Source: Candidatus Aminicenantes bacterium
GTDB lineage: Bacteria > Acidobacteriota > Aminicenantia > Aminicenantales > UBA4085
Assembly (NCBI GenBank): GCA_026393855.1
Contig: JAPKZJ010000035.1
Span: forward strand, 1-52,657
Reading direction: 5' to 3'
DNA length: 52,657 nt
The notes under the pieces are model-generated. The model had not been told where the DNA came from, ran no database searches, and saw only the letters and a list, made by a program, of their open reading frames with translations. Of the stretch, positions 1-52,657 are shown in pieces. Within the stretch, counting starts at the first letter, position 1. Each line of letters starts with the position of its first letter. Position numbers and translations under genes: made by a program.

Positions 1-242
1 AGCTCAACCGCGACCTCCTCTACTTGGCCGACGGCAAGGTCGTCGAGATCGAAGAGTCGACCGCCCCCGAGAATCTACCCGCGCCCGTCAAGCAGACCCT
101 AGCCAAGGACTTTGCCGGGGCCAAGGTGCTCAAGGCTGAAACCCTGACTAAGGCCGGCATCAAGTCGTTCGAGCTTACCCTCGAACTCAAGGGCAAGAAT
201 CTCGGGGTGGAGATCGACCCCCTGGGCAAGATCGTCAAATAA
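1..242 (+). CDS. C-terminal fragment of a small, possibly PepSY-like protein
   Basis: Only the last 79 codons lie in the window. The frame is open from base 3 to a TAA ending at 242, so the true start is upstream. The visible part has no membrane segment. It reads as a helix (APVKQTLAKDF) followed by alternating strands and ends LGVEIDPLGKIVK. Short helix-strand-strand units with a D-x-x-G-K-I ending are common in PepSY-like periplasmic domains, so that is the best guess, from pattern only. A perfect 15-bp hairpin follows at 276-313, so this is probably the last gene of its transcript. No gene name can be justified from a fragment. Confidence 0.5.
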   Translation, partial: LNRDLLYLADGKVVEIEESTAPENLPAPVKQTLAKDFAGAKVLKAETLTKAGIKSFELTLELKGKNLGVEIDPLGKIVK

Positions 243-275
243 CCATCCGTCCGGATGGCCTCGAATCACGCGGCC

Positions 276-313
276 CCGAGGGATCGGCCCAGAGACGCGG
301 GCCGATCCCTCGG
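276..313 (+). terminator. Perfect 15-bp stem-loop, probable 3' end of the first transcript
   Basis: Bases 276-290 and 299-313 are perfectly complementary over 15 bp with an 8-base loop. No T-run follows, so it is not a textbook intrinsic terminator. Its place, 34 bases after a stop codon and directly before the -35 of the tatA promoter, suggests it ends or insulates the upstream transcript. Confidence 0.5.
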
Positions 314-314
314 C

Positions 315-343
315 TTGACCGGGGGGACGCAAAGCACTATCAT
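315..343 (+). promoter_or_regulatory. Sigma70-type promoter for tatA-tatC
   Basis: TTGACC at 315-320 and TATCAT at 338-343 are 17 bases apart, matching the vegetative consensus at 5 of 6 positions in each box. Transcription would start near 350, about 23 bases before the tatA ATG. Confidence 0.6.
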
Positions 344-372
344 CATCGGGCTCCCCGAGAGCGCGAAAAAAC

Positions 373-636
373 ATGTTCGGTAACATCGGTATGCCCGAGA
401 TGATGATCATCATGGTCGTCGCTCTGCTCGTATTCGGCCCCAAAAAGCTCCCCGAGATCGGGCGCTCGGTCGGCAAAGCGATTCGCGAGTTCAAGAAATC
501 GACCGAGGAGATCAAGGATCGATTCGAGGAGCAGATCCGGGCCGACGATTTCAAGAGCATCCAGGCGGACATCCAGAAGGACATCCAGGACATCAAGGAC
601 GTGACGACGGATGAGGAAGGCAAAAAAATCACCTGA
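373..636 (+). CDS. tatA: Twin-arginine translocase subunit TatA/TatB
   Basis: This 87-residue protein is a pore-forming or receptor subunit of the Tat system, which exports folded proteins across the inner membrane. It has the family layout: a short N-terminal membrane helix (residues 7-21), the FGP hinge with KKLPEIGRSVG (about 21-34), then a charged amphipathic helix and an acidic/basic tail. Length is typical for TatA/TatE. The window holds one such gene next to tatC, so it may act as a combined TatA/TatB. It follows a good promoter at 315-343 and its last 26 bases overlap the start of tatC, which implies coupled translation. Confidence 0.92.
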   Translation: MFGNIGMPEMMIIMVVALLVFGPKKLPEIGRSVGKAIREFKKSTEEIKDRFEEQIRADDFKSIQADIQKDIQDIKDVTTDEEGKKIT

Positions 637-1387
637 CGAGATGACCTTCCTCGAACATCTCGAGGATCTCCGCAAGCGGCTGTTTCTCTCTTTCATCTCG
701 ATCTTCGTCGCCGTTCTGCCGGCCTATGCCTTCAGCAAAGAAATCTACCGGTTCCTGGCCCGTCCCCTGACCCAGTTCCTGCCCGAAGGCCAATCGATGG
801 CCTTCCTCAAGCTGACCGAGCCTTTCATGCTCTACATCAAGGTCTCGTTCATCACCGCCCTGTTCGCCGTCTCGCCGTTCATCTTCTATCAGATCTGGAA
901 GTTCGTCGCCCCCGGCTTGTACCAGAAGGAGAAGAAATACGTCTTCCCCTTCGTTCTCTTCACCTCGATCTTCTTCCTGGGCGGGGCGGCCTTCTCTTAT
1001 TACATCGCCTATCCCTTCGCCTGCCGCTTTTTCCTGGATATGGGAGCCGACTTCAAGGCCGTCATCACGGTCGAAGAATTTTTCGGCTTGACCGTCAAGA
1101 TGCTGGTCGGCGTGGGCCTCGTCTTCGAGATGCCCACCCTGATCTTCTTCCTGGCCCGCATGGGCCTCGTGACCTCGAAGTGGATGGTCAAGAACTTCAA
1201 GTACGCGGTGCTGGCGGTCTTCGTCATCGCCGCCGTCATCACCCCCTCGCCCGACATGGTCAACCAGACGATCCTGGCCGTGCCCATGCTGCTGCTCTAC
1301 ATCATCAGCATCGCCGTCGCTTTCCTGTTCGGGCGGGAGCGCAAGGACCGCAAGTCCCGCAAGAGCGACACCGCCCCGGCCGGCTGA
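611..1387 (+). CDS. tatC: Sec-independent translocase subunit TatC
   Basis: TatC is the six-helix membrane receptor that recognises twin-arginine signal peptides and works with TatA. The 258-residue protein opens with the conserved cytoplasmic motif MTFLEHLEDLRKRL (from residue 11), then the first helix. The block FKYAVLAVFVIAAVITPSPDMVNQ (about 197-220) is the typical TatC helix-5 region. The usual six hydrophobic segments can be placed. ATG 611 lies inside tatA. A second ATG at 641 matches the conserved N-terminus and is an alternative start. The tail is basic and cytoplasmic. Confidence 0.93.
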   Translation: MRKAKKSPDEMTFLEHLEDLRKRLFLSFISIFVAVLPAYAFSKEIYRFLARPLTQFLPEGQSMAFLKLTEPFMLYIKVSFITALFAVSPFIFYQIWKFVAPGLYQKEKKYVFPFVLFTSIFFLGGAAFSYYIAYPFACRFFLDMGADFKAVITVEEFFGLTVKMLVGVGLVFEMPTLIFFLARMGLVTSKWMVKNFKYAVLAVFVIAAVITPSPDMVNQTILAVPMLLLYIISIAVAFLFGRERKDRKSRKSDTAPAG

Positions 1388-1438
1388 GGCCCGCCCCGTG
1401 AACGCCAAGGCCCAGGGTGTCTTGTCGCGGGAGCGCCG

Positions 1439-1978
1439 ATGATTCGGAACCATCGCCTGATCGGCTTGACCGGAACCAACGGCTCCGGCAAGGGCGAGGC
1501 CGCCGCCTGGCTCCGCTCGCGCGGCTACGCCTACCTCTCGCTCTCCGACGTCATCCGGCAGGAGCTCCGCCGGGACGGCGTCGCCGAGACCCGCGACGCG
1601 ATGATCGCCCGCGGCAACGCCCTGCGCCGCGCCTTCGGGCCCGACGTCCTGGCCCGCCGGGTCCTCCTCCTGGCGACGGGGCCGACGGTCATCGACAGCA
1701 TCCGCAACCCTTCGGAAGTGGCCGTCCTGCGCCGGGAGGAAGGATTCATCCTGCTGGCCTTCGACGCACCCGCGGCCGTCCGCTTCGAGCGGGTCGGCCG
1801 GCGGGGCCGGGACGAGTCGGCGCTCGACCTCGAGGCCTTCCTCCGCAAGGAAGACGAGGAGCGGGGCTCGGACCCGGCCGCCCAGCAGCTCGACGCCTGC
1901 ATCGCCCTGGCCGACATCCGGATCATGAACGACGGCACCATCGAGGATCTGAAGCGACGCCTGAAGGAGGCCTTATGA
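1439..1978 (+). CDS. P-loop nucleotide kinase, UPF0200/dephospho-CoA-kinase-like
   Basis: This 179-residue protein is a small phosphotransferase-type ATPase. A Walker A motif TGTNGSGKG sits at residues 11-19. Later blocks (SLSDVIRQELRRDG, VIDSIRNPSEV, FERVGRRGRDES, IMNDGTIEDLKRRL) follow the order seen in archaeal UPF0200 proteins, which resemble adenylate and dephospho-CoA kinases. The substrate cannot be read from sequence. Its stop codon overlaps the start of a dCMP-type deaminase (ATGA at 1975-1978), which makes a deoxynucleotide monophosphate plausible. That is inference from the neighbour only. The protein is cytoplasmic. Confidence 0.75.
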   Translation: MIRNHRLIGLTGTNGSGKGEAAAWLRSRGYAYLSLSDVIRQELRRDGVAETRDAMIARGNALRRAFGPDVLARRVLLLATGPTVIDSIRNPSEVAVLRREEGFILLAFDAPAAVRFERVGRRGRDESALDLEAFLRKEDEERGSDPAAQQLDACIALADIRIMNDGTIEDLKRRLKEAL

Positions 1979-2484
1979 CCCCGCAACGCATTAGCAAGGG
2001 AGAGTACTACCTGGGCATCGCCCGCGAGGTCGCCCGCCGCAGCACCTGCTTCCGCCGCTCGCTCGGCGCGCTCATCGTCCGCGACGACCAGATCGTCTCG
2101 ACCGGCTATGTCGGGGCGCCGCGCAAGACCAAGGACAGCCTGGAGCACGGCTTCTGCCTGCGCGACAAGCTGGCCATCCCGCACGGCCAGCGCTACGAGC
2201 TCTGCCGCTCGGTCCACGCCGAGCAGAACGCCATCATCAACGCCGCCCGGGCGGGCGTCAGTCTCCTCGGCGGCGACATGTACATCTTCGGCAGCGAAGC
2301 CGACGGCGGAGCCCCGGTCAATGCCTTCCCCTGCTATATCTGCAAGAAGATGATCATCAACGCCGGTCTCGACCGGGTCGTCTGCTCCACGGCCGACGGC
2401 CGGTTCCTCGTCTTCCGGGTCGAAGATTGGGCCACCGCCTGGCGCGAAGGAGACATCCTCGATGACACCCACCAGTACGGATGA
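1975..2484 (+). CDS. Deoxycytidylate (dCMP) deaminase family protein
   Basis: The 169-residue protein belongs to the zinc-dependent cytidine/deoxycytidylate deaminases, which turn dCMP into dUMP for thymidylate synthesis. The zinc site is complete: HAE at residues 81-83 (His ligand and catalytic Glu) and P-C-x-x-C at C120 and C123. An extended loop with further Cys and His residues (C25, H58, C61) lies between the strand and the zinc site, as in ComEB/DCTD-type members. The start overlaps the kinase stop by 4 bases and the stop overlaps the next gene by 23 bases, so all three are co-translated. A divergent thymidylate synthase is encoded at 40479-41303. Confidence 0.88.
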   Translation: MTPQRISKGEYYLGIAREVARRSTCFRRSLGALIVRDDQIVSTGYVGAPRKTKDSLEHGFCLRDKLAIPHGQRYELCRSVHAEQNAIINAARAGVSLLGGDMYIFGSEADGGAPVNAFPCYICKKMIINAGLDRVVCSTADGRFLVFRVEDWATAWREGDILDDTHQYG

Positions 2485-4702
2485 TCGATCGAGCCGGACG
2501 AAACACCGCGTTCGCCGGGCAGCGCTGGCGTGTTTCGTCGGCGCCGGGCTGGCCTTTTTCGCCGCGGCCGGTCCCGCTCAGGAAATCCCCGCGCCGGCGC
2601 CCGCTGACGGCCCGCTCTTGCGCTTTCTCGGCCTGGCCGCCTCGCCCGAGTCGATCGACTATGTCGTCAACAAGACCCAGTTTCAGCTCCATACTCTGTT
2701 AACCGAACAGCGCCACCCCAAGACCTGGACCCTCAGCGAGAAGATCCGCACCGACACGGCGGCCGGGCTGCGCATGCTCCTGTCGGTGGACGCCGACGTC
2801 ACGGCCCGACTCGAGGCCCTGGCCGCCCAGCCACAGGCCCTGGACCAGTTGGCGGCCGAGGTCGGCAAGGCCTTGGCCGAGCGGCGCAAGATCTTCGTCT
2901 ACGGCTGCGGGGCCACGGGACGCCTGGCCAAGCAGATGGAAAGCAGCTTCTGGCGGCCGTTCTGGCGCCGGCTGAAGGCCGAGCCGAGCCTCTGGACCAA
3001 GGTCCGAAGCCGTCTCGACCCGGCCGTCGAGGAAGCCCTGATCGGCGAGATGACCGGGGCCGATCGGGCCCTGATCAGCTCGCTCGAAGGCTTCGAGGAT
3101 CTCCAGCTCATCGGCCGCCTCCAATTGAAAGACCGCGGGATCCTGCCGAACGACGTCGTCATCGCCGTGACCGAAGGCGGCGAGACCTCCTCCGTGATCG
3201 GCGCCGTCCTGGGCGCCCTGGATCAGGCCAAAGCCGGCCCGGCCTACACGCCGGAGGCGGCCCGCAAGCGGCTCTATTTCGTCTACAACAATCCTGACGA
3301 TAAGCTCCGCCCGTTCGAACGGAGCCGCAAGGTTTTGGAGGAGCCCGGCATCACCAAGATCAATCTGGCGACCGGGCCGCAGGCCATCACGGGCTCGACC
3401 CGAATGCAAGCTACGACGATCGAGACTTTCGTCATCGCTTCGGTCCTGGAGACCGCGGTCGAGAAGCTCCTGCGGCCGCTCCTGTCCAAGCGGGAGATGG
3501 AGGGGCTCGGATTCCGCCAGGAGACGACCCTGGCTGCCCGTTTGCGCGCCTTTGCGGCCATCCAAGCCGAGCTTCTGAAGCGGGCCCCGGCCATCGCCCG
3601 CCTGACCGATCTGGAAGCGGCGACCTACGAGAAGGGCCGCTTCTCCACCTATTTCGCCGAAAAAGGCTTGATCACGGTCTTCATCGACAGCACCGAACGC
3701 AGTCCCACCTTCCGGCTCTACCCGCTGGACACCGTCCGCGAGGCCCAGCGCAAGTGCTGGATCCAAGTCTGGACGGACGCCCCCGACGCTATAGCCGCCT
3801 GGAAGGCCTTCCTCGGTCGCCCCTTCCGCGGCCTCAAGCCGGATCTTTATAAGGTCCCGTTCGAGCAGCAGATCGAGGACGAGTTCCTGCGGGATAAAGC
3901 CCTGGCCAGCCTGGCCAAGGCGGGCGACGATCAGGCCGGCCTTTACGATTTTTCATTCGCCGGGACGAACGCCGCCCGCCGGGCGCCCAAGCACGGCGAC
4001 CTGGCCGTCTTGGCGCTCGTGGACCCCGAGCCGGCCGCTCTACTCAATCCTAACTCGGCATCCCGCCGCTTCCTCCAGCTCGGCTTGGCCAACGGCGGCG
4101 ATCTGGGGCTCATCCTGGTCCAGACGGCGGCCGGAACCACGACGGTATCGGCGGCCGATCTTTCATTCCTCAAGCCCGATCCCAAGAAGCAATCCGTCGT
4201 CACCATCCGGCTGACCGTCGATTCTTCCGATGATCCATTTGGCGTCCGAGCCCAGACGGCCCTCAAGATGCTCCTCAACGCCCACTCCACGGCCGTCATG
4301 GCCAAGCTGGGCAAGGTCGTGGGCAACACCATGACCAGCGTCAGCCCGTCCAACCTCAAGCTCATCGGCCGGGCCACTTATCTTGTCCAATCGCACGTCA
4401 ACGACGTCCTGGCCGGCCCGGGCTGGGTCAAGACCTTCGGCGCCCGCAAGCCCGTCGCCTACGGCGAGGCCAACGCCGTGCTCTTCGACGCCGTGGCCTT
4501 CTTTAAGGACAAGCCGCAGGAAGTCGGCCAGGCGGCGGAGGTGCCGGTCTCGATCATCCGGATTTTAGAATCCCTGCGCCGGAAGACTGCCCTTACTAAC
4601 GAGGAGGCTCTGGCGCTCTATAAAAAGATGGGATTAGCCAAGTACCTGGCCGAAGCATCGACCCCGTTGCCGGCCGAAGCGCCGGGTTCCCCGCGCGGCT
4701 GA
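2462..4702 (+). CDS. Exported MurQ-like SIS-domain protein with a large insertion
   Basis: This 746-residue protein carries the marks of N-acetylmuramic acid 6-phosphate etherase (MurQ). TEQRHP lies near residue 80; the sugar-phosphate loop KIFVYGCGATGRL is near 140, followed by a Glu in MESSFW; SLEGFEDL is near 210; TEGGETSS near 237; TGSTRMQATT near 308. The MurQ C-terminal block KLGKVVGNTMTSV reappears only near 617. Between about 350 and 590 there is an insertion of some 240 residues, making it more than twice the length of MurQ (about 300). The N-terminus has basic residues, a hydrophobic run and an A-G-P-A-Q cleavage-like site, so it looks exported, which is odd for an enzyme family that uses cytoplasmic sugar phosphates. 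The real substrate is unknown. ATG 2462 overlaps the deaminase gene. Confidence 0.7.
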   Translation: MTPTSTDDRSSRTKHRVRRAALACFVGAGLAFFAAAGPAQEIPAPAPADGPLLRFLGLAASPESIDYVVNKTQFQLHTLLTEQRHPKTWTLSEKIRTDTAAGLRMLLSVDADVTARLEALAAQPQALDQLAAEVGKALAERRKIFVYGCGATGRLAKQMESSFWRPFWRRLKAEPSLWTKVRSRLDPAVEEALIGEMTGADRALISSLEGFEDLQLIGRLQLKDRGILPNDVVIAVTEGGETSSVIGAVLGALDQAKAGPAYTPEAARKRLYFVYNNPDDKLRPFERSRKVLEEPGITKINLATGPQAITGSTRMQATTIETFVIASVLETAVEKLLRPLLSKREMEGLGFRQETTLAARLRAFAAIQAELLKRAPAIARLTDLEAATYEKGRFSTYFAEKGLITVFIDSTERSPTFRLYPLDTVREAQRKCWIQVWTDAPDAIAAWKAFLGRPFRGLKPDLYKVPFEQQIEDEFLRDKALASLAKAGDDQAGLYDFSFAGTNAARRAPKHGDLAVLALVDPEPAALLNPNSASRRFLQLGLANGGDLGLILVQTAAGTTTVSAADLSFLKPDPKKQSVVTIRLTVDSSDDPFGVRAQTALKMLLNAHSTAVMAKLGKVVGNTMTSVSPSNLKLIGRATYLVQSHVNDVLAGPGWVKTFGARKPVAYGEANAVLFDAVAFFKDKPQEVGQAAEVPVSIIRILESLRRKTALTNEEALALYKKMGLAKYLAEASTPLPAEAPGSPRG

Positions 4703-4735
4703 CCAGCCTCGGAAACAAGAGCAATTCTTTTCCGA

Positions 4736-4779
4736 CGCCGGCTCGTTTTAAGCTTCACTGCCGGCGATCGAATTTTTTT
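4736..4779 (+). terminator. Probable intrinsic terminator after the MurQ-like gene
   Basis: CGCCGGC (4736-4742) pairs with GCCGGCG (4761-4767) over 7 bp with an 18-base loop, followed within a few bases by seven T's (4773-4779). It lies between two convergent genes and would end the + transcript. Confidence 0.5.
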
Positions 4780-4792
4780 CCCGCCAAGGCAC

Positions 4793-5362
4793 TCATCTGC
4801 CCTTGGCCTCTTTGATCAGCCGGGCGTTGTTGTTTATGACAAAGGAAACCGTAAAGTTGGCGGCCGTGGACAGGATCCAGGCCAGAACTTTGTTTTGTTT
4901 ATAGAGGCGCTTGATCCCCCAATAAGAAAAGGCGGTAAGCCCGATCTTCGCGGCGGCGAAGGCCAAGGGGCTGTTGACGAACAGCTTAAAGACCGGGTTG
5001 CTTTCGGCCAGGGAAGGGTATTTGAGGGCTGCGGTCGTCGTCAGGTAATCGGCCAGGCTGAGGCCGACCCAGGCCGCCAACGAGACGTCGAACATGGTGT
5101 TGCCGACCGCCGAGCCTTTCGGGCCGCGATAAAGATAGCGGTGCCCCGGATCTCGCAATAACTGGTCGGGACGAAGGCTCGCGTCATTGGTACGGGGCTT
5201 GGGGGCAGGATCGGGGAAGAGATCGAGGAGGACCAGCGGCGAGCGGACGGTGGCCGGGAGCGGGGTTTCGAGGATTCGAGCCGCGGCGTTCGCCTGAAGC
5301 CCCCAAGCCGGGACCGTAGCCATGACGGCGACAATAATCAGGACGGCAATGGCGGTTTTCAT
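4793..5362 (-). CDS. Small exported/membrane protein, DUF5658-like
   Basis: A signal peptide or first membrane anchor (MKTAIAVLIIVAVMATVPAW) is followed by a polar Pro/Arg-rich linker of about 60 residues. Then come two or three hydrophobic segments containing D-Y-L-T-T-T, E-S-N-P-V-F-K and a C-terminal helix. The D...T...E-x-N-P pattern across membrane helices is like DUF5658 proteins, whose function is not known. I chose ATG 5362, which gives 189 residues and a clean signal sequence, over an in-frame ATG at 5449 that would add 29 hydrophilic residues. The gene stands alone, convergent with the MurQ-like gene. Confidence 0.65.
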   Translation of the reverse strand: MKTAIAVLIIVAVMATVPAWGLQANAAARILETPLPATVRSPLVLLDLFPDPAPKPRTNDASLRPDQLLRDPGHRYLYRGPKGSAVGNTMFDVSLAAWVGLSLADYLTTTAALKYPSLAESNPVFKLFVNSPLAFAAAKIGLTAFSYWGIKRLYKQNKVLAWILSTAANFTVSFVINNNARLIKEAKGR

Positions 5363-5589
5363 ATTCCAGGGTCCGGGGCTAGCGCTCTCACTATGGATAA
5401 TATCTGCAATATACGTGCCACGATTGAACGCAAGGCAAACCTTCCGCATTTAACGGAAGTCGTTCTATTTGGGTGAAATGCAAGTCATCCACGATCATTC
5501 CATCCCCCGGCCGAACCGACAGGAAAACCGGGAATCCCGCAAACAAGGATATTCTCGCGCGAAAACGGAAAAGAACCGAATATTTATTC

Positions 5590-6726
5590 TCAGCCGATGG
5601 GCGGGACGATAGGCCCAACCTGGCAAGGGCTGATCGAAGGCCGTCGCTCCCGCTTGGGAGCCCGCTTCTCGGGCTCGGAGTGGGGCTTGGCCGGCTGCGG
5701 ATAGGTGAAGATCTCGCCCTCGAAGTTCCGCATGACCACTTTCTCGTCGCTGATCGTCTGGACGTACTTGGGCAGGACGGGGATCTTGCCGCCGCCTCCG
5801 GGCGCGTCGATACAGTAGTAGGGCACGCCCAGGCCGGAGGTCCAGCCGCGCAGGGCTTCCATGATCTCGAGCCCCTTCTCCACTGTCGTCCGCAGGTGCT
5901 CGGTCCCGCTGACGTAGTCGGTCTGGTAGATGTAGTACGGCCGGACGCGGGCGATGAGCAGCTTCTGCATCAGCCGGCGCATGACCAGCGGATCATCGTT
6001 GACGCCCTTGAGCAGGACGGTCTGGCAGCCCAGCGGGATGCCGGCGTCGGCCAGCAGGCCCAGGGCCTGGTTGGCCTCGGGCGTCAGCTCGTCGGGGTGG
6101 TTGAAGTGGACATTGACGAAGAGCGGGTGGAACTTGCGCAGCATGGCCGCAAGCTTGGGGGTCACCCTCTGCGGCAGGAAGCAGGGTACGCGGGTCCCGA
6201 TGCGCAGGATTTCCAGATGGGGGATGGCCCGCAATTGGGTCAGGATCCATTCCAGGCGCGAATCGCTCAACATGAACGGGTCGCCGCCCGAGACGATGAC
6301 GTCGCGGATCTCGTCGTGAGCCCGGATGTAGGCCAGCCCGTTCTCGATGTTGCGGGGGCTGATTTTGGATGCGTCGCCGACCTTGCGCTTGCGGGTGCAG
6401 AACCGGCAGTACGCGGCGCAGCTGTGGGAGACCAGGAAGAGGCAGCGGTCGGGATAGCGGTGGACGATGCTGGGAACGGGCGAATCGTGATCCTCGGCCA
6501 GCGGGTCGGCGACCCCCGAGTGGGCGGCCAGTTCGGCCGGATCGGGGACGACCTGACGGTAGAGGGGATCGCCCTTGGTCTTGATCAGCCCCGCGTAATA
6601 CGGGGTGATCAGAGTCTTGAACTGGCGGCCGATCTTGCGGACCTCATCGATGTCCAGGTCGAACGCGGTCGCGATCTCGCCCGGCGTCCTTAAGCTGTTG
6701 CGTTGAATCTGACGCCAATCGTCCAT
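5590..6726 (-). CDS. kamA: Lysine 2,3-aminomutase family radical SAM enzyme
   Basis: The 378-residue protein has the radical SAM cluster motif C103-A-A-Y-C107-R-F-C110 and the PLP-binding lysine K314 in the glycine-rich loop DAPGGGGKIP. The two aspartates that hold the lysine substrate in clostridial KamA are present (D270 in YQTD and D308 in CIDAPGG). So it probably moves the alpha-amino group of L-lysine to C3, giving beta-lysine. It lacks the extra oligomerisation segments of the longest KamA proteins and ends in a basic Pro-rich tail of about 35 residues. A clear AAGGAG ribosome site precedes ATG 6726. It is the last gene of an operon with two ATP-grasp ligases, and no beta-lysine acetyltransferase (AblB) is nearby. 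EpmB-like action on EF-P is the main alternative. Confidence 0.88.
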   Translation of the reverse strand: MDDWRQIQRNSLRTPGEIATAFDLDIDEVRKIGRQFKTLITPYYAGLIKTKGDPLYRQVVPDPAELAAHSGVADPLAEDHDSPVPSIVHRYPDRCLFLVSHSCAAYCRFCTRKRKVGDASKISPRNIENGLAYIRAHDEIRDVIVSGGDPFMLSDSRLEWILTQLRAIPHLEILRIGTRVPCFLPQRVTPKLAAMLRKFHPLFVNVHFNHPDELTPEANQALGLLADAGIPLGCQTVLLKGVNDDPLVMRRLMQKLLIARVRPYYIYQTDYVSGTEHLRTTVEKGLEIMEALRGWTSGLGVPYYCIDAPGGGGKIPVLPKYVQTISDEKVVMRNFEGEIFTYPQPAKPHSEPEKRAPKRERRPSISPCQVGPIVPPIG

Positions 6727-6832
6727 TCTCCGACTCCTTACCCAATCGGCTTGCGATCGATCACCCGGTCATCCCCCGACCGGCAATCGCCGGGGATGCG
6801 GGCGATCTTAGAAAAATTCGAATCCGCGCGGA

Positions 6833-7855
6833 TCATGACATCCTCTTGCGGGCCTTGGCCTTCTCGATCATGTTCCGCCAGAAAGTCTTATAGTCGATCC
6901 CGGCCGCGGCCAGCCCGCGGGCGTAGCCCGCGTTGAGGCTGATGTCGGGGTTGGGATTGACCTCCAGGACATAAGGCCGGCCCTTCTTGTCGACCCGGAA
7001 GTCGACCCGGGCGTAGTCCCGGCATTCGCAGGCCAGAAAGGCTTTGACGGCCATTTCCTGGAGCTTCGTCTTCAAAGCCTCGTCGATGGCGGCCGGGCAG
7101 ACGGGCGGGGTGGCCTGGTAGAGGATGTCCTCGGTGTGCCACTTGGCCTCGTAGCTGCAGATCGGCGGCTGGCCCTCGGGCAGGCCGGTGAAATCGATCT
7201 CCGATACGGGCAGGGCCTCCGGCTTGTCGACGTCCATCACGGCGACATTGAATTCGCGGCCTTCGATGAACTGTTCGACGAGCACCGGCTCTTCGAAGAG
7301 CTCCAGGATCCGGGCCACTTGCTTGCGCAGCGACTCTTCGTCCCGGACCACGGAGTCGGGGTGGATGCCCAGGCTGGCGTCCTCGGTGTTGGGCTTGACG
7401 ATCAGCGGGAAGGGCAGGTCGATCTTCTGGTCGATCGCGTCGATCAGCACCGCCTGCGCCGTCGGCAGGCTGCTCGACTTGAGCACGGCCTTGGTCTTGA
7501 ACTTGTTCAGGCAGAGGGCCAGGGTGCGCGAGTCGTTGCCGGTGTAGGACACTCCGAGCAGCTCGAAGGCCGCCGCCACGTTGGCCTCGAGCTGGGGATG
7601 GCCGAGGAAGGCCTCGCACAGGTTGATGACCACGTCGGCGTTGAGCGTCTTGAGCCGCTGCAGGAAGTTCATGAAGCTCTTCTGCAGGCTGATGATGAAG
7701 GCCGAATAGCCCAGCTCGGTGACGGCCGTCAGGACTTCCTTGGCCGTCTGCTCGACGGACTCCTCCGAGGGGCGGTCGACCTTGCGGCCCGTCAGCGGGT
7801 CGTAGCCGTTGTAGGCGATGCCCACCAGAATGCGCTTGTCTTTCATGGCCGACAT
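6833..7855 (-). CDS. D-alanine-D-alanine ligase-type ATP-grasp protein (second of a pair)
   Basis: This 340-residue protein has the ATP-grasp layout of D-Ala-D-Ala ligases. FPLIVKPNTEDASLGI carries the ATP-binding lysine and a flexible loop; VEQFIEGREFNVAVM is the central strand-turn; VDFRVDKKGRPYVLEVNPNPDIS holds the Mg2+ ligands (Asp, Glu, Asn). Such enzymes join a carboxylate to an amine through an acyl phosphate. The first substrate loop differs from true Ddl proteins (D-A-S-L-G instead of E-G-S-S-x-G), so it need not make D-Ala-D-Ala. Only one base separates it from the upstream ATP-grasp gene (TGACATG), so it is translated by coupling. A second ATG nine bases inside is an alternative start. 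kamA follows 106 bases later. Confidence 0.85.
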   Translation of the reverse strand: MSAMKDKRILVGIAYNGYDPLTGRKVDRPSEESVEQTAKEVLTAVTELGYSAFIISLQKSFMNFLQRLKTLNADVVINLCEAFLGHPQLEANVAAAFELLGVSYTGNDSRTLALCLNKFKTKAVLKSSSLPTAQAVLIDAIDQKIDLPFPLIVKPNTEDASLGIHPDSVVRDEESLRKQVARILELFEEPVLVEQFIEGREFNVAVMDVDKPEALPVSEIDFTGLPEGQPPICSYEAKWHTEDILYQATPPVCPAAIDEALKTKLQEMAVKAFLACECRDYARVDFRVDKKGRPYVLEVNPNPDISLNAGYARGLAAAGIDYKTFWRNMIEKAKARKRMS

Positions 7856-7856
7856 G

Positions 7857-8903
7857 TCAGCACATCCCGTAGCGGGCCTTGGCTTCTTCGACGACGCGGA
7901 GGATCAGGTCATTGTAGGCATAGCCGGCGGTCCGGGCCGCCTTGGGCAGGCAGGAGTTCTCTTCGGGGTTGGGCAGGATGCCGGGCAGGGGGTTGACCTC
8001 GATGATGTTCGGCACGCCGGCCTCGTCGAGGCGGACGTCGATCCGGCACCAGTCCTTGATCCGCAGGATGCGGCAGGTCGCGGTGATCACTTCTTCGATG
8101 CGGGCCTTGAGGGCGGCGGGAATATCGGCCGGGCAGCTGAAGATGTCCAGCGGCTTGTCGGGCGTGTCCCAGATCCACTTGGCTTCGTAGGAATAGATCG
8201 GATTGGCCCCGGCCGGCAGGTCGCGGTAATCGATCTCCACGATCGGCAGGATTTCGGCGCGCGGATAGGTTCCCAAAACGCCGACGGTGAACTCGCGCCC
8301 GGTCAGGAACTGTTCGACGATGACCGGCTGCTTATAGATGCCGGTCACTTCGGCCGCAAGGGCCTCGAGCTCGGCCCGGGTCCGGACGACGTTGCGGTCC
8401 TTGATGCCCTTGCTCGAACCTTCGAAGAGCGGCTTGACGATGGCCGGCAGCGCGATGTCCGAGGGGACGGCCTGCCCCGGCTCGATCGTCCAGAAGCGGG
8501 CGTTGGGGATGCCGTAGTAGGAGAGAATCTCTTTAGCTCGCGACTTGTCCAGGCACAGGCTGAGCGTCAGCGGATCGGACCCCGTGTAGGGCAAGCCCAG
8601 AATCTCGCAGACGACCGGGATGTGGGCTTCGCGGTTGGGGCCGTAGAGCCGCTCGGCGATGTTGAAGACCATATCCGGGCGCAGCTCGCGCAGCCGGAGA
8701 TAGGCCTCCTCGTCGGCCTCAATCATGGCGACGTCGTGCCGCGCGCGCAAGGCGGAAACCACGGCTTGGATGGTTTCGTCGGAATCGCACTCGGCTAGAT
8801 GGTCGAGTGGAGGTTCGTCGTCTTCGCAGACGGAGTCGTCGGGACGACGGTTCACCGTGGCGGCCATACCTGCTTTCGAGCTGAAGAGCAGCGCAATCTT
8901 CAT
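7857..8903 (-). CDS. D-alanine-D-alanine ligase-type ATP-grasp protein (first of a pair)
   Basis: The 348-residue protein shares the fold of its downstream partner but is not a simple copy. Its motifs are LPAIVKPLFEGSSKGI, VEQFLTGREFTVGVLG and IDVRLDEAGVPNIIEVNPLPG, which are closer to classical Ddl enzymes. The N-terminal third is a Rossmann-like lobe with an acidic insertion (about residues 18-45) not usual in Ddl. It probably forms an amide or peptide bond; the substrates are unknown. The gene is the first of the ATP-grasp/ATP-grasp/kamA operon, with a promoter at 9008-9037 and a leader of about 100 bases. No strong ribosome site precedes ATG 8903. Confidence 0.85.
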   Translation of the reverse strand: MKIALLFSSKAGMAATVNRRPDDSVCEDDEPPLDHLAECDSDETIQAVVSALRARHDVAMIEADEEAYLRLRELRPDMVFNIAERLYGPNREAHIPVVCEILGLPYTGSDPLTLSLCLDKSRAKEILSYYGIPNARFWTIEPGQAVPSDIALPAIVKPLFEGSSKGIKDRNVVRTRAELEALAAEVTGIYKQPVIVEQFLTGREFTVGVLGTYPRAEILPIVEIDYRDLPAGANPIYSYEAKWIWDTPDKPLDIFSCPADIPAALKARIEEVITATCRILRIKDWCRIDVRLDEAGVPNIIEVNPLPGILPNPEENSCLPKAARTAGYAYNDLILRVVEEAKARYGMC

Positions 8904-9007
8904 CGGAATTTGACCGGGCGCCGCTCCCGCACGAAAAAGAGTCCCTTTCGCTCGTTCATCGACGTCTATAATCTTTCGCTTCGAACATTCCTATCGTAGT
9001 TCATGCT

Positions 9008-9037
9008 TATATATAGACCTATTCTATAAAATGTCAA
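9008..9037 (-). promoter_or_regulatory. Promoter of the ATP-grasp/kamA operon
   Basis: On the minus strand a perfect TTGACA (9037-9032) is followed after 18 bases by TATATA (9013-9008). The block is AT-rich, in sharp contrast to the surrounding DNA. Transcription would start near 9000, about 100 bases before ATG 8903. Confidence 0.65.
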
Positions 9038-9039
9038 TA

Positions 9040-9055
9040 CTATTTACGAAAATAG
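9040..9055. promoter_or_regulatory. Palindrome next to the -35 box, possible operator
   Basis: CTATTT-ACGA-AAATAG is a perfect 6-bp inverted repeat with a 4-base centre. It lies 3 bases upstream of the -35 box of the ATP-grasp/kamA promoter, a typical place for a regulator site. No regulator gene is adjacent, so the role is a guess. Confidence 0.35.
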
Positions 9056-9122
9056 ACACAATTTGTTGGGTTAGCTCTTCCGCCAACCCCCCAACGGTAG
9101 ATCTGTCCGGAAACCCGACATG

Positions 9123-9950
9123 TCAAAGGACGTAGTCGGGAAACAGGTAATAAGAGCGGGGGGCGAGGCGGCGGCGGGCCGCGGCCCTTTCATACGGCCG
9201 CAGAGGCGACCGATAATCCGAGGCCGGCGTTTTAAAGAGAAGAAAGACGCCGGCGGCGACGAGATCCGCCAGCCAAGCCGGATCGGGAGGGGTCTCGATG
9301 TGGAGGATGATCTTGGCGCCGCGCGAACGCGCCGCCGAAGAGCAAGCGGCAACGAGCGCGACGTCATCGGGCGCGGCCAGGCTTGCGTTCGTCAAGTGGA
9401 TCCAGGCGCCCCGGTCGGCCAGCGTCTCGAGGCCGGAGTCGAGCGGTCCATGATGCTGGTAGGCGAAGTAGGCACGGCCGGAGCCGCAATCCCAAGCCAG
9501 CTCGGACAGGGCGTCGATGTCGTGAGGCGCCGCGGCGTTGGACGTGTGGATGTCGACGCCGCTGCGGCCGAGCTCGCGCAGAGTCTCGAGCCCGGGCCCG
9601 TCGATCGGTCCGTGCTGAAAGAGCGCCGTGAAGGCGTTGCCCCGCTCGGCGGCGCACCGGATGAGAATGATCTCGGCCGCCTTGCGGCCGATTCGGTCCG
9701 AGGTATGGATTTCAATCCCAGCCTCGGCCAGCCATTCCAGCTCGGAGCCCCCGAAGCGGCCCTGATCGATGAGGCGGAGGCGGGCCCGCCGACGGCGGCA
9801 CGAGGAAGCCTCGTCGCCGAAGCCGGCGAAATCCAGCCGATCGTCGCGCAGCGTCATCGTTCGGAGGCCCGGGCGGGCGTCAAGGGGGATGTCGTCGGCG
9901 TGGACAAAGGCCGAGGGCGCGTCAGGGTCGGTTCGACTTGAAGCGTCCAT
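9123..9950 (-). CDS. Unrecognised protein made of four ~50-residue repeats
   Basis: I do not recognise this 275-residue protein. After about 58 variable residues it shows an internal repeat, units near 60-112, 112-166, 166-218 and a partial one at 222-250. Each unit reads 'G-x-L-E-x-L-x-x-x-G-x-x-I-H-T-S' followed by a helix and a hydrophobic strand (IILIRCA, GRAYFAYQ, AKIILHI). H-G-P-[IL]-D opens units 2 and 3. The predicted alternation of strand and helix suggests a solenoid or barrel. There is no signal peptide or membrane segment. Third codon positions are strongly GC-rich in this frame, which supports coding here and not on the opposite strand. It lies upstream of the ATP-grasp/kamA operon but that operon has its own promoter. 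Confidence 0.65.
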   Translation of the reverse strand: MDASSRTDPDAPSAFVHADDIPLDARPGLRTMTLRDDRLDFAGFGDEASSCRRRRARLRLIDQGRFGGSELEWLAEAGIEIHTSDRIGRKAAEIILIRCAAERGNAFTALFQHGPIDGPGLETLRELGRSGVDIHTSNAAAPHDIDALSELAWDCGSGRAYFAYQHHGPLDSGLETLADRGAWIHLTNASLAAPDDVALVAACSSAARSRGAKIILHIETPPDPAWLADLVAAGVFLLFKTPASDYRSPLRPYERAAARRRLAPRSYYLFPDYVL

Positions 9951-10145
9951 GTCTTATGCGCGCGATGATCCTAATCGTCAAGCGCGTAGCGTAGCATCGC
10001 CCCCCCATTTATGTCAAGAAAGGCTCAGGGTACGGGGGGCAAAACACGCTCACGCGCCCAGCGAGCGCGTTCGCTCCGCCGGCTCAGTCGCTCCCGGCCC
10101 CTGACCAAAACAAGGGAATCGGAAAGTCATTGGAAAAGACAACCT
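9951..10145. other. Gene-free stretch with no clear signal
   Basis: Between the repeat protein gene and the first family-2 hairpin I see GC-rich DNA with short self-complementary pieces but no ORF with coding character and no RNA gene. Confidence 0.5.
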
Positions 10146-10263
10146 TAAGGGGGAGGCAGCCCTTGGCGTTGGAGGGGGAACCCGCCAATGGTTCCCCCTC
10201 CAAGGCAGTCCCCGCTTCCTCGCCGACCCTAAGCTGAAGCTTAGGGCTGCAAAGCCCGTGGGT
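10146..10263 (-). repeat. Family-2 hairpin repeat, copy a
   Basis: A 14-bp perfect stem (10169-10182 with 10190-10203, loop of 7) carries TTGGAGGGGGAACC. A second perfect hairpin, CCCTAAGC-TGAA-GCTTAGGG, lies at 10227-10246. Read on the minus strand the order is small hairpin then large hairpin, the same as in copies b (14331-14427) and c (29126-29217). A GGGCT-GCAA-AGCCC stem followed by GTGGGTTTTT at 10243-10267 could end + strand transcription before queC. Confidence 0.7.
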
Positions 10264-10331
10264 TTTTCCCCCCATACCCTTCGCCCCGATCAATATCCCT
10301 TTCTAAAAACGATCGATTTCTCTAGTTCGGA

Positions 10332-10361
10332 TTGGAAAAGAACGAAATTTTGCACTATTAT
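10332..10361 (+). promoter_or_regulatory. Promoter of queC-queD-queE
   Basis: TTGGAA (10332-10337) and TATTAT (10356-10361) are 18 bases apart. The predicted start near 10368 is only about 3 bases before ATG 10371, so the mRNA would have almost no leader and no room for a preQ1 riboswitch. Confidence 0.5.
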
Positions 10362-10370
10362 GCAGGCGCC

Positions 10371-11072
10371 ATGATCGAAACAGCGGTGCTGCTCTCCGGC
10401 GGGCTCGACTCCACGACGGCTTTGGCCTGGGCCTTGGCCAAGCGGCGCTCGGTGCACGCCTTGACCTTCGATTACGGCCAGCGGCATCGGGTCGAGATCA
10501 AGATGGCCCGCCAGACCGCTCGCCGGTCGGGTGTCCCGCTGACGGCCCTCAAGGTCGACTTGGCCCGGATCGGCGGCTCGGCCCTTACCGACTCCGCCAT
10601 TCCCATCCCGTCCGTGAAGCGATTCGCCCATTCGGCCTCCGGTCCCCCGTCGACCTATGTCCCGTTCAGAAACGGGATCTTCCTAGCCCTCGCCGCGGCC
10701 TGGGCCGAAAAAAACGGAGCGCATGAGATCGTGACCGGGTTCAACATCATCGACTCGCCCGACTATCCCGACACCCGGCCGGCTTTCGTCCGGGCCATGG
10801 AACGCGCCGTCAACCTCGGCACCAAGGCCGCTTTCGGAGGCCCGCGGATCCGGATCACAGCCCCGTTCATCCATAAGACCAAGGCCGAGATCGTCCGGAT
10901 CGGGCTCGGCCTGGGGGCCGACTATTCGCGCTCGGTGTCGTGCTACCGCGGCGGCGAGGCCCCGTGCGGGACGTGCTCGGCCTGCCGGCTGCGGGCCCGG
11001 GCTTTCCGCGAGGCGGGGTTGGAAGACCCGCTGATCGTCAGGCTGCGGGGCAGCCGGGGAGGGATTCGATGA
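10371..11072 (+). CDS. queC: 7-cyano-7-deazaguanine (preQ0) synthase QueC
   Basis: QueC converts 7-carboxy-7-deazaguanine, ammonia and ATP into preQ0, the third step towards queuosine. The 233-residue protein has the PP-loop ATP site L-S-G-G-L-D-S-T-T (residues 8-16) and the C-terminal zinc cluster S-C-Y-R...C-G-T-C-S-A-C (about 192-207). Length and spacing are typical. I chose ATG 10371; a TTG 39 bases upstream would start inside the promoter. The stop overlaps the queD start (ATGA, 11069-11072), and queE overlaps queD, so the three preQ0 enzymes are translated as a unit. No folE gene is present here. Confidence 0.95.
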   Translation: MIETAVLLSGGLDSTTALAWALAKRRSVHALTFDYGQRHRVEIKMARQTARRSGVPLTALKVDLARIGGSALTDSAIPIPSVKRFAHSASGPPSTYVPFRNGIFLALAAAWAEKNGAHEIVTGFNIIDSPDYPDTRPAFVRAMERAVNLGTKAAFGGPRIRITAPFIHKTKAEIVRIGLGLGADYSRSVSCYRGGEAPCGTCSACRLRARAFREAGLEDPLIVRLRGSRGGIR

Positions 11073-11416
11073 GCTGGATTCTCAACGTCCGCGACCGCTT
11101 CTCGGCCGCCCATTACCTTCGCGAATACCACGGCAAGTGCGAGAAAATCCACGGCCACACCTTTCAGGTCGAGGTCCGGATCGAAGCCGCCGAGCTCGAC
11201 GCCACGGGGCTGGGCATCGACTTCGTCCTGATCAAGGAGAAGCTGGCCGCGGTCCTGCCGGACCACAAGCTTCTCAACGAGGTCTACGACTTCAACCCAT
11301 CGGCCGAGAACCTGGCCCGGCGGTTCTTCCAGGACCTCAAGCCCTTCTTCGCCGTCAAGGCGGTGACCGTCTGGGAGTCCGAGGATGCCTCGGCCACTTA
11401 CACTGAAGATCGCTGA
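11069..11416 (+). CDS. queD: 6-carboxy-tetrahydropterin synthase QueD
   Basis: QueD turns 7,8-dihydroneopterin triphosphate into 6-carboxy-tetrahydropterin, the first dedicated step of preQ0 synthesis. The 115-residue protein has the zinc ligands H15 (FSAAH) and H28/H30 (KIHGH), the catalytic C24 (GKCEKIHGH), and the ending VTVWESEDASATY typical of the family. It lies between queC and queE with overlaps on both sides (4 and 32 bases). Confidence 0.95.
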   Translation: MSWILNVRDRFSAAHYLREYHGKCEKIHGHTFQVEVRIEAAELDATGLGIDFVLIKEKLAAVLPDHKLLNEVYDFNPSAENLARRFFQDLKPFFAVKAVTVWESEDASATYTEDR

Positions 11417-12014
11417 GATCTTCGCCTCCCTCCAGGGCGAGGGCGCCCGTCAGGGTGAGCCGACGATCTTCGTGCGGCTGGCCGGGTGCAACCTGCGCTG
11501 CTCCTTTTGCGATACCCGCTGGGCCTGGGCCGGCGGGAGAAGCGCCTCGATCGAAGCCGTTGCGGCCGAGGTCCTGCGGCTCCGCGGCCGGTCCGGCGCT
11601 TCGTGGGTCTGCCTCACGGGCGGCGAGCCCCTGCGGCAGGATGTCGGACCGCTCATCCGCAGGTTGAAAGCCGAGGGCGTTCAAATCCAAGTCGAAACCA
11701 ACGGGCGGATCGATCGCCGGGTCAAGGTCGATTGGCTGACGGTCTCGCCCAAGCCGCCGGGATATGCCGTCCGTCCCTTCTATTTGAAGAAAGCTTCCGA
11801 AGTGAAGCTCGTCGTCTCGGACGAATTGACCGAAGCAGCCGTGCGGCGGGTCCGGACCGCGTTCCCAGCCGCCGTCCCGCTCCGGCTCCAGCTCGAATCC
11901 AACACCCGCCGCAGCTTGGTCAAGACACTTGGATTATTGGAGCAGGCGGCCAAAGCCGGCCTGCCCAACATCCGGCTGGGCGTCCAGCTCCACAAAATAC
12001 TGCGCCTGCCCTAA
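11385..12014 (+). CDS. queE: 7-carboxy-7-deazaguanine synthase QueE
   Basis: QueE is a radical SAM enzyme that contracts 6-carboxy-tetrahydropterin to 7-carboxy-7-deazaguanine. The cluster motif is C35-N-L-R-C39-S-F-C42, the classical CxxxCxxC form, preceded by the family marker SLQGEG. LTGGEPLRQ (about 75-83) and VETNGRI (about 101) complete the SAM-binding barrel. At 209 residues it is of normal length. Its ATG lies 32 bases inside queD. Fifteen bases after its stop a family-1 inverted-repeat element begins. Confidence 0.95.
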   Translation: MPRPLTLKIAEIFASLQGEGARQGEPTIFVRLAGCNLRCSFCDTRWAWAGGRSASIEAVAAEVLRLRGRSGASWVCLTGGEPLRQDVGPLIRRLKAEGVQIQVETNGRIDRRVKVDWLTVSPKPPGYAVRPFYLKKASEVKLVVSDELTEAAVRRVRTAFPAAVPLRLQLESNTRRSLVKTLGLLEQAAKAGLPNIRLGVQLHKILRLP

Positions 12015-12028
12015 ATAGTATTTTCGCC

Positions 12029-12303
12029 CGATTCCGGGAATGCCAAGCGATCCGATGTGCCGGCCAACGGCGAGATCGCGAGGGCGGCGCCTTTTTCCAC
12101 AGCTCTCTGAGGGTACCTGCCTTGCAGGCGCCGAGGGCTGTTTGAGCACGCGACATTCTGACGGAGTCGAAACGGAGTGGGCGGTCTACAAGACCGGGAG
12201 ATCTGGAATGCGGAGTTCCGAGGCGCTGAGGAGAGCTGTGGGAAAAGGCGAGTCGAGCCCGAAGCCGCCGGGCCGACACTTCGAATCGCTATTCCCGGAA
12301 TCG
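12029..12303 (+). repeat. Family-1 inverted-repeat element, copy A
   Basis: The 275-base block between the convergent 3' ends of queE and the glycosyltransferase gene folds on itself. The outermost 13 bases (CGATTCCGGGAAT, 12029-12041) are perfectly complementary to 12291-12303. The inner arms contain a 20-bp stem with one mismatch (about 12089-12108 with 12231-12250). The loop holds the family core: CCGAGGGCTGTTTGAGCACG at 12131-12150, AAGACCGGGAGATC at 12190-12203 and ATGCGGAGTTCCG at 12208-12220. All three motifs recur in copies B and C. There is no transposase. Weak CCTAAA direct repeats flank it. Confidence 0.8.
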
Positions 12304-12313
12304 GAAGAAGAAC

Positions 12314-14287
12314 CTAAAATCCTCGGTCGGGCAGGATGAAAAACAGCCGCCGGCCCTTGAAGTCGGATTCCTCGAACTTGGCCATGATTCTTTTAGCTTC
12401 GGCCGTCTGGCCCGTCTTCATGTAGCACTGGCCGAGCGAGACGAGCATCGGCCAGCGGACCTTGGGATTTTTTTCGAGCTGCAGGGCGGCCTCGAGCGAA
12501 TAAGCGGCCTTGCGGAAGTTCCGCGCCTCGAGAAGCCGCAGCCCCTCTGTCCGCAGGCTCTCGACGTCCGTCGCAACCCAGCCGTCGCCGCGCAGCACGT
12601 CCTCGACAAAGGCGCGGAACCCAGGCCCATACATCTTAAATAGGGACTCGGGCTCGGCTAAAAGCTCGACCGAGCGGCGCGGCCGAACCGGCGGAACGAT
12701 CGGCCGGCCCCGGCGCACCGCCCCCACCTCCTGGCTCAGCGGCACAAGCAGCCCCTTCTCCAAAGTCCCGACATAGGCATAGAAGGCTCGCCCGGGGTAG
12801 GCCTGCATCAACCCAAGCGTCGTCGCGTCACCGCGGTCGTTGGCGAAGAGGACGTCGCCATCCAAGCGCGGCGTGTCGTAGAGGAATCCCGAGCCCCACC
12901 ACCCGGTGGGGAATCCGGTCAACGGGGCATAGAGAAGCTTCATGACGACGACGGCGTTGCGCAGGCCGAGCGGAGCCAGGGCGTTGTGAATCCAGGCCGA
13001 AGAGCCGCACATGTTCTGGTCGTAGCGCTCGTAGAACCACTCGGTCCAGGACGGGGCGACCCAGCGCGGGAAGCGGAAGGCGAAGGCGTAGAGGGAGAAG
13101 ACGGCCAGGACGACGGCGAGCGCTTTCCTCCACCGGTCTTCGCCGAAGCGGCGCGTTCGGGCGGCGAGCAGCTCCGGAGCCCGGCGCAAACCCTTGGCGC
13201 TGAGAAGGACAAGCAAGGGCAGGGCGTCGAAGAACATCCGGGCGCCGAGGACGACGAAGGCCCCCCAGAAAAAGAAAAAGCCGACGACCATGGATAGGAA
13301 CCCGGCCAAGAGAAGCAAGTCCCGCCCGCGCTCCTCCTTCCTGCGCCGGAACGCCCACAGCGCGAACGGCAGGAGCCAAAGCGAGGTCAGCGGCCAGCCG
13401 AATAAATCCTTGTTGATGGCCGCCATGTTCTCGCCGATCTGGATGGCGGCGACGAGGGGGGTGAAATCATAATCGAGGGTGGCCGCCCGGCCGAAGATCA
13501 CCGAATACGCCTGCCCATAGCGGGCGATGTATCCCGGCTTCAGCGGATCGCCGGTCGTAGCGGCGTTGTAAGCGAGAAAGATGCCCAGCGCGAGGATTCC
13601 GGCCAAGGCCAGGGCCAGGGCGTTTTTCCAGCGGAGCTTGAGGCGGGCCAGGGTTCGCACGGCTAGGACAATCAGGAAGGGCAGGGCGAAGACGGCGGCG
13701 TTGTAAGGCCGGATGAGGAAAGCTAAGCCCAGGCTCGCCCCCGCCGCCAGACCGTTCCGGAAAGTCGGGGCCCGCAGCGAGCGGAAGAAGAAAAGCAGGA
13801 AGACGGCGTTGAAGACCATGCTGGCGGTATGCGACATCATGGTCGAAGACATCAACAGGAGCCAGATGGACAGCGCACCGAGAATAGAGGCGAGAACACC
13901 CGTCCGGCGGTCGTAGATCTCGGTCCCCAGCCAATAGAACAACAGGACGGCGAAAGCGGCCAGGATGGGATTGACGAGCCACGGCGCTCCGACCAACAGG
14001 CCCAGCGCCAGCAGGAAAGGGAAGCCGGGCGGGTAGATCGTGTACCAGCGGCCGACATTGACGACATGCGGAAAGTCGAAGGCCTCGGGAACGGGGGGCA
14101 AAGGCGCCGTGACGCCGCCGCCCAGGAAGATCCGGGCCTGGAAGAGATAAACGGTCTCGTCGTGGATGTGCGGGACGCGGTCGAAGATCAGGATGTTGTA
14201 GGCGGCGCAGAAAAGGAAGGCGAAAACGGCGCCGGCCGCGACGGGCCACGGCAACTTTTGGCGGCGGCCGGCGGCAGGTTCGCTCAT
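12314..14287 (-). CDS. Membrane glycosyltransferase, GT39/ArnT-like, with TPR-like tail
   Basis: The 657-residue protein has about ten membrane helices in its first 400 residues. After the first helix lies a periplasmic loop with D-R-V-P-H-I-H-D-E-T-V-Y-L, the acidic D-E site typical of dolichyl- or undecaprenyl-phosphate-sugar-dependent transferases (PMT/ArnT/GT39). The soluble C-terminus ends in two TPR-like helix pairs (EGLRLLEARNFRKAAYSLEAAL; LGQCYMKTGQTAEAKRIM). It probably moves a lipid-linked sugar onto a protein or envelope glycan; donor and acceptor are unknown. I chose ATG 14287; ATGs at 14296 and 14344 are less likely because the upstream sequence runs into a family-2 repeat. Confidence 0.75.
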   Translation of the reverse strand: MSEPAAGRRQKLPWPVAAGAVFAFLFCAAYNILIFDRVPHIHDETVYLFQARIFLGGGVTAPLPPVPEAFDFPHVVNVGRWYTIYPPGFPFLLALGLLVGAPWLVNPILAAFAVLLFYWLGTEIYDRRTGVLASILGALSIWLLLMSSTMMSHTASMVFNAVFLLFFFRSLRAPTFRNGLAAGASLGLAFLIRPYNAAVFALPFLIVLAVRTLARLKLRWKNALALALAGILALGIFLAYNAATTGDPLKPGYIARYGQAYSVIFGRAATLDYDFTPLVAAIQIGENMAAINKDLFGWPLTSLWLLPFALWAFRRRKEERGRDLLLLAGFLSMVVGFFFFWGAFVVLGARMFFDALPLLVLLSAKGLRRAPELLAARTRRFGEDRWRKALAVVLAVFSLYAFAFRFPRWVAPSWTEWFYERYDQNMCGSSAWIHNALAPLGLRNAVVVMKLLYAPLTGFPTGWWGSGFLYDTPRLDGDVLFANDRGDATTLGLMQAYPGRAFYAYVGTLEKGLLVPLSQEVGAVRRGRPIVPPVRPRRSVELLAEPESLFKMYGPGFRAFVEDVLRGDGWVATDVESLRTEGLRLLEARNFRKAAYSLEAALQLEKNPKVRWPMLVSLGQCYMKTGQTAEAKRIMAKFEESDFKGRRLFFILPDRGF

Positions 14288-14330
14288 GGCCCCCATTTTG
14301 CCCAAAGACGGGTCCGAAGGCAACGGATCC

Positions 14331-14427
14331 CCTTGGAGGGGCACCCTTGACCCGGGTTCCCCTCCAATGCTCTAATCGGCTTCACCGATTAGGGCTGCCA
14401 CCCCTCCAAGGAAGCCTTATCCGTTTG
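14331..14427 (-). repeat. Family-2 hairpin repeat, copy b
   Basis: TTGGAGGGGCACCC (14333-14346) pairs with GGGTTCCCCTCCAA (14354-14367) with one mismatch. CTAATCGG (14372-14379) pairs with CCGATTAG (14385-14392). On the minus strand it is preceded by CGGATAAGGCTTCC and GGGGTGGCAG, both also found in copy c at 29126-29153. It lies between two minus-strand genes, just upstream of the glycosyltransferase start. Confidence 0.75.
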
Positions 14428-14496
14428 CCTTTCATCGTATCCTTAGGAAAAACGACTCTCGAATCGATAGATAGACCGTAAGTGCCGGATTTCCGC

Positions 14497-15417
14497 TTAG
14501 GCTTCCGGGGCGACGGATGTTCTGCGCCCCGAGCGGGTCAACCAGACGCCGACCAGGACGACGGCCGCGCCGGCGGCCTGGATCGGCCGCAACCGTTCGC
14601 CCAGGAGCAAGGCGGCAAAGATCGCCGTGAAGAGAGGCGTGACGTTGTTGTAGACGGCGGTCCGGGCGTTCCCGATCCGCCGAACCGAGTAGTACCAGAC
14701 GATGTAGCCGAGGACGAGGGCGAAGACGGCGGAGAAGACAAGCGAGCCCCAGGCCTTCCAGGAGACGCCGGCAAAATCGACCGCCACCATGTCCGGCAGG
14801 GTCATGGGCATATAGGCCAGCGCCCCGATCGCAACCGTCAAGGCCGAAAACTTCAGCGGCGACATCCGACTCAAGAAAGGCTTGGCAAAGACGGTGCAGG
14901 ACGCCCAGATCACCGTCCCCAAGAGGATCAGGCCGTCACCGGCGAGGCCCGCGGGCGATAGTCGAAGCCCGCCGTCCTGGAGAGCGATGACCAGATACAG
15001 CCCGGCGAAGGAGAGCAGAATGCCCGCCCAGGAAATCGGCGGGATGCGCTCGATGCGGAACACCGCGCTGATGAGGGCCACGAATATGGGCGAGGTCGAG
15101 AGAATCAACGAAGAAATCGAGGCCGTCGTGCCGTGCATGCCGTGGATGAAGATGGCCTGATAGATCGCATTGCCGGCGATCCCAAGCGCCGCCAGGCCCG
15201 CGAGGTCCCGCCGCCGGACGCGGAAGCCCTCCCCCGATGCAGCTAGGACGGCGAGCAGAAGAACCGCCGTCAGCAGAAGACGCCAGCCGTTGAATCCGTC
15301 GGGCGTCATCTCGCGCAGGGCGATCTTGATGAAGGAGAAGTTGGCCCCCCAGAAGATGACGGCAAAGACCATCAGCAGGTCGCTGAGGCCGAATCGTCCG
15401 CCGTCCTTGAAAGCCAT
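14497..15417 (-). CDS. EamA/DMT-family transporter
   Basis: The 306-residue protein has ten hydrophobic helices arranged as two EamA repeats. The first begins VFAVIFWGANFSFIKIAL; the second starts near residue 150 (DGLILLGTVIWASCTVFAKPFLSR). This is the drug/metabolite transporter superfamily, inner-membrane exporters or exchangers of small metabolites; the substrate cannot be read from sequence. The gene starts 34 bases after queF on the same strand and may be co-transcribed with it, so transport of a deazapurine precursor is conceivable but unproven. No good ribosome site precedes ATG 15417. Confidence 0.85.
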   Translation of the reverse strand: MAFKDGGRFGLSDLLMVFAVIFWGANFSFIKIALREMTPDGFNGWRLLLTAVLLLAVLAASGEGFRVRRRDLAGLAALGIAGNAIYQAIFIHGMHGTTASISSLILSTSPIFVALISAVFRIERIPPISWAGILLSFAGLYLVIALQDGGLRLSPAGLAGDGLILLGTVIWASCTVFAKPFLSRMSPLKFSALTVAIGALAYMPMTLPDMVAVDFAGVSWKAWGSLVFSAVFALVLGYIVWYYSVRRIGNARTAVYNNVTPLFTAIFAALLLGERLRPIQAAGAAVVLVGVWLTRSGRRTSVAPEA

Positions 15418-15451
15418 GAAGAGGGTCCGAAGGGAAGCCGCGGGCGCCGGA

Positions 15452-15853
15452 TTATTCTCCGGCCAGACGACGGGACCGGGGATGCCGGGCCTCGACGACG
15501 CTCATGATCCCGCCCCGGGGGCTGAACTCGCCCGTCACCGCGGCCCGCACGGGGCGGCAGGCCTTGACCACATCCTCCAGGATACGGTTGACGGCGTTCT
15601 CATAGAAAATCCCCAAGTTGCGGTAGGCCAGAACGTATTCCTTGAGCGACTTGAGCTCCAGGCAGCGGGCCCGGGGGATGTAGCGGATGGTGATGGTACC
15701 GAAGTCGGGCTGTCCCGTCTTGGGGCAGACCGAGGTGAACTCCGGAATCTCGATCCGGATCTCGTAGTCGGGGAACTGGTTGGGAAATGTCTCGATGACC
15801 GGGAGCCGGGCATCCAGCCCGGCGGCGGCTTCCTTATCGCTCATTCGCTTCAT
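15452..15853 (-). CDS. queF: NADPH-dependent 7-cyano-7-deazaguanine reductase QueF
   Basis: QueF reduces the nitrile of preQ0 to the amine of preQ1, completing the free-base part of the queuosine pathway. The 133-residue protein is the short, unimodular type. The catalytic cysteine is C43 in FTSVCPKTGQPD, with D50 as the proton donor. The family block around ELKSLKEYVLAYRN (66-79) is present, with Leu where Ser is common (E-S-K-S). ATG 15853 follows AGGCAGGA at a good distance. The gene is divergent from the radical SAM gene and opposite in strand to queCDE, 3.4 kb away. Confidence 0.93.
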   Translation of the reverse strand: MKRMSDKEAAAGLDARLPVIETFPNQFPDYEIRIEIPEFTSVCPKTGQPDFGTITIRYIPRARCLELKSLKEYVLAYRNLGIFYENAVNRILEDVVKACRPVRAAVTGEFSPRGGIMSVVEARHPRSRRLAGE

Positions 15854-15882
15854 TAGTCGTATCCTGCCTTTTTTGATACGAT

Positions 15883-15888
15883 ATTATA
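15883..15888 (-). promoter_or_regulatory. -10 element of the queF promoter
   Basis: A perfect TATAAT reads on the minus strand about 30 bases before the queF ATG. The matching -35 region falls inside the divergent radical SAM gene and fits the consensus poorly. Confidence 0.4.
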
Positions 15889-15889
15889 C

Positions 15890-16843
15890 ATGAAAGGCGA
15901 ACCGCCGAAAGCCCTCATCTACGGGCCAGTCCCCTCGCGCCGCTTGGGGTACTCGCTCGGTCTTGATATCCTGCCCTTCAAGACCTGCTCCATGGACTGC
16001 ATTTACTGTCAGCTCGGCGCCTATGGCCGGACGACGGACCGCCGGCGGGAATATGTCCCGGTCCGGGCCGTGCTGGCCCAGATCCGCGGCGCCCTGGCCT
16101 CGGGAGCGAGGATCGACGCAATCACCTTCTCCGGCTCGGGGGAGCCGACCCTCCATGCGGGAATCGGCCGCATCATCGCGGGTATAAAAAGGATGACCGA
16201 CGTCAAAGTGGTCGTTTTGACCAATTCCTCCACCCTGGCCGGACGGCGCAACGGCCGCGACCTCGTCCAAGCCGACATCGTCGTACCGTCCCTGGACGCC
16301 GTCACCGACCGCATCTTCGCCAAGGTCAACCGCCCGCATGCCGGGTTGACGGCTGAGAAGATCATCGACGGGCTGGTCCGGTTTCGCCGCCGCTTCAAAG
16401 GCCGGATCTGGCTCGAAGTCATGCTGGTCCGAGGGATCAACGACGGGCCGGCCCATCTGCGCCGGCTGCGGGCGGCGATCGAACGCATCCGGCCGGACCG
16501 CGTCCAGATCAACACCGTCGTTCGCCCCCCGGCCGAGAAGAGCGCCCGCCCCCTAACGGCGGCCGAGCTCGAGCGCGTGCGGATCTTCCTAGGGCCGACG
16601 GCCGAGATCATCGCCGATTTCTCCCGCGAGAAGCAGCCTGTCCCCGCCCCGGACGCTTCGGCCGCCATTTTGGCCGCCCTGAAGCGCCGGCCCATGACCG
16701 CCGGGGACCTGTCCCAGTCGCTCGGCCTGGTTGTGGAGGAAGTCCTGGCCCTGACCCGGCGCCTGACCGTGGCCGGGGCGATCCGTAAGGTCGCACACTC
16801 GGGCAACGCGTATTTCGAACCCGCGCCGACATCCAAGGGATAA
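15890..16843 (+). CDS. Radical SAM protein, COG0731-type, with C-terminal winged helix
   Basis: The 317-residue protein opens with the family signature YGPVPSRRLGYSLG and has the cluster motif C33-S-M-D-C37-I-Y-C40. FSGSGEPTL (about 83-91) is the SAM-binding GGE-like strand. These match the COG0731 group of Fe-S oxidoreductases related to the TYW1 catalytic domain, whose bacterial members are mostly uncharacterised. The last 70 residues (AAILAALKRRPMTAGDLSQSLG...) look like a winged helix. It lies between queF and two repeat elements; a link to tRNA modification is possible but unproven. Its stop is 10 bases from repeat copy B. Confidence 0.85.
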   Translation: MKGEPPKALIYGPVPSRRLGYSLGLDILPFKTCSMDCIYCQLGAYGRTTDRRREYVPVRAVLAQIRGALASGARIDAITFSGSGEPTLHAGIGRIIAGIKRMTDVKVVVLTNSSTLAGRRNGRDLVQADIVVPSLDAVTDRIFAKVNRPHAGLTAEKIIDGLVRFRRRFKGRIWLEVMLVRGINDGPAHLRRLRAAIERIRPDRVQINTVVRPPAEKSARPLTAAELERVRIFLGPTAEIIADFSREKQPVPAPDASAAILAALKRRPMTAGDLSQSLGLVVEEVLALTRRLTVAGAIRKVAHSGNAYFEPAPTSKG

Positions 16844-16853
16844 TAAAACCGGT

Positions 16854-17193
16854 TCTCTTCCATTCTGTGTGGCCTGCGTCACGGAATTCGGCCCGGCGGC
16901 GCGGGTTTTTCACGCCTTTTTTGCGCTTCTCTTCTCGGCGCCTGCGGAACTCCGCATACTCGATCTCTCGGTCTTGCACGACCTCCCACTCAGTCTCGTT
17001 GCCAATGATGGTTGCGTGCTCAAACATCCCTCGGCGCCCGCAGCGCTTCGCAGTCCTCGTAGGGACATCGCTTCGAGCGTCCCCGCGAGGGTTGGGTTCC
17101 CTCGAAGAGGTTCGCAAAAAAGCCTAAACCCGCGCGGTTTCGCCGTTGGCCGAACACCGTTCCGCCTTACCAACCCGCACTGAATGGAAGAGA
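16854..17193 (-). repeat. Family-1 inverted-repeat element, copy B
   Basis: The outer arms TCTCTTCCATTC (16854-16865) and GAATGGAAGAGA (17182-17193) are perfectly complementary. Further in, a G/C-plus-T-run arm at about 16906-16933 pairs with 17102-17137. The core is on the minus strand: CCGAGGG[A]TGTTTGAGCACG at 17034-17015 (one change from copy A), AAGACCGAGAGATC at 16975-16962 and ATGCGGAGTTCCG at 16957-16945. A hairpin module lies at 17041-17090. Direct repeats ATAAAACC-NN-TTCTCTT flank the element (16843-16859 and 17197-17213). Confidence 0.8.
17041..17090 (-). repeat. 50-base hairpin module inside copy B
   Basis: On the minus strand this block is 47/50 identical to 26643-26692 in copy C, and a diverged, inverted version lies at 17284-17331 in copy D. 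It forms its own stem (CCTCGCGGGGAC with GTCCCTACGAGG). In copy D the stem is CCTCGCGACGAC with GTCGTTACGAGG, so two base pairs changed together while the same imperfect pair is kept. Confidence 0.7.
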
Positions 17194-17255
17194 TCCATAA
17201 AACCTATTCTCTTGATCGGCTTTTTAGGAAAGCGCGAATTTTCGGCCAGGGCGAA

Positions 17256-17515
17256 GGCGATGGGGGTGAGCGCCGATGCGGTCGCTTCGCAGTCCTCGTA
17301 ACGACAGGCGCCTCGCTTGTCGTCGCGAGGGCGGAAATTTCGCTGCGTGTTCTCGTTTTTTGAGGGAATCCGTCCCGGAAAGAGGACGGACGGCGAGGAT
17401 GTCTGAGCGGACCGTACCAAGACCGTTAAATCGATGCGGGACGCGAGTTCCGAGCCGCCGAGAAAAACGAGACGCCACGGCGTAAAAATTTCCGCCAGAG
17501 CGAACCCCCATCGCC
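17256..17515 (+). repeat. Family-1 inverted-repeat element, copy D (diverged)
   Basis: GGCGATGGGGGT (17256-17267) is perfectly complementary to 17504-17515. Inner arms GGCGGAAATTT (17330-17340) and AAATTTCCGCC (17488-17498 region), and TCTCGTTTTTT (17351-17361) with GAGAAAAACGAGA (17459-17472), also pair. The core is only partly kept: CGAGGATGTCTGAGCG at 17393-17408, AAGACCGTTAAATC at 17419-17432, GAGTTCCG near 17452. A 9-base direct repeat CTTTTTAGG (17220-17228 and 17529-17537) flanks the block like a target-site duplication. Confidence 0.65.
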
Positions 17516-17603
17516 CGAGCCCTCCTTCCTTTTTAGGGCCGCTTATGGTACAGATACCCCTTCTCCTGCGCCGCCGACCGCGATCGAGCCGAAGGAGTCC
17601 CCG

Positions 17604-18569
17604 ATGCTAGACACGAGCCAATTCCCCAAGGCCAAAGCGATTTGGTACCAGGGGAAATTCCACGACTGGTCGGAGCTCACGCTTCACTCCATGACCCACG
17701 CCCTGCACTACGGGACGTCGGTTTTCGAGGGGATCCGGGCCTATCCCACGGCCAAAGGGACCGCCGTTTTCCGGCTGCCCGAACACATCGACCGTTTCCT
17801 CTACTCGGCCTCCGTGATCAAGATGAAGCCGCCCTACGGCAAGGACGAGATCATCGCTCACGTCAAAGCCACGATCCGGCAAAATGGCTTGGAATCCTGT
17901 TACATTCGGCCGCTGCTCTTTTATTCCTATGGCAACCTCGGGCTCGTTCCCAAAGCCTCGCCGGTCGAGCTCGTCATCGCCGCCTGGGAATGGGGCGCCT
18001 ACCTGGGGGAGAAAGCCGCGGCGGGCGTTTCCGTATACCTCCTGCCTTGGCGGCGGGTCCATCACAGCCAGCTCGACATGAAGGCCAAGCTGGGCGGGAC
18101 CTACGTCCAATCGACGATCTGCGGGCTGGAAGCCCGCGACAGGGGTTGCGACGAGGCCGTCTTCCTGAACCTCGAGGGCCGCATCGCCGAGGGTCCCGGC
18201 GAAAACATCTTCGTCGTCAAGGACGGGGTGGTCAAGACCAACTCCCGGCAAGAGTCCATCCTCGAAGGAATCACCCGCACGAGCGTGCTCGAAATTGCGG
18301 CCGATCTCGGATACAAGACCGCGATCGGCCCGATCATGAAGGACGAGCTCATCGGCGCGGACGAGGCCTTCTTCACCGGGACGGCGGTCGAGGTCGTGCC
18401 CATCGTCCGGCTGACCGACGGCTCCAACGGCGGAACGCCGCGGCCCGCCGAGGCCATCGGGACGGGCCAGGCCGGAGAGGTCTGCGGCCGGATCCGATCG
18501 ACCTATCTCGATCTCGTCCGCGGCCGTCATCCTCGCTACGAGAAGTGGCTGACGTACCTCTCGGAATGA
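17604..18569 (+). CDS. ilvE: Branched-chain amino acid aminotransferase IlvE
   Basis: IlvE performs the last step of valine, leucine and isoleucine synthesis (and the first of their breakdown), moving an amino group from glutamate to the branched 2-oxo acid with PLP. The 321-residue fold-type IV protein has M-x-H-x-L-H-Y-G-T-S-V-F-E-G near its start, the PLP lysine K162 in K-A-K-L-G-G-T-Y, and EGPGENIFVV (196-205). The ribosome site AAGGAG precedes ATG 17604 well. The stop overlaps the start of an M16-like gene (ATGA at 18566-18569), so it leads a three-gene operon. Confidence 0.93.
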   Translation: MLDTSQFPKAKAIWYQGKFHDWSELTLHSMTHALHYGTSVFEGIRAYPTAKGTAVFRLPEHIDRFLYSASVIKMKPPYGKDEIIAHVKATIRQNGLESCYIRPLLFYSYGNLGLVPKASPVELVIAAWEWGAYLGEKAAAGVSVYLLPWRRVHHSQLDMKAKLGGTYVQSTICGLEARDRGCDEAVFLNLEGRIAEGPGENIFVVKDGVVKTNSRQESILEGITRTSVLEIAADLGYKTAIGPIMKDELIGADEAFFTGTAVEVVPIVRLTDGSNGGTPRPAEAIGTGQAGEVCGRIRSTYLDLVRGRHPRYEKWLTYLSE

Positions 18570-19978
18570 GCCGACGCCCTCTCCGGCGCGCCGCCGGCCC
18601 GGCCCTGGCCGCGCTCCTGGGGCTCGCTTCCGCCCTCTTCCCTTCGGCCCGGGCGAACAGTTCCGATCTCCTCACCCCGTCTCTCCATGTCGATCAGCTC
18701 GATAACGGCCTCAAGGTCGTATCGCTGCCGCTCGACGATCCCAACGTCGTCGTCTTCGCCACGATCATCCGGGCGGGCGGGCGCAACGAGACGGACCCAG
18801 GCAGCGAGGGCTTGGCCCGCCTTCTGGAGCGCTTGACAGCCCGAGGCCCCTTGCGCTCCCCCCGCGCCTTCGATGCCGAGCTCCTGGTCCGGCTGGGAGC
18901 CCGGACGGCGGGATTCGTCGCGGACGACGCCACGGTCAGAACGATCGTCTTCGGCGGCCGGGAAAATCTGGAAAGTGTCGTCCGGAGTGAGGCCGATCGG
19001 ATCGTCAATCTCGAGATCGACGCCGAGACGCTGCCGTCGGAAGCCGCCGCCTTGGCCGAAGAAGCGGCGGTCAAAGCCGCCGGCGGACCGGAGGCCCGGT
19101 TGGAGGAAGCCCTCCGCCGAACGGCGTTCGCGGCCCATCCTTACGGCCGCCCGCTTTTCGGAACCCGGTCCGAGATGTCGTCCCTGCCCGAGAGAATCGC
19201 CGCCGGCCAACAGTTCAAAAAGCGGGCCTACGCCCCCGACAACGTCGTCCTCCTGGCCGCCGGCGACGTGGCGCCCGGACGCCTCTTGGAGCTGGCCCGG
19301 AAATACTACGGCAGCTGGGAGAAATCGAACTTCGAGTTCACGGTTCCCGCCGAGCCGCTCCCGGACAAACCCCGACGGGTCCGGGTCGCCTGGGATGTTC
19401 CGACCAGAGCCCGCCTGTCAATCGGCTTCCGCGTTCCCGCGTTCTCGGATCAGGCGCCCGACAAAGCGGCGCTCGACCTATTGGCCTCCGTTGCCTTCTC
19501 GTCGTCATCGCCGCTTTACGATCGAATCGTCCGCCGGGAGAAGCTGTGCCTGACCCTCGAGGCCGCGGCCGCCGATCGCCGGGACCCGTATCTTCTGATC
19601 GTGAATGCCTCCGCCGCGGCCGAGACGGACCTGGCGCAAATCGAGAAGGCGATTCTGGCCGAAATCGAGCGCCTCAAGACCGAGCTCGTCCCGCCGCAGG
19701 CTTTAACGGCCGCCAAGGCCGGCCGGCGAAACGCCCTGCAGCTGGCGATGGAAACGACGGAAGGTCGGGCCGCCGTCTTATCCCGATTCATCGCCCTGAC
19801 CGGCGACTCCGAAAGCCTCGGCCGGATAAACGGTCTGTATGAGCGGATCAGCCCGGCCGAGCTGCGCGAAGCCGCACGCCGATATCTCAAGACCGCAACG
19901 ACCGCGACCCTGGCGCTTGGGCCGCCGCCCGAGCCGGCCGCCCCGCAGGAGCCGGCGGCGAAGGAAAGCCGCCGATGA
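18566..19978 (+). CDS. Exported M16-like protein lacking the zinc motif (first)
   Basis: The 470-residue protein has a signal peptide (first 30 residues, ending SARA) and the two-lobed layout of M16 peptidases. A typical N-terminal strand pattern (LDNGLKVVSLPLDDPNVVVFATIIRAGGRNE) leads into GSEGLARLLERL. In active M16 enzymes the last block reads G-L-A-H-x-x-E-H. Here both zinc histidines are arginine (R85, R89) and only E88 remains, so it is very unlikely to be a metallopeptidase. It probably forms a pair with the next protein, as M16 half-proteins do. Both overlaps in the operon are 4 bases. Confidence 0.82.
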   Translation: MSRRPLRRAAGPALAALLGLASALFPSARANSSDLLTPSLHVDQLDNGLKVVSLPLDDPNVVVFATIIRAGGRNETDPGSEGLARLLERLTARGPLRSPRAFDAELLVRLGARTAGFVADDATVRTIVFGGRENLESVVRSEADRIVNLEIDAETLPSEAAALAEEAAVKAAGGPEARLEEALRRTAFAAHPYGRPLFGTRSEMSSLPERIAAGQQFKKRAYAPDNVVLLAAGDVAPGRLLELARKYYGSWEKSNFEFTVPAEPLPDKPRRVRVAWDVPTRARLSIGFRVPAFSDQAPDKAALDLLASVAFSSSSPLYDRIVRREKLCLTLEAAAADRRDPYLLIVNASAAAETDLAQIEKAILAEIERLKTELVPPQALTAAKAGRRNALQLAMETTEGRAAVLSRFIALTGDSESLGRINGLYERISPAELREAARRYLKTATTATLALGPPPEPAAPQEPAAKESRR

Positions 19979-21480
19979 GCCGCCGCCTATTCGCCCCGGC
20001 TTTCGCCTGCGCACTTCTCGGGCTCCTCCTCGGGCTGACCGGCTGCCGGAGGGATGATCCCCAATCGCTCCGGCTCGAGCTGCTGCCGTTTGATGGAAGC
20101 CCCCTGGTCGCCGTCCGCGTCCTCGTCAAGGTCGGCTCGGCCGTCGATCCCGCCGGCAAGGAGGGCCTCTGCCGATTGACCTGGCGCCTCCTCCTCGAAG
20201 GCGGCAGCCGATCCCGCGGTCCGGAAGAGATCGCCGCCGCCTTGGCCCCCGTGGGCGCTGGGATTCGCCTCGATATCGACAAGGAAATGTCGGCCTTCTC
20301 GGCCACCGTCCGCCGTGAGGATTGGGCCGCCTTCTACTCGGTTTTAAGTGAACTCCTGCTCGAACCGGGCTTTCGGGAGAACGATTTCGAACGGCTGAAG
20401 GCGTCCCAGCTCGACGCGCTGCGCGAATCCCTGGCCGGAGGAGAAGACGAGACGCTAGCCGGAGAGATCCTCGACCGGATGATCTATGCCGGCCAGCCGT
20501 ACGGCCACGCCGAGGACGGGACCCTGGAATCAGTGGCTTCGCTCACGATCGACGAAGCCAAAGCCTTTTACCTGGAGCATTTCGTCCGGGGCAACATCGC
20601 CATCGGGCTGGCCGGGGGCTATCCGACAGGATCGCCCGAGAGCGTCAAATCGGACTTCCTCAGGCTTCCGGTCACGTTCACGCCGCGCCTGGTGCTCCCC
20701 CCGCCGCATCGGCCCCGCGGCATCGAAGCCGTCCTGGCCGAGCGTCCGGCCGACGGCGCAACGATCGCGATGGGGATCCCGGTTTCCCTGACTGCGGCCG
20801 ACGAGGACTTCTTCGCCCTTTGGGTGGCCGCGGCCCATCTCGGAGAGCCCGGGTTCCCCGCTTCGCGGCTGGGCCGGCTCGGGACGGCGTCGGTCGGATC
20901 TTCCGGCCTCGACTGCGAGGCGACCTCGGCGTCCGCTTTGCCGCGCCGCGGCTGCTGCTTCGCGATCCGCCTGCATCCGGCCGATCAATCCGCGGCGCTT
21001 TTCCTGGTCCGTCAGGCCGCGCGCGAGCTTCGCCTCCTGGCCGAAGAAGGCCTGCCCGAAGAACGCTTCGACCTCGTCCGGGACTATCTCCTTCATTCGC
21101 TCAGCCTGCGGAGCCGGACTCTCGGGGACCGGCTGGCCCGTCGCATGGAAGCCGGGATCCTCGTGCGCGCGGATGTGTTGGAGGAGGCCCGACGGATTCT
21201 GCCCCGGCTCTCGGCCGGCGACATCCGGGCCGCGGTTCGAAAATACGTCGACCCCGAGGCTTTCTTTCTCGCCATCGTCGCAAAAGACGCTTCCGCTTTG
21301 CGGGACGGGCTATTGAGCGGAGCGGCGGCTTCCCTTCCGGAGGCGGCTCGCTCCGCCGGCGGGGGCGCGGCGGAGGAAATCGCCGCCATCCAGGCCTATC
21401 CGCTTGGAATCCGTCCCGAGGCCGTGCGCGTCGTCGCCGCCGAAAGCCTCATCCATACGGCTTGGCCGCCCGGCGAATAA
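19975..21480 (+). CDS. M16-like lipoprotein lacking the zinc motif (second)
   Basis: This 501-residue protein has a lipoprotein signal peptide with lipobox L-T-G-C24, so it is likely anchored in a membrane and faces the periplasm. The M16 fold is visible (VRVLVKVGSAVDPAGKEGLCRLTWRLLLEGG; a second lobe from about residue 265). At the zinc site it reads R-L-T-W-R (67-71), with no histidine and no glutamate. Non-catalytic partners in M16 pairs normally look like this. What is unusual is that its partner is also inactive by sequence. The pair may act as a binding or chaperone shell. Confidence 0.82.
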   Translation: MSRRLFAPAFACALLGLLLGLTGCRRDDPQSLRLELLPFDGSPLVAVRVLVKVGSAVDPAGKEGLCRLTWRLLLEGGSRSRGPEEIAAALAPVGAGIRLDIDKEMSAFSATVRREDWAAFYSVLSELLLEPGFRENDFERLKASQLDALRESLAGGEDETLAGEILDRMIYAGQPYGHAEDGTLESVASLTIDEAKAFYLEHFVRGNIAIGLAGGYPTGSPESVKSDFLRLPVTFTPRLVLPPPHRPRGIEAVLAERPADGATIAMGIPVSLTAADEDFFALWVAAAHLGEPGFPASRLGRLGTASVGSSGLDCEATSASALPRRGCCFAIRLHPADQSAALFLVRQAARELRLLAEEGLPEERFDLVRDYLLHSLSLRSRTLGDRLARRMEAGILVRADVLEEARRILPRLSAGDIRAAVRKYVDPEAFFLAIVAKDASALRDGLLSGAAASLPEAARSAGGGAAEEIAAIQAYPLGIRPEAVRVVAAESLIHTAWPPGE

Positions 21481-21535
21481 ACCCGCTCGATACCCCGGGC
21501 TCGGCTTCCGCCCAGGCGGTTCGACGACGGGGTTG

Positions 21536-21633
21536 CAGCCCTCAGCCGCGAAGCGGATGAGGGCGGGCTGAAGCCAGGGGTATTAACAGGGTTAATACTG
21601 AGCGGCGCTTATGACCCCGATTTAAAAATCGGG
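21536..21633. other. Three successive hairpins before the GH172 gene
   Basis: CAGCCC...GGGCTG with inner CCGC-GAA-GCGG (21536-21570), GTATTAAC-AGG-GTTAATAC (21580-21598) and CCCGATT-TAAA-AATCGGG (21616-21633) follow one another between the M16 operon and the next gene. They probably end or insulate transcription. The first resembles the small hairpin of the family-2 repeats (GCAGCCCT...GAAGC...). A TAAAAT at 21663-21668 could be the -10 of the next gene. Confidence 0.5.
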
Positions 21634-21710
21634 ATTTCGGCGTCGCGAACGTATGATTCGGGTAAAATAGGCCGCGCAGCCGAAAGCCGAAGAAGAGAGG
21701 AGGGCCACCC

Positions 21711-23738
21711 ATGTCGATCCGCCTGAAGAAAGCCGTTCTGCGAACCGCCGTCGTGCTTGCGATCATGGCCGTCGCCGCCGTCGCCCCGGCCGCCCAGGAT
21801 CTCCTGCGGGGCCTGGGGCGCCCGCAGGATTTCACATCGGCCCGCGTCTCCTCCTACGACCGGAGCGGAGGGAATAAAGACTCCCTGACCATTCCGCCGG
21901 GCGACACGGCCGTGCTGGCCGACATCAAAGGCCCCGGCGCGATCCACCACATCTGGGTGACCATCGCCGCGGAGGCGTTTTACGGCCGCAAGCTGGTCCT
22001 GCGCATGTACTGGGACGGCGAGACCGCTCCCTCGGTCGAAGCGCCGATCGGCGACTTCTTCGGCGTCGGCCACGGACTCAACCGCAACCTCGCCTCCCTG
22101 CCCATCACGAACACATCCGAAGGCCGGGCGCGTAACTGCTACTGGTATATGCCCTACGCCAAGTCGGCACGCATCACGGTAACCAACGAAGGCCGCGGCG
22201 AAGTCCCCGCCTTCTATTATTACGTCGACTACCGCACCCTCCCCTCCCTGCCGGAGGGGACGCCTACCTTCCACGCCCAGTACCGCCAGGAATTTCCGCC
22301 CCAGCCCGGGAGCAACTATCTCATCCTGGACGCCGAGGGCCGCGGCCACTACGTCGGCTGCAACCTGAGCGTCCTGCAGCGCGGCATGGGCTGGTGGGGC
22401 GAAGGCGACGACATGATCTTTGTGGACGGAGAGGCGTCCCCGTCGCTACACGGGACGGGCTCCGAAGACTATTTCTCCGACGCCTGGGGCATGCGCGAAT
22501 CGCAGGGTCTCTTCTACGGATGTCCCCTGCAGGAAGAGGATTTCCAGGCCGGCTCCAAGGCCACAGTGTATCGGTTTCACATTCCCGATCCCGTCGCGTT
22601 CAAAAAGTCGATCCGGGTAACCATCGAGCACGGCCACGCCAACGACCGCGCCGATTTCGATTCGTCGACGGCCTACTGGTACCAAGCCGAGCCCCACAAG
22701 GCCTTTCCCGCCCTCCCCGCGGCGGCGGTTCGCCTGCCGTTCGCCCTGGAACCTCCGGACAATTTCGTGCTTCCCACCTGGCGCAAAGCCGCGGGAACGG
22801 ACTCCGCCGTCTACGAGGACGCGGGCGGAACGGTCAAGCTCAAATCGGCCAAGCTTCTTTCCACCCTGACGGCCTATTACGGCCCGACGGGCGACAGGTG
22901 CCCGGTGCTTTCTACGGACGGCGCCGGACCGGGGACCCAAGTCGAGCTGGTCTTCGGCGTCGAGATCGCCGAGGCCTATGACCTCGACCTCTATCTTCTT
23001 AAGGGCCCGGCCATGGGCGATTTTGAAGTGGCCGGCTGCGTCAGCGGCGCGGTCCGGCTCAAGATATCGCCTGCCGTCTTCAAAGGCTATGCGGCGGAAA
23101 GGGAATTCGCGATCCTGCCGCTCAAGGGCTTGCGGCTCGAGCCAGGCCAAGCCAGCCTGACGCTCCAGGTGTCGGGCCGGGACGACGCCGCTGCCGGATC
23201 GGAGATCGGGCTGATCGGCTATCGTCTGGCCCCGACCGAACGGAAATTCCTGACCGAGTGGAACCTGTCCGGGCCTTTCGACGCCCCCGACATGGATTCG
23301 TTGACAACCGTCTTCCCGCCGGAGAACGAAATCGACTTGACCGCCTCATACGCCGGCAAAGGCGGGAAGCCGGCCGGCTGGAAAAAGCTCAAAATCGGGG
23401 CCAATGGATTCGCCGATCTGAATCAGATCATCCACCCGAACGAGCAGGTCGTGGTCTACGCCGTGGGCTGGGTCCGGGCGCCGGAAGACATGGCCGCGTA
23501 TTTGTTGCTCGGAAGCGACGACGGCGTGAGGGTCTGGATCAACGACGAGCTCCGCCACACGAACCCGGCTTACCGGGCCGTGACCACGGATCAAGACAAG
23601 GTCGCGGTACGGCTGAAGAAAGGCTGGAACAAAGTCCTGCTCAAGATCCTGCAGGGAGCCGGCGGGTTCGGCTTTCAGGCCCGTTTCGCCGACCCGGACG
23701 GGAAGCTCGTCTGGAGCGCCGAGCCGCCCCGGAATTGA
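21711..23738 (+). CDS. Exported GH172 (DUF2961) glycoside hydrolase
   Basis: The 675-residue protein has a signal peptide (first ~27 residues) and the DUF2961 core, now glycoside hydrolase family 172. Blocks include GPGAIHHIWVTI near 79, APIGDFFGVGHG near 116 and the hallmark DGEASPSLHGTGSEDYFSDAWG near 240-262, which carries acidic catalytic candidates. Characterised relatives act on alpha-D-fructofuranose or arabinofuranose glycans. The last 170 residues (LLLGSDDGVRVWINDE) form an extra PA14-like domain, which usually binds sugar. A strong ribosome site (GAGAGGAGG) precedes ATG 21711. It probably works in the periplasm or outside the cell. Confidence 0.83.
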   Translation: MSIRLKKAVLRTAVVLAIMAVAAVAPAAQDLLRGLGRPQDFTSARVSSYDRSGGNKDSLTIPPGDTAVLADIKGPGAIHHIWVTIAAEAFYGRKLVLRMYWDGETAPSVEAPIGDFFGVGHGLNRNLASLPITNTSEGRARNCYWYMPYAKSARITVTNEGRGEVPAFYYYVDYRTLPSLPEGTPTFHAQYRQEFPPQPGSNYLILDAEGRGHYVGCNLSVLQRGMGWWGEGDDMIFVDGEASPSLHGTGSEDYFSDAWGMRESQGLFYGCPLQEEDFQAGSKATVYRFHIPDPVAFKKSIRVTIEHGHANDRADFDSSTAYWYQAEPHKAFPALPAAAVRLPFALEPPDNFVLPTWRKAAGTDSAVYEDAGGTVKLKSAKLLSTLTAYYGPTGDRCPVLSTDGAGPGTQVELVFGVEIAEAYDLDLYLLKGPAMGDFEVAGCVSGAVRLKISPAVFKGYAAEREFAILPLKGLRLEPGQASLTLQVSGRDDAAAGSEIGLIGYRLAPTERKFLTEWNLSGPFDAPDMDSLTTVFPPENEIDLTASYAGKGGKPAGWKKLKIGANGFADLNQIIHPNEQVVVYAVGWVRAPEDMAAYLLLGSDDGVRVWINDELRHTNPAYRAVTTDQDKVAVRLKKGWNKVLLKILQGAGGFGFQARFADPDGKLVWSAEPPRN

Positions 23739-23767
23739 GCCTGCTTCCCGAAGCGCGGAGCGAGACC

Positions 23768-24415
23768 ATGACGCAACCGAAACTGGAGCCGGGACCGGCC
23801 GTGTGGACCGCCGCCGAAGGCTCGCAGCTGGCGCGGCTGAACGCCCCGCTTAGAATCCAGGACTGGTTGAACGGGATCGCCTACGATCCCGAGCCCGGCA
23901 CGGCCTCGCCCCGCCGCGTCCTGCGGGAGCGCAAGGCCAACTGCTTCGAGGGGGCGATGTTCGCCGCGGCCGCCCTCCGCTTCCACGGCCACCGGCCGCT
24001 CCTTGTCGACATGCGCTCGCACAACGACGACGACCATGTCCTGGCCGTCTTCCGCGAGAACGGCGCCTGGGGCTGTGTGGCCAAGTCCAATTACACCGTG
24101 CTTCGCTTCCGGGAGCCGGTCTACCGGACGATCCGCGAGCTGATGGCCTCCTATTTCGACGTCTTCTTCAACCCCATCGGGGAAAAGACCCTGCGCGAAT
24201 ATTCCAACCCGTTCGATCTGTCGCGCTTCGACGACCGGGATTGGATGACGACCGAGGAAGACATCAGCTGGATCGGGGATGCCTTGGACAAGGCCCGGCA
24301 CGTCCCGTTTCTGACGCCGGCCCAGTTGCGGGATCTCCGCCCAAGCGATCCCGCCCTGGTCAAGGCCGGGTTGCTGGGAGCGAATCCCAAAGGGCTCTTT
24401 AAACCGAAACCCTAA
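23768..24415 (+). CDS. Transglutaminase-like cysteine protein
   Basis: The 215-residue protein shows a transglutaminase-like core. The candidate nucleophile is C59 in K-A-N-C-F-E-G-A, followed by a helix; the candidate histidine is H90 in D-D-D-H-V-L-A-V-F, on the next strand; K-S-N-Y at 106-109 follows. This is the usual Cys-His order of the fold. There is no signal peptide, so it should be cytoplasmic. Substrate and reaction (protease, amidase or transferase) are unknown. It lies 29 bases after the GH172 gene and is convergent with the decarboxylase gene, with only 7 bases between their stops. Confidence 0.65.
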   Translation: MTQPKLEPGPAVWTAAEGSQLARLNAPLRIQDWLNGIAYDPEPGTASPRRVLRERKANCFEGAMFAAAALRFHGHRPLLVDMRSHNDDDHVLAVFRENGAWGCVAKSNYTVLRFREPVYRTIRELMASYFDVFFNPIGEKTLREYSNPFDLSRFDDRDWMTTEEDISWIGDALDKARHVPFLTPAQLRDLRPSDPALVKAGLLGANPKGLFKPKP

Positions 24416-24422
24416 ATCCTGA

Positions 24423-25826
24423 TTAGACCCGGGCCGCGGCCTCGCGGATCCAGTCCCAAGCCTGCCGGACGTGGCGCTCTTCGGTCAAACGGGCTCCAAC
24501 CACCATGCGCAGTGCGAACCGGCCGTCAAGGACGGTGTGGGTCAGAAACATCCGGCCGGATGCGTTGAGATCTTCCATCACGGCCCGGTTCAGCCGCGTC
24601 AGCCCCGCCTCGTCGCGCCCGTCGTTGCGGCGGAAACAGACCAGCCCGAAGGGCGAGGGGGCCAGGACCTCGAAGCCGGGCTCGGCTTCGACCCAGCCGC
24701 GGAACGTCCGGGCCAAGCGCTGGTGTTCGCGGACGAAGTCCCGCAGGCCTTTCACCCCGTACGACCGGATGACGAACCACAGCTTGAGGGCCCGGAACCG
24801 CCGGCCGAGCGGGACGCCCCAGTCGCGATAGTTTTTGACATAGGGATCGACCCCGGTCTTGAGATACTCGGGGTGGATCTCGAACGTCCGGATCAAGGCG
24901 CCGGGATCCTTGACAAAATAGGCCGAGCAGTCGAAGTTGGTCAGCATCCACTTATGCGGGTTGAAGACAAACGAGTCCATCCGCTCCGCGCCGTCCAGAA
25001 TCCAGCGGTTCTCCGGGCAGACAGCCGCCGTCCCGGCATAAGCGGCGTCCACGTGCAGCCAGAGGCCGTGCCGAACGGTGATCTCGCCGATTGGGCCTAG
25101 CGGATCGACGGCGGTCGACGAGGTCGTGCCCAAGGTGGCCGCGACAAAGGCGGGCTGAAGCCCGGCCTCCCGGTCCCGGACAATGGCCGCTTCGAGCGCC
25201 TCGGGGATCATGGCGAAATCTCGGTCCACGGCCACCAACCTCAGATTTTCACGGCCGTAGCCGGCGATCTTGACCCCTTTTTCCAGGCTGGAATGCGTTT
25301 CGGAGGAAGCGTAGACGATCAAGGGCCGCCGCAGCCCCTTCTCGTTGGACTCGAACCCGGTGGCCCGTTCGCGGGCCGACAGGAGAGCGCACAAGGTCGC
25401 GGTCGAGGCCGTGTCCTGAATGACGCCCGAAAACCCATCAGGCAAGCCGATCATCTTCCTCAGCCACTCCAAGACCCTTTCTTCCAGCTCGGTCGCGGCC
25501 GGCGACGTCTGCCAGCTCATCCCCTGGACCCCCAGCCCGGCCGTCAGGAGCTCGGCCAGGATGGATTCCGGGCTGTTGTTGGCCGGGAAATAGCCGTGCC
25601 AATTGGGGTGTTGCCAGTGGGTGATCCCGGGAAGAATTAAATTATTGAAATCATTGAAAATAGAGTGGACTGGTTCCCCAGCCTCCGGCGGCTCCAGGGG
25701 CAGGTGGGAGGCGATCTCGCCCGGCTTGACGGACGAGCGAACGGGCCGTTTTTCGATCGTTTCCAGGTATTCGGCGACCCATTCGATGAATTCGTGGCCG
25801 CTCTTTCGGAACTGGGTCAAATCCAT
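24423..25826 (-). CDS. PLP-dependent aromatic-L-amino-acid decarboxylase family (group II)
   Basis: The 467-residue protein belongs to the group II decarboxylases (DDC/tryptophan/tyrosine decarboxylases). HPNWHGYFPANNSPESILAE (about 65-85) is the family's N-terminal marker. The PLP lysine lies in N-P-H-K-W-M-L-T-N-F-D-C (about residue 290), preceded by LHVDAAYAGTAAVCPE with the PLP-binding Asp. It should release CO2 from an aromatic amino acid to give an amine; which one cannot be told. I chose ATG 25826 because AGAGAGG precedes it and the family N-terminus (DLTQFRKSGHEFIEWVAEYL) starts there. Confidence 0.88.
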   Translation of the reverse strand: MDLTQFRKSGHEFIEWVAEYLETIEKRPVRSSVKPGEIASHLPLEPPEAGEPVHSIFNDFNNLILPGITHWQHPNWHGYFPANNSPESILAELLTAGLGVQGMSWQTSPAATELEERVLEWLRKMIGLPDGFSGVIQDTASTATLCALLSARERATGFESNEKGLRRPLIVYASSETHSSLEKGVKIAGYGRENLRLVAVDRDFAMIPEALEAAIVRDREAGLQPAFVAATLGTTSSTAVDPLGPIGEITVRHGLWLHVDAAYAGTAAVCPENRWILDGAERMDSFVFNPHKWMLTNFDCSAYFVKDPGALIRTFEIHPEYLKTGVDPYVKNYRDWGVPLGRRFRALKLWFVIRSYGVKGLRDFVREHQRLARTFRGWVEAEPGFEVLAPSPFGLVCFRRNDGRDEAGLTRLNRAVMEDLNASGRMFLTHTVLDGRFALRMVVGARLTEERHVRQAWDWIREAAARV

Positions 25827-26071
25827 TGGGACCTCTCTTGACCGGAAAGTCGAGCTCCGGCGGCCTTCCCGGCAGGGGCGTCGCCGGCCTGTTTGGGGCG
25901 AAGAATCGGCCCGAATTCTAGTCCAAGCCGCCCTGCCAGTCAAAAGGGGGCCCGATCGGACGGTATGCCAAGCCATTCGTGTGAAAAAACCGTAATTTCG
26001 CGCCTTTTTCCAGCCCGGAACGGAGCCTTGCCCGAGCCGGAATGTTTTTTTCGAAAATATCTAGAAATATG
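25827..26071. other. Gene-free stretch upstream of the decarboxylase gene
   Basis: The first part would hold the minus-strand promoter of the decarboxylase gene, but I see no convincing boxes. Towards 26040 the sequence becomes AT-rich, leading into the orphan + promoter at 26072. Confidence 0.4.
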
Positions 26072-26101
26072 TTGCCAAATCCATAAAACTTATGATATAA
26101 T
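26072..26101 (+). promoter_or_regulatory. Strong extended -10 promoter with no gene downstream
   Basis: TTGCCA (26072-26077) is followed after 18 bases by TATAAT (26096-26101), and the -10 is extended by TGA (TG-N-TATAAT). This is one of the best promoters in the window, yet no reading frame with coding character follows before the terminator at 26391-26439. Confidence 0.6.
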
Positions 26102-26107
26102 GTTTGA

Positions 26108-26439
26108 TGTAGTCAGTGATCGGGGAACAAAAAATCAACCAAGTTCGGTTTTTTCTTTTGTTTTCTTCTATTTAAACCCCATCACCCGCTTCCGGCGGCA
26201 CCCCTGATCCCGATCTTTCCCCCGGCTTTAAATCCCCGTTTCGCGCGCCCCCGAATCGAAATCGCATGCAACCATCTTTCTCAAGCCGGCGTATATAGTA
26301 GTGAAATGAGAAGTCAGATGCGCCATCGAGAATACAGGATCCGAGAAACGCACCTCCTTTTTCCCCTCCTCTAATTTCCATTTCCCTTGACCGGCCGCCT
26401 TTCTCGCCCTCGCGAGAGGGCGGCCGGTTTCTATTTTTT
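26108..26439 (+). ncRNA. Candidate non-coding RNA between orphan promoter and terminator
   Basis: A transcript from the extended -10 promoter would start near 26108. An early A-run/T-run hairpin (AACAAAAAATCAACC at 26126-26140 against 26147-26162) could stop it after about 55 bases. Otherwise it would run to the strong terminator at 26391-26439, giving about 330 bases. No tmRNA, RNase P, SRP or clear 6S RNA features are visible, and no ORF with ribosome site. This is a prediction from its two ends only. Confidence 0.35.
26391..26439 (+). terminator. Strong intrinsic terminator
   Basis: CCGGCCG (26391-26397) pairs with CGGCCGG (26421-26427), with an inner CCCTC-GCGA-GAGGG hairpin (26407-26420). 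It is followed by TTTCTATTTTTT. Repeat copy C starts 11 bases later. Confidence 0.7.
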
Positions 26440-26449
26440 AGAGAATTTT

Positions 26450-26778
26450 TCCCATCGCCAGGGGATGGTCAAACGTCCCTGTATCCGGCCAACGGCGAAA
26501 TTGCGAGGGCGGCGCCTTTTTCCATAACTCTCCGAGGGAAGCCTGCGGCCGCCGAGGGCTGTTTGAGCACGCGACCATCTGACGGAATCGAAACGGAGGG
26601 GATGGACTCCAAGACCGGGAGATCTCGAATGCGGAGTTCCGCCCTCGCGGGGACTATCGAAGCGACGTCCCTACGAGGACTGCGAAGCGCTGGAGGCGCC
26701 GAGCGGAATAGCGTAAAAAGGAGTGGCGAACCCGCGCCGCCGAGACGACACCCCGGACCGCGTTTCCCGGGGATGGGA
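26450..26778 (+). repeat. Family-1 inverted-repeat element, copy C
   Basis: The ends TCCCATC (26450-26456) and GATGGGA (26772-26778) pair, continuing into CC-GGG-rich arms; the inner arms are less regular than in copies A and B. The core matches copy A closely: CCGAGGGCTGTTTGAGCACG at 26552-26571 (identical over 20 bases), AAGACCGGGAGATC at 26611-26624, ATGCGGAGTTCCG at 26629-26641. The hairpin module sits after the core here (26643-26692). The element ends 19 bases before the btuB -35 box. Confidence 0.8.
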
Positions 26779-26796
26779 GAAGTTCCTATAAAAATG

Positions 26797-26825
26797 TTGA
26801 CAGGCGCGGCCGTCGCGCCTATTCT
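26797..26825 (+). promoter_or_regulatory. Promoter of the B12 riboswitch/btuB transcript
   Basis: TTGACA (26797-26802) and TATTCT (26820-26825) are exactly 17 bases apart. The spacer itself is a palindrome, GGCGCG-GCCGT-CGCGCC. Transcription would start near 26832, just ahead of the riboswitch. Confidence 0.65.
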
Positions 26826-26859
26826 TGTCCCGCGGGCCGGTCGCCATCGCGGCCTCCCC

Positions 26860-27018
26860 GCCGGGTTCGAAGCAAGGGAAGTCCGTCGCAAGCGGACGCA
26901 GCCCCCGCTACTGTGATCGGGGACGAATCCCGGAAAATGCCACTGCTTCGGCGCGATAGCCGCGCCGGGGTGGGAAGGCCCGGGAGGAGGATGATCCGAG
27001 AGCCAGGAGACCTGCTTC
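26860..27018 (+). promoter_or_regulatory. Cobalamin (adenosylcobalamin-type) riboswitch
   Basis: The 3' B12 box GAGCCAGGAGACCTGC (27000-27015) is nearly perfect. It is preceded by the conserved GCCACTG (26939-26945) and, further upstream, by GGGAAG...CGCAGCCCCCGCTACTGTGAT (26876-26919), in the order expected for the class. GAAGCA (26869-26874) and TGCTTC (27013-27018) close the P1 stem. An intrinsic terminator and the btuB gene follow. The riboswitch senses cobalamin and turns down uptake when it is plentiful. Confidence 0.95.
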
Positions 27019-27029
27019 GGGCCGAGCGA

Positions 27030-27065
27030 CCCGGCTTCGTGGGGAAGCCAGGGCGGATTTTTTTT
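27030..27065 (+). terminator. Riboswitch-controlled intrinsic terminator
   Basis: CCC-GGCTTC (27030-27038) pairs with GAAGCC-A-GGG (27044-27053), one bulged A, loop GTGGG. It is followed by eight T's (27058-27065). It lies between the aptamer and the btuB ribosome site, so control is probably at transcription termination. Confidence 0.75.
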
Positions 27066-27096
27066 GCTCGAAGCGGGGGCGCTCCAGGAGGCTCTC

Positions 27097-29049
27097 ATGG
27101 CTCGCGCCGCCCGCATCATCCCGATCATCCTCGTTCTCTTCTTGTCCCTCTCCCTCGCGGGGCAGGAAGCCAAAGATCAAACCGTCCCGCCGCTGCGCCA
27201 CGAGGTGGTGGTTTCCGCAACACGAATCGAGACCCCGGTCCGGGAGATCGCCAGCGCCGTGACCGTCCTGACCCGCCGGGAGCTCGACCGGACCAGCCGG
27301 ACGAATATTCTTGACGTTATCCAGGACGGCCTGGGCGTTTCCGCGGTTCGAAACGGCGGCCCGGGCGCGGCCTCGTCGGTGTTCCTGCGCGGCGCCAACT
27401 CCGAGCATGTCCTGGTGCTGCTCGACGGCGTCTCCCTCAACGACCCGATGAATCCCTCGCGTTCCTTCGACCTGGCCCACCTTTCGCTCGACAACGTCGA
27501 GCGGATCGAAATTCTGCGCGGCCCCCAAAGCACGCTCTACGGCTCGGACGCCCTGGCCGGTGTCGTCAACATCGTGTCCCGGCGCGGCGCCGGCAAGCCT
27601 TCGATCTCGCTTGAAACATCCGCGGGTTCTTACGGCACGCTGCACAGCTCCGCCTCGGCAGCGGGCGGCGCCGGCCGCCTCGCCTATTCTTTCGGCCTAT
27701 CCCATATCCTGACCCGCGGCTTTTCGGCCGCCTCGACCGCGTTCGCAGGAAACACCGAGCCCGACGGATACCGAAACCTTTCGCTCTCCGGCAATCTGGG
27801 CTGGACTATCTCGCCCTCGACTGAGGCCGGCCTGGCCCTGCGGATCGTGGACGCCCGCTCGGACATCGACGGCTTCGGCGGGACGGGCGGGGACGATCCC
27901 AACAGCCGGCAGGATTACCGCTCCCAGCTCGTCAGCGCCCGCGGGCGGACGCTGCTCTTCGACGGCCGCTGGGAATTAAAAGCCTCGGCGTCCTACCTGG
28001 GGGCGGGCCGGGACAACAGCAACCCGGTCGACGCCCTGCACCCGTTCGATTCCGAGACGGGCCGCTTTCGCAGCCGCTTGTTTAAAATCGACGCGCAGAA
28101 CAACCTCTTCCTCTCCCCCGCCCAGACCCTGACCTTCGGCGGCGATTGGCAGCGCGAGGAGGGCGAGTCCAGCTACCGGTCCGAGAGCGCCTGGGGCCCT
28201 TATGACAGCGCTTTCCCCGGCCGCGATGCCGAGCGGGCGGGTGTGTTCGCCCAGGATCAGCTCCGTCTCGGCGGTGTGTTCTTCGCCACCGCCGGCGTCC
28301 GCCTTGATTCACACAGCCGAACGGGGACGTCCGTGACTTACCGCATCGCCCCGGCCCTGGCCATCGACGCCACGGGGACGCGGTTCAAGGCAACGCTGGG
28401 GACGGGCTTCAAATCCCCATCGCTCTACCAATTGTTCGCGCCGGGCACGGCCTGGGGCCCGATCGGCAACGACACACTCCGCCCCGAACGGAGCACGGGC
28501 TGGGACGCGGGCATCGAACAGGCCTTGGCCGGCGGGCGCATCCTGGCCGGGCTGACCTGGTTCCGGAATGACTTCCGGGACTTGGTCGATTTCGACTACA
28601 GCCTCGGCTATATCAACATCGGCCGGGCCCGGACGGAAGGCTTGGAGGCGTTCGCCCGCTTCCAACCGTCGGAGACAGTCGACCTCCGTCTGTCATATAC
28701 CCGAATGAACGCCCGCGACCTGGACGCGGGAACGGCGCTTCTGCGGCGGCCGAAGGATAAAGCCGTGGTCGAGGCCTATTGGCGGCCGCTCCGGCAATGG
28801 GAAATCCGGGTTTCCGCGGCTTATGTCGGGAGCCGGGCCGACCGGGATTATTCCGTCTTGGACACGCCGGCCGTGACGCTCCGCGATTACTTTCTCGCCG
28901 ACGCCGACCTGGCTTTCCAAGCCGGCCCCCGTACCCGGCTCTTCCTGCGGCTGGACAATCTCTTCGATGAACGCTACGAAACCGTCTTCGGCTACGGCAC
29001 GCCGCGGCTCTCGGCCTACGGCGGAGTCCGGCTGGGGATCGGAAGATAA
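27097..29049 (+). CDS. btuB: TonB-dependent outer-membrane cobalamin receptor BtuB
   Basis: The 650-residue protein has a signal peptide ending about residue 22. A TonB-box-like segment with plug start H-E-V-V-V-S-A-T-R follows, then the plug domain (VFLRGANSEHVLVLLDGVSLNDP; IEILRGPQSTLYGSDALAGVVNIVS), then a beta barrel ending in an aromatic-rich strand (YGTPRLSAYGGVRLGIGR). It imports vitamin B12 or related corrinoids with TonB energy. The cobalamin riboswitch just upstream makes the substrate call firm. I chose ATG 27097 because AGGAGG precedes it; an earlier TTG at 27064 lies in the terminator T-run. No BtuC/D/F genes are present here. Confidence 0.9.
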   Translation: MARAARIIPIILVLFLSLSLAGQEAKDQTVPPLRHEVVVSATRIETPVREIASAVTVLTRRELDRTSRTNILDVIQDGLGVSAVRNGGPGAASSVFLRGANSEHVLVLLDGVSLNDPMNPSRSFDLAHLSLDNVERIEILRGPQSTLYGSDALAGVVNIVSRRGAGKPSISLETSAGSYGTLHSSASAAGGAGRLAYSFGLSHILTRGFSAASTAFAGNTEPDGYRNLSLSGNLGWTISPSTEAGLALRIVDARSDIDGFGGTGGDDPNSRQDYRSQLVSARGRTLLFDGRWELKASASYLGAGRDNSNPVDALHPFDSETGRFRSRLFKIDAQNNLFLSPAQTLTFGGDWQREEGESSYRSESAWGPYDSAFPGRDAERAGVFAQDQLRLGGVFFATAGVRLDSHSRTGTSVTYRIAPALAIDATGTRFKATLGTGFKSPSLYQLFAPGTAWGPIGNDTLRPERSTGWDAGIEQALAGGRILAGLTWFRNDFRDLVDFDYSLGYINIGRARTEGLEAFARFQPSETVDLRLSYTRMNARDLDAGTALLRRPKDKAVVEAYWRPLRQWEIRVSAAYVGSRADRDYSVLDTPAVTLRDYFLADADLAFQAGPRTRLFLRLDNLFDERYETVFGYGTPRLSAYGGVRLGIGR

Positions 29050-29125
29050 GAGGACCATCGCTTAACGAAGCGTTCATGGGATGGAAATCGACTGTTCGAT
29101 CCGAAACGATAAAATCGTATTCTAA

Positions 29126-29217
29126 CGGATAAGGCTTCCATGAAGGGGTGGCAGGACGACGGCTGAAAGCCGGAGGCCGTTGGAGGGGGAACCACCCAAA
29201 GGTTCCCCCTCCAAGGG
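29126..29217 (+). repeat. Family-2 hairpin repeat, copy c
   Basis: CGGATAAGGCTTCC (29126-29139) and GGGGTGGCAG are shared with copy b. They are followed by the small hairpin CGGCT-GAA-AGCCG (29160-29172) and the large stem TTGGAGGGGGAACC (29180-29193) with 29201-29214, loop of 7. It fills the gap between the convergent ends of btuB and mntP and reaches to 3 bases from the mntP stop, so it may end both transcripts. Confidence 0.75.
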
Positions 29218-29219
29218 AG

Positions 29220-29792
29220 TCAGCCGAGGTGGTCGACGAGAATTTTGGCGGCGATGCCAAGCAGGACCAATCCGCCCGCAATCTCGGCCCACTTCCCCGC
29301 CCAGCGACCCAGAATCGGTCCCAGCCTGGTCCCGACCGCCGTCACGACGAAAGCGACGACGCCGATGACCAGGGCGGGGTAGACGACGGGAACACCGAGC
29401 GCGGCTAACCCTAAGCCCACGGCCAGCGCGTCCAGACTGGTCGCCAACGACAAGACCAAGACTCGACGGCCGCGGGTCTGGTCCGGGCACGAAGCGCCCG
29501 GCTCGATTCCCGCCTTGTCCTTCTTGAGCGCCTCGACCATCATCTTGCCCCCGATAAAGACTAGGAGCCCGGCCGCGATCCAATGATCAAAGGCTTGGAT
29601 GGTTCCGGCGACGGTGCGGCCCGCGGCCCAGCCCAGAATGGGCATGGCGAACTGGAACAGGCCGAAATAAAGGGACAGCCGGATCGTTTGCCGCGGGGTG
29701 CAGCCGCGCATGGACAGGCTGACGCCCACGGCCACGGCGAAGGCGTCCATGGCCAGAGCCAGGGCGATGCCCAGGACAACTATGATATTCAT
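29220..29792 (-). CDS. mntP: Manganese efflux pump MntP
   Basis: MntP (DUF204) exports Mn2+ across the inner membrane. The 190-residue protein has six hydrophobic helices in two homologous halves. The family's aspartates lie in L-A-M-D-A-F-A-V-A-V-G (14-24) and S-L-A-T-S-L-D-A-L-A-V-G-L-G (about 116-129). The glycine motif F-I-G-G-K-M near the cytoplasmic loop is also present. Length is typical. I see no yybP-ykoY manganese riboswitch upstream; the gap to uvrA is filled by a long palindrome instead. Confidence 0.92.
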   Translation of the reverse strand: MNIIVVLGIALALAMDAFAVAVGVSLSMRGCTPRQTIRLSLYFGLFQFAMPILGWAAGRTVAGTIQAFDHWIAAGLLVFIGGKMMVEALKKDKAGIEPGASCPDQTRGRRVLVLSLATSLDALAVGLGLAALGVPVVYPALVIGVVAFVVTAVGTRLGPILGRWAGKWAEIAGGLVLLGIAAKILVDHLG

Positions 29793-29817
29793 GGGGACTC
29801 TTACTTTACCAAAAGAA

Positions 29818-29911
29818 AGGGGTCAGGTCTTAACATTTAACGGATTGGGCCCGGCCTGACCCCGTGGTGCCAGGCCTCGTTAAAAACGTCAAGAGTTAAG
29901 ACCTGACCCCT
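29818..29911. repeat. REP-doublet-like palindrome between mntP and uvrA
   Basis: AGGGGTCAGGTCTTAAC (29818-29834) is perfectly complementary over 17 bp to 29895-29911. Inside lie GGCCTG...CAGGCC and TTTAACG...CGTTAAA, so the whole 94 bases can fold as one hairpin. Boxes of this GGGGTCAGGTCTTAAC type are known as REP sequences mobilised by RAYT (IS200-like tyrosine) transposases. No such transposase is in the window. Confidence 0.7.
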
Positions 29912-29941
29912 CTCCTGGTTTCTCCGCGGGTGTGATGGGTG

Positions 29942-29947
29942 TATAAT
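29942..29947 (+). promoter_or_regulatory. -10 box of the uvrA promoter
   Basis: A perfect TATAAT lies 10 bases before ATG 29958; the -35 region is poor. The start would fall near 29954, leaving at most a few bases of leader and no ribosome site. Confidence 0.45.
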
Positions 29948-29957
29948 ATTGCGCTTC

Positions 29958-32666
29958 ATGAGCGAAAACATCGTTCTCAGGGGAGTCCGCGTCCACAATC
30001 TCAAGAACGTCGACGTGGACGTGCCCCTGGACAAGCTGATCGTCGTCACCGGAGTCAGCGGCTCGGGCAAGTCCAGCCTGGCCTTCGATACCCTGTACGC
30101 CGAGGGCCAACGCCGCTACATCGAGTCGCTGTCCTCCTACGCCCGCCAGTTCCTGGAGCGGATGGACAAGCCCGAGGCCGACCTCATCGACGGTCTGCCG
30201 CCGGCCATCGCCATCCAACAGAAGGCCGCGACCAAGAACCCCCGCTCGACGGTGGCCACGGTCACCGAAGCCTACGATTACCTGCGGGTTCTCTACGCCC
30301 GGATCGGGACCGTCCACTGCCTGCAATGCGGCCAACCGGTCGGGCGGGACACCATCGACGCCATGGCCGATGCCCTGCTAGCCGAACCGGCCGGAACCAA
30401 AGTCACAATCAGCTTCCCCTGGCCGGCCGAAAAAGGCCTGGCGCCCCTCAAAAAGCTTGGATTCTACCGGCTGATCCGGGGCGGTCAGGTCGTGGCTTTC
30501 GAAGAAGCCTCGTTCGGCAAGGCCGAGACCCTGGACGTCTTCGTCGACCGGCCGGTCCTGGACCCTGCCGACCGCGACCGCCTGGTCGACTCGCTCGAGC
30601 TCGGCCTTAAGCACGGAGGCGGCCGGGTTCAGGCCGTGACGGACGACGGCCGGATCCTGCCGTTCTCCGACAAGCTCGAATGCAAGGCCTGCGGCATCCC
30701 CTACGAGGACCCCTTCCCCAACCTCTTCTCCTTCAACAGTCCGCAGGGCGCCTGCCCCGACTGCCACGGCTTCGGGGATCTGGCCGTGATTGACGAGGAC
30801 AAGGTCATCCCGGACTCGTCCATTTCCCTGCAGGACGGGGCCATCGAGCCATGGACCAAGCCCGTGTCCAAGGGCGTCATGAAGGAGATGCTGCGGGCGG
30901 CCCGCAAGCGCAAGATCCCCATCGACGTCCCGTTCGCCCGGCTCAGCCCGGCCCAGCGGGAATTCGTCATGAACGGGGACGGCGAGTGGTACGGCGTCAA
31001 GGGCTTCTTCGACTGGCTGCAAACCCGCAAGTACAAGGTCCAGGTCCGGGTTTTCTTGAGCCGCTACCGCAAATACGTGCCCTGCCCGGCCTGCCGCCAG
31101 ACCCGGCTCAATCCGCGGGCCTTAAGCGTCCGGGTCGGCGGCCTCTCGATCGGCGACGCGGTCCGAATGACGGTCCAGGAGGCGCACGCTTTCTTCTCGG
31201 AGCTGCAGCTCCGGCCGTCCGAAGCCAAGGTGGCGGAAAAACTGGTGGCCGAGATCCTGGGCCGGCTGAAGTTTCTGCTCGAGGTCGGGCTGGATTACAT
31301 CTCCCTCGACCGGATGACGTTCACCCTGAGCGGCGGCGAGGCCCAGCGGATCAACCTGGCCGCCGCCTTGAGCTCCAGCCTGGTCGGGACGCTGTTCGTC
31401 CTGGACGAGCCCTCGATCGGCTTGCACCCGCGCGACAACGGCCGCCTGATCCAGATCCTGCGCTCGCTCAAGGACGTCGGCAACACCGTCCTGGTCGTGG
31501 AGCACGACCCGGAGATCGTACGGGCCGCCGAGCACATCATCGACATGGGGCCGCGGGCGGGCGAGCACGGCGGCGAGCTGCAGTTCTCCGGTTCGAGCCG
31601 GGATTTCTTCGCCCACTCCGATTCTTTGACTGCGCGCTACATGCGGGGCGAGAAGTCCGTCCCCGTGCCCAAGGTCCGGCGGACGCCGGACCGCTTCCTG
31701 CTCGTCCGGGACGCCCACAAGCACAACCTCAAGCACCTGGACGTGCGGCTGCCGCTCGAAGTGTTCGCCTGTCTCACCGGCGTCTCGGGCTCGGGCAAGA
31801 GCACCCTGCTCAACGACATTCTCTACCAAGGCTGGGCCGGAGAAGCCCATGACGGCTTCGCCGAGATCCGCGGCCTGGACTTCATCGACAAGATCGTCAT
31901 GGTCGACCAATCGCCCCTGAGCGCCTCGCCCCGCTCCATCCCCGCCACCTACACCAAGGCCATGGACGGCATCCGCGACCTGTTCAGCCAGACCCGCGAG
32001 GCCAAGGCCCGCGGCTTCAAGCCGGGCGATTTTTCATTCAACACCAAAGGCGGCCGCTGCGAGGAGTGCGAAGGCGCCGGCCGCCAGGTCGTCGAGATGC
32101 AGTTCCTGAGCGACGTCACGCTCGTCTGCGAGGCCTGCAAGGGCCGCCGCTTCAAGCCCGAGATCCTGGACATCCGCTACCGGAACCGGTCCATCGACGA
32201 TGTCCTGCATACGACCGTAGAAGACGCCCTGGAGTTCTTCTCCGACCGGCCGGACATCATCCGCCGGATCAAGCCCCTGGCCGAGGTCGGGCTGGGCTAC
32301 CTGCGCCTGGGCCAGCCGACCACGACCCTCTCGGGCGGCGAGCTGCAGCGGATCAAGCTGGCTTTCCACCTGATCCACGAACGCGATCGCCGAGTGCTGT
32401 ACCTCTTCGACGAGCCGACCATCGGCCTCCATCCGGACGACGTCGCCGCGCTTCTCAGGGCCTTGCAGAAGCTGGTGGCCGAGGGCCACTCGCTGATCGT
32501 CATCGAGCACAATCTGGACGTCATCAAGACCGCCGACTACGTCATCGACCTGGGGCCCGAGGGGGGCGAGCGGGGCGGCGAGATCGTGGCCCAAGGCACG
32601 CCGGAGGAAGTGGCCCGCTCGAAGCGCTCGGCCACGGCCAAGTACCTCAAGAAAGCCCTCCTCTAG
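29958..32666 (+). CDS. uvrA: Excinuclease ABC subunit UvrA
   Basis: UvrA is the damage-sensing ATPase of nucleotide excision repair. The 902-residue protein has two ABC units: Walker [10 protein letters not shown] near 30 and again G-V-S-G-S-G-K-S-T near 608; signature motifs L-S-G-G-E-A-Q-R near 455 and L-S-G-G-E-L-Q-R near 793. Zinc cysteines lie at C-K-A-C...C-P-D-C (about 242-267) and C-E-E-C...C-E-A-C (about 702-725). The segment that binds UvrB (about 130-235) is present but somewhat shorter than in E. coli, so the total is below the usual 940. I chose ATG 29958; a TTG nine bases upstream lies at the promoter. uvrB and uvrC are not here. Confidence 0.95.
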
Positions 32667-32757
32667 CGGCGCCTGAGGCTTTGTCCGGCAAGCCTCTCCG
32701 TAAACATCGCAAAAAAAGCCCGGCACCGCACCGGCCGGAAAGAGGGCCGGGGCGGCG

Positions 32758-32787
32758 TTGACACCCTTCGCGGCGGTGTGCTATACA
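32758..32787 (+). promoter_or_regulatory. Promoter abutting the next start codon
   Basis: A perfect TTGACA (32758-32763) is followed after 18 bases by TATACA (32782-32787). The ATG at 32794 is 7 bases after the -10 box, exactly where transcription should start, so the mRNA is probably leaderless. Confidence 0.6.
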
Positions 32788-32793
32788 CCGCCC

Positions 32794-33516
32794 ATGGCCA
32801 GAAAAGCCCACAAGTCCATAAAAAACGCCGGCGTCATCGCCTTTCTATTGACCGCCTCGGGATGCCTGCTCGCCCTGGAGCTCATCACCCACTTCGAGTT
32901 TCTCCTTCATTTGGCGGCCATCCCGCTCGAAATCCTGATCGCCGTGATCCTGGTCGAGCGCTACATGGAGCGCCACGAGAGCCGGGAGCGGCGGCGCCAT
33001 CTGATGTACATCAAGAGCACCATGTTCCGCTCGGACATGCGGACCCTGTTCATCACCAACTTCCACGCCCTCAAATCGCCGGCCTTGACCATGACCCGGA
33101 TCAAGGCCGCCTCGCTCGACGAGCTGCGGGCCATGCAGGCTTCGGCCGCGTCGATCGAGTACCGGTCGGTCGAGGCGATGGAGCCGGTCATCATGGAGTA
33201 CGTCAAGGCCGAGCGCGTCTGGCAGGCTTTTCTGGAGCGGGCCATCAACAACAACTTCGAGGAAATCTTCTACCGGATGATCGACATCCTCCACTTTCTC
33301 TACGACGTCAAGCTGTTCAAGGAAAACAACCCCGACAAGCTGTTCATCCTGGAGGCCGAGAAGCGGGAGCCGCTGATGCGCAAGGCGGAGAAGGTCCTGC
33401 ACGACGGCATCCTGGCCTTTTTGGACTATGCCATCGAGCTCAAGGAAAAGACGCCGGCCATGTTCGACGAGGTGATGGCCGATTACGAGATGACCGAGCT
33501 GATCCGGGGGATCTGA
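32794..33516 (+). CDS. Unrecognised two-helix membrane protein with helical cytoplasmic domain
   Basis: I do not recognise this 240-residue protein. Two membrane helices lie close to the N-terminus (about 11-30 and 33-54: GVIAFLLTASGCLLALELI and FLLHLAAIPLEILIAVILV). They are followed by a highly charged, helical domain of some 180 residues (R-H-E-S-R-E-R-R-R-H start). The charged domain is probably cytoplasmic. The protein starts at ATG 32794 on a likely leaderless mRNA. It ends one base before the stop of a convergent DUF502 gene, so the two transcripts must overlap. Confidence 0.65.
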   Translation: MARKAHKSIKNAGVIAFLLTASGCLLALELITHFEFLLHLAAIPLEILIAVILVERYMERHESRERRRHLMYIKSTMFRSDMRTLFITNFHALKSPALTMTRIKAASLDELRAMQASAASIEYRSVEAMEPVIMEYVKAERVWQAFLERAINNNFEEIFYRMIDILHFLYDVKLFKENNPDKLFILEAEKREPLMRKAEKVLHDGILAFLDYAIELKEKTPAMFDEVMADYEMTELIRGI

Positions 33517-33517
33517 G

Positions 33518-34102
33518 TCAGCGGATTTCGTCCGGGCCGATGATCCCGCCCGAGAGGACCGCGTTCATGGCTTCGGTCACCGTCCAATCGAGATCCCTCA
33601 CCTTGGCCTCCCGGACCAAGGTGACGAAACCCGCCGTCGGGTTGGGCGCGGTCGGGATGTAGAGCTTGAGCAGGGTCTCGCCGGCAGTCGCGTCGCGCAC
33701 CGTTCCCATGACGAAGCCGATCGACCAAACGCCCGGCGCGAAGTGCTCGACCAGGACGACCCGGTTGAGCCCCTGCTTCTCCGGAAGAGCGAAGGCCCGG
33801 CCGAGCTGCATGCCCAGCTTGTAGATCGATTTGATCATCGGGATGTGGCGGGAGGCCTTCTCGACCAGGGCGAATAGCCAGCGGCCCAGCCAATTCGAGG
33901 CCGCGAGCCCGAGAAGGTAGAGGAAGACGAGGGCCAGCAGAAGGCCCAGCCCGGGGATGCGCAGGCCGATCCATTTCTCGACCAGGCGGGCGACCCGCTG
34001 ATCCACGGTCAGGTAGAGGAAGCGCAGGGCGAAAAAGGACAAGGCCAGGGGCAGCAGGGCCAGAAAGCCCCGGAATATAAAAGCCTTGAAGTGCTTGAAC
34101 AC
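33518..34102 (-). CDS. DUF502 family membrane protein
   Basis: The protein (194 residues from GTG 34102) has two membrane segments (about 8-30 and 50-72). Between and after them lie the DUF502 features: FRGFLALLPLALSFFALRFL, IPGLGLLLALVFLYLLGLAASN, then the soluble block PMIKSIYKLGMQLG and FVMGTVRDATAGETLLKLYIPTAPNPTAGF. The family function is unknown; it is widespread in bacteria and plants. I chose GTG 34102, 5 bases after the lapA stop, because homology begins there. A TTG at 34204 would add 34 Pro/Arg-rich residues that overlap lapA. Confidence 0.75.
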   Translation of the reverse strand: MFKHFKAFIFRGFLALLPLALSFFALRFLYLTVDQRVARLVEKWIGLRIPGLGLLLALVFLYLLGLAASNWLGRWLFALVEKASRHIPMIKSIYKLGMQLGRAFALPEKQGLNRVVLVEHFAPGVWSIGFVMGTVRDATAGETLLKLYIPTAPNPTAGFVTLVREAKVRDLDWTVTEAMNAVLSGGIIGPDEIR

Positions 34103-34107
34103 GCGGG

Positions 34108-34368
34108 TCAGGAACGGCCGGAGAGCTGGGCCGGCTGAGGCGGGATGGGTTCTCCCCCGCCCGTTTGACGGCGGCCGCGCCGGCGGCCGAAATGGGCCAG
34201 CCAATAGCCGGCGAAAAAGCCGGCTAAGAAGATGACCGGCACCAGGATGACCTGGGACATGGCGATCTTCCAGAAAAACAGCCGATAAGTGATGACCTGG
34301 GTGTTCTGAACGAACAGGATCACCATCAGTCCCCCCAGGACGATCAGGATCACGGTCTTCGTCTTCAT
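34108..34368 (-). CDS. LapA-domain (DUF1049) membrane protein
   Basis: The 86-residue protein has two membrane helices (about 5-21 and 40-60) joined by a short loop with Q-N-T-Q-V-I-T-Y-R-L-F-F-W, the hallmark of LapA/YciS proteins. Those work with LapB to control LPS assembly in E. coli. Here the neighbour is a DUF502 gene, not lapB. The tail is basic and Pro-rich. GAGGAGG precedes ATG 34368 at a good distance. Confidence 0.83.
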   Translation of the reverse strand: MKTKTVILIVLGGLMVILFVQNTQVITYRLFFWKIAMSQVILVPVIFLAGFFAGYWLAHFGRRRGRRQTGGGEPIPPQPAQLSGRS

Positions 34369-34402
34369 GCCGCCCCTCCTCGGAGTCGCGCCGCGTTGAT
34401 GA

Positions 34403-35482
34403 TCACAGCCATTTCTTGCGCCGGAAGAACCCGACCATCGTCAGGGCGATCGCGATCATAATCCCCCAGATCATGAAATACCCCAGTCGCCACTTGGTCT
34501 CCGGTAAGTTCTCGAAGTTCATGCCGTAGACGCCGACGATGAACGTCAGCGGGATGAAAATGGTCGAGATGATGGTCAGAACCTTCATGATCTCGTTCAT
34601 CCGGTTGCTGATGCTCGACAGATAGGTCTCGACCATGCCCGAGAGCATGTCCCGGTAGGTCTCGATGTTGTCGATGACTTGGATGGTGTGATCGTAGACG
34701 TCGCGAAAGAAGATATTCGTCGCATCTTGGATCAGGCTGGATTCCACCCGCTCCAGGCCGGCCACTACTTCGCGCAGCGGCCAGACCGACTTCCGTAGAT
34801 AGATCATCTCCCGCTTCAGGCCGTGGATCTCGTGCATGGTCTCCTTGCGGGGATTGTCGACCAGCTCCTCCTCCAGCGTCTCGATCCGCTCGCCCAGCTT
34901 CTCCAGGACGACGAAATAGTGGTCGACGACCGCGTCGAGCAGGGCGTAGGCCAGGTAGTCGGGCCCCAGCTTGCGGATGCGGCCTTTGTTGTGCCGGATA
35001 CGGTCCCGGATCGGGTCGAACATATCCCCCTCCCGCTCCTGGAAGGAGATGAGGAAATTCCGGCCCACGATCAGACTGAGCTGGTCGGTGTCGACCTCGC
35101 CCTTGGCCCCGTCGTACTCCAGCATCCGGACGACGAGGTAGATCATGTCGCCCAGGTCCTCCATCTTGGGCCGCTGGGAGGTCGTCAGGATGTCCTCCAG
35201 GATCAGCGGGTGGAGGCCGAAATGGCCGCCGATCGTCTCGATGATCGCGGGATCGTGCACGCCGTCGACGTTGATCCAGGTGACGCTGGCGGTGTCCCGG
35301 AAAGCGAAGCAGTCCTGGCAGGAGGCGGCCTCCTTCTCCAGAAATTTCTCGCCGTCGTAGTCGAGGATGGTGATGCGGGGCTTTCCGGTCTTGGGCTCGC
35401 CGACATAGACCAGGCTTCCCGGAGCCAGTCCGTCCTTGCGCGATCGTCGCGCCCCATTCCTCAAAATCCCTTTGACCGGCAT
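34403..35482 (-). CDS. corA: Magnesium/cobalt transport protein CorA
   Basis: CorA is a pentameric inner-membrane channel for Mg2+ (also Co2+, Ni2+). The 359-residue protein has a large soluble domain, a long stalk helix (about 240-300) and two C-terminal membrane helices. The selectivity motif Y-G-M-N-F lies between them near residue 324, and the chain ends in the basic RRKKWL. Length and layout are normal. GAGGAGGA precedes ATG 35482. It is followed on the same strand by the lapA/DUF502 pair. Confidence 0.95.
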   Translation of the reverse strand: MPVKGILRNGARRSRKDGLAPGSLVYVGEPKTGKPRITILDYDGEKFLEKEAASCQDCFAFRDTASVTWINVDGVHDPAIIETIGGHFGLHPLILEDILTTSQRPKMEDLGDMIYLVVRMLEYDGAKGEVDTDQLSLIVGRNFLISFQEREGDMFDPIRDRIRHNKGRIRKLGPDYLAYALLDAVVDHYFVVLEKLGERIETLEEELVDNPRKETMHEIHGLKREMIYLRKSVWPLREVVAGLERVESSLIQDATNIFFRDVYDHTIQVIDNIETYRDMLSGMVETYLSSISNRMNEIMKVLTIISTIFIPLTFIVGVYGMNFENLPETKWRLGYFMIWGIMIAIALTMVGFFRRKKWL

Positions 35483-35564
35483 GAGCGAAATCCTCCTCAG
35501 CCCCGTCTTGAGCGGGCGAACCCGCCCTCAGGATAACGCGAAACGCCGGCTATTGCCAGCGCCC

Positions 35565-36677
35565 TCAGCGGCCACGGCGCTCGGGCTTTTCGGGCTTCTC
35601 GGGCTTCGGCTCCGGTTTGACGTTTTCGGGCTTCTCCGGCTTTTCGGGCGCCGCGTAAGCCGGCTCCAGGCCGACCTTGGCCCGGATTGCCGTATCCAGA
35701 TCGTTGGCCAGCTCGGGCTTTTCTTTGAGCAGCTTTTTGACGTTGTCCCGGCCCTGGCCGACCCGCTCGCCGTTGTAGGAGTACCACGTCCCCGACTTTT
35801 CGATCAGCCCGACGTTGACCCCCATGTCCACCAGATCGCCTTCGCGCGAGATGCCCTCGCCGTAGATGATGTCGAACTCGCAGTCCCGGAAGGGCGGGGC
35901 CATCTTGTTCTTGACGATCTTGACCTTGACCCTGTTGCCAACGACCTGATCGCCCTCCTTGAGGGCGGTCATCCGCCGAACGTCGACCCGCAGCGAGGCA
36001 TAGAACTTAAGCGCTCGGCCGCCCGTGGTCGTCTCGGGGTTGCCCAGGAAGAAGCCGATCTTCTCCCGAATCTGGTTGATGAAGATGAAGCAGGTCTTGG
36101 ACCGGGCCACGATGGCGGTCAGCTTGCGCAGGGCCTGGCTCATCAACCGGGCCTGCAGGCCCATGTGGGCGTCGCCCATCTCCCCTTCCAGCTCGGCTTT
36201 CGGGACCAGGGCGGCCACGGAATCGATGACGATCACGTCCACGGCGCCGCTGCGGACCAGGACCTCGGCAATCTCCAGCCCCTGCTCGCCGTAGTCGGGC
36301 TGGGAAATCAGCAAGTTGTCGATATCCACGCCGATTTTGGCCGCGTAGCTGGGGCTGAGGGCGTGCTCGGCGTCGATGAAGGCGGCTTGGCCGCCCCGCC
36401 GCTGGGCTTCGGCGATGACGTGCAGCGCCAGGGTGGTTTTCCCGGTGGCTTCAGGGCCGAAGATCTCCATAACCCGCCCGCGGGGGAACCCGCCGATGCC
36501 CAGGGCTAGGTCGAAGGAGATGGACCCGGTCGGGATGGCCGGGACCTTGAGGGCCGCGTCACGCTGGCCGAGCTTCATCACGGCGCCCTTGCCGTACTGC
36601 TTCTCGATCTGGGAAACGGCCGCTTCGATGGCCTTGGCTTTAGACACGCCTTTCTGTTCTTGTTCGTCGTCTTTCAT
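35565..36677 (-). CDS. recA: Recombinase RecA
   Basis: RecA coats single-stranded DNA, pairs it with homologous duplex and triggers LexA cleavage. The 370-residue protein has Walker A G-P-E-A-T-G-K-T (74-81), the catalytic region [13 protein letters not shown], loop L1 ([22 protein letters not shown]) and loop L2 ([17 protein letters not shown]). The C-terminal tail is unusual: about 30 residues of repeated P-E-K-P/P-E-P-K in place of the normal acidic tail. GAGGAGG precedes ATG 36677, so I preferred it to an ATG 36 bases upstream. No clear LexA box is visible in the 57 bases before the gene. Confidence 0.96.
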
Positions 36678-36734
36678 TCGATCCTCCTCGTTCCGGCGCG
36701 ACGGCCGGATCATCTATCCTTTAAAAACAATCGA

Positions 36735-38399
36735 TCAGCCCATAATGCCGGTGATTTCCCCGTCGTCCGAGATGTCGATCTTCTCGGCGGCCGGGGCCTT
36801 GGGCAGGCCCGGCATGGTCATGATCTCGCCGCACAGGGCCACGACGAAGCCCGCCCCGGCGCTCAACGAAGCGTCGGTGACCGTGATCGCGAAATCGCGC
36901 GGCCGGTTGAGGAGCTTAGCGTTGTCCGAGAGCGAATACTGGGTCTTGGCGATGCAGACGGGCACGGCGGCGAACCCGTCGGCCTCGAAGCGCTGCAATT
37001 TCTTGCGGGCCTTGGGCTCGATGGAAACCCGGGCTGCACCGTATACCTTGCCTGCGATGGTTTCAATTTTGTCGGCCAGGGGGGCTTCCAGAGGGTAGAG
37101 GAACTTGAAATCGGCGGGGTCCGTCTCCGCCGCTTCGATCACCTGCTTAGCCAATTCGAGGCCGCCCCGGCCGCCCTGGCCGAAGACGTCGCTCAAGGCG
37201 TAGCGGAAGCTTTCCTTGCGGGCCAGCTCGTCGAAAGCCTTGACCTCGGCTTCGGTATCGGTCGGGAACTTGTTCAGGGCGACCACCAGCGGGAGCCCGA
37301 AAAAGCGCACATTCTCGACATGTTTCTGCAGGTTTTCAAAACCTTTTTCGATCGCCGAGATGTTCTCCGTGTTGAGTGCTTTGATGTCGACGCCGCCGTG
37401 GTACTTGAGCGACCGCAGGGTGGCCACGATGACCACTGCAGCCGGAGGCGGGACATGCCCGGTCCGGACGACGATGTCCATAAATTTCTCGGCTCCCAGC
37501 TCGGTGGCGAAGCCGCTTTCGGTGACGACATAATCGGCCAAGCGAAGGGCCAAACCGGTGGCGATGACCGTATTGGTGCCGTGGGCGATGTTGGCAAACG
37601 GCCCGCCGTGGACAAATGCGGGATTGCCTTCCAGCGTTTGGACGAGATTGGGCTTGAGAGCTTCTTTCAGCAGGGCGGCCATGGCCCCGGCCGCCTTGAT
37701 TTGGGCCGCCGTGACAAGCTTGCCGTCGGGAGCGTACCCAACCACGATCCGGCCAAGCCTCGCCTTCAGATCGGCCAGGTCCTTGGATAAACACAAGATG
37801 GCCATGACCTCGGAGGCGGCGGTGATATCAAACCCGGTCTCCCGGCCCAGGCCTCCGTTGGGATCATTCAAGCCGACGAGGATGCTCCGCAGGGCCCGCT
37901 CGTTCATATCCATGGCCCGCTTCCAAGTCACTTTCCGGCCGTCCAGGGTGCCGGCGGGGCCCTCGAAGTGAAGCCGGTTGTCGATCATGGCGGCCAACAA
38001 ATTATGGGCCGTGGTGACGGCGTGAATATCGCCGTTGAAATGCAGGTTGATGTCCTCGCTGGGATAGACCTTGGCCTTGCCGCCGCCCGTGGCGCCGCCC
38101 TTCATTCCGAAGACGGGGCCGAGAGACGGCTCGCGCAGGGCCACCATGGCCTTCCGGCCCAGAAGGGCTAAGGCGTCTGTCAAGCCCACCGCGGTCGTGG
38201 TTTTGCCTTCGCCGGCGGGAGTGGGCGTCATGGCCGTGACCAGGATAAGCCGGCCGGCGCCTTTAGCGGCCGGTTCGGCATCTCGAGTTTTGATCTTGGC
38301 CTTATACTTGCCGTAGGGTTCCAAGGATTCGGGGGTAAGGCCGAGCTTGGCTGCGATCTCTTGGATCGGCTGTACGCCAATCGGGGTCTTTTCTGCCAT
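36735..38399 (-). CDS. fhs: Formate-tetrahydrofolate ligase
   Basis: This ATP-dependent enzyme joins formate to tetrahydrofolate to give 10-formyl-THF, feeding one-carbon metabolism and the methyl branch of the Wood-Ljungdahl pathway. The 554-residue protein is of normal length. It has the P-loop T-P-T-P-A-G-E-G-K-T-T (58-68), the folate/formate block EPSLGPVFGMKGGATGGGKAKV, the nearby GDIHAVTTAHNLLAAMIDN, and FVHGGPFANIAHGTNT. AGGAGA precedes ATG 38399; an ATG 54 bases upstream is less likely. No other Wood-Ljungdahl gene is in the window, though a URO-D-type methyltransferase lies 1.2 kb away. Confidence 0.95.
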   Translation of the reverse strand: MAEKTPIGVQPIQEIAAKLGLTPESLEPYGKYKAKIKTRDAEPAAKGAGRLILVTAMTPTPAGEGKTTTAVGLTDALALLGRKAMVALREPSLGPVFGMKGGATGGGKAKVYPSEDINLHFNGDIHAVTTAHNLLAAMIDNRLHFEGPAGTLDGRKVTWKRAMDMNERALRSILVGLNDPNGGLGRETGFDITAASEVMAILCLSKDLADLKARLGRIVVGYAPDGKLVTAAQIKAAGAMAALLKEALKPNLVQTLEGNPAFVHGGPFANIAHGTNTVIATGLALRLADYVVTESGFATELGAEKFMDIVVRTGHVPPPAAVVIVATLRSLKYHGGVDIKALNTENISAIEKGFENLQKHVENVRFFGLPLVVALNKFPTDTEAEVKAFDELARKESFRYALSDVFGQGGRGGLELAKQVIEAAETDPADFKFLYPLEAPLADKIETIAGKVYGAARVSIEPKARKKLQRFEADGFAAVPVCIAKTQYSLSDNAKLLNRPRDFAITVTDASLSAGAGFVVALCGEIMTMPGLPKAPAAEKIDISDDGEITGIMG

Positions 38400-38469
38400 G
38401 GGCGGGAATTCTCCTTGGCGCTTAGTGTAACCGGGAAGGGGGGCCGGCTTCAACCGATTTCCCTTGCAC

Positions 38470-39282
38470 TTAACGATTCAAGCTCAGGTAGAGCAGGTCA
38501 TAGTCCTGGATCAGCCCGTGGTCGGCGAAGCTGAAATAGCGATTATTGCCGATGACCAGGTGGTCCAGGACTTTGAGCTGCATGACCCGGGCGGCGAAGA
38601 CGAGCTCGCGGGTGATTTCCCGGTCGCAGGACGAGGGATCGGGATCGCCCGAGGGGTGATTATGGACGAAGACCAAGGCCGTGGCGTTGCAGCGCAGGGC
38701 CTCCTTCATGATCTCGCGCGGGTAGACGGCGCTTGAATCGACCGTCCCTTCGAAAAGGGTCCGCTCCTCGACAATCTGGTTTTTCGGGTCGAGGAAGAGG
38801 ACTTTGAAACATTCCCGCTTGAGATCCCGCATGGCGTGATAGAGATAGTCGAAGGCTTCCCCCGAGGAGCGGCAGAACGGGCGGGCCAGCATCCGGTCCT
38901 TGAGGAATCGCCGCGAGACCTCCTGCACCAAACGGATGCCGAAGACGTTGTGGGCCCCGATGCCCTCGATCTGCTGCAAGTCCCGGGCGTCGGCTTCCAG
39001 GACGCCCCGCAGGGAACGGAACTCGCGAAGCGCCCGGCGGGCCGCCCCCTTACAGTCTCGGCGGGGAGTCCCCAGGGTGAGGAGGAGCTCGATGACTTCG
39101 TGGTCGAGGAAGGCATTGAGCCCCGCCTGGAGGAATTTTTCGCGCAGCCGCCTCCGGTGCCCTTCCCTGTCGTCGGCCGGATCGGGGCCGGGTTCGAGGT
39201 CGCGGGAGGCCGATGGGGGGACCTGCGCGACCAGAACATCCGTCCCGGCCGGAGCATCGTCGTCCATCTCGTATCGATCCAT
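38470..39282 (-). CDS. radC: RadC/JAB-domain protein
   Basis: The 270-residue protein has an N-terminal helix-hairpin-helix region (DLQQIEGIGAHNVFGIRLV, about 101-120) and a C-terminal JAB metalloprotease-like domain. The zinc motif is H207-N-H209-P-S-G-D-P-x-P-S-x-x-D220. Despite the name, the role of RadC in repair is doubtful. About 40 acidic and Pro-rich residues precede the usual start (REGHRRRLREKF), longer than in most RadC proteins. ATG 39282 lacks a strong ribosome site, and ATG 39267 is an alternative. Confidence 0.9.
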   Translation of the reverse strand: MDRYEMDDDAPAGTDVLVAQVPPSASRDLEPGPDPADDREGHRRRLREKFLQAGLNAFLDHEVIELLLTLGTPRRDCKGAARRALREFRSLRGVLEADARDLQQIEGIGAHNVFGIRLVQEVSRRFLKDRMLARPFCRSSGEAFDYLYHAMRDLKRECFKVLFLDPKNQIVEERTLFEGTVDSSAVYPREIMKEALRCNATALVFVHNHPSGDPDPSSCDREITRELVFAARVMQLKVLDHLVIGNNRYFSFADHGLIQDYDLLYLSLNR

Positions 39283-39355
39283 GGATTTTCCCGGACACTA
39301 GATAGACGCTTGCGGCGGCCCGTTGTCGCATTCGGGAAAGAAAAAGTGACTCGGG

Positions 39356-40393
39356 TCAGGCCGGGGGGGGTATCGCGGCTTTGACCAAAGCCCGGCGAAC
39401 GGCAAGAACCTTTTCCGGAAGAACGTCGATTGGCAGGATGCCCGTCCCCAGCATGAAGCCGGGACGCCGGAGCCCGATTTGGAGGATTTCCGCCGTCCGG
39501 GCCTCGATTTCCTTCGGCGAAGCCGACAGGAGGAACCTGGGGTCCAAATTGGCCCGGACGAGCACGGCCGGATCCGCTACAAGGTCCTGGAAATGCCCCA
39601 AGTCCGCCTTGAAGTCGCAAAGAATGTTGTTCGTCCCGGTCTCCAAGATGCCGGCCAGAAGCGGGGTGGTATCGCCGCCGATAATATAGGGCACGAGGGG
39701 GACGCCGAGCTCGCCCCGGAAGTACGACACGACCCGGGCGGTCGAGGGGAGGATGATCCGGCGGTAGAGCGAGGGCGAGATGAGCGGCGGCGCAGCGTGG
39801 GAATCGAACAATATGACCCCCAGCCCGCGCCGGACGAAAGCCCGGCCGTAGACCTGGATTGCGACGGCGCAGAAATCCAGGAGTGAGGCGACCCAGTCCG
39901 GCTGGTCCATCATGGCTATGATCAGGGCTTCGTCCCCGACGAGCTCGGCCGCCATGGAATAGGGCGCGCTCAAGGCGCCGCGGATAAGAACTTCGTCCCC
40001 GGCATAAGCCTGGAGGCGGCGGCCGGCCTCGAGGAAGACCGGCATGCGGCCGCTTCGCTCCGGGTCGGGCAGGGGCAGGAAGCCCACGTCCTGGCCGGGC
40101 CGGACCAGCTTTCCCTCGATGACCGGCACTTCCGAGCCGTCGAAGAATCGGACCTTGGCTCCGACGGCCTCGGCCTCGACGTTGTAAACGTCCAGGCCGA
40201 CGGTCAGCGCGTCCGGCTCGTAGATCTCGAGTTCGCGGGCCAAAGCCTGCTCGAGGAGCATGGTGTTGCGGGCCACGGCCGACGGGGTCGAGCCGACCAG
40301 CGCCGCCTTGTGCTCATAGACGGCCGGGACGAACGGGGGGCGGTCGACGGGTTTGCCCGCCAGAAGCGCCGCAATCCGTTCGCGTCCGTTCAT
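39356..40393 (-). CDS. Uroporphyrinogen decarboxylase-family (MtaA/CmuA-type) protein
   Basis: The 345-residue barrel protein starts in the way typical of this superfamily, M-N-G-R-E-R-I-A-A-L-L-A-G-K-P-V-D-R-P-P. It ends with a barrel region carrying GTNNILCDFKADLGHF and GTGILPIDVLPEKV. Besides haem-pathway HemE, the family includes corrinoid methyltransferases such as MtaA and CmuA. It lacks the HemE start R-Q-A-G-R, so a methyl transfer role is more likely. The H-x-C type zinc motif is not obvious, so the call stays at family level. I chose ATG 40393; a second ATG lies 15 bases upstream. It is divergent from the thymidylate synthase-like gene. Confidence 0.75.
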   Translation of the reverse strand: MNGRERIAALLAGKPVDRPPFVPAVYEHKAALVGSTPSAVARNTMLLEQALARELEIYEPDALTVGLDVYNVEAEAVGAKVRFFDGSEVPVIEGKLVRPGQDVGFLPLPDPERSGRMPVFLEAGRRLQAYAGDEVLIRGALSAPYSMAAELVGDEALIIAMMDQPDWVASLLDFCAVAIQVYGRAFVRRGLGVILFDSHAAPPLISPSLYRRIILPSTARVVSYFRGELGVPLVPYIIGGDTTPLLAGILETGTNNILCDFKADLGHFQDLVADPAVLVRANLDPRFLLSASPKEIEARTAEILQIGLRRPGFMLGTGILPIDVLPEKVLAVRRALVKAAIPPPA

Positions 40394-40478
40394 CAGGCCT
40401 TTTATCATACCGCATTTGCCGGCGAATTTGACCCCTCCGGCGGGCTGTGATAAAACGGCGGCGAGGCAAGGAGTCTCC

Positions 40479-41303
40479 ATGAACGGCAACATCCCGACCT
40501 TGTTCGTGACCGGCAAGACCCTGCCCGAGGCCTGGGAGAAGGCCGTCCTGGCCTGCTGGCGCGAGGGCGCCGCCATCAAGACCGAGTACGACAAGCCCGG
40601 CGACCCGCCCAGCCGCGACTGCACCATGACTTGGGTGGTCGAAGATCCCTTCGCCGAGCCGCGCATCCACCGCGCCTTCCCCGGCGGGCTGGAAGATCTC
40701 GAGATCTACCGCCAGGAAGTCGTCGACGGTGTGCACGACCACTGGATTGCCCCGCAGGAAGGCAAGTGGACCTATACCTACCACAAGCGCCTATTCGCTT
40801 ACGAGACCGAAGGGGAAACCATCGACCAGATCGAGGCCGCGGTCCGCAAGCTCGCCGAAACCGGGCACACCCGGCGAGCCCAGGCCATCACTTGGAATGT
40901 CCAGCTCGACCCTCCGACCTACGATCCGCCCTGCCTGCAGCGGCTATGGTTCCGGCTCCTGGACGATGAGGCGGGCCGGCCTGTCCTCAACATGAACGCC
41001 CACTGGCGGTCGCGCGACGCCTATAAAGCCGCCTACATGAACGTTTTCGCCTTGACCGACCTGCAGAGGACGATCGCGGCCCGGGTCGCCGAGCGGATCG
41101 GCCGGCCGGTCCGGGTCGGCCGCTACGCCGACCTCGTCGACAGCTTCCACATCTATGGATCCTACTTCAAGGATTTCGAGGGCTTCCTCAAGATGGTCGA
41201 AAAGCGCAGCTTCGCCGAGCGGACCTGGGCCAGCGAGTACGCCGAGCCCGTCTTCATCGAAGCCCGCGAGAAGCTCCGCCGCGAAAAAGAGGAGGGGCGC
41301 TGA
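40479..41303 (+). CDS. Divergent thymidylate synthase (ThyA-like)
   Basis: The 274-residue protein keeps the key thymidylate synthase features in an unusual sequence. R132-R133 is a candidate phosphate-binding pair. The catalytic cysteine is C152 in P-P-C, followed by L where canonical enzymes have H. R-S-x-D (177-180), N188 and H-I-Y (224-226) mark the nucleotide site. It should methylate dUMP (or a related pyrimidine nucleotide such as dCMP) with methylene-THF. The spacing recalls archaeal ThyA-like enzymes. AAGGAG precedes ATG 40479. A dCMP-type deaminase and a nucleotide kinase are encoded at the other end of the window. No dihydrofolate reductase is nearby. Confidence 0.75.
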   Translation: MNGNIPTLFVTGKTLPEAWEKAVLACWREGAAIKTEYDKPGDPPSRDCTMTWVVEDPFAEPRIHRAFPGGLEDLEIYRQEVVDGVHDHWIAPQEGKWTYTYHKRLFAYETEGETIDQIEAAVRKLAETGHTRRAQAITWNVQLDPPTYDPPCLQRLWFRLLDDEAGRPVLNMNAHWRSRDAYKAAYMNVFALTDLQRTIAARVAERIGRPVRVGRYADLVDSFHIYGSYFKDFEGFLKMVEKRSFAERTWASEYAEPVFIEAREKLRREKEEGR

Positions 41304-41316
41304 GGCGCCGACGAAC

Positions 41317-41958
41317 ATGACAACCCCCGCCATTCTTCTCACCGCGTTGGCCGCCGTTTCCGCCTCGGCCACGATGGTCGCCGAGACGATCGGACGCAAA
41401 AAGATCGTCTATGTCTTCAAACCCGCGGCGACGATCTCCCTCATCGTCCTGGCCATGCTTCGCCCGGGATTCGAATGGCCGGGCCTCTACAAGACCTTCC
41501 TCGCGGCGGGTCTCATCGCCTCCCTGGCCGGGGACGTATTTCTGATGTTGAAGGACTCCTATTTCATCGCCGGATTGGCGTCCTTTCTGGTCGCCCAGCT
41601 TCTTTATATCCGCGCTTTCCTCACGGTCACGCCGCCCCGCGTCGACTTCTTCTCCGTCCTCCCCCTTCTTCTTTTCGCCTTATTCATGATGGCGATTCTC
41701 TTCCCCTATCTGGGCAAGCTCAAGATCCCCGTAGCCGTCTATGTGCTGGTCATCACCGTCATGGCCGGATTGGCCGTCGATCGATACGTCGTAGCGGGGG
41801 GACCGCTCGCTTTTCGAGCCTGCCTGGGGGCGATTCTCTTCCTGATCTCGGATGCGATCCTGGCCATCAACCGGTTCGCCCGCAAGATTCCTTACGGCCG
41901 GGCCCTGAACCTGCTGACCTACTTCGTCGCCCAGTGGTTCCTGGCGATGTCGATTTGA
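41317..41958 (+). CDS. YhhN/TMEM86-family membrane protein (lysoplasmalogenase-like)
   Basis: The 213-residue protein has about eight hydrophobic helices covering nearly its whole length. Conserved YhhN points are Y-V-F-K-P-A-A-T (about 32-39), A-G-D-V-F-L-M (about 71-77) and a late F-L-I-S-D-A-I-L-A (about 170-178); the aspartates are the proposed active site. Animal TMEM86 proteins split lysoplasmalogens into aldehyde and glycerophospho-headgroup. Bacterial roles are little studied. The gene starts 13 bases after the thymidylate synthase-like gene and is probably co-transcribed. It is convergent with the esterase gene, with 4 bases between. Confidence 0.83.
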   Translation: MTTPAILLTALAAVSASATMVAETIGRKKIVYVFKPAATISLIVLAMLRPGFEWPGLYKTFLAAGLIASLAGDVFLMLKDSYFIAGLASFLVAQLLYIRAFLTVTPPRVDFFSVLPLLLFALFMMAILFPYLGKLKIPVAVYVLVITVMAGLAVDRYVVAGGPLAFRACLGAILFLISDAILAINRFARKIPYGRALNLLTYFVAQWFLAMSI

Positions 41959-41962
41959 AAGC

Positions 41963-43171
41963 TCAGACGCGGCCCCGAGAGAACAGCCAAGCCGCAACGG
42001 CAGGCAGAACTTTGCCCACGGTCAGGGTGTGGCCGTAATTGGGGATCACGCGGTATTCGACGGGAAAACCGGCCGCCCGAGCCTTCTGAAACGCCGGTTC
42101 GATCCGGGCCGGGCTGACGATGGGGTCGAGCTCGCCGGCGACGATCAGAGTCGGGGGAATCCCCGAGGCTCCTTCGGCGAATCCCTGGAATCCGCACAAG
42201 CAGGCAGCCGCAGCGATTTCCTCCCCCCGGGTGACCAACAGGGCGTTCGTCGTCATCCCGCCCATGGAATGTCCCAGGACATAGACCCGCTTGGGGTCGA
42301 TGGAATAGTCGGCGCCGACGGCCCGCAAGAGATCATCGAACGCCTCGGCTCCGCGGGCTCCGGCGAAAGGCTCTGTCCGGGGTGTGGCCAGGACGGCTTT
42401 GTGCTCGGCCGCCAGCTTCTTGATCAAGCCGGCGCCGTAGCCGTCCATGAACATATTCTCGTCTCCGCCGGAACCGTGGAAGGCGATAATGAGCGGTAGG
42501 GGTTTGGACGCATCCACGCCCGCCGGGCAGAACAGCCGGACCGGTATGGTCCGGTCCCCGGTTTTTATGACCCGCCAATAATCCCCTTTGCGTCCGGCGA
42601 AGGGATTCTTGCCGCGGGCCAAGTCGGCCGCTTCCTGCTTAATCTGGGCCAGAAGCGCCGCCGGGTCCATCAAGGCTTGGGCCGTATCGGCCGCATCGAA
42701 AGGCCGCGCCAGGAGATCCGCCCGGGCCGCGGACGCCGCCTGCGCCTGGATCAACCCGGGTTTCACGGGCGCCAGCGCATCGATCCGGGCCTTGATCGAA
42801 GCGGCCTCGGCCCGCATCGTTTCGGCTTTCGCCTTGCGGGCCTCGAGATCGACGCTCAGGGCCGGTGGAGCCTTGGGATCGATCGAGTCGGTCAGCGCGT
42901 TCAGATTCTCCATGGCCTTGGCCAGGCTTCCGGTGAAGAAGAGCAGAGTCAAAGCGTCGAACGTCTTGTTGACCCGGATCTCGTCGAGAGTCCCCAGTTT
43001 CACCCCCTGCAAGGCCGTTTCGAAGCGTAGATAGGCAGCCGCGAACTGGGCCCGGCTGATCGGTGTCGCCGCTTCCTGGGCGGCCAAGGCCGGCAGGAGC
43101 AGGGCCCCTATGGCCATAAGGGTGGTTCCTCGCAAACCGGGGATACGGCGTTTCGCAACTGGTGTTGTCAT
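41963..43171 (-). CDS. Exported alpha/beta-hydrolase (esterase/PHB depolymerase-like)
   Basis: The 402-residue protein has a signal peptide (first ~31 residues, ending LAAQ). A helical N-terminal half (about 35-190) is rich in Ala, Lys and Glu. The catalytic domain carries the oxyanion loop F-H-G-S-G-G (about 235), the nucleophile elbow G-H-S-M-G-G (about 302-307), the acid in G-E-L-D-P-I and the histidine in N-Y-G-H-T. It resembles poly-hydroxybutyrate depolymerase/feruloyl esterase-like hydrolases; the natural ester is unknown. Its start overlaps the stop of the transglutaminase gene by 4 bases (43168-43171), so the two exported proteins are made together. Confidence 0.8.
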   Translation of the reverse strand: MTTPVAKRRIPGLRGTTLMAIGALLLPALAAQEAATPISRAQFAAAYLRFETALQGVKLGTLDEIRVNKTFDALTLLFFTGSLAKAMENLNALTDSIDPKAPPALSVDLEARKAKAETMRAEAASIKARIDALAPVKPGLIQAQAASAARADLLARPFDAADTAQALMDPAALLAQIKQEAADLARGKNPFAGRKGDYWRVIKTGDRTIPVRLFCPAGVDASKPLPLIIAFHGSGGDENMFMDGYGAGLIKKLAAEHKAVLATPRTEPFAGARGAEAFDDLLRAVGADYSIDPKRVYVLGHSMGGMTTNALLVTRGEEIAAAACLCGFQGFAEGASGIPPTLIVAGELDPIVSPARIEPAFQKARAAGFPVEYRVIPNYGHTLTVGKVLPAVAAWLFSRGRV

Positions 43172-45162
43172 CGCGCTTTTTCCGGTGAACGGGCGGGCAG
43201 AGGATTGTCGAACGAAAGCCCGCCAAGCATCTCTGTTAGGATTCCAGCCGCATTCCGCCCAGCGGCGGTCAGCATCCAGAAGACAGGGCCGTCGAGGACG
43301 GCGGCCGCGGCCTTGCCGGCTTGTCCCAAGCGCCAAACGACCCGGCCTTTGGTCGTCACGCGTTCCGGCTTGCCCGTCCCGGCAAATCGGGCCAGCGCCT
43401 CGGCCGCCGCTTCGTCCGGCTTGGCCCAGGGCAGAAGATATCCTTCCTGCAGGACGGCTCGGGCCCCGTCCGGATCGGTCATCTCGACGAGAGCGGCGTC
43501 GGGCCAGACGGCGTCGAGCTTGCCGAAAGCGAAGCCCTTGGGCTTGGCCAGGCGCAGCCCGAGCCAAGGATTGCGATAAACATCGCCTTCTACCGAATAG
43601 GGCGAGGCGTTCTCAGGTACGATCACGGATAAACCGTCTGCCCCCGCATACTCGAGGATGCCGATTTCCACCCGGCCGAAAACCGATTGGGCCGGACCGG
43701 AGATAAGCGACCCGACACCATCCCGGAAGGACGAGGCCGACAGGCCGACCCGGGCCGCATCGGCGACGCCGGGGGCGACGATAGCCGCGTCAAGCGGCGT
43801 CCAAGCGCCGGCGATGCGGACCTCGGTCCAGGCGTGGCCGCCGAACATGCCCAAGGCGTAGACATAACCGATGACCACCCGGGAGGGGAGGCCGACGGCC
43901 CGCGCCAGCGTCGCCAACAGCGTGGCATAGCCGAGGCAGGTCCCGCGCCGGTTCTTGAACAGCTCGGTGGAGGGCGCCAAGGCGATGCCGAGGTCGAAGC
44001 TCATATTTTCGGCTACCCATCGTTCGAGCCTCAGCCCGGCTTGCCAGGCATCGGTCTCCCCCGCCAGCGCCTGGGCGGCGACGGCGCGCAGGGTCGGGTC
44101 GTCCGATTGAATATAGGCGTTCGGTTCCAGAAATTCCTTGTCGGCTTCGGATGCAGGCAATGGCAGACGGGCCGGAGCCGGGGCATCCGGCCGCCGGATC
44201 TCGAGATCGATGGTCTTGGCCGTCCGCCCGACCGCTTTGGGAGAAGGCCCGGGGAATTCCGGCCAGACGGCGCTCGCGTCTTTTGCCGTCAGCCGAACCT
44301 TGAGGTAGCCGATCGCACGCGCCCGGGGCAGGCGGATGTTCGTTCGGATGATCGAGCGCGTGTATAGTTCCTCGGGCAGGGAGCCGCCGCCCTCGGTCCG
44401 CAGGGCCTCCTCGCGGGTCGAAAGAACGATTTCCGCGATCCCGAACGGCGTCGGCGATTCCTGCCGCAGGACCTCGCGCTTTTCGTCGAGCCAGGAAGTC
44501 GTCTTGACGCCGTCCGACGCCAGAATCTCCTCGACCTTGAGAGCGCGGAGCGTTCGCCCGCCAAAAGAGAGGTCCTCCCAGGCTAGGGCGGTCTGGCTGC
44601 CCTTGCTCACGGTCTCGGACTCGGAGGAGAAGGTTTGATATTCGATTTTATCGCCCGGCTTCCTGATTTTCTCGAGCGAAAGGCGCCGCACGCCTTCGGG
44701 GCCGAGGAGGATCCCGACATAGGGAACGGTGCGAGTGTAACTCTTGCCGCCGGCCTCGCTGCGGACCTCGACCTCGGCGTCCTTGACGACAGCCTCGCTT
44801 TTCGTCGCCAGGGCGGATGCCCGCATATCGTAGCCGATCTTCCGCAATCGGCCGTCGGCCGTCTCTTCGCTCCGGGTTGCGACTTCGATCGCGACTTTGC
44901 TCCCCAGTCGGTTGATGGTCATCTTCATCGTCGAGTCGGAGACAAGCGCCGCCGTCGCGCCGGCTCCCTGGACGCTCGAGGCTTCGCGGACATAGCCGAC
45001 CGGCGTCCCGCCGATTTTGAGAAGAAACCATTGCTCTCCGGCCGCAGAGGCCTGTCCGGGAGCTGCGGCCGCGAACGCGGCCAGCCCGGCCCAGCCGAAA
45101 ACGAAGCTCCTGAGCAGAAGGCGGAGTCCGGGATTCTTGTCCTGCCGCGAAGCTGAAGCCAT
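43168..45162 (-). CDS. Exported protein with C-terminal transglutaminase-like domain
   Basis: The 664-residue protein has a signal peptide (first ~41 residues, Ala-rich end QASA). A large beta-rich N-terminal part (about 45-340) follows, then a transglutaminase-like domain. The catalytic triad is clear: Cys in R-R-G-T-C-L-G-Y (about 409), His in G-G-H-A-W-T-E-V (about 443) and Asp in T-P-L-D-A-A (about 456). A further ~180-residue domain ends the chain. Proteins with this layout may be peptidases or amidases in the periplasm. It is the upstream partner of an esterase gene (4-base overlap) and lies 15 bases after an exported EEP-family enzyme, all on the same strand. Confidence 0.82.
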   Translation of the reverse strand: MASASRQDKNPGLRLLLRSFVFGWAGLAAFAAAAPGQASAAGEQWFLLKIGGTPVGYVREASSVQGAGATAALVSDSTMKMTINRLGSKVAIEVATRSEETADGRLRKIGYDMRASALATKSEAVVKDAEVEVRSEAGGKSYTRTVPYVGILLGPEGVRRLSLEKIRKPGDKIEYQTFSSESETVSKGSQTALAWEDLSFGGRTLRALKVEEILASDGVKTTSWLDEKREVLRQESPTPFGIAEIVLSTREEALRTEGGGSLPEELYTRSIIRTNIRLPRARAIGYLKVRLTAKDASAVWPEFPGPSPKAVGRTAKTIDLEIRRPDAPAPARLPLPASEADKEFLEPNAYIQSDDPTLRAVAAQALAGETDAWQAGLRLERWVAENMSFDLGIALAPSTELFKNRRGTCLGYATLLATLARAVGLPSRVVIGYVYALGMFGGHAWTEVRIAGAWTPLDAAIVAPGVADAARVGLSASSFRDGVGSLISGPAQSVFGRVEIGILEYAGADGLSVIVPENASPYSVEGDVYRNPWLGLRLAKPKGFAFGKLDAVWPDAALVEMTDPDGARAVLQEGYLLPWAKPDEAAAEALARFAGTGKPERVTTKGRVVWRLGQAGKAAAAVLDGPVFWMLTAAGRNAAGILTEMLGGLSFDNPLPARSPEKAR

Positions 45163-45177
45163 GGCGTCTCCTGTCGT

Positions 45178-46086
45178 TCAGCGGATGCGGCGGGCGGCCG
45201 GCTCGAGGAGGATCCCGGCCAGGACCGGGTAATGATCGGAGACGAAGCGCCCGTCCCATTTGTCGGCGATAATTCCGATTCTCGAGACCCAGACATCACC
45301 CCGGACGAAGATGTGATCGATGATCGATCCGGTCCCAGCCCCGTCTTTGAATCCATTGAAGGACCGGGTCCCGCCGTATGGGGGGATCGCCGCCACGCCC
45401 CGGGCGTCGAGAAGCGGCGGGGCGGAGGAAGCTTCGGCCACGAGAATCCTGTAGGGCTCGTCCGAGGAAGTGCAATTGAAATCGCCCGTCACGACGACGG
45501 GGCCGCCGCCGGCGATCGCAGCGATCTTGCGGAGCAAAAGCCCCGCGCTCTCGCGGCGGGCGATCGGACCGATGTGATCGAAGTGAGTGTTGAAGAAATG
45601 GAAGACGCGGCCCGTGGCGATCTCTTCAAACTTCCCCCAGGTGACGATCCGGTTGCAGGCGCCGTCCCAGCCCCGGCTGCCGGGGACATCGGGTGTGGCC
45701 GACAACCAGAACGTGGCCTGTTCCAGGAGCCGGAGGTGATCCTTGGCATAGAACACCGGATTGAACTCGCCGCCGTCCTTGCCGTCGTCGCGGCCGCGAC
45801 CGAACCAGCCGTAGCCGGGCAGCAGGCGCTCCAGGTCGGTCATCTGGCCGCGCAGGGCTTCCTGGATCCCGACGACCGCGGCCTCATGGAAAAGAATGGT
45901 GGAAGCGACGAGATCCTGGCGCTTCGGCCAAGCGTTGGGCCCGTCGCCGGGATTGTTATAGCGGATGTTGAAGGTCATAACGGCGAGGCCGCCCGCAGCC
46001 GGAGCGGGCCCGGCGGCGAATCCGATTCGGCCCAGAAGCGAAGCGAGACAAATCGCGACGAAGGCGGAGCGGCGGGATAAGCGCAT
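45178..46086 (-). CDS. Exported endonuclease/exonuclease/phosphatase (EEP) family hydrolase
   Basis: The 302-residue protein has a signal peptide (about 1-30) and the complete EEP metal site: N in MTFNIRYN (about 40), E in G-I-Q-E-A (about 75), T-G-D-F-N (about 203-207), D-H in I-I-D-H-I-F and S-D-H-Y-P-V near the end. The family includes DNases, sphingomyelinases and inositol-phosphate phosphatases; the R-Y-N-N-P-G-D start is common in secreted phosphodiesterases of unknown substrate. GGGAGGATCG precedes ATG 46086. It is the first gene of the exported EEP/transglutaminase/esterase group. Confidence 0.85.
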   Translation of the reverse strand: MRLSRRSAFVAICLASLLGRIGFAAGPAPAAGGLAVMTFNIRYNNPGDGPNAWPKRQDLVASTILFHEAAVVGIQEALRGQMTDLERLLPGYGWFGRGRDDGKDGGEFNPVFYAKDHLRLLEQATFWLSATPDVPGSRGWDGACNRIVTWGKFEEIATGRVFHFFNTHFDHIGPIARRESAGLLLRKIAAIAGGGPVVVTGDFNCTSSDEPYRILVAEASSAPPLLDARGVAAIPPYGGTRSFNGFKDGAGTGSIIDHIFVRGDVWVSRIGIIADKWDGRFVSDHYPVLAGILLEPAARRIR

Positions 46087-46142
46087 CGATCGATCCTCCC
46101 GAGCCATCTTAAATCGCGGCGCCCGCAGCGTCAAATGCCCCT

Positions 46143-46230
46143 TCTCCCATCTTCGGGGCCTGCGTTACGGTGACCCCGTTCGCCCGGACGTTGTCACCGT
46201 GACGCCGGGCCATCCCCCGGGAATGGGAGA
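46143..46230. repeat. Long hairpin with ends like family-1 elements (element E)
   Basis: TCTCCCAT (46143-46150) pairs with ATGGGAGA (46223-46230). Further in, CGTTACGGTGAC (about 46163-46174) pairs with GTCACCGTGACG (46193-46204) with one wobble. Its right end CCCGGGAATGGGAGA is nearly the same as the right end of copy C (CCCGGGGATGGGAGA at 26766-26780). The family core is absent, so it could be an internally deleted derivative. It sits between two divergent genes. Confidence 0.5.
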
Positions 46231-46328
46231 CGGACCAAAAACTGCGCCGCAAAGAGCCCGGGTATCGTTGCAATTTCGGGTCGAATTTATAAAGATAGGC
46301 TAAGGATTTTCCGGTTCGGGAGGAACAT

Positions 46329-48629
46329 ATGATTCCCGTTTTCTCACCCAGGTCGCGCCTTCATCTCCCCCTCATCGCCCTCATCGCATCGTTCATAACG
46401 CCTGCCGCCTTATCGGGAACTCCGGTTCCGTCTTCGCCCGCACCCGCCGCCTACGGCTATCGCCTGCCCGACGGCCCGCTCGGCCCGATGTGGTGGGCCG
46501 AGGGCGCCTATAAAGTCATGCGCGAGGATCCGCTGCCGACAGCCAAGGGCCCCGGGATCGCGATCTCGGCCGCCCGGGGCGAATTCGAGCCTTTCCTGCT
46601 CGTCCTGCGCCCCGCCGTACGGCTCGACGACGTCCGAGTTTCGGTCTCGGATCTGGTCGGGCCGAAAGGCGCTGTTCTGCCGTCGTCCGCCGTCTCGATT
46701 AAACACGTGGAATATGTCCGAGTGACCGTACCGACCGACGCAGCCGCCAAGCCCGGCTGGTGGCCCGATCCCCTGCCGCCGGTTGAAGGCCCGTTCGCGG
46801 CCGCCGGCGGCGAAAATCACCCGCTGTGGATCACGGTCCGCGTTCCAGCCGATGCCGTCCCGGGCGAATACCGCGGGGCCATCACGCTGGCATCCGGCCC
46901 GCTCCGCCAGTCGGCCCCCGTAACCCTCGCTGTGCGGAATTTCGCCCTCCCCGCCCGGGCCTCGATCCGCTCCTCCTTCGGCCTGCCGACCGATCCAATC
47001 CGCCTTTACCATAATCTCGAAACGCGCGAGGAGCTCGAAAAGGTCGTCGACCTCTACTACCAGGACATGCGCGATCACCGGGTCGCCCCGACCTATCCCT
47101 TCGAGCTCTACCCCATCGGAGCCGAATTCACCGGCCTGCCATGGAAGGGCGGCGAGTTCGCCTCCGACAATCCCCACGGCGGCGGACGATCTCTCAAGAT
47201 TGTCGACGCCGATCCGTCCGCAAATGAAGATGCCGCGAGCGCTTCGCTCGTCCCGATCGAGCCGGGTGCGGCCTATCGCCTGGAACTTTGGGCCCGGGCT
47301 TTAGCCGACGGGCAGGACGCTACGGTCATGCTCGAAGCCCTGGACGGAGAGGGGAGGCCCGTCATTCCACGCGCTTTCCTTAAGACCTTCAAGGCCGGAA
47401 TGGCTTGGAAGGCCGAAGCTTTCGAAGTCGGCGGCTTCCCCCCCGAAGTCGCGGCCGTCCGACTCCGCCTTTTCCCCGCCTTTCGCAACAACGCGGGAAC
47501 CACGACCGGAACCGTCTGGTTCGACGACATCGTGTTGGTCAAAACCGGCACGGACGTCAACCTGATCGCCGGCGGCGATTTCGAGATGCCGCTCGCTGCA
47601 ATCGGCGTCACCGTCGACTTCAGCCGCTTCGACAAGGCCGCCCGCCGTTACCTGGACGAGTTCGGGTTCAGCGCTTATGATTTGATCCTGCAGGGGCTGG
47701 GCACGGGCTCTTTCTATTCCCGGCAGGAAGGCCTCTTCGGGGGGTTCCGCCAGGGCACTCCGGAATACGACCGCCTTCTCAGCCAGTATCTCCGCCAGGT
47801 CGAGTCGCATTTGGAGGCGAACGGCTGGTTGGGCCGCGAGTACGTCTACTGGTTCGACGAGCCCGACCCCAAGGACTATCCTTTCGTCCGCGAAGGCATG
47901 CTCAACATCCGCAAGAATGCCCCCAAATTGACCCGCTTCATCACCGAGCACCGGCCCGGGCCCGAGATCATGGACGTCTCCGAAATCGGCTGCACCATTT
48001 TCGACCGGGTCGATCCCAAGGCCGTAGCCGAGCTGGCCCCCAAGGGCAGAGAGTTCTGGTCCTATCTCTGCACCGGCCCCAAAACCCCCTGGCTGACCTT
48101 GTTCATCGAACACCCGGCCGTGAATCTCCGGATGTGGCTGTGGATGTCGTACCAATGGGGCCTCAAAGGCATTCTGGTCTGGCGGGCCAACTATTGGACC
48201 AGCTCCAGCCTCTACCCGCCCGACATCCTCCAGAATCCCTGGCAGGACCCGATGTCCTACGTGGTCGGGTACGGCATGCCTTACGGCCAGCCCAACCATT
48301 GGGGCAACGGCGACGGCCGGTTCCTCTATCCCCCCAACCGGGATCCGAACATCGACAAATCCAAGTATCTCCGAGGCCCGGTCGATTCCGTCCGCTGGGA
48401 AATCCTGCGCGAAGGGATCGAGGACTACGAATACTTCGTCCTGCTGGAAAAGCTAGTCCGCCAAGCGACGCCGGCGCAAGCCGCCCGGGCGGCGGAAGCG
48501 GCCAAGCTTCTCAAGATCCCGGCGAATATATTCCAGGACGGCAAGACCTACAATAAAGACCCCAAGGCGATGCTCGATTACCGCAAGAAAGTCGCGGCGG
48601 CCATCGAAGATTTGTCGGCCGCCCGTTAA
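46329..48629 (+). CDS. Exported GH123-like glycoside hydrolase (DUF4091)
   Basis: The 766-residue protein has a signal peptide (about 1-29). An N-terminal beta domain follows (about 60-210), then a carbohydrate-binding-like insert (about 280-400: GGRSLKIVDADPS ... GTVWFDDIVLVKTG), and a C-terminal TIM barrel with D-E in Y-W-F-D-E-P-D-P-K-D (about 508-517). An Asp-Glu pair at this place is the catalytic signature of GH123/DUF4091 enzymes, which cleave beta-N-acetylgalactosaminides by substrate assistance. The exact sugar is not certain here. GGGAGGAA precedes ATG 46329. It ends by overlapping the convergent alkyltransferase-like gene by 4 bases. Confidence 0.83.
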   Translation: MIPVFSPRSRLHLPLIALIASFITPAALSGTPVPSSPAPAAYGYRLPDGPLGPMWWAEGAYKVMREDPLPTAKGPGIAISAARGEFEPFLLVLRPAVRLDDVRVSVSDLVGPKGAVLPSSAVSIKHVEYVRVTVPTDAAAKPGWWPDPLPPVEGPFAAAGGENHPLWITVRVPADAVPGEYRGAITLASGPLRQSAPVTLAVRNFALPARASIRSSFGLPTDPIRLYHNLETREELEKVVDLYYQDMRDHRVAPTYPFELYPIGAEFTGLPWKGGEFASDNPHGGGRSLKIVDADPSANEDAASASLVPIEPGAAYRLELWARALADGQDATVMLEALDGEGRPVIPRAFLKTFKAGMAWKAEAFEVGGFPPEVAAVRLRLFPAFRNNAGTTTGTVWFDDIVLVKTGTDVNLIAGGDFEMPLAAIGVTVDFSRFDKAARRYLDEFGFSAYDLILQGLGTGSFYSRQEGLFGGFRQGTPEYDRLLSQYLRQVESHLEANGWLGREYVYWFDEPDPKDYPFVREGMLNIRKNAPKLTRFITEHRPGPEIMDVSEIGCTIFDRVDPKAVAELAPKGREFWSYLCTGPKTPWLTLFIEHPAVNLRMWLWMSYQWGLKGILVWRANYWTSSSLYPPDILQNPWQDPMSYVVGYGMPYGQPNHWGNGDGRFLYPPNRDPNIDKSKYLRGPVDSVRWEILREGIEDYEYFVLLEKLVRQATPAQAARAAEAAKLLKIPANIFQDGKTYNKDPKAMLDYRKKVAAAIEDLSAAR

Positions 48630-49000
48630 GCCAATTTTTCCAAATCGAGAGACTCCAGCGCGGAGCCCCGTGCGGCGCGGCGCGGACGCCAGAGAAACGC
48701 TTCGAGGTCAACCCGGCCGTCGGGGCCGACGACGACTCCCTCCTTGCGCAACCGGCGAGCCTGTTCGCGCCCGCCCCGCCCGCTCGGCAGGCTGATGGTA
48801 CCCCGCGCGCTGATGATCCGGTGCCAGGGAAGGCCTTCCGACTCGGGCGCGGCATGAAGAATCCAGGCCACCTGGCGGGCCTGGCGCGCATCGCCTGCCA
48901 GAGCAGCGATCTGCCCATAGGAGGCGACCCGGCCGCGCGGAACGGACCGGACAAGGTCTCTCACCCGGCGGGTGAACGGCAGGACCTTCCGCTCCGGCAT
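48626..49000 (-). CDS. Alkyltransferase-like protein (ATL), MGMT family without the active Cys
   Basis: The 124-residue protein is a short member of the O6-alkylguanine-DNA alkyltransferase family. The DNA-binding helix-turn-helix region is present (RGRVASYGQIAALAG, about 22-36). The active-site motif P-C-H-R is replaced by P-W59-H-R. That Trp change defines ATL proteins, which bind O6-alkylguanine without repairing it and hand the lesion to nucleotide excision repair. uvrA is in this window, though not adjacent. The gene follows the S41 peptidase gene on the same strand after 8 bases. Confidence 0.88.
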   Translation of the reverse strand: MPERKVLPFTRRVRDLVRSVPRGRVASYGQIAALAGDARQARQVAWILHAAPESEGLPWHRIISARGTISLPSGRGGREQARRLRKEGVVVGPDGRVDLEAFLWRPRRAARGSALESLDLEKLA

Positions 49001-49008
49001 GGCCGCGC

Positions 49009-52000
49009 CTATTTCTTCATCAGCTTCTTAAGCTCGACGACGGCCCGATCGAGCTGCGGATCTTGGCCCTTGAGGCTATGACCGAGGTCGGAGGGCACCG
49101 CGATGTCGGGGACGACACCTCCGCTCGTCTCCAGATCCTTCCCGTCGAGCGAAAAACAGCCCCAGAAGGGCAGGCGGAAGGATCCACCGTTCATCAATCC
49201 GTCGCTGGTCGTGAAGATCAACCAGCCGTAGGTCGTGGCGCCTACGACCGGCCCCCGCTTCAGAGATTTGAACCCGCTGGTCGTCATCTCGCCGTCGCTC
49301 AAGGTCATCTCGTTGGTGATCACAACGACGGGTTTGTCGGCGAACCCGAAGGTCGACTGCGGCGTCTCGGCCAGCCCGCGCTTGCGCCACTTGGCGTAGA
49401 CGGGCTTCATCAGCGCCTCCAGCACCTTGTCGTGGACGTTGCCGCCGTTGTTGTAGCGCAGGTCGAGGATCAGCCCCCGGCGCGGCACCGCATCGCGCTC
49501 CAGCTCGAGCAGGAAGCGGGTCAGATCGCCCGTGCCCATGGCCCGCATGTAGATATATGCCGCTGCGTCGCCAGTCTGGGCCTTGACGGCCTCCTTGCGG
49601 CCGGCGATCCATTCCTCAAGCAGCAGCCCGTTCTCGGCCCCGGCCGCGATCGGCTTGACGGCCACTTCGACCGTCTTCTGGGTCTTGGCGCTCTTAAAAA
49701 CCAGCTTGACCCGCTTGTCGACCTTGCCGTTGAAATAGGTCCAGAAATTGGCTTTCGGATCGACCGCCTTGCCGTCGACGGAAACCAGCTCGTCCCCCAC
49801 GGCTGCCGAGTCGCGGCGGTCGTAAAGAGGGCCGTCCTTGATCAGGCGGGATAGAATCGCCTTGCCGTCCTCAAAGGCCCAGACCGCACCGACATGGCCG
49901 GTCGGCTCGTCGACCCTCGCCGTCCGGGGCATGCTGAAGCCCATGTGCGAAGAGTTGAGCTCGCCGATCATCAGGTTGGCGTAGTCGGCGAAATCCTGAT
50001 CCTCGCGAACCTGCTGCAGGACGGGCCTGAACCGCTCGTAGAGAGCCTTCCAGTCGGCCTTATGATGGGCGGGATCATAGTAATAGCGATCGAGGACATA
50101 AAACACCTCGCCCAGCATCTGCTCGTAATCGGCCGTCTTATCGACCTGGATCTTGGTCTCGAAGGTCACGGCCCGCGACCGGCCGGCGGCGAGATCGAGC
50201 CGTCCGATGCGCCCGGCCGTCAGGTAATAGAGCGCCTCCCCTTTCCGGTCGAGCTGCAGGCCGCGGAGGCCCTCCAGATTGGCCGGATGAGGCTCGTAGC
50301 GACCGCGCTCCTTTTTCTTAAGGCTCGTCTTCCACAGGCGGTTGCGGCCGTCCATGGACGAGACGAAGAGGACGGATTCGTCCTTGGGCCAATAGACGAA
50401 CTCCTGTTCGCTGCCCAAGGTCACGGCGACAACCTCGGTCTGGCGATCGAGGTCCTCCAGCTTGAGGACGACGGGAACGGCGGCTTTGTCAGCCGGCTTG
50501 GCTTCGGGCTTGGCCGGGGGCTCTTCCTTGGCGAACAGCTTGTCGAAATCGTCCTCGTCGAACTCGGCCGGGCGCGGCTGGAGGAACAGCCGGTAAAGAT
50601 CCCATTGGCCGGTAAACTCGGGAAAGCTGTGGCCCGTCCGGTTGGAGCTGAAGAGCAGCGTCTTGCCGTCCGGCGTCCAAACCGGCGAACCTTCGTCGTA
50701 AGCCGAATTGGTCATAAGGACGGACTTCCCGGTGGCGGCTTCGATCGCCAGGACATCCGTTTGGCCATTGCGCGCGGCGACGACGGCCAGATATTTGCCG
50801 TCGGGCGACCAGACGAAATCTTCGGCGAAGCGGCCGCCGAAATCCATCTCCGCCAGCAAGCGGTCGTCCTTGCCGTCCGGCCGCATCAGCCGAAGCTCCC
50901 GCGCCCCGCGGTAGTAGGCGATCCATTGGCCGTCGGGCGAAACCTGAAGCGAGGTCTCGTCCTCCGGCGAAGAAGTGAGCCGGCGCGGGGATTCGCCGCC
51001 CAGGGCCGACACGGCATAGATGTCGGGGTTGGCCCCCGCGTCGGAGATGTAGAAGACAGTCCGGCCGTCCTTATCCCAGTCCACGGCCTGCTCGCGCCAG
51101 GGGGAATTGGTGACGTTGCGGGCGTAGCCTCCTTCGGCGGAGACGACGAACACCTCGCCGCGCACGACGGCGGCGATCTTCTTGCCGTCGGGCGAGACGC
51201 GGAACTCGGTAACGGGGGCGTTTTCGACGAAGATCGTCCGATTGTCCTTGGTCTCGGCCGGGGCTTCGATGGGCAGGCGCCGGGACGCGCCGTCGGCCAG
51301 GTTCGTCGCCCAGATTCCGAAGTCGCGCTCGTAGACGGCCCAGGGGGCTTGGGCAGCGACGGACATCCAGCGGACGTCCCCCTGGTCGAACTTCGTCACC
51401 GGCCGGGCCGCCGAGCCGTCGGCTTTTGCGGTCCAGATATTATAGACGCCGGAGCGATCGCTGACGAAATAGACGCCCGCTCCGTCCGGCCGCCAGTCGG
51501 GCCAGAAGGCGTTGGTCGGATCGTCGACGATCTTGCGAACGGACCCGGTCTGAATGTCCGCCGTCCAAAGCTTGGCGGTGTTGGAGCCGCGGTAGCCGCG
51601 TCGCCACCAATAGCCGTTCTCGGACCCCCAGGAGAACAGGAGCGTCTTCCCGTCCGGGCTGATCCGGCCATGGGTGGCATAGTTCCAATATGTTTCGAGG
51701 ACCGGGAGCTCGGTCCCGCCCTGGACAGGCACTTTGTAGAGGCTGCCCGAAGACGAGCGATTGGAGCGGAAAATCACGAATCGGCCGTCCGGCGTGAAAT
51801 CCGTGGCCAGGTCGTCGCCGGAATGCCAAGTCAGCTGAAGGGGAACGCCGCCCGCGGCCGGAACGAGAAAAACGTCGTTGGTTCCGTTGCGGTTGGAGGT
51901 GAAGGCGATCGAGCGGCCGTCGGGCGACCAGACCGGCTCCCGCTCGTAAGCGGCGTTATTGGTCAATTGCGCGGCCCGGCCGCCGGCGATCCCGACAACC

Positions 52001-52158
52001 CAGATATCCCCCATATAAGAAAAGGCGACTTGGCGGCCGTCGGGCGACAGGGATGGCTGCCTGGCGCCAACGAGGGATTTGTCCTGAGCGGATACGGGGG
52101 CGGCAAGAAGGGCCGCCGCGAAAGCAACAAGGCCAAGCATCAGGGGGACGCGCTTCAT
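49009..52158 (-). CDS. Exported tricorn-like S41 peptidase
   Basis: The 1049-residue protein has a signal peptide (about 1-24, ending VSAQ). Two beta-propeller-like regions follow, with many WD40/PD40 repeats of the form S-P-D-G-[RK]-x-[IVL]-[AV] (about 30-560). A charged Pro/Lys linker is near 540-560; then come a C1-type helical domain with S-S-H near 737, a PDZ-like domain (about 770-860) and the S41 peptidase core with the nucleophile Ser in T-L-S-D-G-E (about 952). It matches archaeal tricorn protease in domain order but is made for export. It probably trims peptides in the periplasm. GGAGGATC precedes ATG 52158, and the promoter is at 52202-52231. Confidence 0.9.
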   Translation of the reverse strand: MKRVPLMLGLVAFAAALLAAPVSAQDKSLVGARQPSLSPDGRQVAFSYMGDIWVVGIAGGRAAQLTNNAAYEREPVWSPDGRSIAFTSNRNGTNDVFLVPAAGGVPLQLTWHSGDDLATDFTPDGRFVIFRSNRSSSGSLYKVPVQGGTELPVLETYWNYATHGRISPDGKTLLFSWGSENGYWWRRGYRGSNTAKLWTADIQTGSVRKIVDDPTNAFWPDWRPDGAGVYFVSDRSGVYNIWTAKADGSAARPVTKFDQGDVRWMSVAAQAPWAVYERDFGIWATNLADGASRRLPIEAPAETKDNRTIFVENAPVTEFRVSPDGKKIAAVVRGEVFVVSAEGGYARNVTNSPWREQAVDWDKDGRTVFYISDAGANPDIYAVSALGGESPRRLTSSPEDETSLQVSPDGQWIAYYRGARELRLMRPDGKDDRLLAEMDFGGRFAEDFVWSPDGKYLAVVAARNGQTDVLAIEAATGKSVLMTNSAYDEGSPVWTPDGKTLLFSSNRTGHSFPEFTGQWDLYRLFLQPRPAEFDEDDFDKLFAKEEPPAKPEAKPADKAAVPVVLKLEDLDRQTEVVAVTLGSEQEFVYWPKDESVLFVSSMDGRNRLWKTSLKKKERGRYEPHPANLEGLRGLQLDRKGEALYYLTAGRIGRLDLAAGRSRAVTFETKIQVDKTADYEQMLGEVFYVLDRYYYDPAHHKADWKALYERFRPVLQQVREDQDFADYANLMIGELNSSHMGFSMPRTARVDEPTGHVGAVWAFEDGKAILSRLIKDGPLYDRRDSAAVGDELVSVDGKAVDPKANFWTYFNGKVDKRVKLVFKSAKTQKTVEVAVKPIAAGAENGLLLEEWIAGRKEAVKAQTGDAAAYIYMRAMGTGDLTRFLLELERDAVPRRGLILDLRYNNGGNVHDKVLEALMKPVYAKWRKRGLAETPQSTFGFADKPVVVITNEMTLSDGEMTTSGFKSLKRGPVVGATTYGWLIFTTSDGLMNGGSFRLPFWGCFSLDGKDLETSGGVVPDIAVPSDLGHSLKGQDPQLDRAVVELKKLMKK

Positions 52159-52201
52159 GGGGAGATCCTCCGGCAAAGGGATAACGGACATGAACCGGAG
52201 A

Positions 52202-52231
52202 ATTATACGCAAAGTCGGCTGGTTCTGTCAC
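52202..52231 (-). promoter_or_regulatory. Promoter of the tricorn-like peptidase gene
   Basis: On the minus strand GTGACA (52231-52226) is followed after 18 bases by a perfect TATAAT (52207-52202). The start near 52195 gives a leader of about 37 bases with a good ribosome site. Confidence 0.65.
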
Positions 52232-52506
52232 TTCGATATCCTGGGACGATAATATCGGCTGTATATAGATCGCTTTTATTTAACGGCCTAGATCGGCAAG
52301 CAAGCTCTGCGGATGCAACCGCCCGACTTGCCATTGTGAACCAATATGGGACACTAATTCAAAAATTCATATATGTGTCTGATTATATTATATTTAATTT
52401 AATTCAAACAACAAACCGTGGTTGTTTTGTGATAATATGTCCGTTTTTTAAACATTATAAGGCGAAGCCGTGAATGTTAATTATTCGTTTTAATTATTTT
52501 ATTATG
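52232..52506. other. AT-rich gene-free DNA
   Basis: From about 52340 the GC content drops sharply, with runs such as TATATTTAATTTAATT, unlike the rest of the window. I see no coding frame or RNA gene. It probably carries the promoter of the gene starting at 52591, but several AT-rich hexamers fit equally well. Confidence 0.45.
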
Positions 52507-52572
52507 TGCCACTTAGATACATATTATTATATGTGGCATGCTACTTGCTCTAGTTATAGATGTATGAGCAAG
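52507..52572 (+). promoter_or_regulatory. Three inverted repeats in the leader of the last gene
   Basis: TGCCAC (52507-52512) pairs with GTGGCA (52533-52538) and encloses the palindrome ACATAT-TATT-ATATGT (52519-52534). CTTGCTC (52544-52550) pairs with GAGCAAG (52566-52572), a 7-bp stem ending 18 bases before the start codon. They could be an operator and a leader hairpin; no known motif is recognised. Confidence 0.4.
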
Positions 52573-52590
52573 AAGCAAGGAACCAAGACA

Positions 52591-52657
52591 ATGAAAAAAG
52601 CCATCGCCACCCTAATCATGATCGCCCTGATGTCCTTCATCGCCCCCGCCTCCGACA
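52591..52657 (+). CDS. N-terminus of a secreted protein, cut by the window edge
   Basis: Only 22 codons are visible: a typical Sec signal peptide (M-K-K-A-I-A-T start, hydrophobic core, A-P-A-S cleavage-like end). AAGGAA lies about 10 bases before the ATG. Nothing can be said about the mature protein. Confidence 0.6.
   Translation, partial: MKKAIATLIMIALMSFIAPASD

Follow-up and report, generated by a model that had tools for sequence, protein, structure and literature searches.

Putative ISL3-type MITEs with a conserved, covarying fold-back interior in a genome of Candidatus Aminicenantes

Four long repeats lie between genes in one contig of a Candidatus Aminicenantes bacterium, and they share a short core set inside arms that differ from copy to copy. 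What are these repeats, and why do their arms still pair? The window is the whole stretch of DNA that was analysed, 52,657 nucleotides long; it is contig C35 of a 3.68 Mb genome assembly in 144 contigs. We argue that the repeats are probably ISL3-type MITEs (small non-autonomous transposons) carrying a fold-back module that is under selection as a folded strand, more likely as RNA.

The copies in the window and in the genome

Copies A, B, C and D are all present with a core common to them, as the preliminary description had it, and B lies on the minus strand (Table 1). The loci given there were right but the ends were not, as A, B and C each extend further out. A and B do lie near stop codons, but A starts 3 and B 7 bases downstream instead of the 10-15 bases first given. 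Copy A is flanked by a convergent gene pair. Copy C is indeed seen 3' of a terminator-like hairpin. A cobalamin riboswitch (86 bits) lies at 26875-27013, about 90 bases past copy C, and in genome G024 a related element (L069) is likewise directly upstream of a cobalamin riboswitch.

Table 1. Coordinates of copies A to D and their parts within the window (z, fold against dinucleotide shuffles)
Feature	Position	Strand	Remarks
Copy A, whole element, 297 bp	12018..12314	+	A-type, ISL3-like ends GTATTTTCGCCC...GAAGAAGAACC; fold z=-7.15
Copy A core 1, TGTTTGAGCACG	12139..12150	+	(near-)invariant across all copies
Copy A core 2, TGCGGAGTTCCG	12209..12220	+	
Copy B, whole element, 346 bp	16851..17196	-	B-type ISL3 ends GGTTCTCTTCCATTCT...; core on minus strand; z=-6.0
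Copy B left target-site duplication, ATAAAACC	16843..16850	.	8/8 identical to the right one
Copy B right target-site duplication, ATAAAACC	17197..17204	.	8/8 identical to the left one
Copy B core 1, TGTTTGAGCACG	17015..17026	-	
Copy B core 2, TGCGGAGTTCCG	16945..16956	-	
Copy B nested module of ~50 bp (CCCTCGCGGGGACGCTCGAAGCGATGTCCCTACGAGGACTGCGAAGCGC) plus flank	17030..17091	-	ahead of core 1
Copy C, chimeric element, 345 bp	26442..26786	+	A-kind left arm joined to a right arm of a different kind; no pairing between the arms
Copy C core 1	26560..26571	+	
Copy C core 2	26630..26641	+	
Copy C nested module of ~50 bp	26642..26703	+	immediately 3' of core 2
Copy D, distinct subfamily, divergent core (TGTCTGAGCGG...GCGAGTTCCG)	17256..17515	+	fold z=-7.1; no ISL3 end recognised
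Copy D core 1 variant, TGTCTGAGCGG	17400..17410	+	
Copy D core 2 variant, GCGAGTTCCG	17443..17452	+	
Copy D nested module in left arm	17283..17331	+	missing from near-identical D copies, e.g. L257

Copy A folds at -146.3 kcal/mol. As first described, about 20 bp run together in its inner stem, and its 13-bp end (CGATTCCGGGAAT/ATTCCCGGAATCG) pairs perfectly. For A, B and D, 0 of 100-200 shuffles fold as well. Copy C is at shuffle level (z=-0.53, 28/100 shuffles equally good), so the claim that the arms fold back holds for three of the copies and fails for this one. It joins a left arm of the A kind to a right arm of the kind found in L023 and L028; the arms are therefore unpaired and the copy is a chimera.

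These repeats do not stand alone as four separate RNAs. They are part of a mobile family with about 90 core-bearing copies genome-wide, each about 295 bp long (290-301 bp without inserts). Copies were counted by pattern and BLAST-type searches. In this genome the 15-base core is matched exactly at 86 places and with one mismatch at 6; when up to two mismatches are allowed there are 121 matches, against 9 for a reversed control pattern. Full-length searches with copies A and B each gave at least 40 scored candidates. All 40 places listed for the copy A query bear the core with at most one mismatch, and the query does not require it. A simple codon-usage gene finder allowed the gene context of 83 copies to be classified: 37 are convergent, 16 tandem-sense, 21 tandem-antisense and 9 divergent. 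Many copies start no more than about 15 bases from a stop codon, and there are several insertions in terminator T-runs. At most one of about 84 lies within a predicted gene, unlike the Rickettsia palindromic elements, which are found in frame in protein genes.

Many copies are interrupted by the insertion nested in copy B, whose module is 92% complementary to that of copy C. This module, about 50 bp long (CCCTCGCGGGGACTGTCGAAGCGACGTCCCTACGAGGACTGCGAAGCGC), is found at fixed sites, which lie to one side or the other of the core or within the arms. On one strand it reads as GTAG plus an imperfect hairpin. A second nested module (GTGTGCCGTTGGGGGCAACGGTATCATGCTGCGTGAACAG...GAGGGAACAACGCAGCAAGAT) is seen in the left arms of L039, L054, L057, L093 and L134.

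Ends and target duplications

Both ends could be placed in 58 copies. The 8-mers flanking them are identical at 6 or more of 8 positions in 26/58, against 5.75% in the control. Their mean identity is 4.72 (control 2.82) and they are 86% AT. The duplication is perfect in copy B, where it reads GGTTTTAT on the minus strand, and in L004, L009, L033 and L095. That of copy A is degenerate (CCTAAATA / TAAAATCC). The inverted repeats begin GGWTC, and their first 10-20 bases are those of the complete ISL3 elements in the same order. Two end types can be told apart. The B-type ends, including those of copy B, are the ends of complete ISL3 transposons in genomes G045 and G035 (L197 and L201), which are 1328 bp long with ends GGTTCTCTTCCATATTGTGT matching at 20/20 and duplications at 8/8. 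The A-type ends are GGATCATCTCCCGATTAGTT or similar, as on ISL3 elements in G058, G047 and G005; L204 is an ISL3 element with GGATCATCTCCCGATTAGTT ends and an 8/8 duplication. The arm difference between A and B is thus at least in part a difference between two ISL3 end types. An ISL3 member with 8-bp direct repeats has been reported (PMC12554700).

There is no Pfam match inside the element, which is short, transposase-free and present in many copies. Since its inverted-repeat ends are shared with complete ISL3 transposons of related genomes, its sequence identifies it as a putative ISL3-type MITE. It differs from an ISL3 insertion sequence in having no transposase and in holding a long conserved fold-back module that is unrelated to the insertion sequence's interior. 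ISL3 transposases, supplied by complete elements elsewhere in the order, would recognise either of two short inverted repeats (GGWTCATCTCCC, GGWTCTCTTCCATTCTGTG). The element would then be pasted into AT-rich 8-bp targets, mostly intergenic and often directly behind a stop codon or within a terminator's T-run. We infer this mobility from the ends, the duplications and the matching complete transposons. The ISL3 transposase domain (PF01610) occurs in 30/93 genomes of the order and is absent from this genome (G000) and from the two other genomes of the genus searched (G001 and G002). This implies that the elements may have stopped moving. An autonomous partner in the same genome is usual, but it is not obligatory for fossil MITEs.

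It must be noted that ISL3 may not account for every copy. Neither an ISL3 end nor an 8-bp duplication was seen around the D copies that were read, and D is grouped with the family by its core and fold alone. This subfamily has 12 further copies that are 84-96% identical to copy D. Four of its members (L244, L257, L258 and L262) are near-identical inside and have wholly different outermost stems that are still paired; most of them keep a GCGA/GAGC internal loop next to the outermost stem. In the G045 and G046 lineages there are likewise no ISL3 ends or evident duplication around the same module. The module is bounded by AGGTTTTGGGGGATAG...CTATCCCCCAAAACC in six loci of these two genomes (L156, L168, L174, L175, L179 and L180). 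It may spread there by another route, so ISL3 may not be its sole vehicle.

Constraint and pairing in the interior

Between the ends, the module would have an outer stem followed by an internal loop (TTTAGCC/GGCGTTAAAAA) and a covarying stem; it would further carry a small hairpin at the side, and its apical region (TTTGAGCAC...GTGCGGAGTT) would bear a lineage-specific middle of about 60 nt. These parts are not equally constrained. Among 40 copies of this genome, site-copies that are off consensus make up 0.4% in core 1 and 4% in core 2, and they rise to 13% in the middle and about 25% in the outer arms. Of 480 site-copies in core 1 none is a singleton, against a singleton rate of about 1.1-1.5% for most of the remaining segments. 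These 40 copies were gathered by the core pattern. The resulting bias should be small, as the 40 places from the BLAST-type search also bear the core.

One can imagine that the copies are passive neutral MITEs, spread in recent bursts from a few masters, with an interior that serves transposition alone. Most of the variation is common to several copies, i.e. it defines subfamilies, and singletons are held to about 1%, as recent bursts would have it. However, the target duplications are often degraded, which means many copies are probably old, and yet the core is intact in 38/40. The interior is also kept across genera despite different ends. We consider the neutral scenario unlikely. The scarcity of singletons and the degraded duplications fit each other poorly, so either sequence is exchanged between copies or some ends are misplaced.

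The pattern TGTTTGAGCACG-N42-72-TGCGGAGTT is found in 12/94 genomes of the order, across 9 genera, and control matches are zero. In a phylum-wide scan of 396 genomes the exact core is confined to its own order. The middle between the cores differs from lineage to lineage and is unrelated among them. Around the core the same parts recur: GATTTAGCCTT opposite AATGGCGTTAAAAATC, a stem with changes in both of its strands from one lineage to the next, and a hairpin to the side, for example CCCGACGAAGTCGGG. We aligned 35 copies from 11 genomes over 277 columns. Both-sided changes occur in 17/30 predicted pairs. Paired cells make up 93.0%, against 81.9% in shuffled and 37-53% in slid versions. The covariation score is 0.401 against 0.189 for shuffled alignments and 0/500 shuffles score as high, although related rows inflate such counts. 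Selection acting on the folded strand is well supported by these comparisons. The preliminary description had proposed such selection and overlooked the mobility. Its argument that the arms differ and still pair holds across genomes, where there is covariation. Some of the variation in the arms stems from two ISL3 end types and nested insertions, not from compensatory change. No Rfam 15 covariance model gave a credible match to the element, either in the window or in relatives. Any function of the interior and any role in the host are putative.

Pairing could also be kept without selection. Template switching during replication can copy one arm onto the other, i.e. quasi-palindrome correction. 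Subfamily D is the clearest instance of the changing arms that were first described, and it speaks for this idea. Its copies have outer stems that are wholly different yet paired (GGCGATGG/CCATCGCC, GGGGTTTGG/CCAACCCC and GAGTGTGG/CC-TATACTC). These stems look like the product of arm copying, or of insertion into existing hairpins, and selection is not needed for them. The outer arms of A copies also show double changes in blocks. However, arm correction would erase the internal loops TTTAGCC/GGCGTTAAAAA and the apical motif, which are unpaired and yet kept across genera. It predicts no excess of G-U pairs, and the constraint on the core is left unaccounted for. As an explanation of the whole module we think it improbable.

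A coding reading fares worse. It holds that the copies are decayed pieces of a protein-coding mobile element whose core encodes FEH...AEFR. B-type copies do read as an open frame (MFEHATIIGNETEWEVVQDREIEYAEFRRRREE), and core-to-core lengths mostly go in steps of 3 across lineages (80, 83, 86). Still, no tested frame has a Pfam match, and in most A copies the reading frame shifts and meets a stop. Open frames are found in 49/110 copies where 37 are expected from shuffled middles, a slight excess in which related copies are counted repeatedly. The middle is unrelated between genomes and the core-to-core length varies from 79 to 88. We reject a protein-coding origin of the core as very improbable, in agreement with the non-coding role first proposed.

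We argue that the module is maintained by selection on a folded single strand, for which RNA would be likelier than DNA. Among the pairs that RNAalifold predicts on the sense strand, G-U outnumber A-C 58:8, but this choice of pairs favours the sense strand. When pairs are picked by Watson-Crick frequency, which is strand-unbiased, the counts are 75:49 for cells and 49:26 for genome-level events (p=0.011). No asymmetry appears among the pairs that both strands have in common (61:60). In 30/35 it is the sense strand whose composition-corrected z is lower. RNA is therefore only modestly favoured over DNA, and a role for folded single-stranded DNA is possible.

The DNA alternative is that the conserved thing is a single-stranded hairpin (cruciform or lagging-strand) used in replication or transposition, with a protein that reads the apical loop in DNA. 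The compact relatives treated below are tipped by GCGNAGC, a DNA mini-hairpin motif that is used to stabilise aptamers (PMC4686876), and in related genomes a GNA triloop (CGAAG, CGTAG) closes several of the side hairpins. Orientation relative to genes is also unbiased (16 tandem-sense against 21 tandem-antisense copies). This counts against a role at the transcript level, which would not predict it. On the other side, a DNA hairpin predicts no strand preference and so does not explain the excess of G-U over A-C mismatches on the sense strand. In this genome about 60 nt stand in place of the GNA tip. We find the DNA hairpin doubtful as the main explanation. If the folded strand is RNA, the likeliest action would be that read-through transcripts of neighbouring genes fold, that the conserved loops are bound or processed, and that insertion is tolerated at gene ends.

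Bacterial MITEs are usually taken as passive leftovers. Here the ends name the mobiliser and the interior is kept across genera. With a near-unchanged core in about 90 copies of one genome, retention for the sake of the folded strand becomes directly testable.

Known systems, compact relatives and other repeats

Correia/NEMIS, ERIC, RUP and YPAL are small intergenic MITEs, most of them with inverted-repeat ends and target duplications. Their transcripts form long stem-loops, and some have been proposed as RNase III substrates (PMC2229807). The element described here is likewise small and intergenic, and its transcripts would fold into long stem-loops. However, it is about 295 bp long where those are 100-200 bp, and it has 8-bp duplications and ISL3 ends. 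Its interior is conserved across genera and strongly covarying, with a conserved apical loop. We matched it in sequence to none of the structured MITEs of that paper, the plasmid record collection gave no match to copy A, and in the literature we found no paper on such repeats in Aminicenantes. We conclude that this is a new family of putative ISL3-type MITEs, whose mobility is ordinary and whose interior is unusually conserved and covarying. Viral contigs L227-L230 with the long pattern were rejected as chance matches, as around it they have no further likeness to the element.

REPINs and their RAYT transposases are another obvious comparison. The repeats are palindromic and in many copies, and the genome encodes three RAYT-like proteins. 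Unlike REPINs, they are not tied to the RAYT genes here, which adjoin other palindromes (AATAGGGGTACAGTATACGTAA...) and not this core. The core is in 0/12 RAYT loci, so the link was rejected, and the RAYT loci give no support for the nested 50-bp module as a REP-like sequence either. For REPINs one would not expect a target duplication of 8 bp.

Hairpins with a similar apex occur well outside the order. The motif GTTTGAGCGNAGCGAGTT is present in 85 viral contigs in 41 distinct contexts, where by our estimate about 7 are expected by chance (assuming ~6e10 bases in the collection). The query motif derives from prior background on such repeats, and the test on the second loop is independent of it. 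There are 17 palindromic contexts, and TTTAG and GTTAAR lie on opposite sides in 8/17. Shuffling gives a mean of 0.37 and a maximum of 3 in 1000, and the loop pair occurs in 0/24 non-palindromic contexts. L340 has exact GGCGTTAAAAATC and GATTTAGCC. These compact hairpins, from Bacteroidetes-like and P2-like phage contigs, thus share the apical sequence with our element and about half of the palindromic ones share its loop pair. They differ in being much shorter, in ending on a GNA triloop, and in having the loop strands swapped in several cases. In four contigs (L265, L273, L284 and L333) the compact hairpin adjoins P2-type phage genes for the small terminase, the head-completion protein GPL and the capsid; it lies beside the small terminase and GPL genes. 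L265 also bears AAGTGCGGTCA, which is similar to the Pasteurellaceae DNA uptake signal. In the record collections the plasmids gave no compact relative and the phages one partial match. We found no paper with the 18-base compact motif and no published name for these hairpins.

Tentatively, these likenesses may reflect a cross-phylum fold-back superfamily, though we would not yet favour that reading. It would have a TTTGAGC/GAGTT tip and a TTTAGCC/GGCGTTAAAAA loop with swappable strands, and would ride different transposons and phages; in the present lineage the tip would have been replaced by a hypervariable domain of about 60 nt. If so, mobile structured nucleic acids would gain a new class, in which selection keeps each copy. 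The loop pair shared with the compact elements of other bacteria would provide a sequence handle on a widespread family.

Other palindromic repeats are also present. The RAYT-like transposase genes are in L233, L237 and L240 (contigs C21, C97 and C36 of this genome). L233 is flanked by inverted repeats of the AATAGGGGTACAGTATACGTAAATCCCTATTT type, and similar ones adjoin copies L022 and L095. A palindrome in the window at 29815-29914 (GAAAGGGGTCAGGTCTTAA...GTTAAGACCTGACCCC) is similar to the sequence 3' of the RAYT gene in L240 (TCTTAAGACCTGACCCC), and it may be a RAYT-linked repeat. A small palindromic repeat family (TTGGAGGGGGAACC...GGTTCCCCCTCCAA) occurs in the window at 10167-10210, 14331-14374 and 29178-29221.
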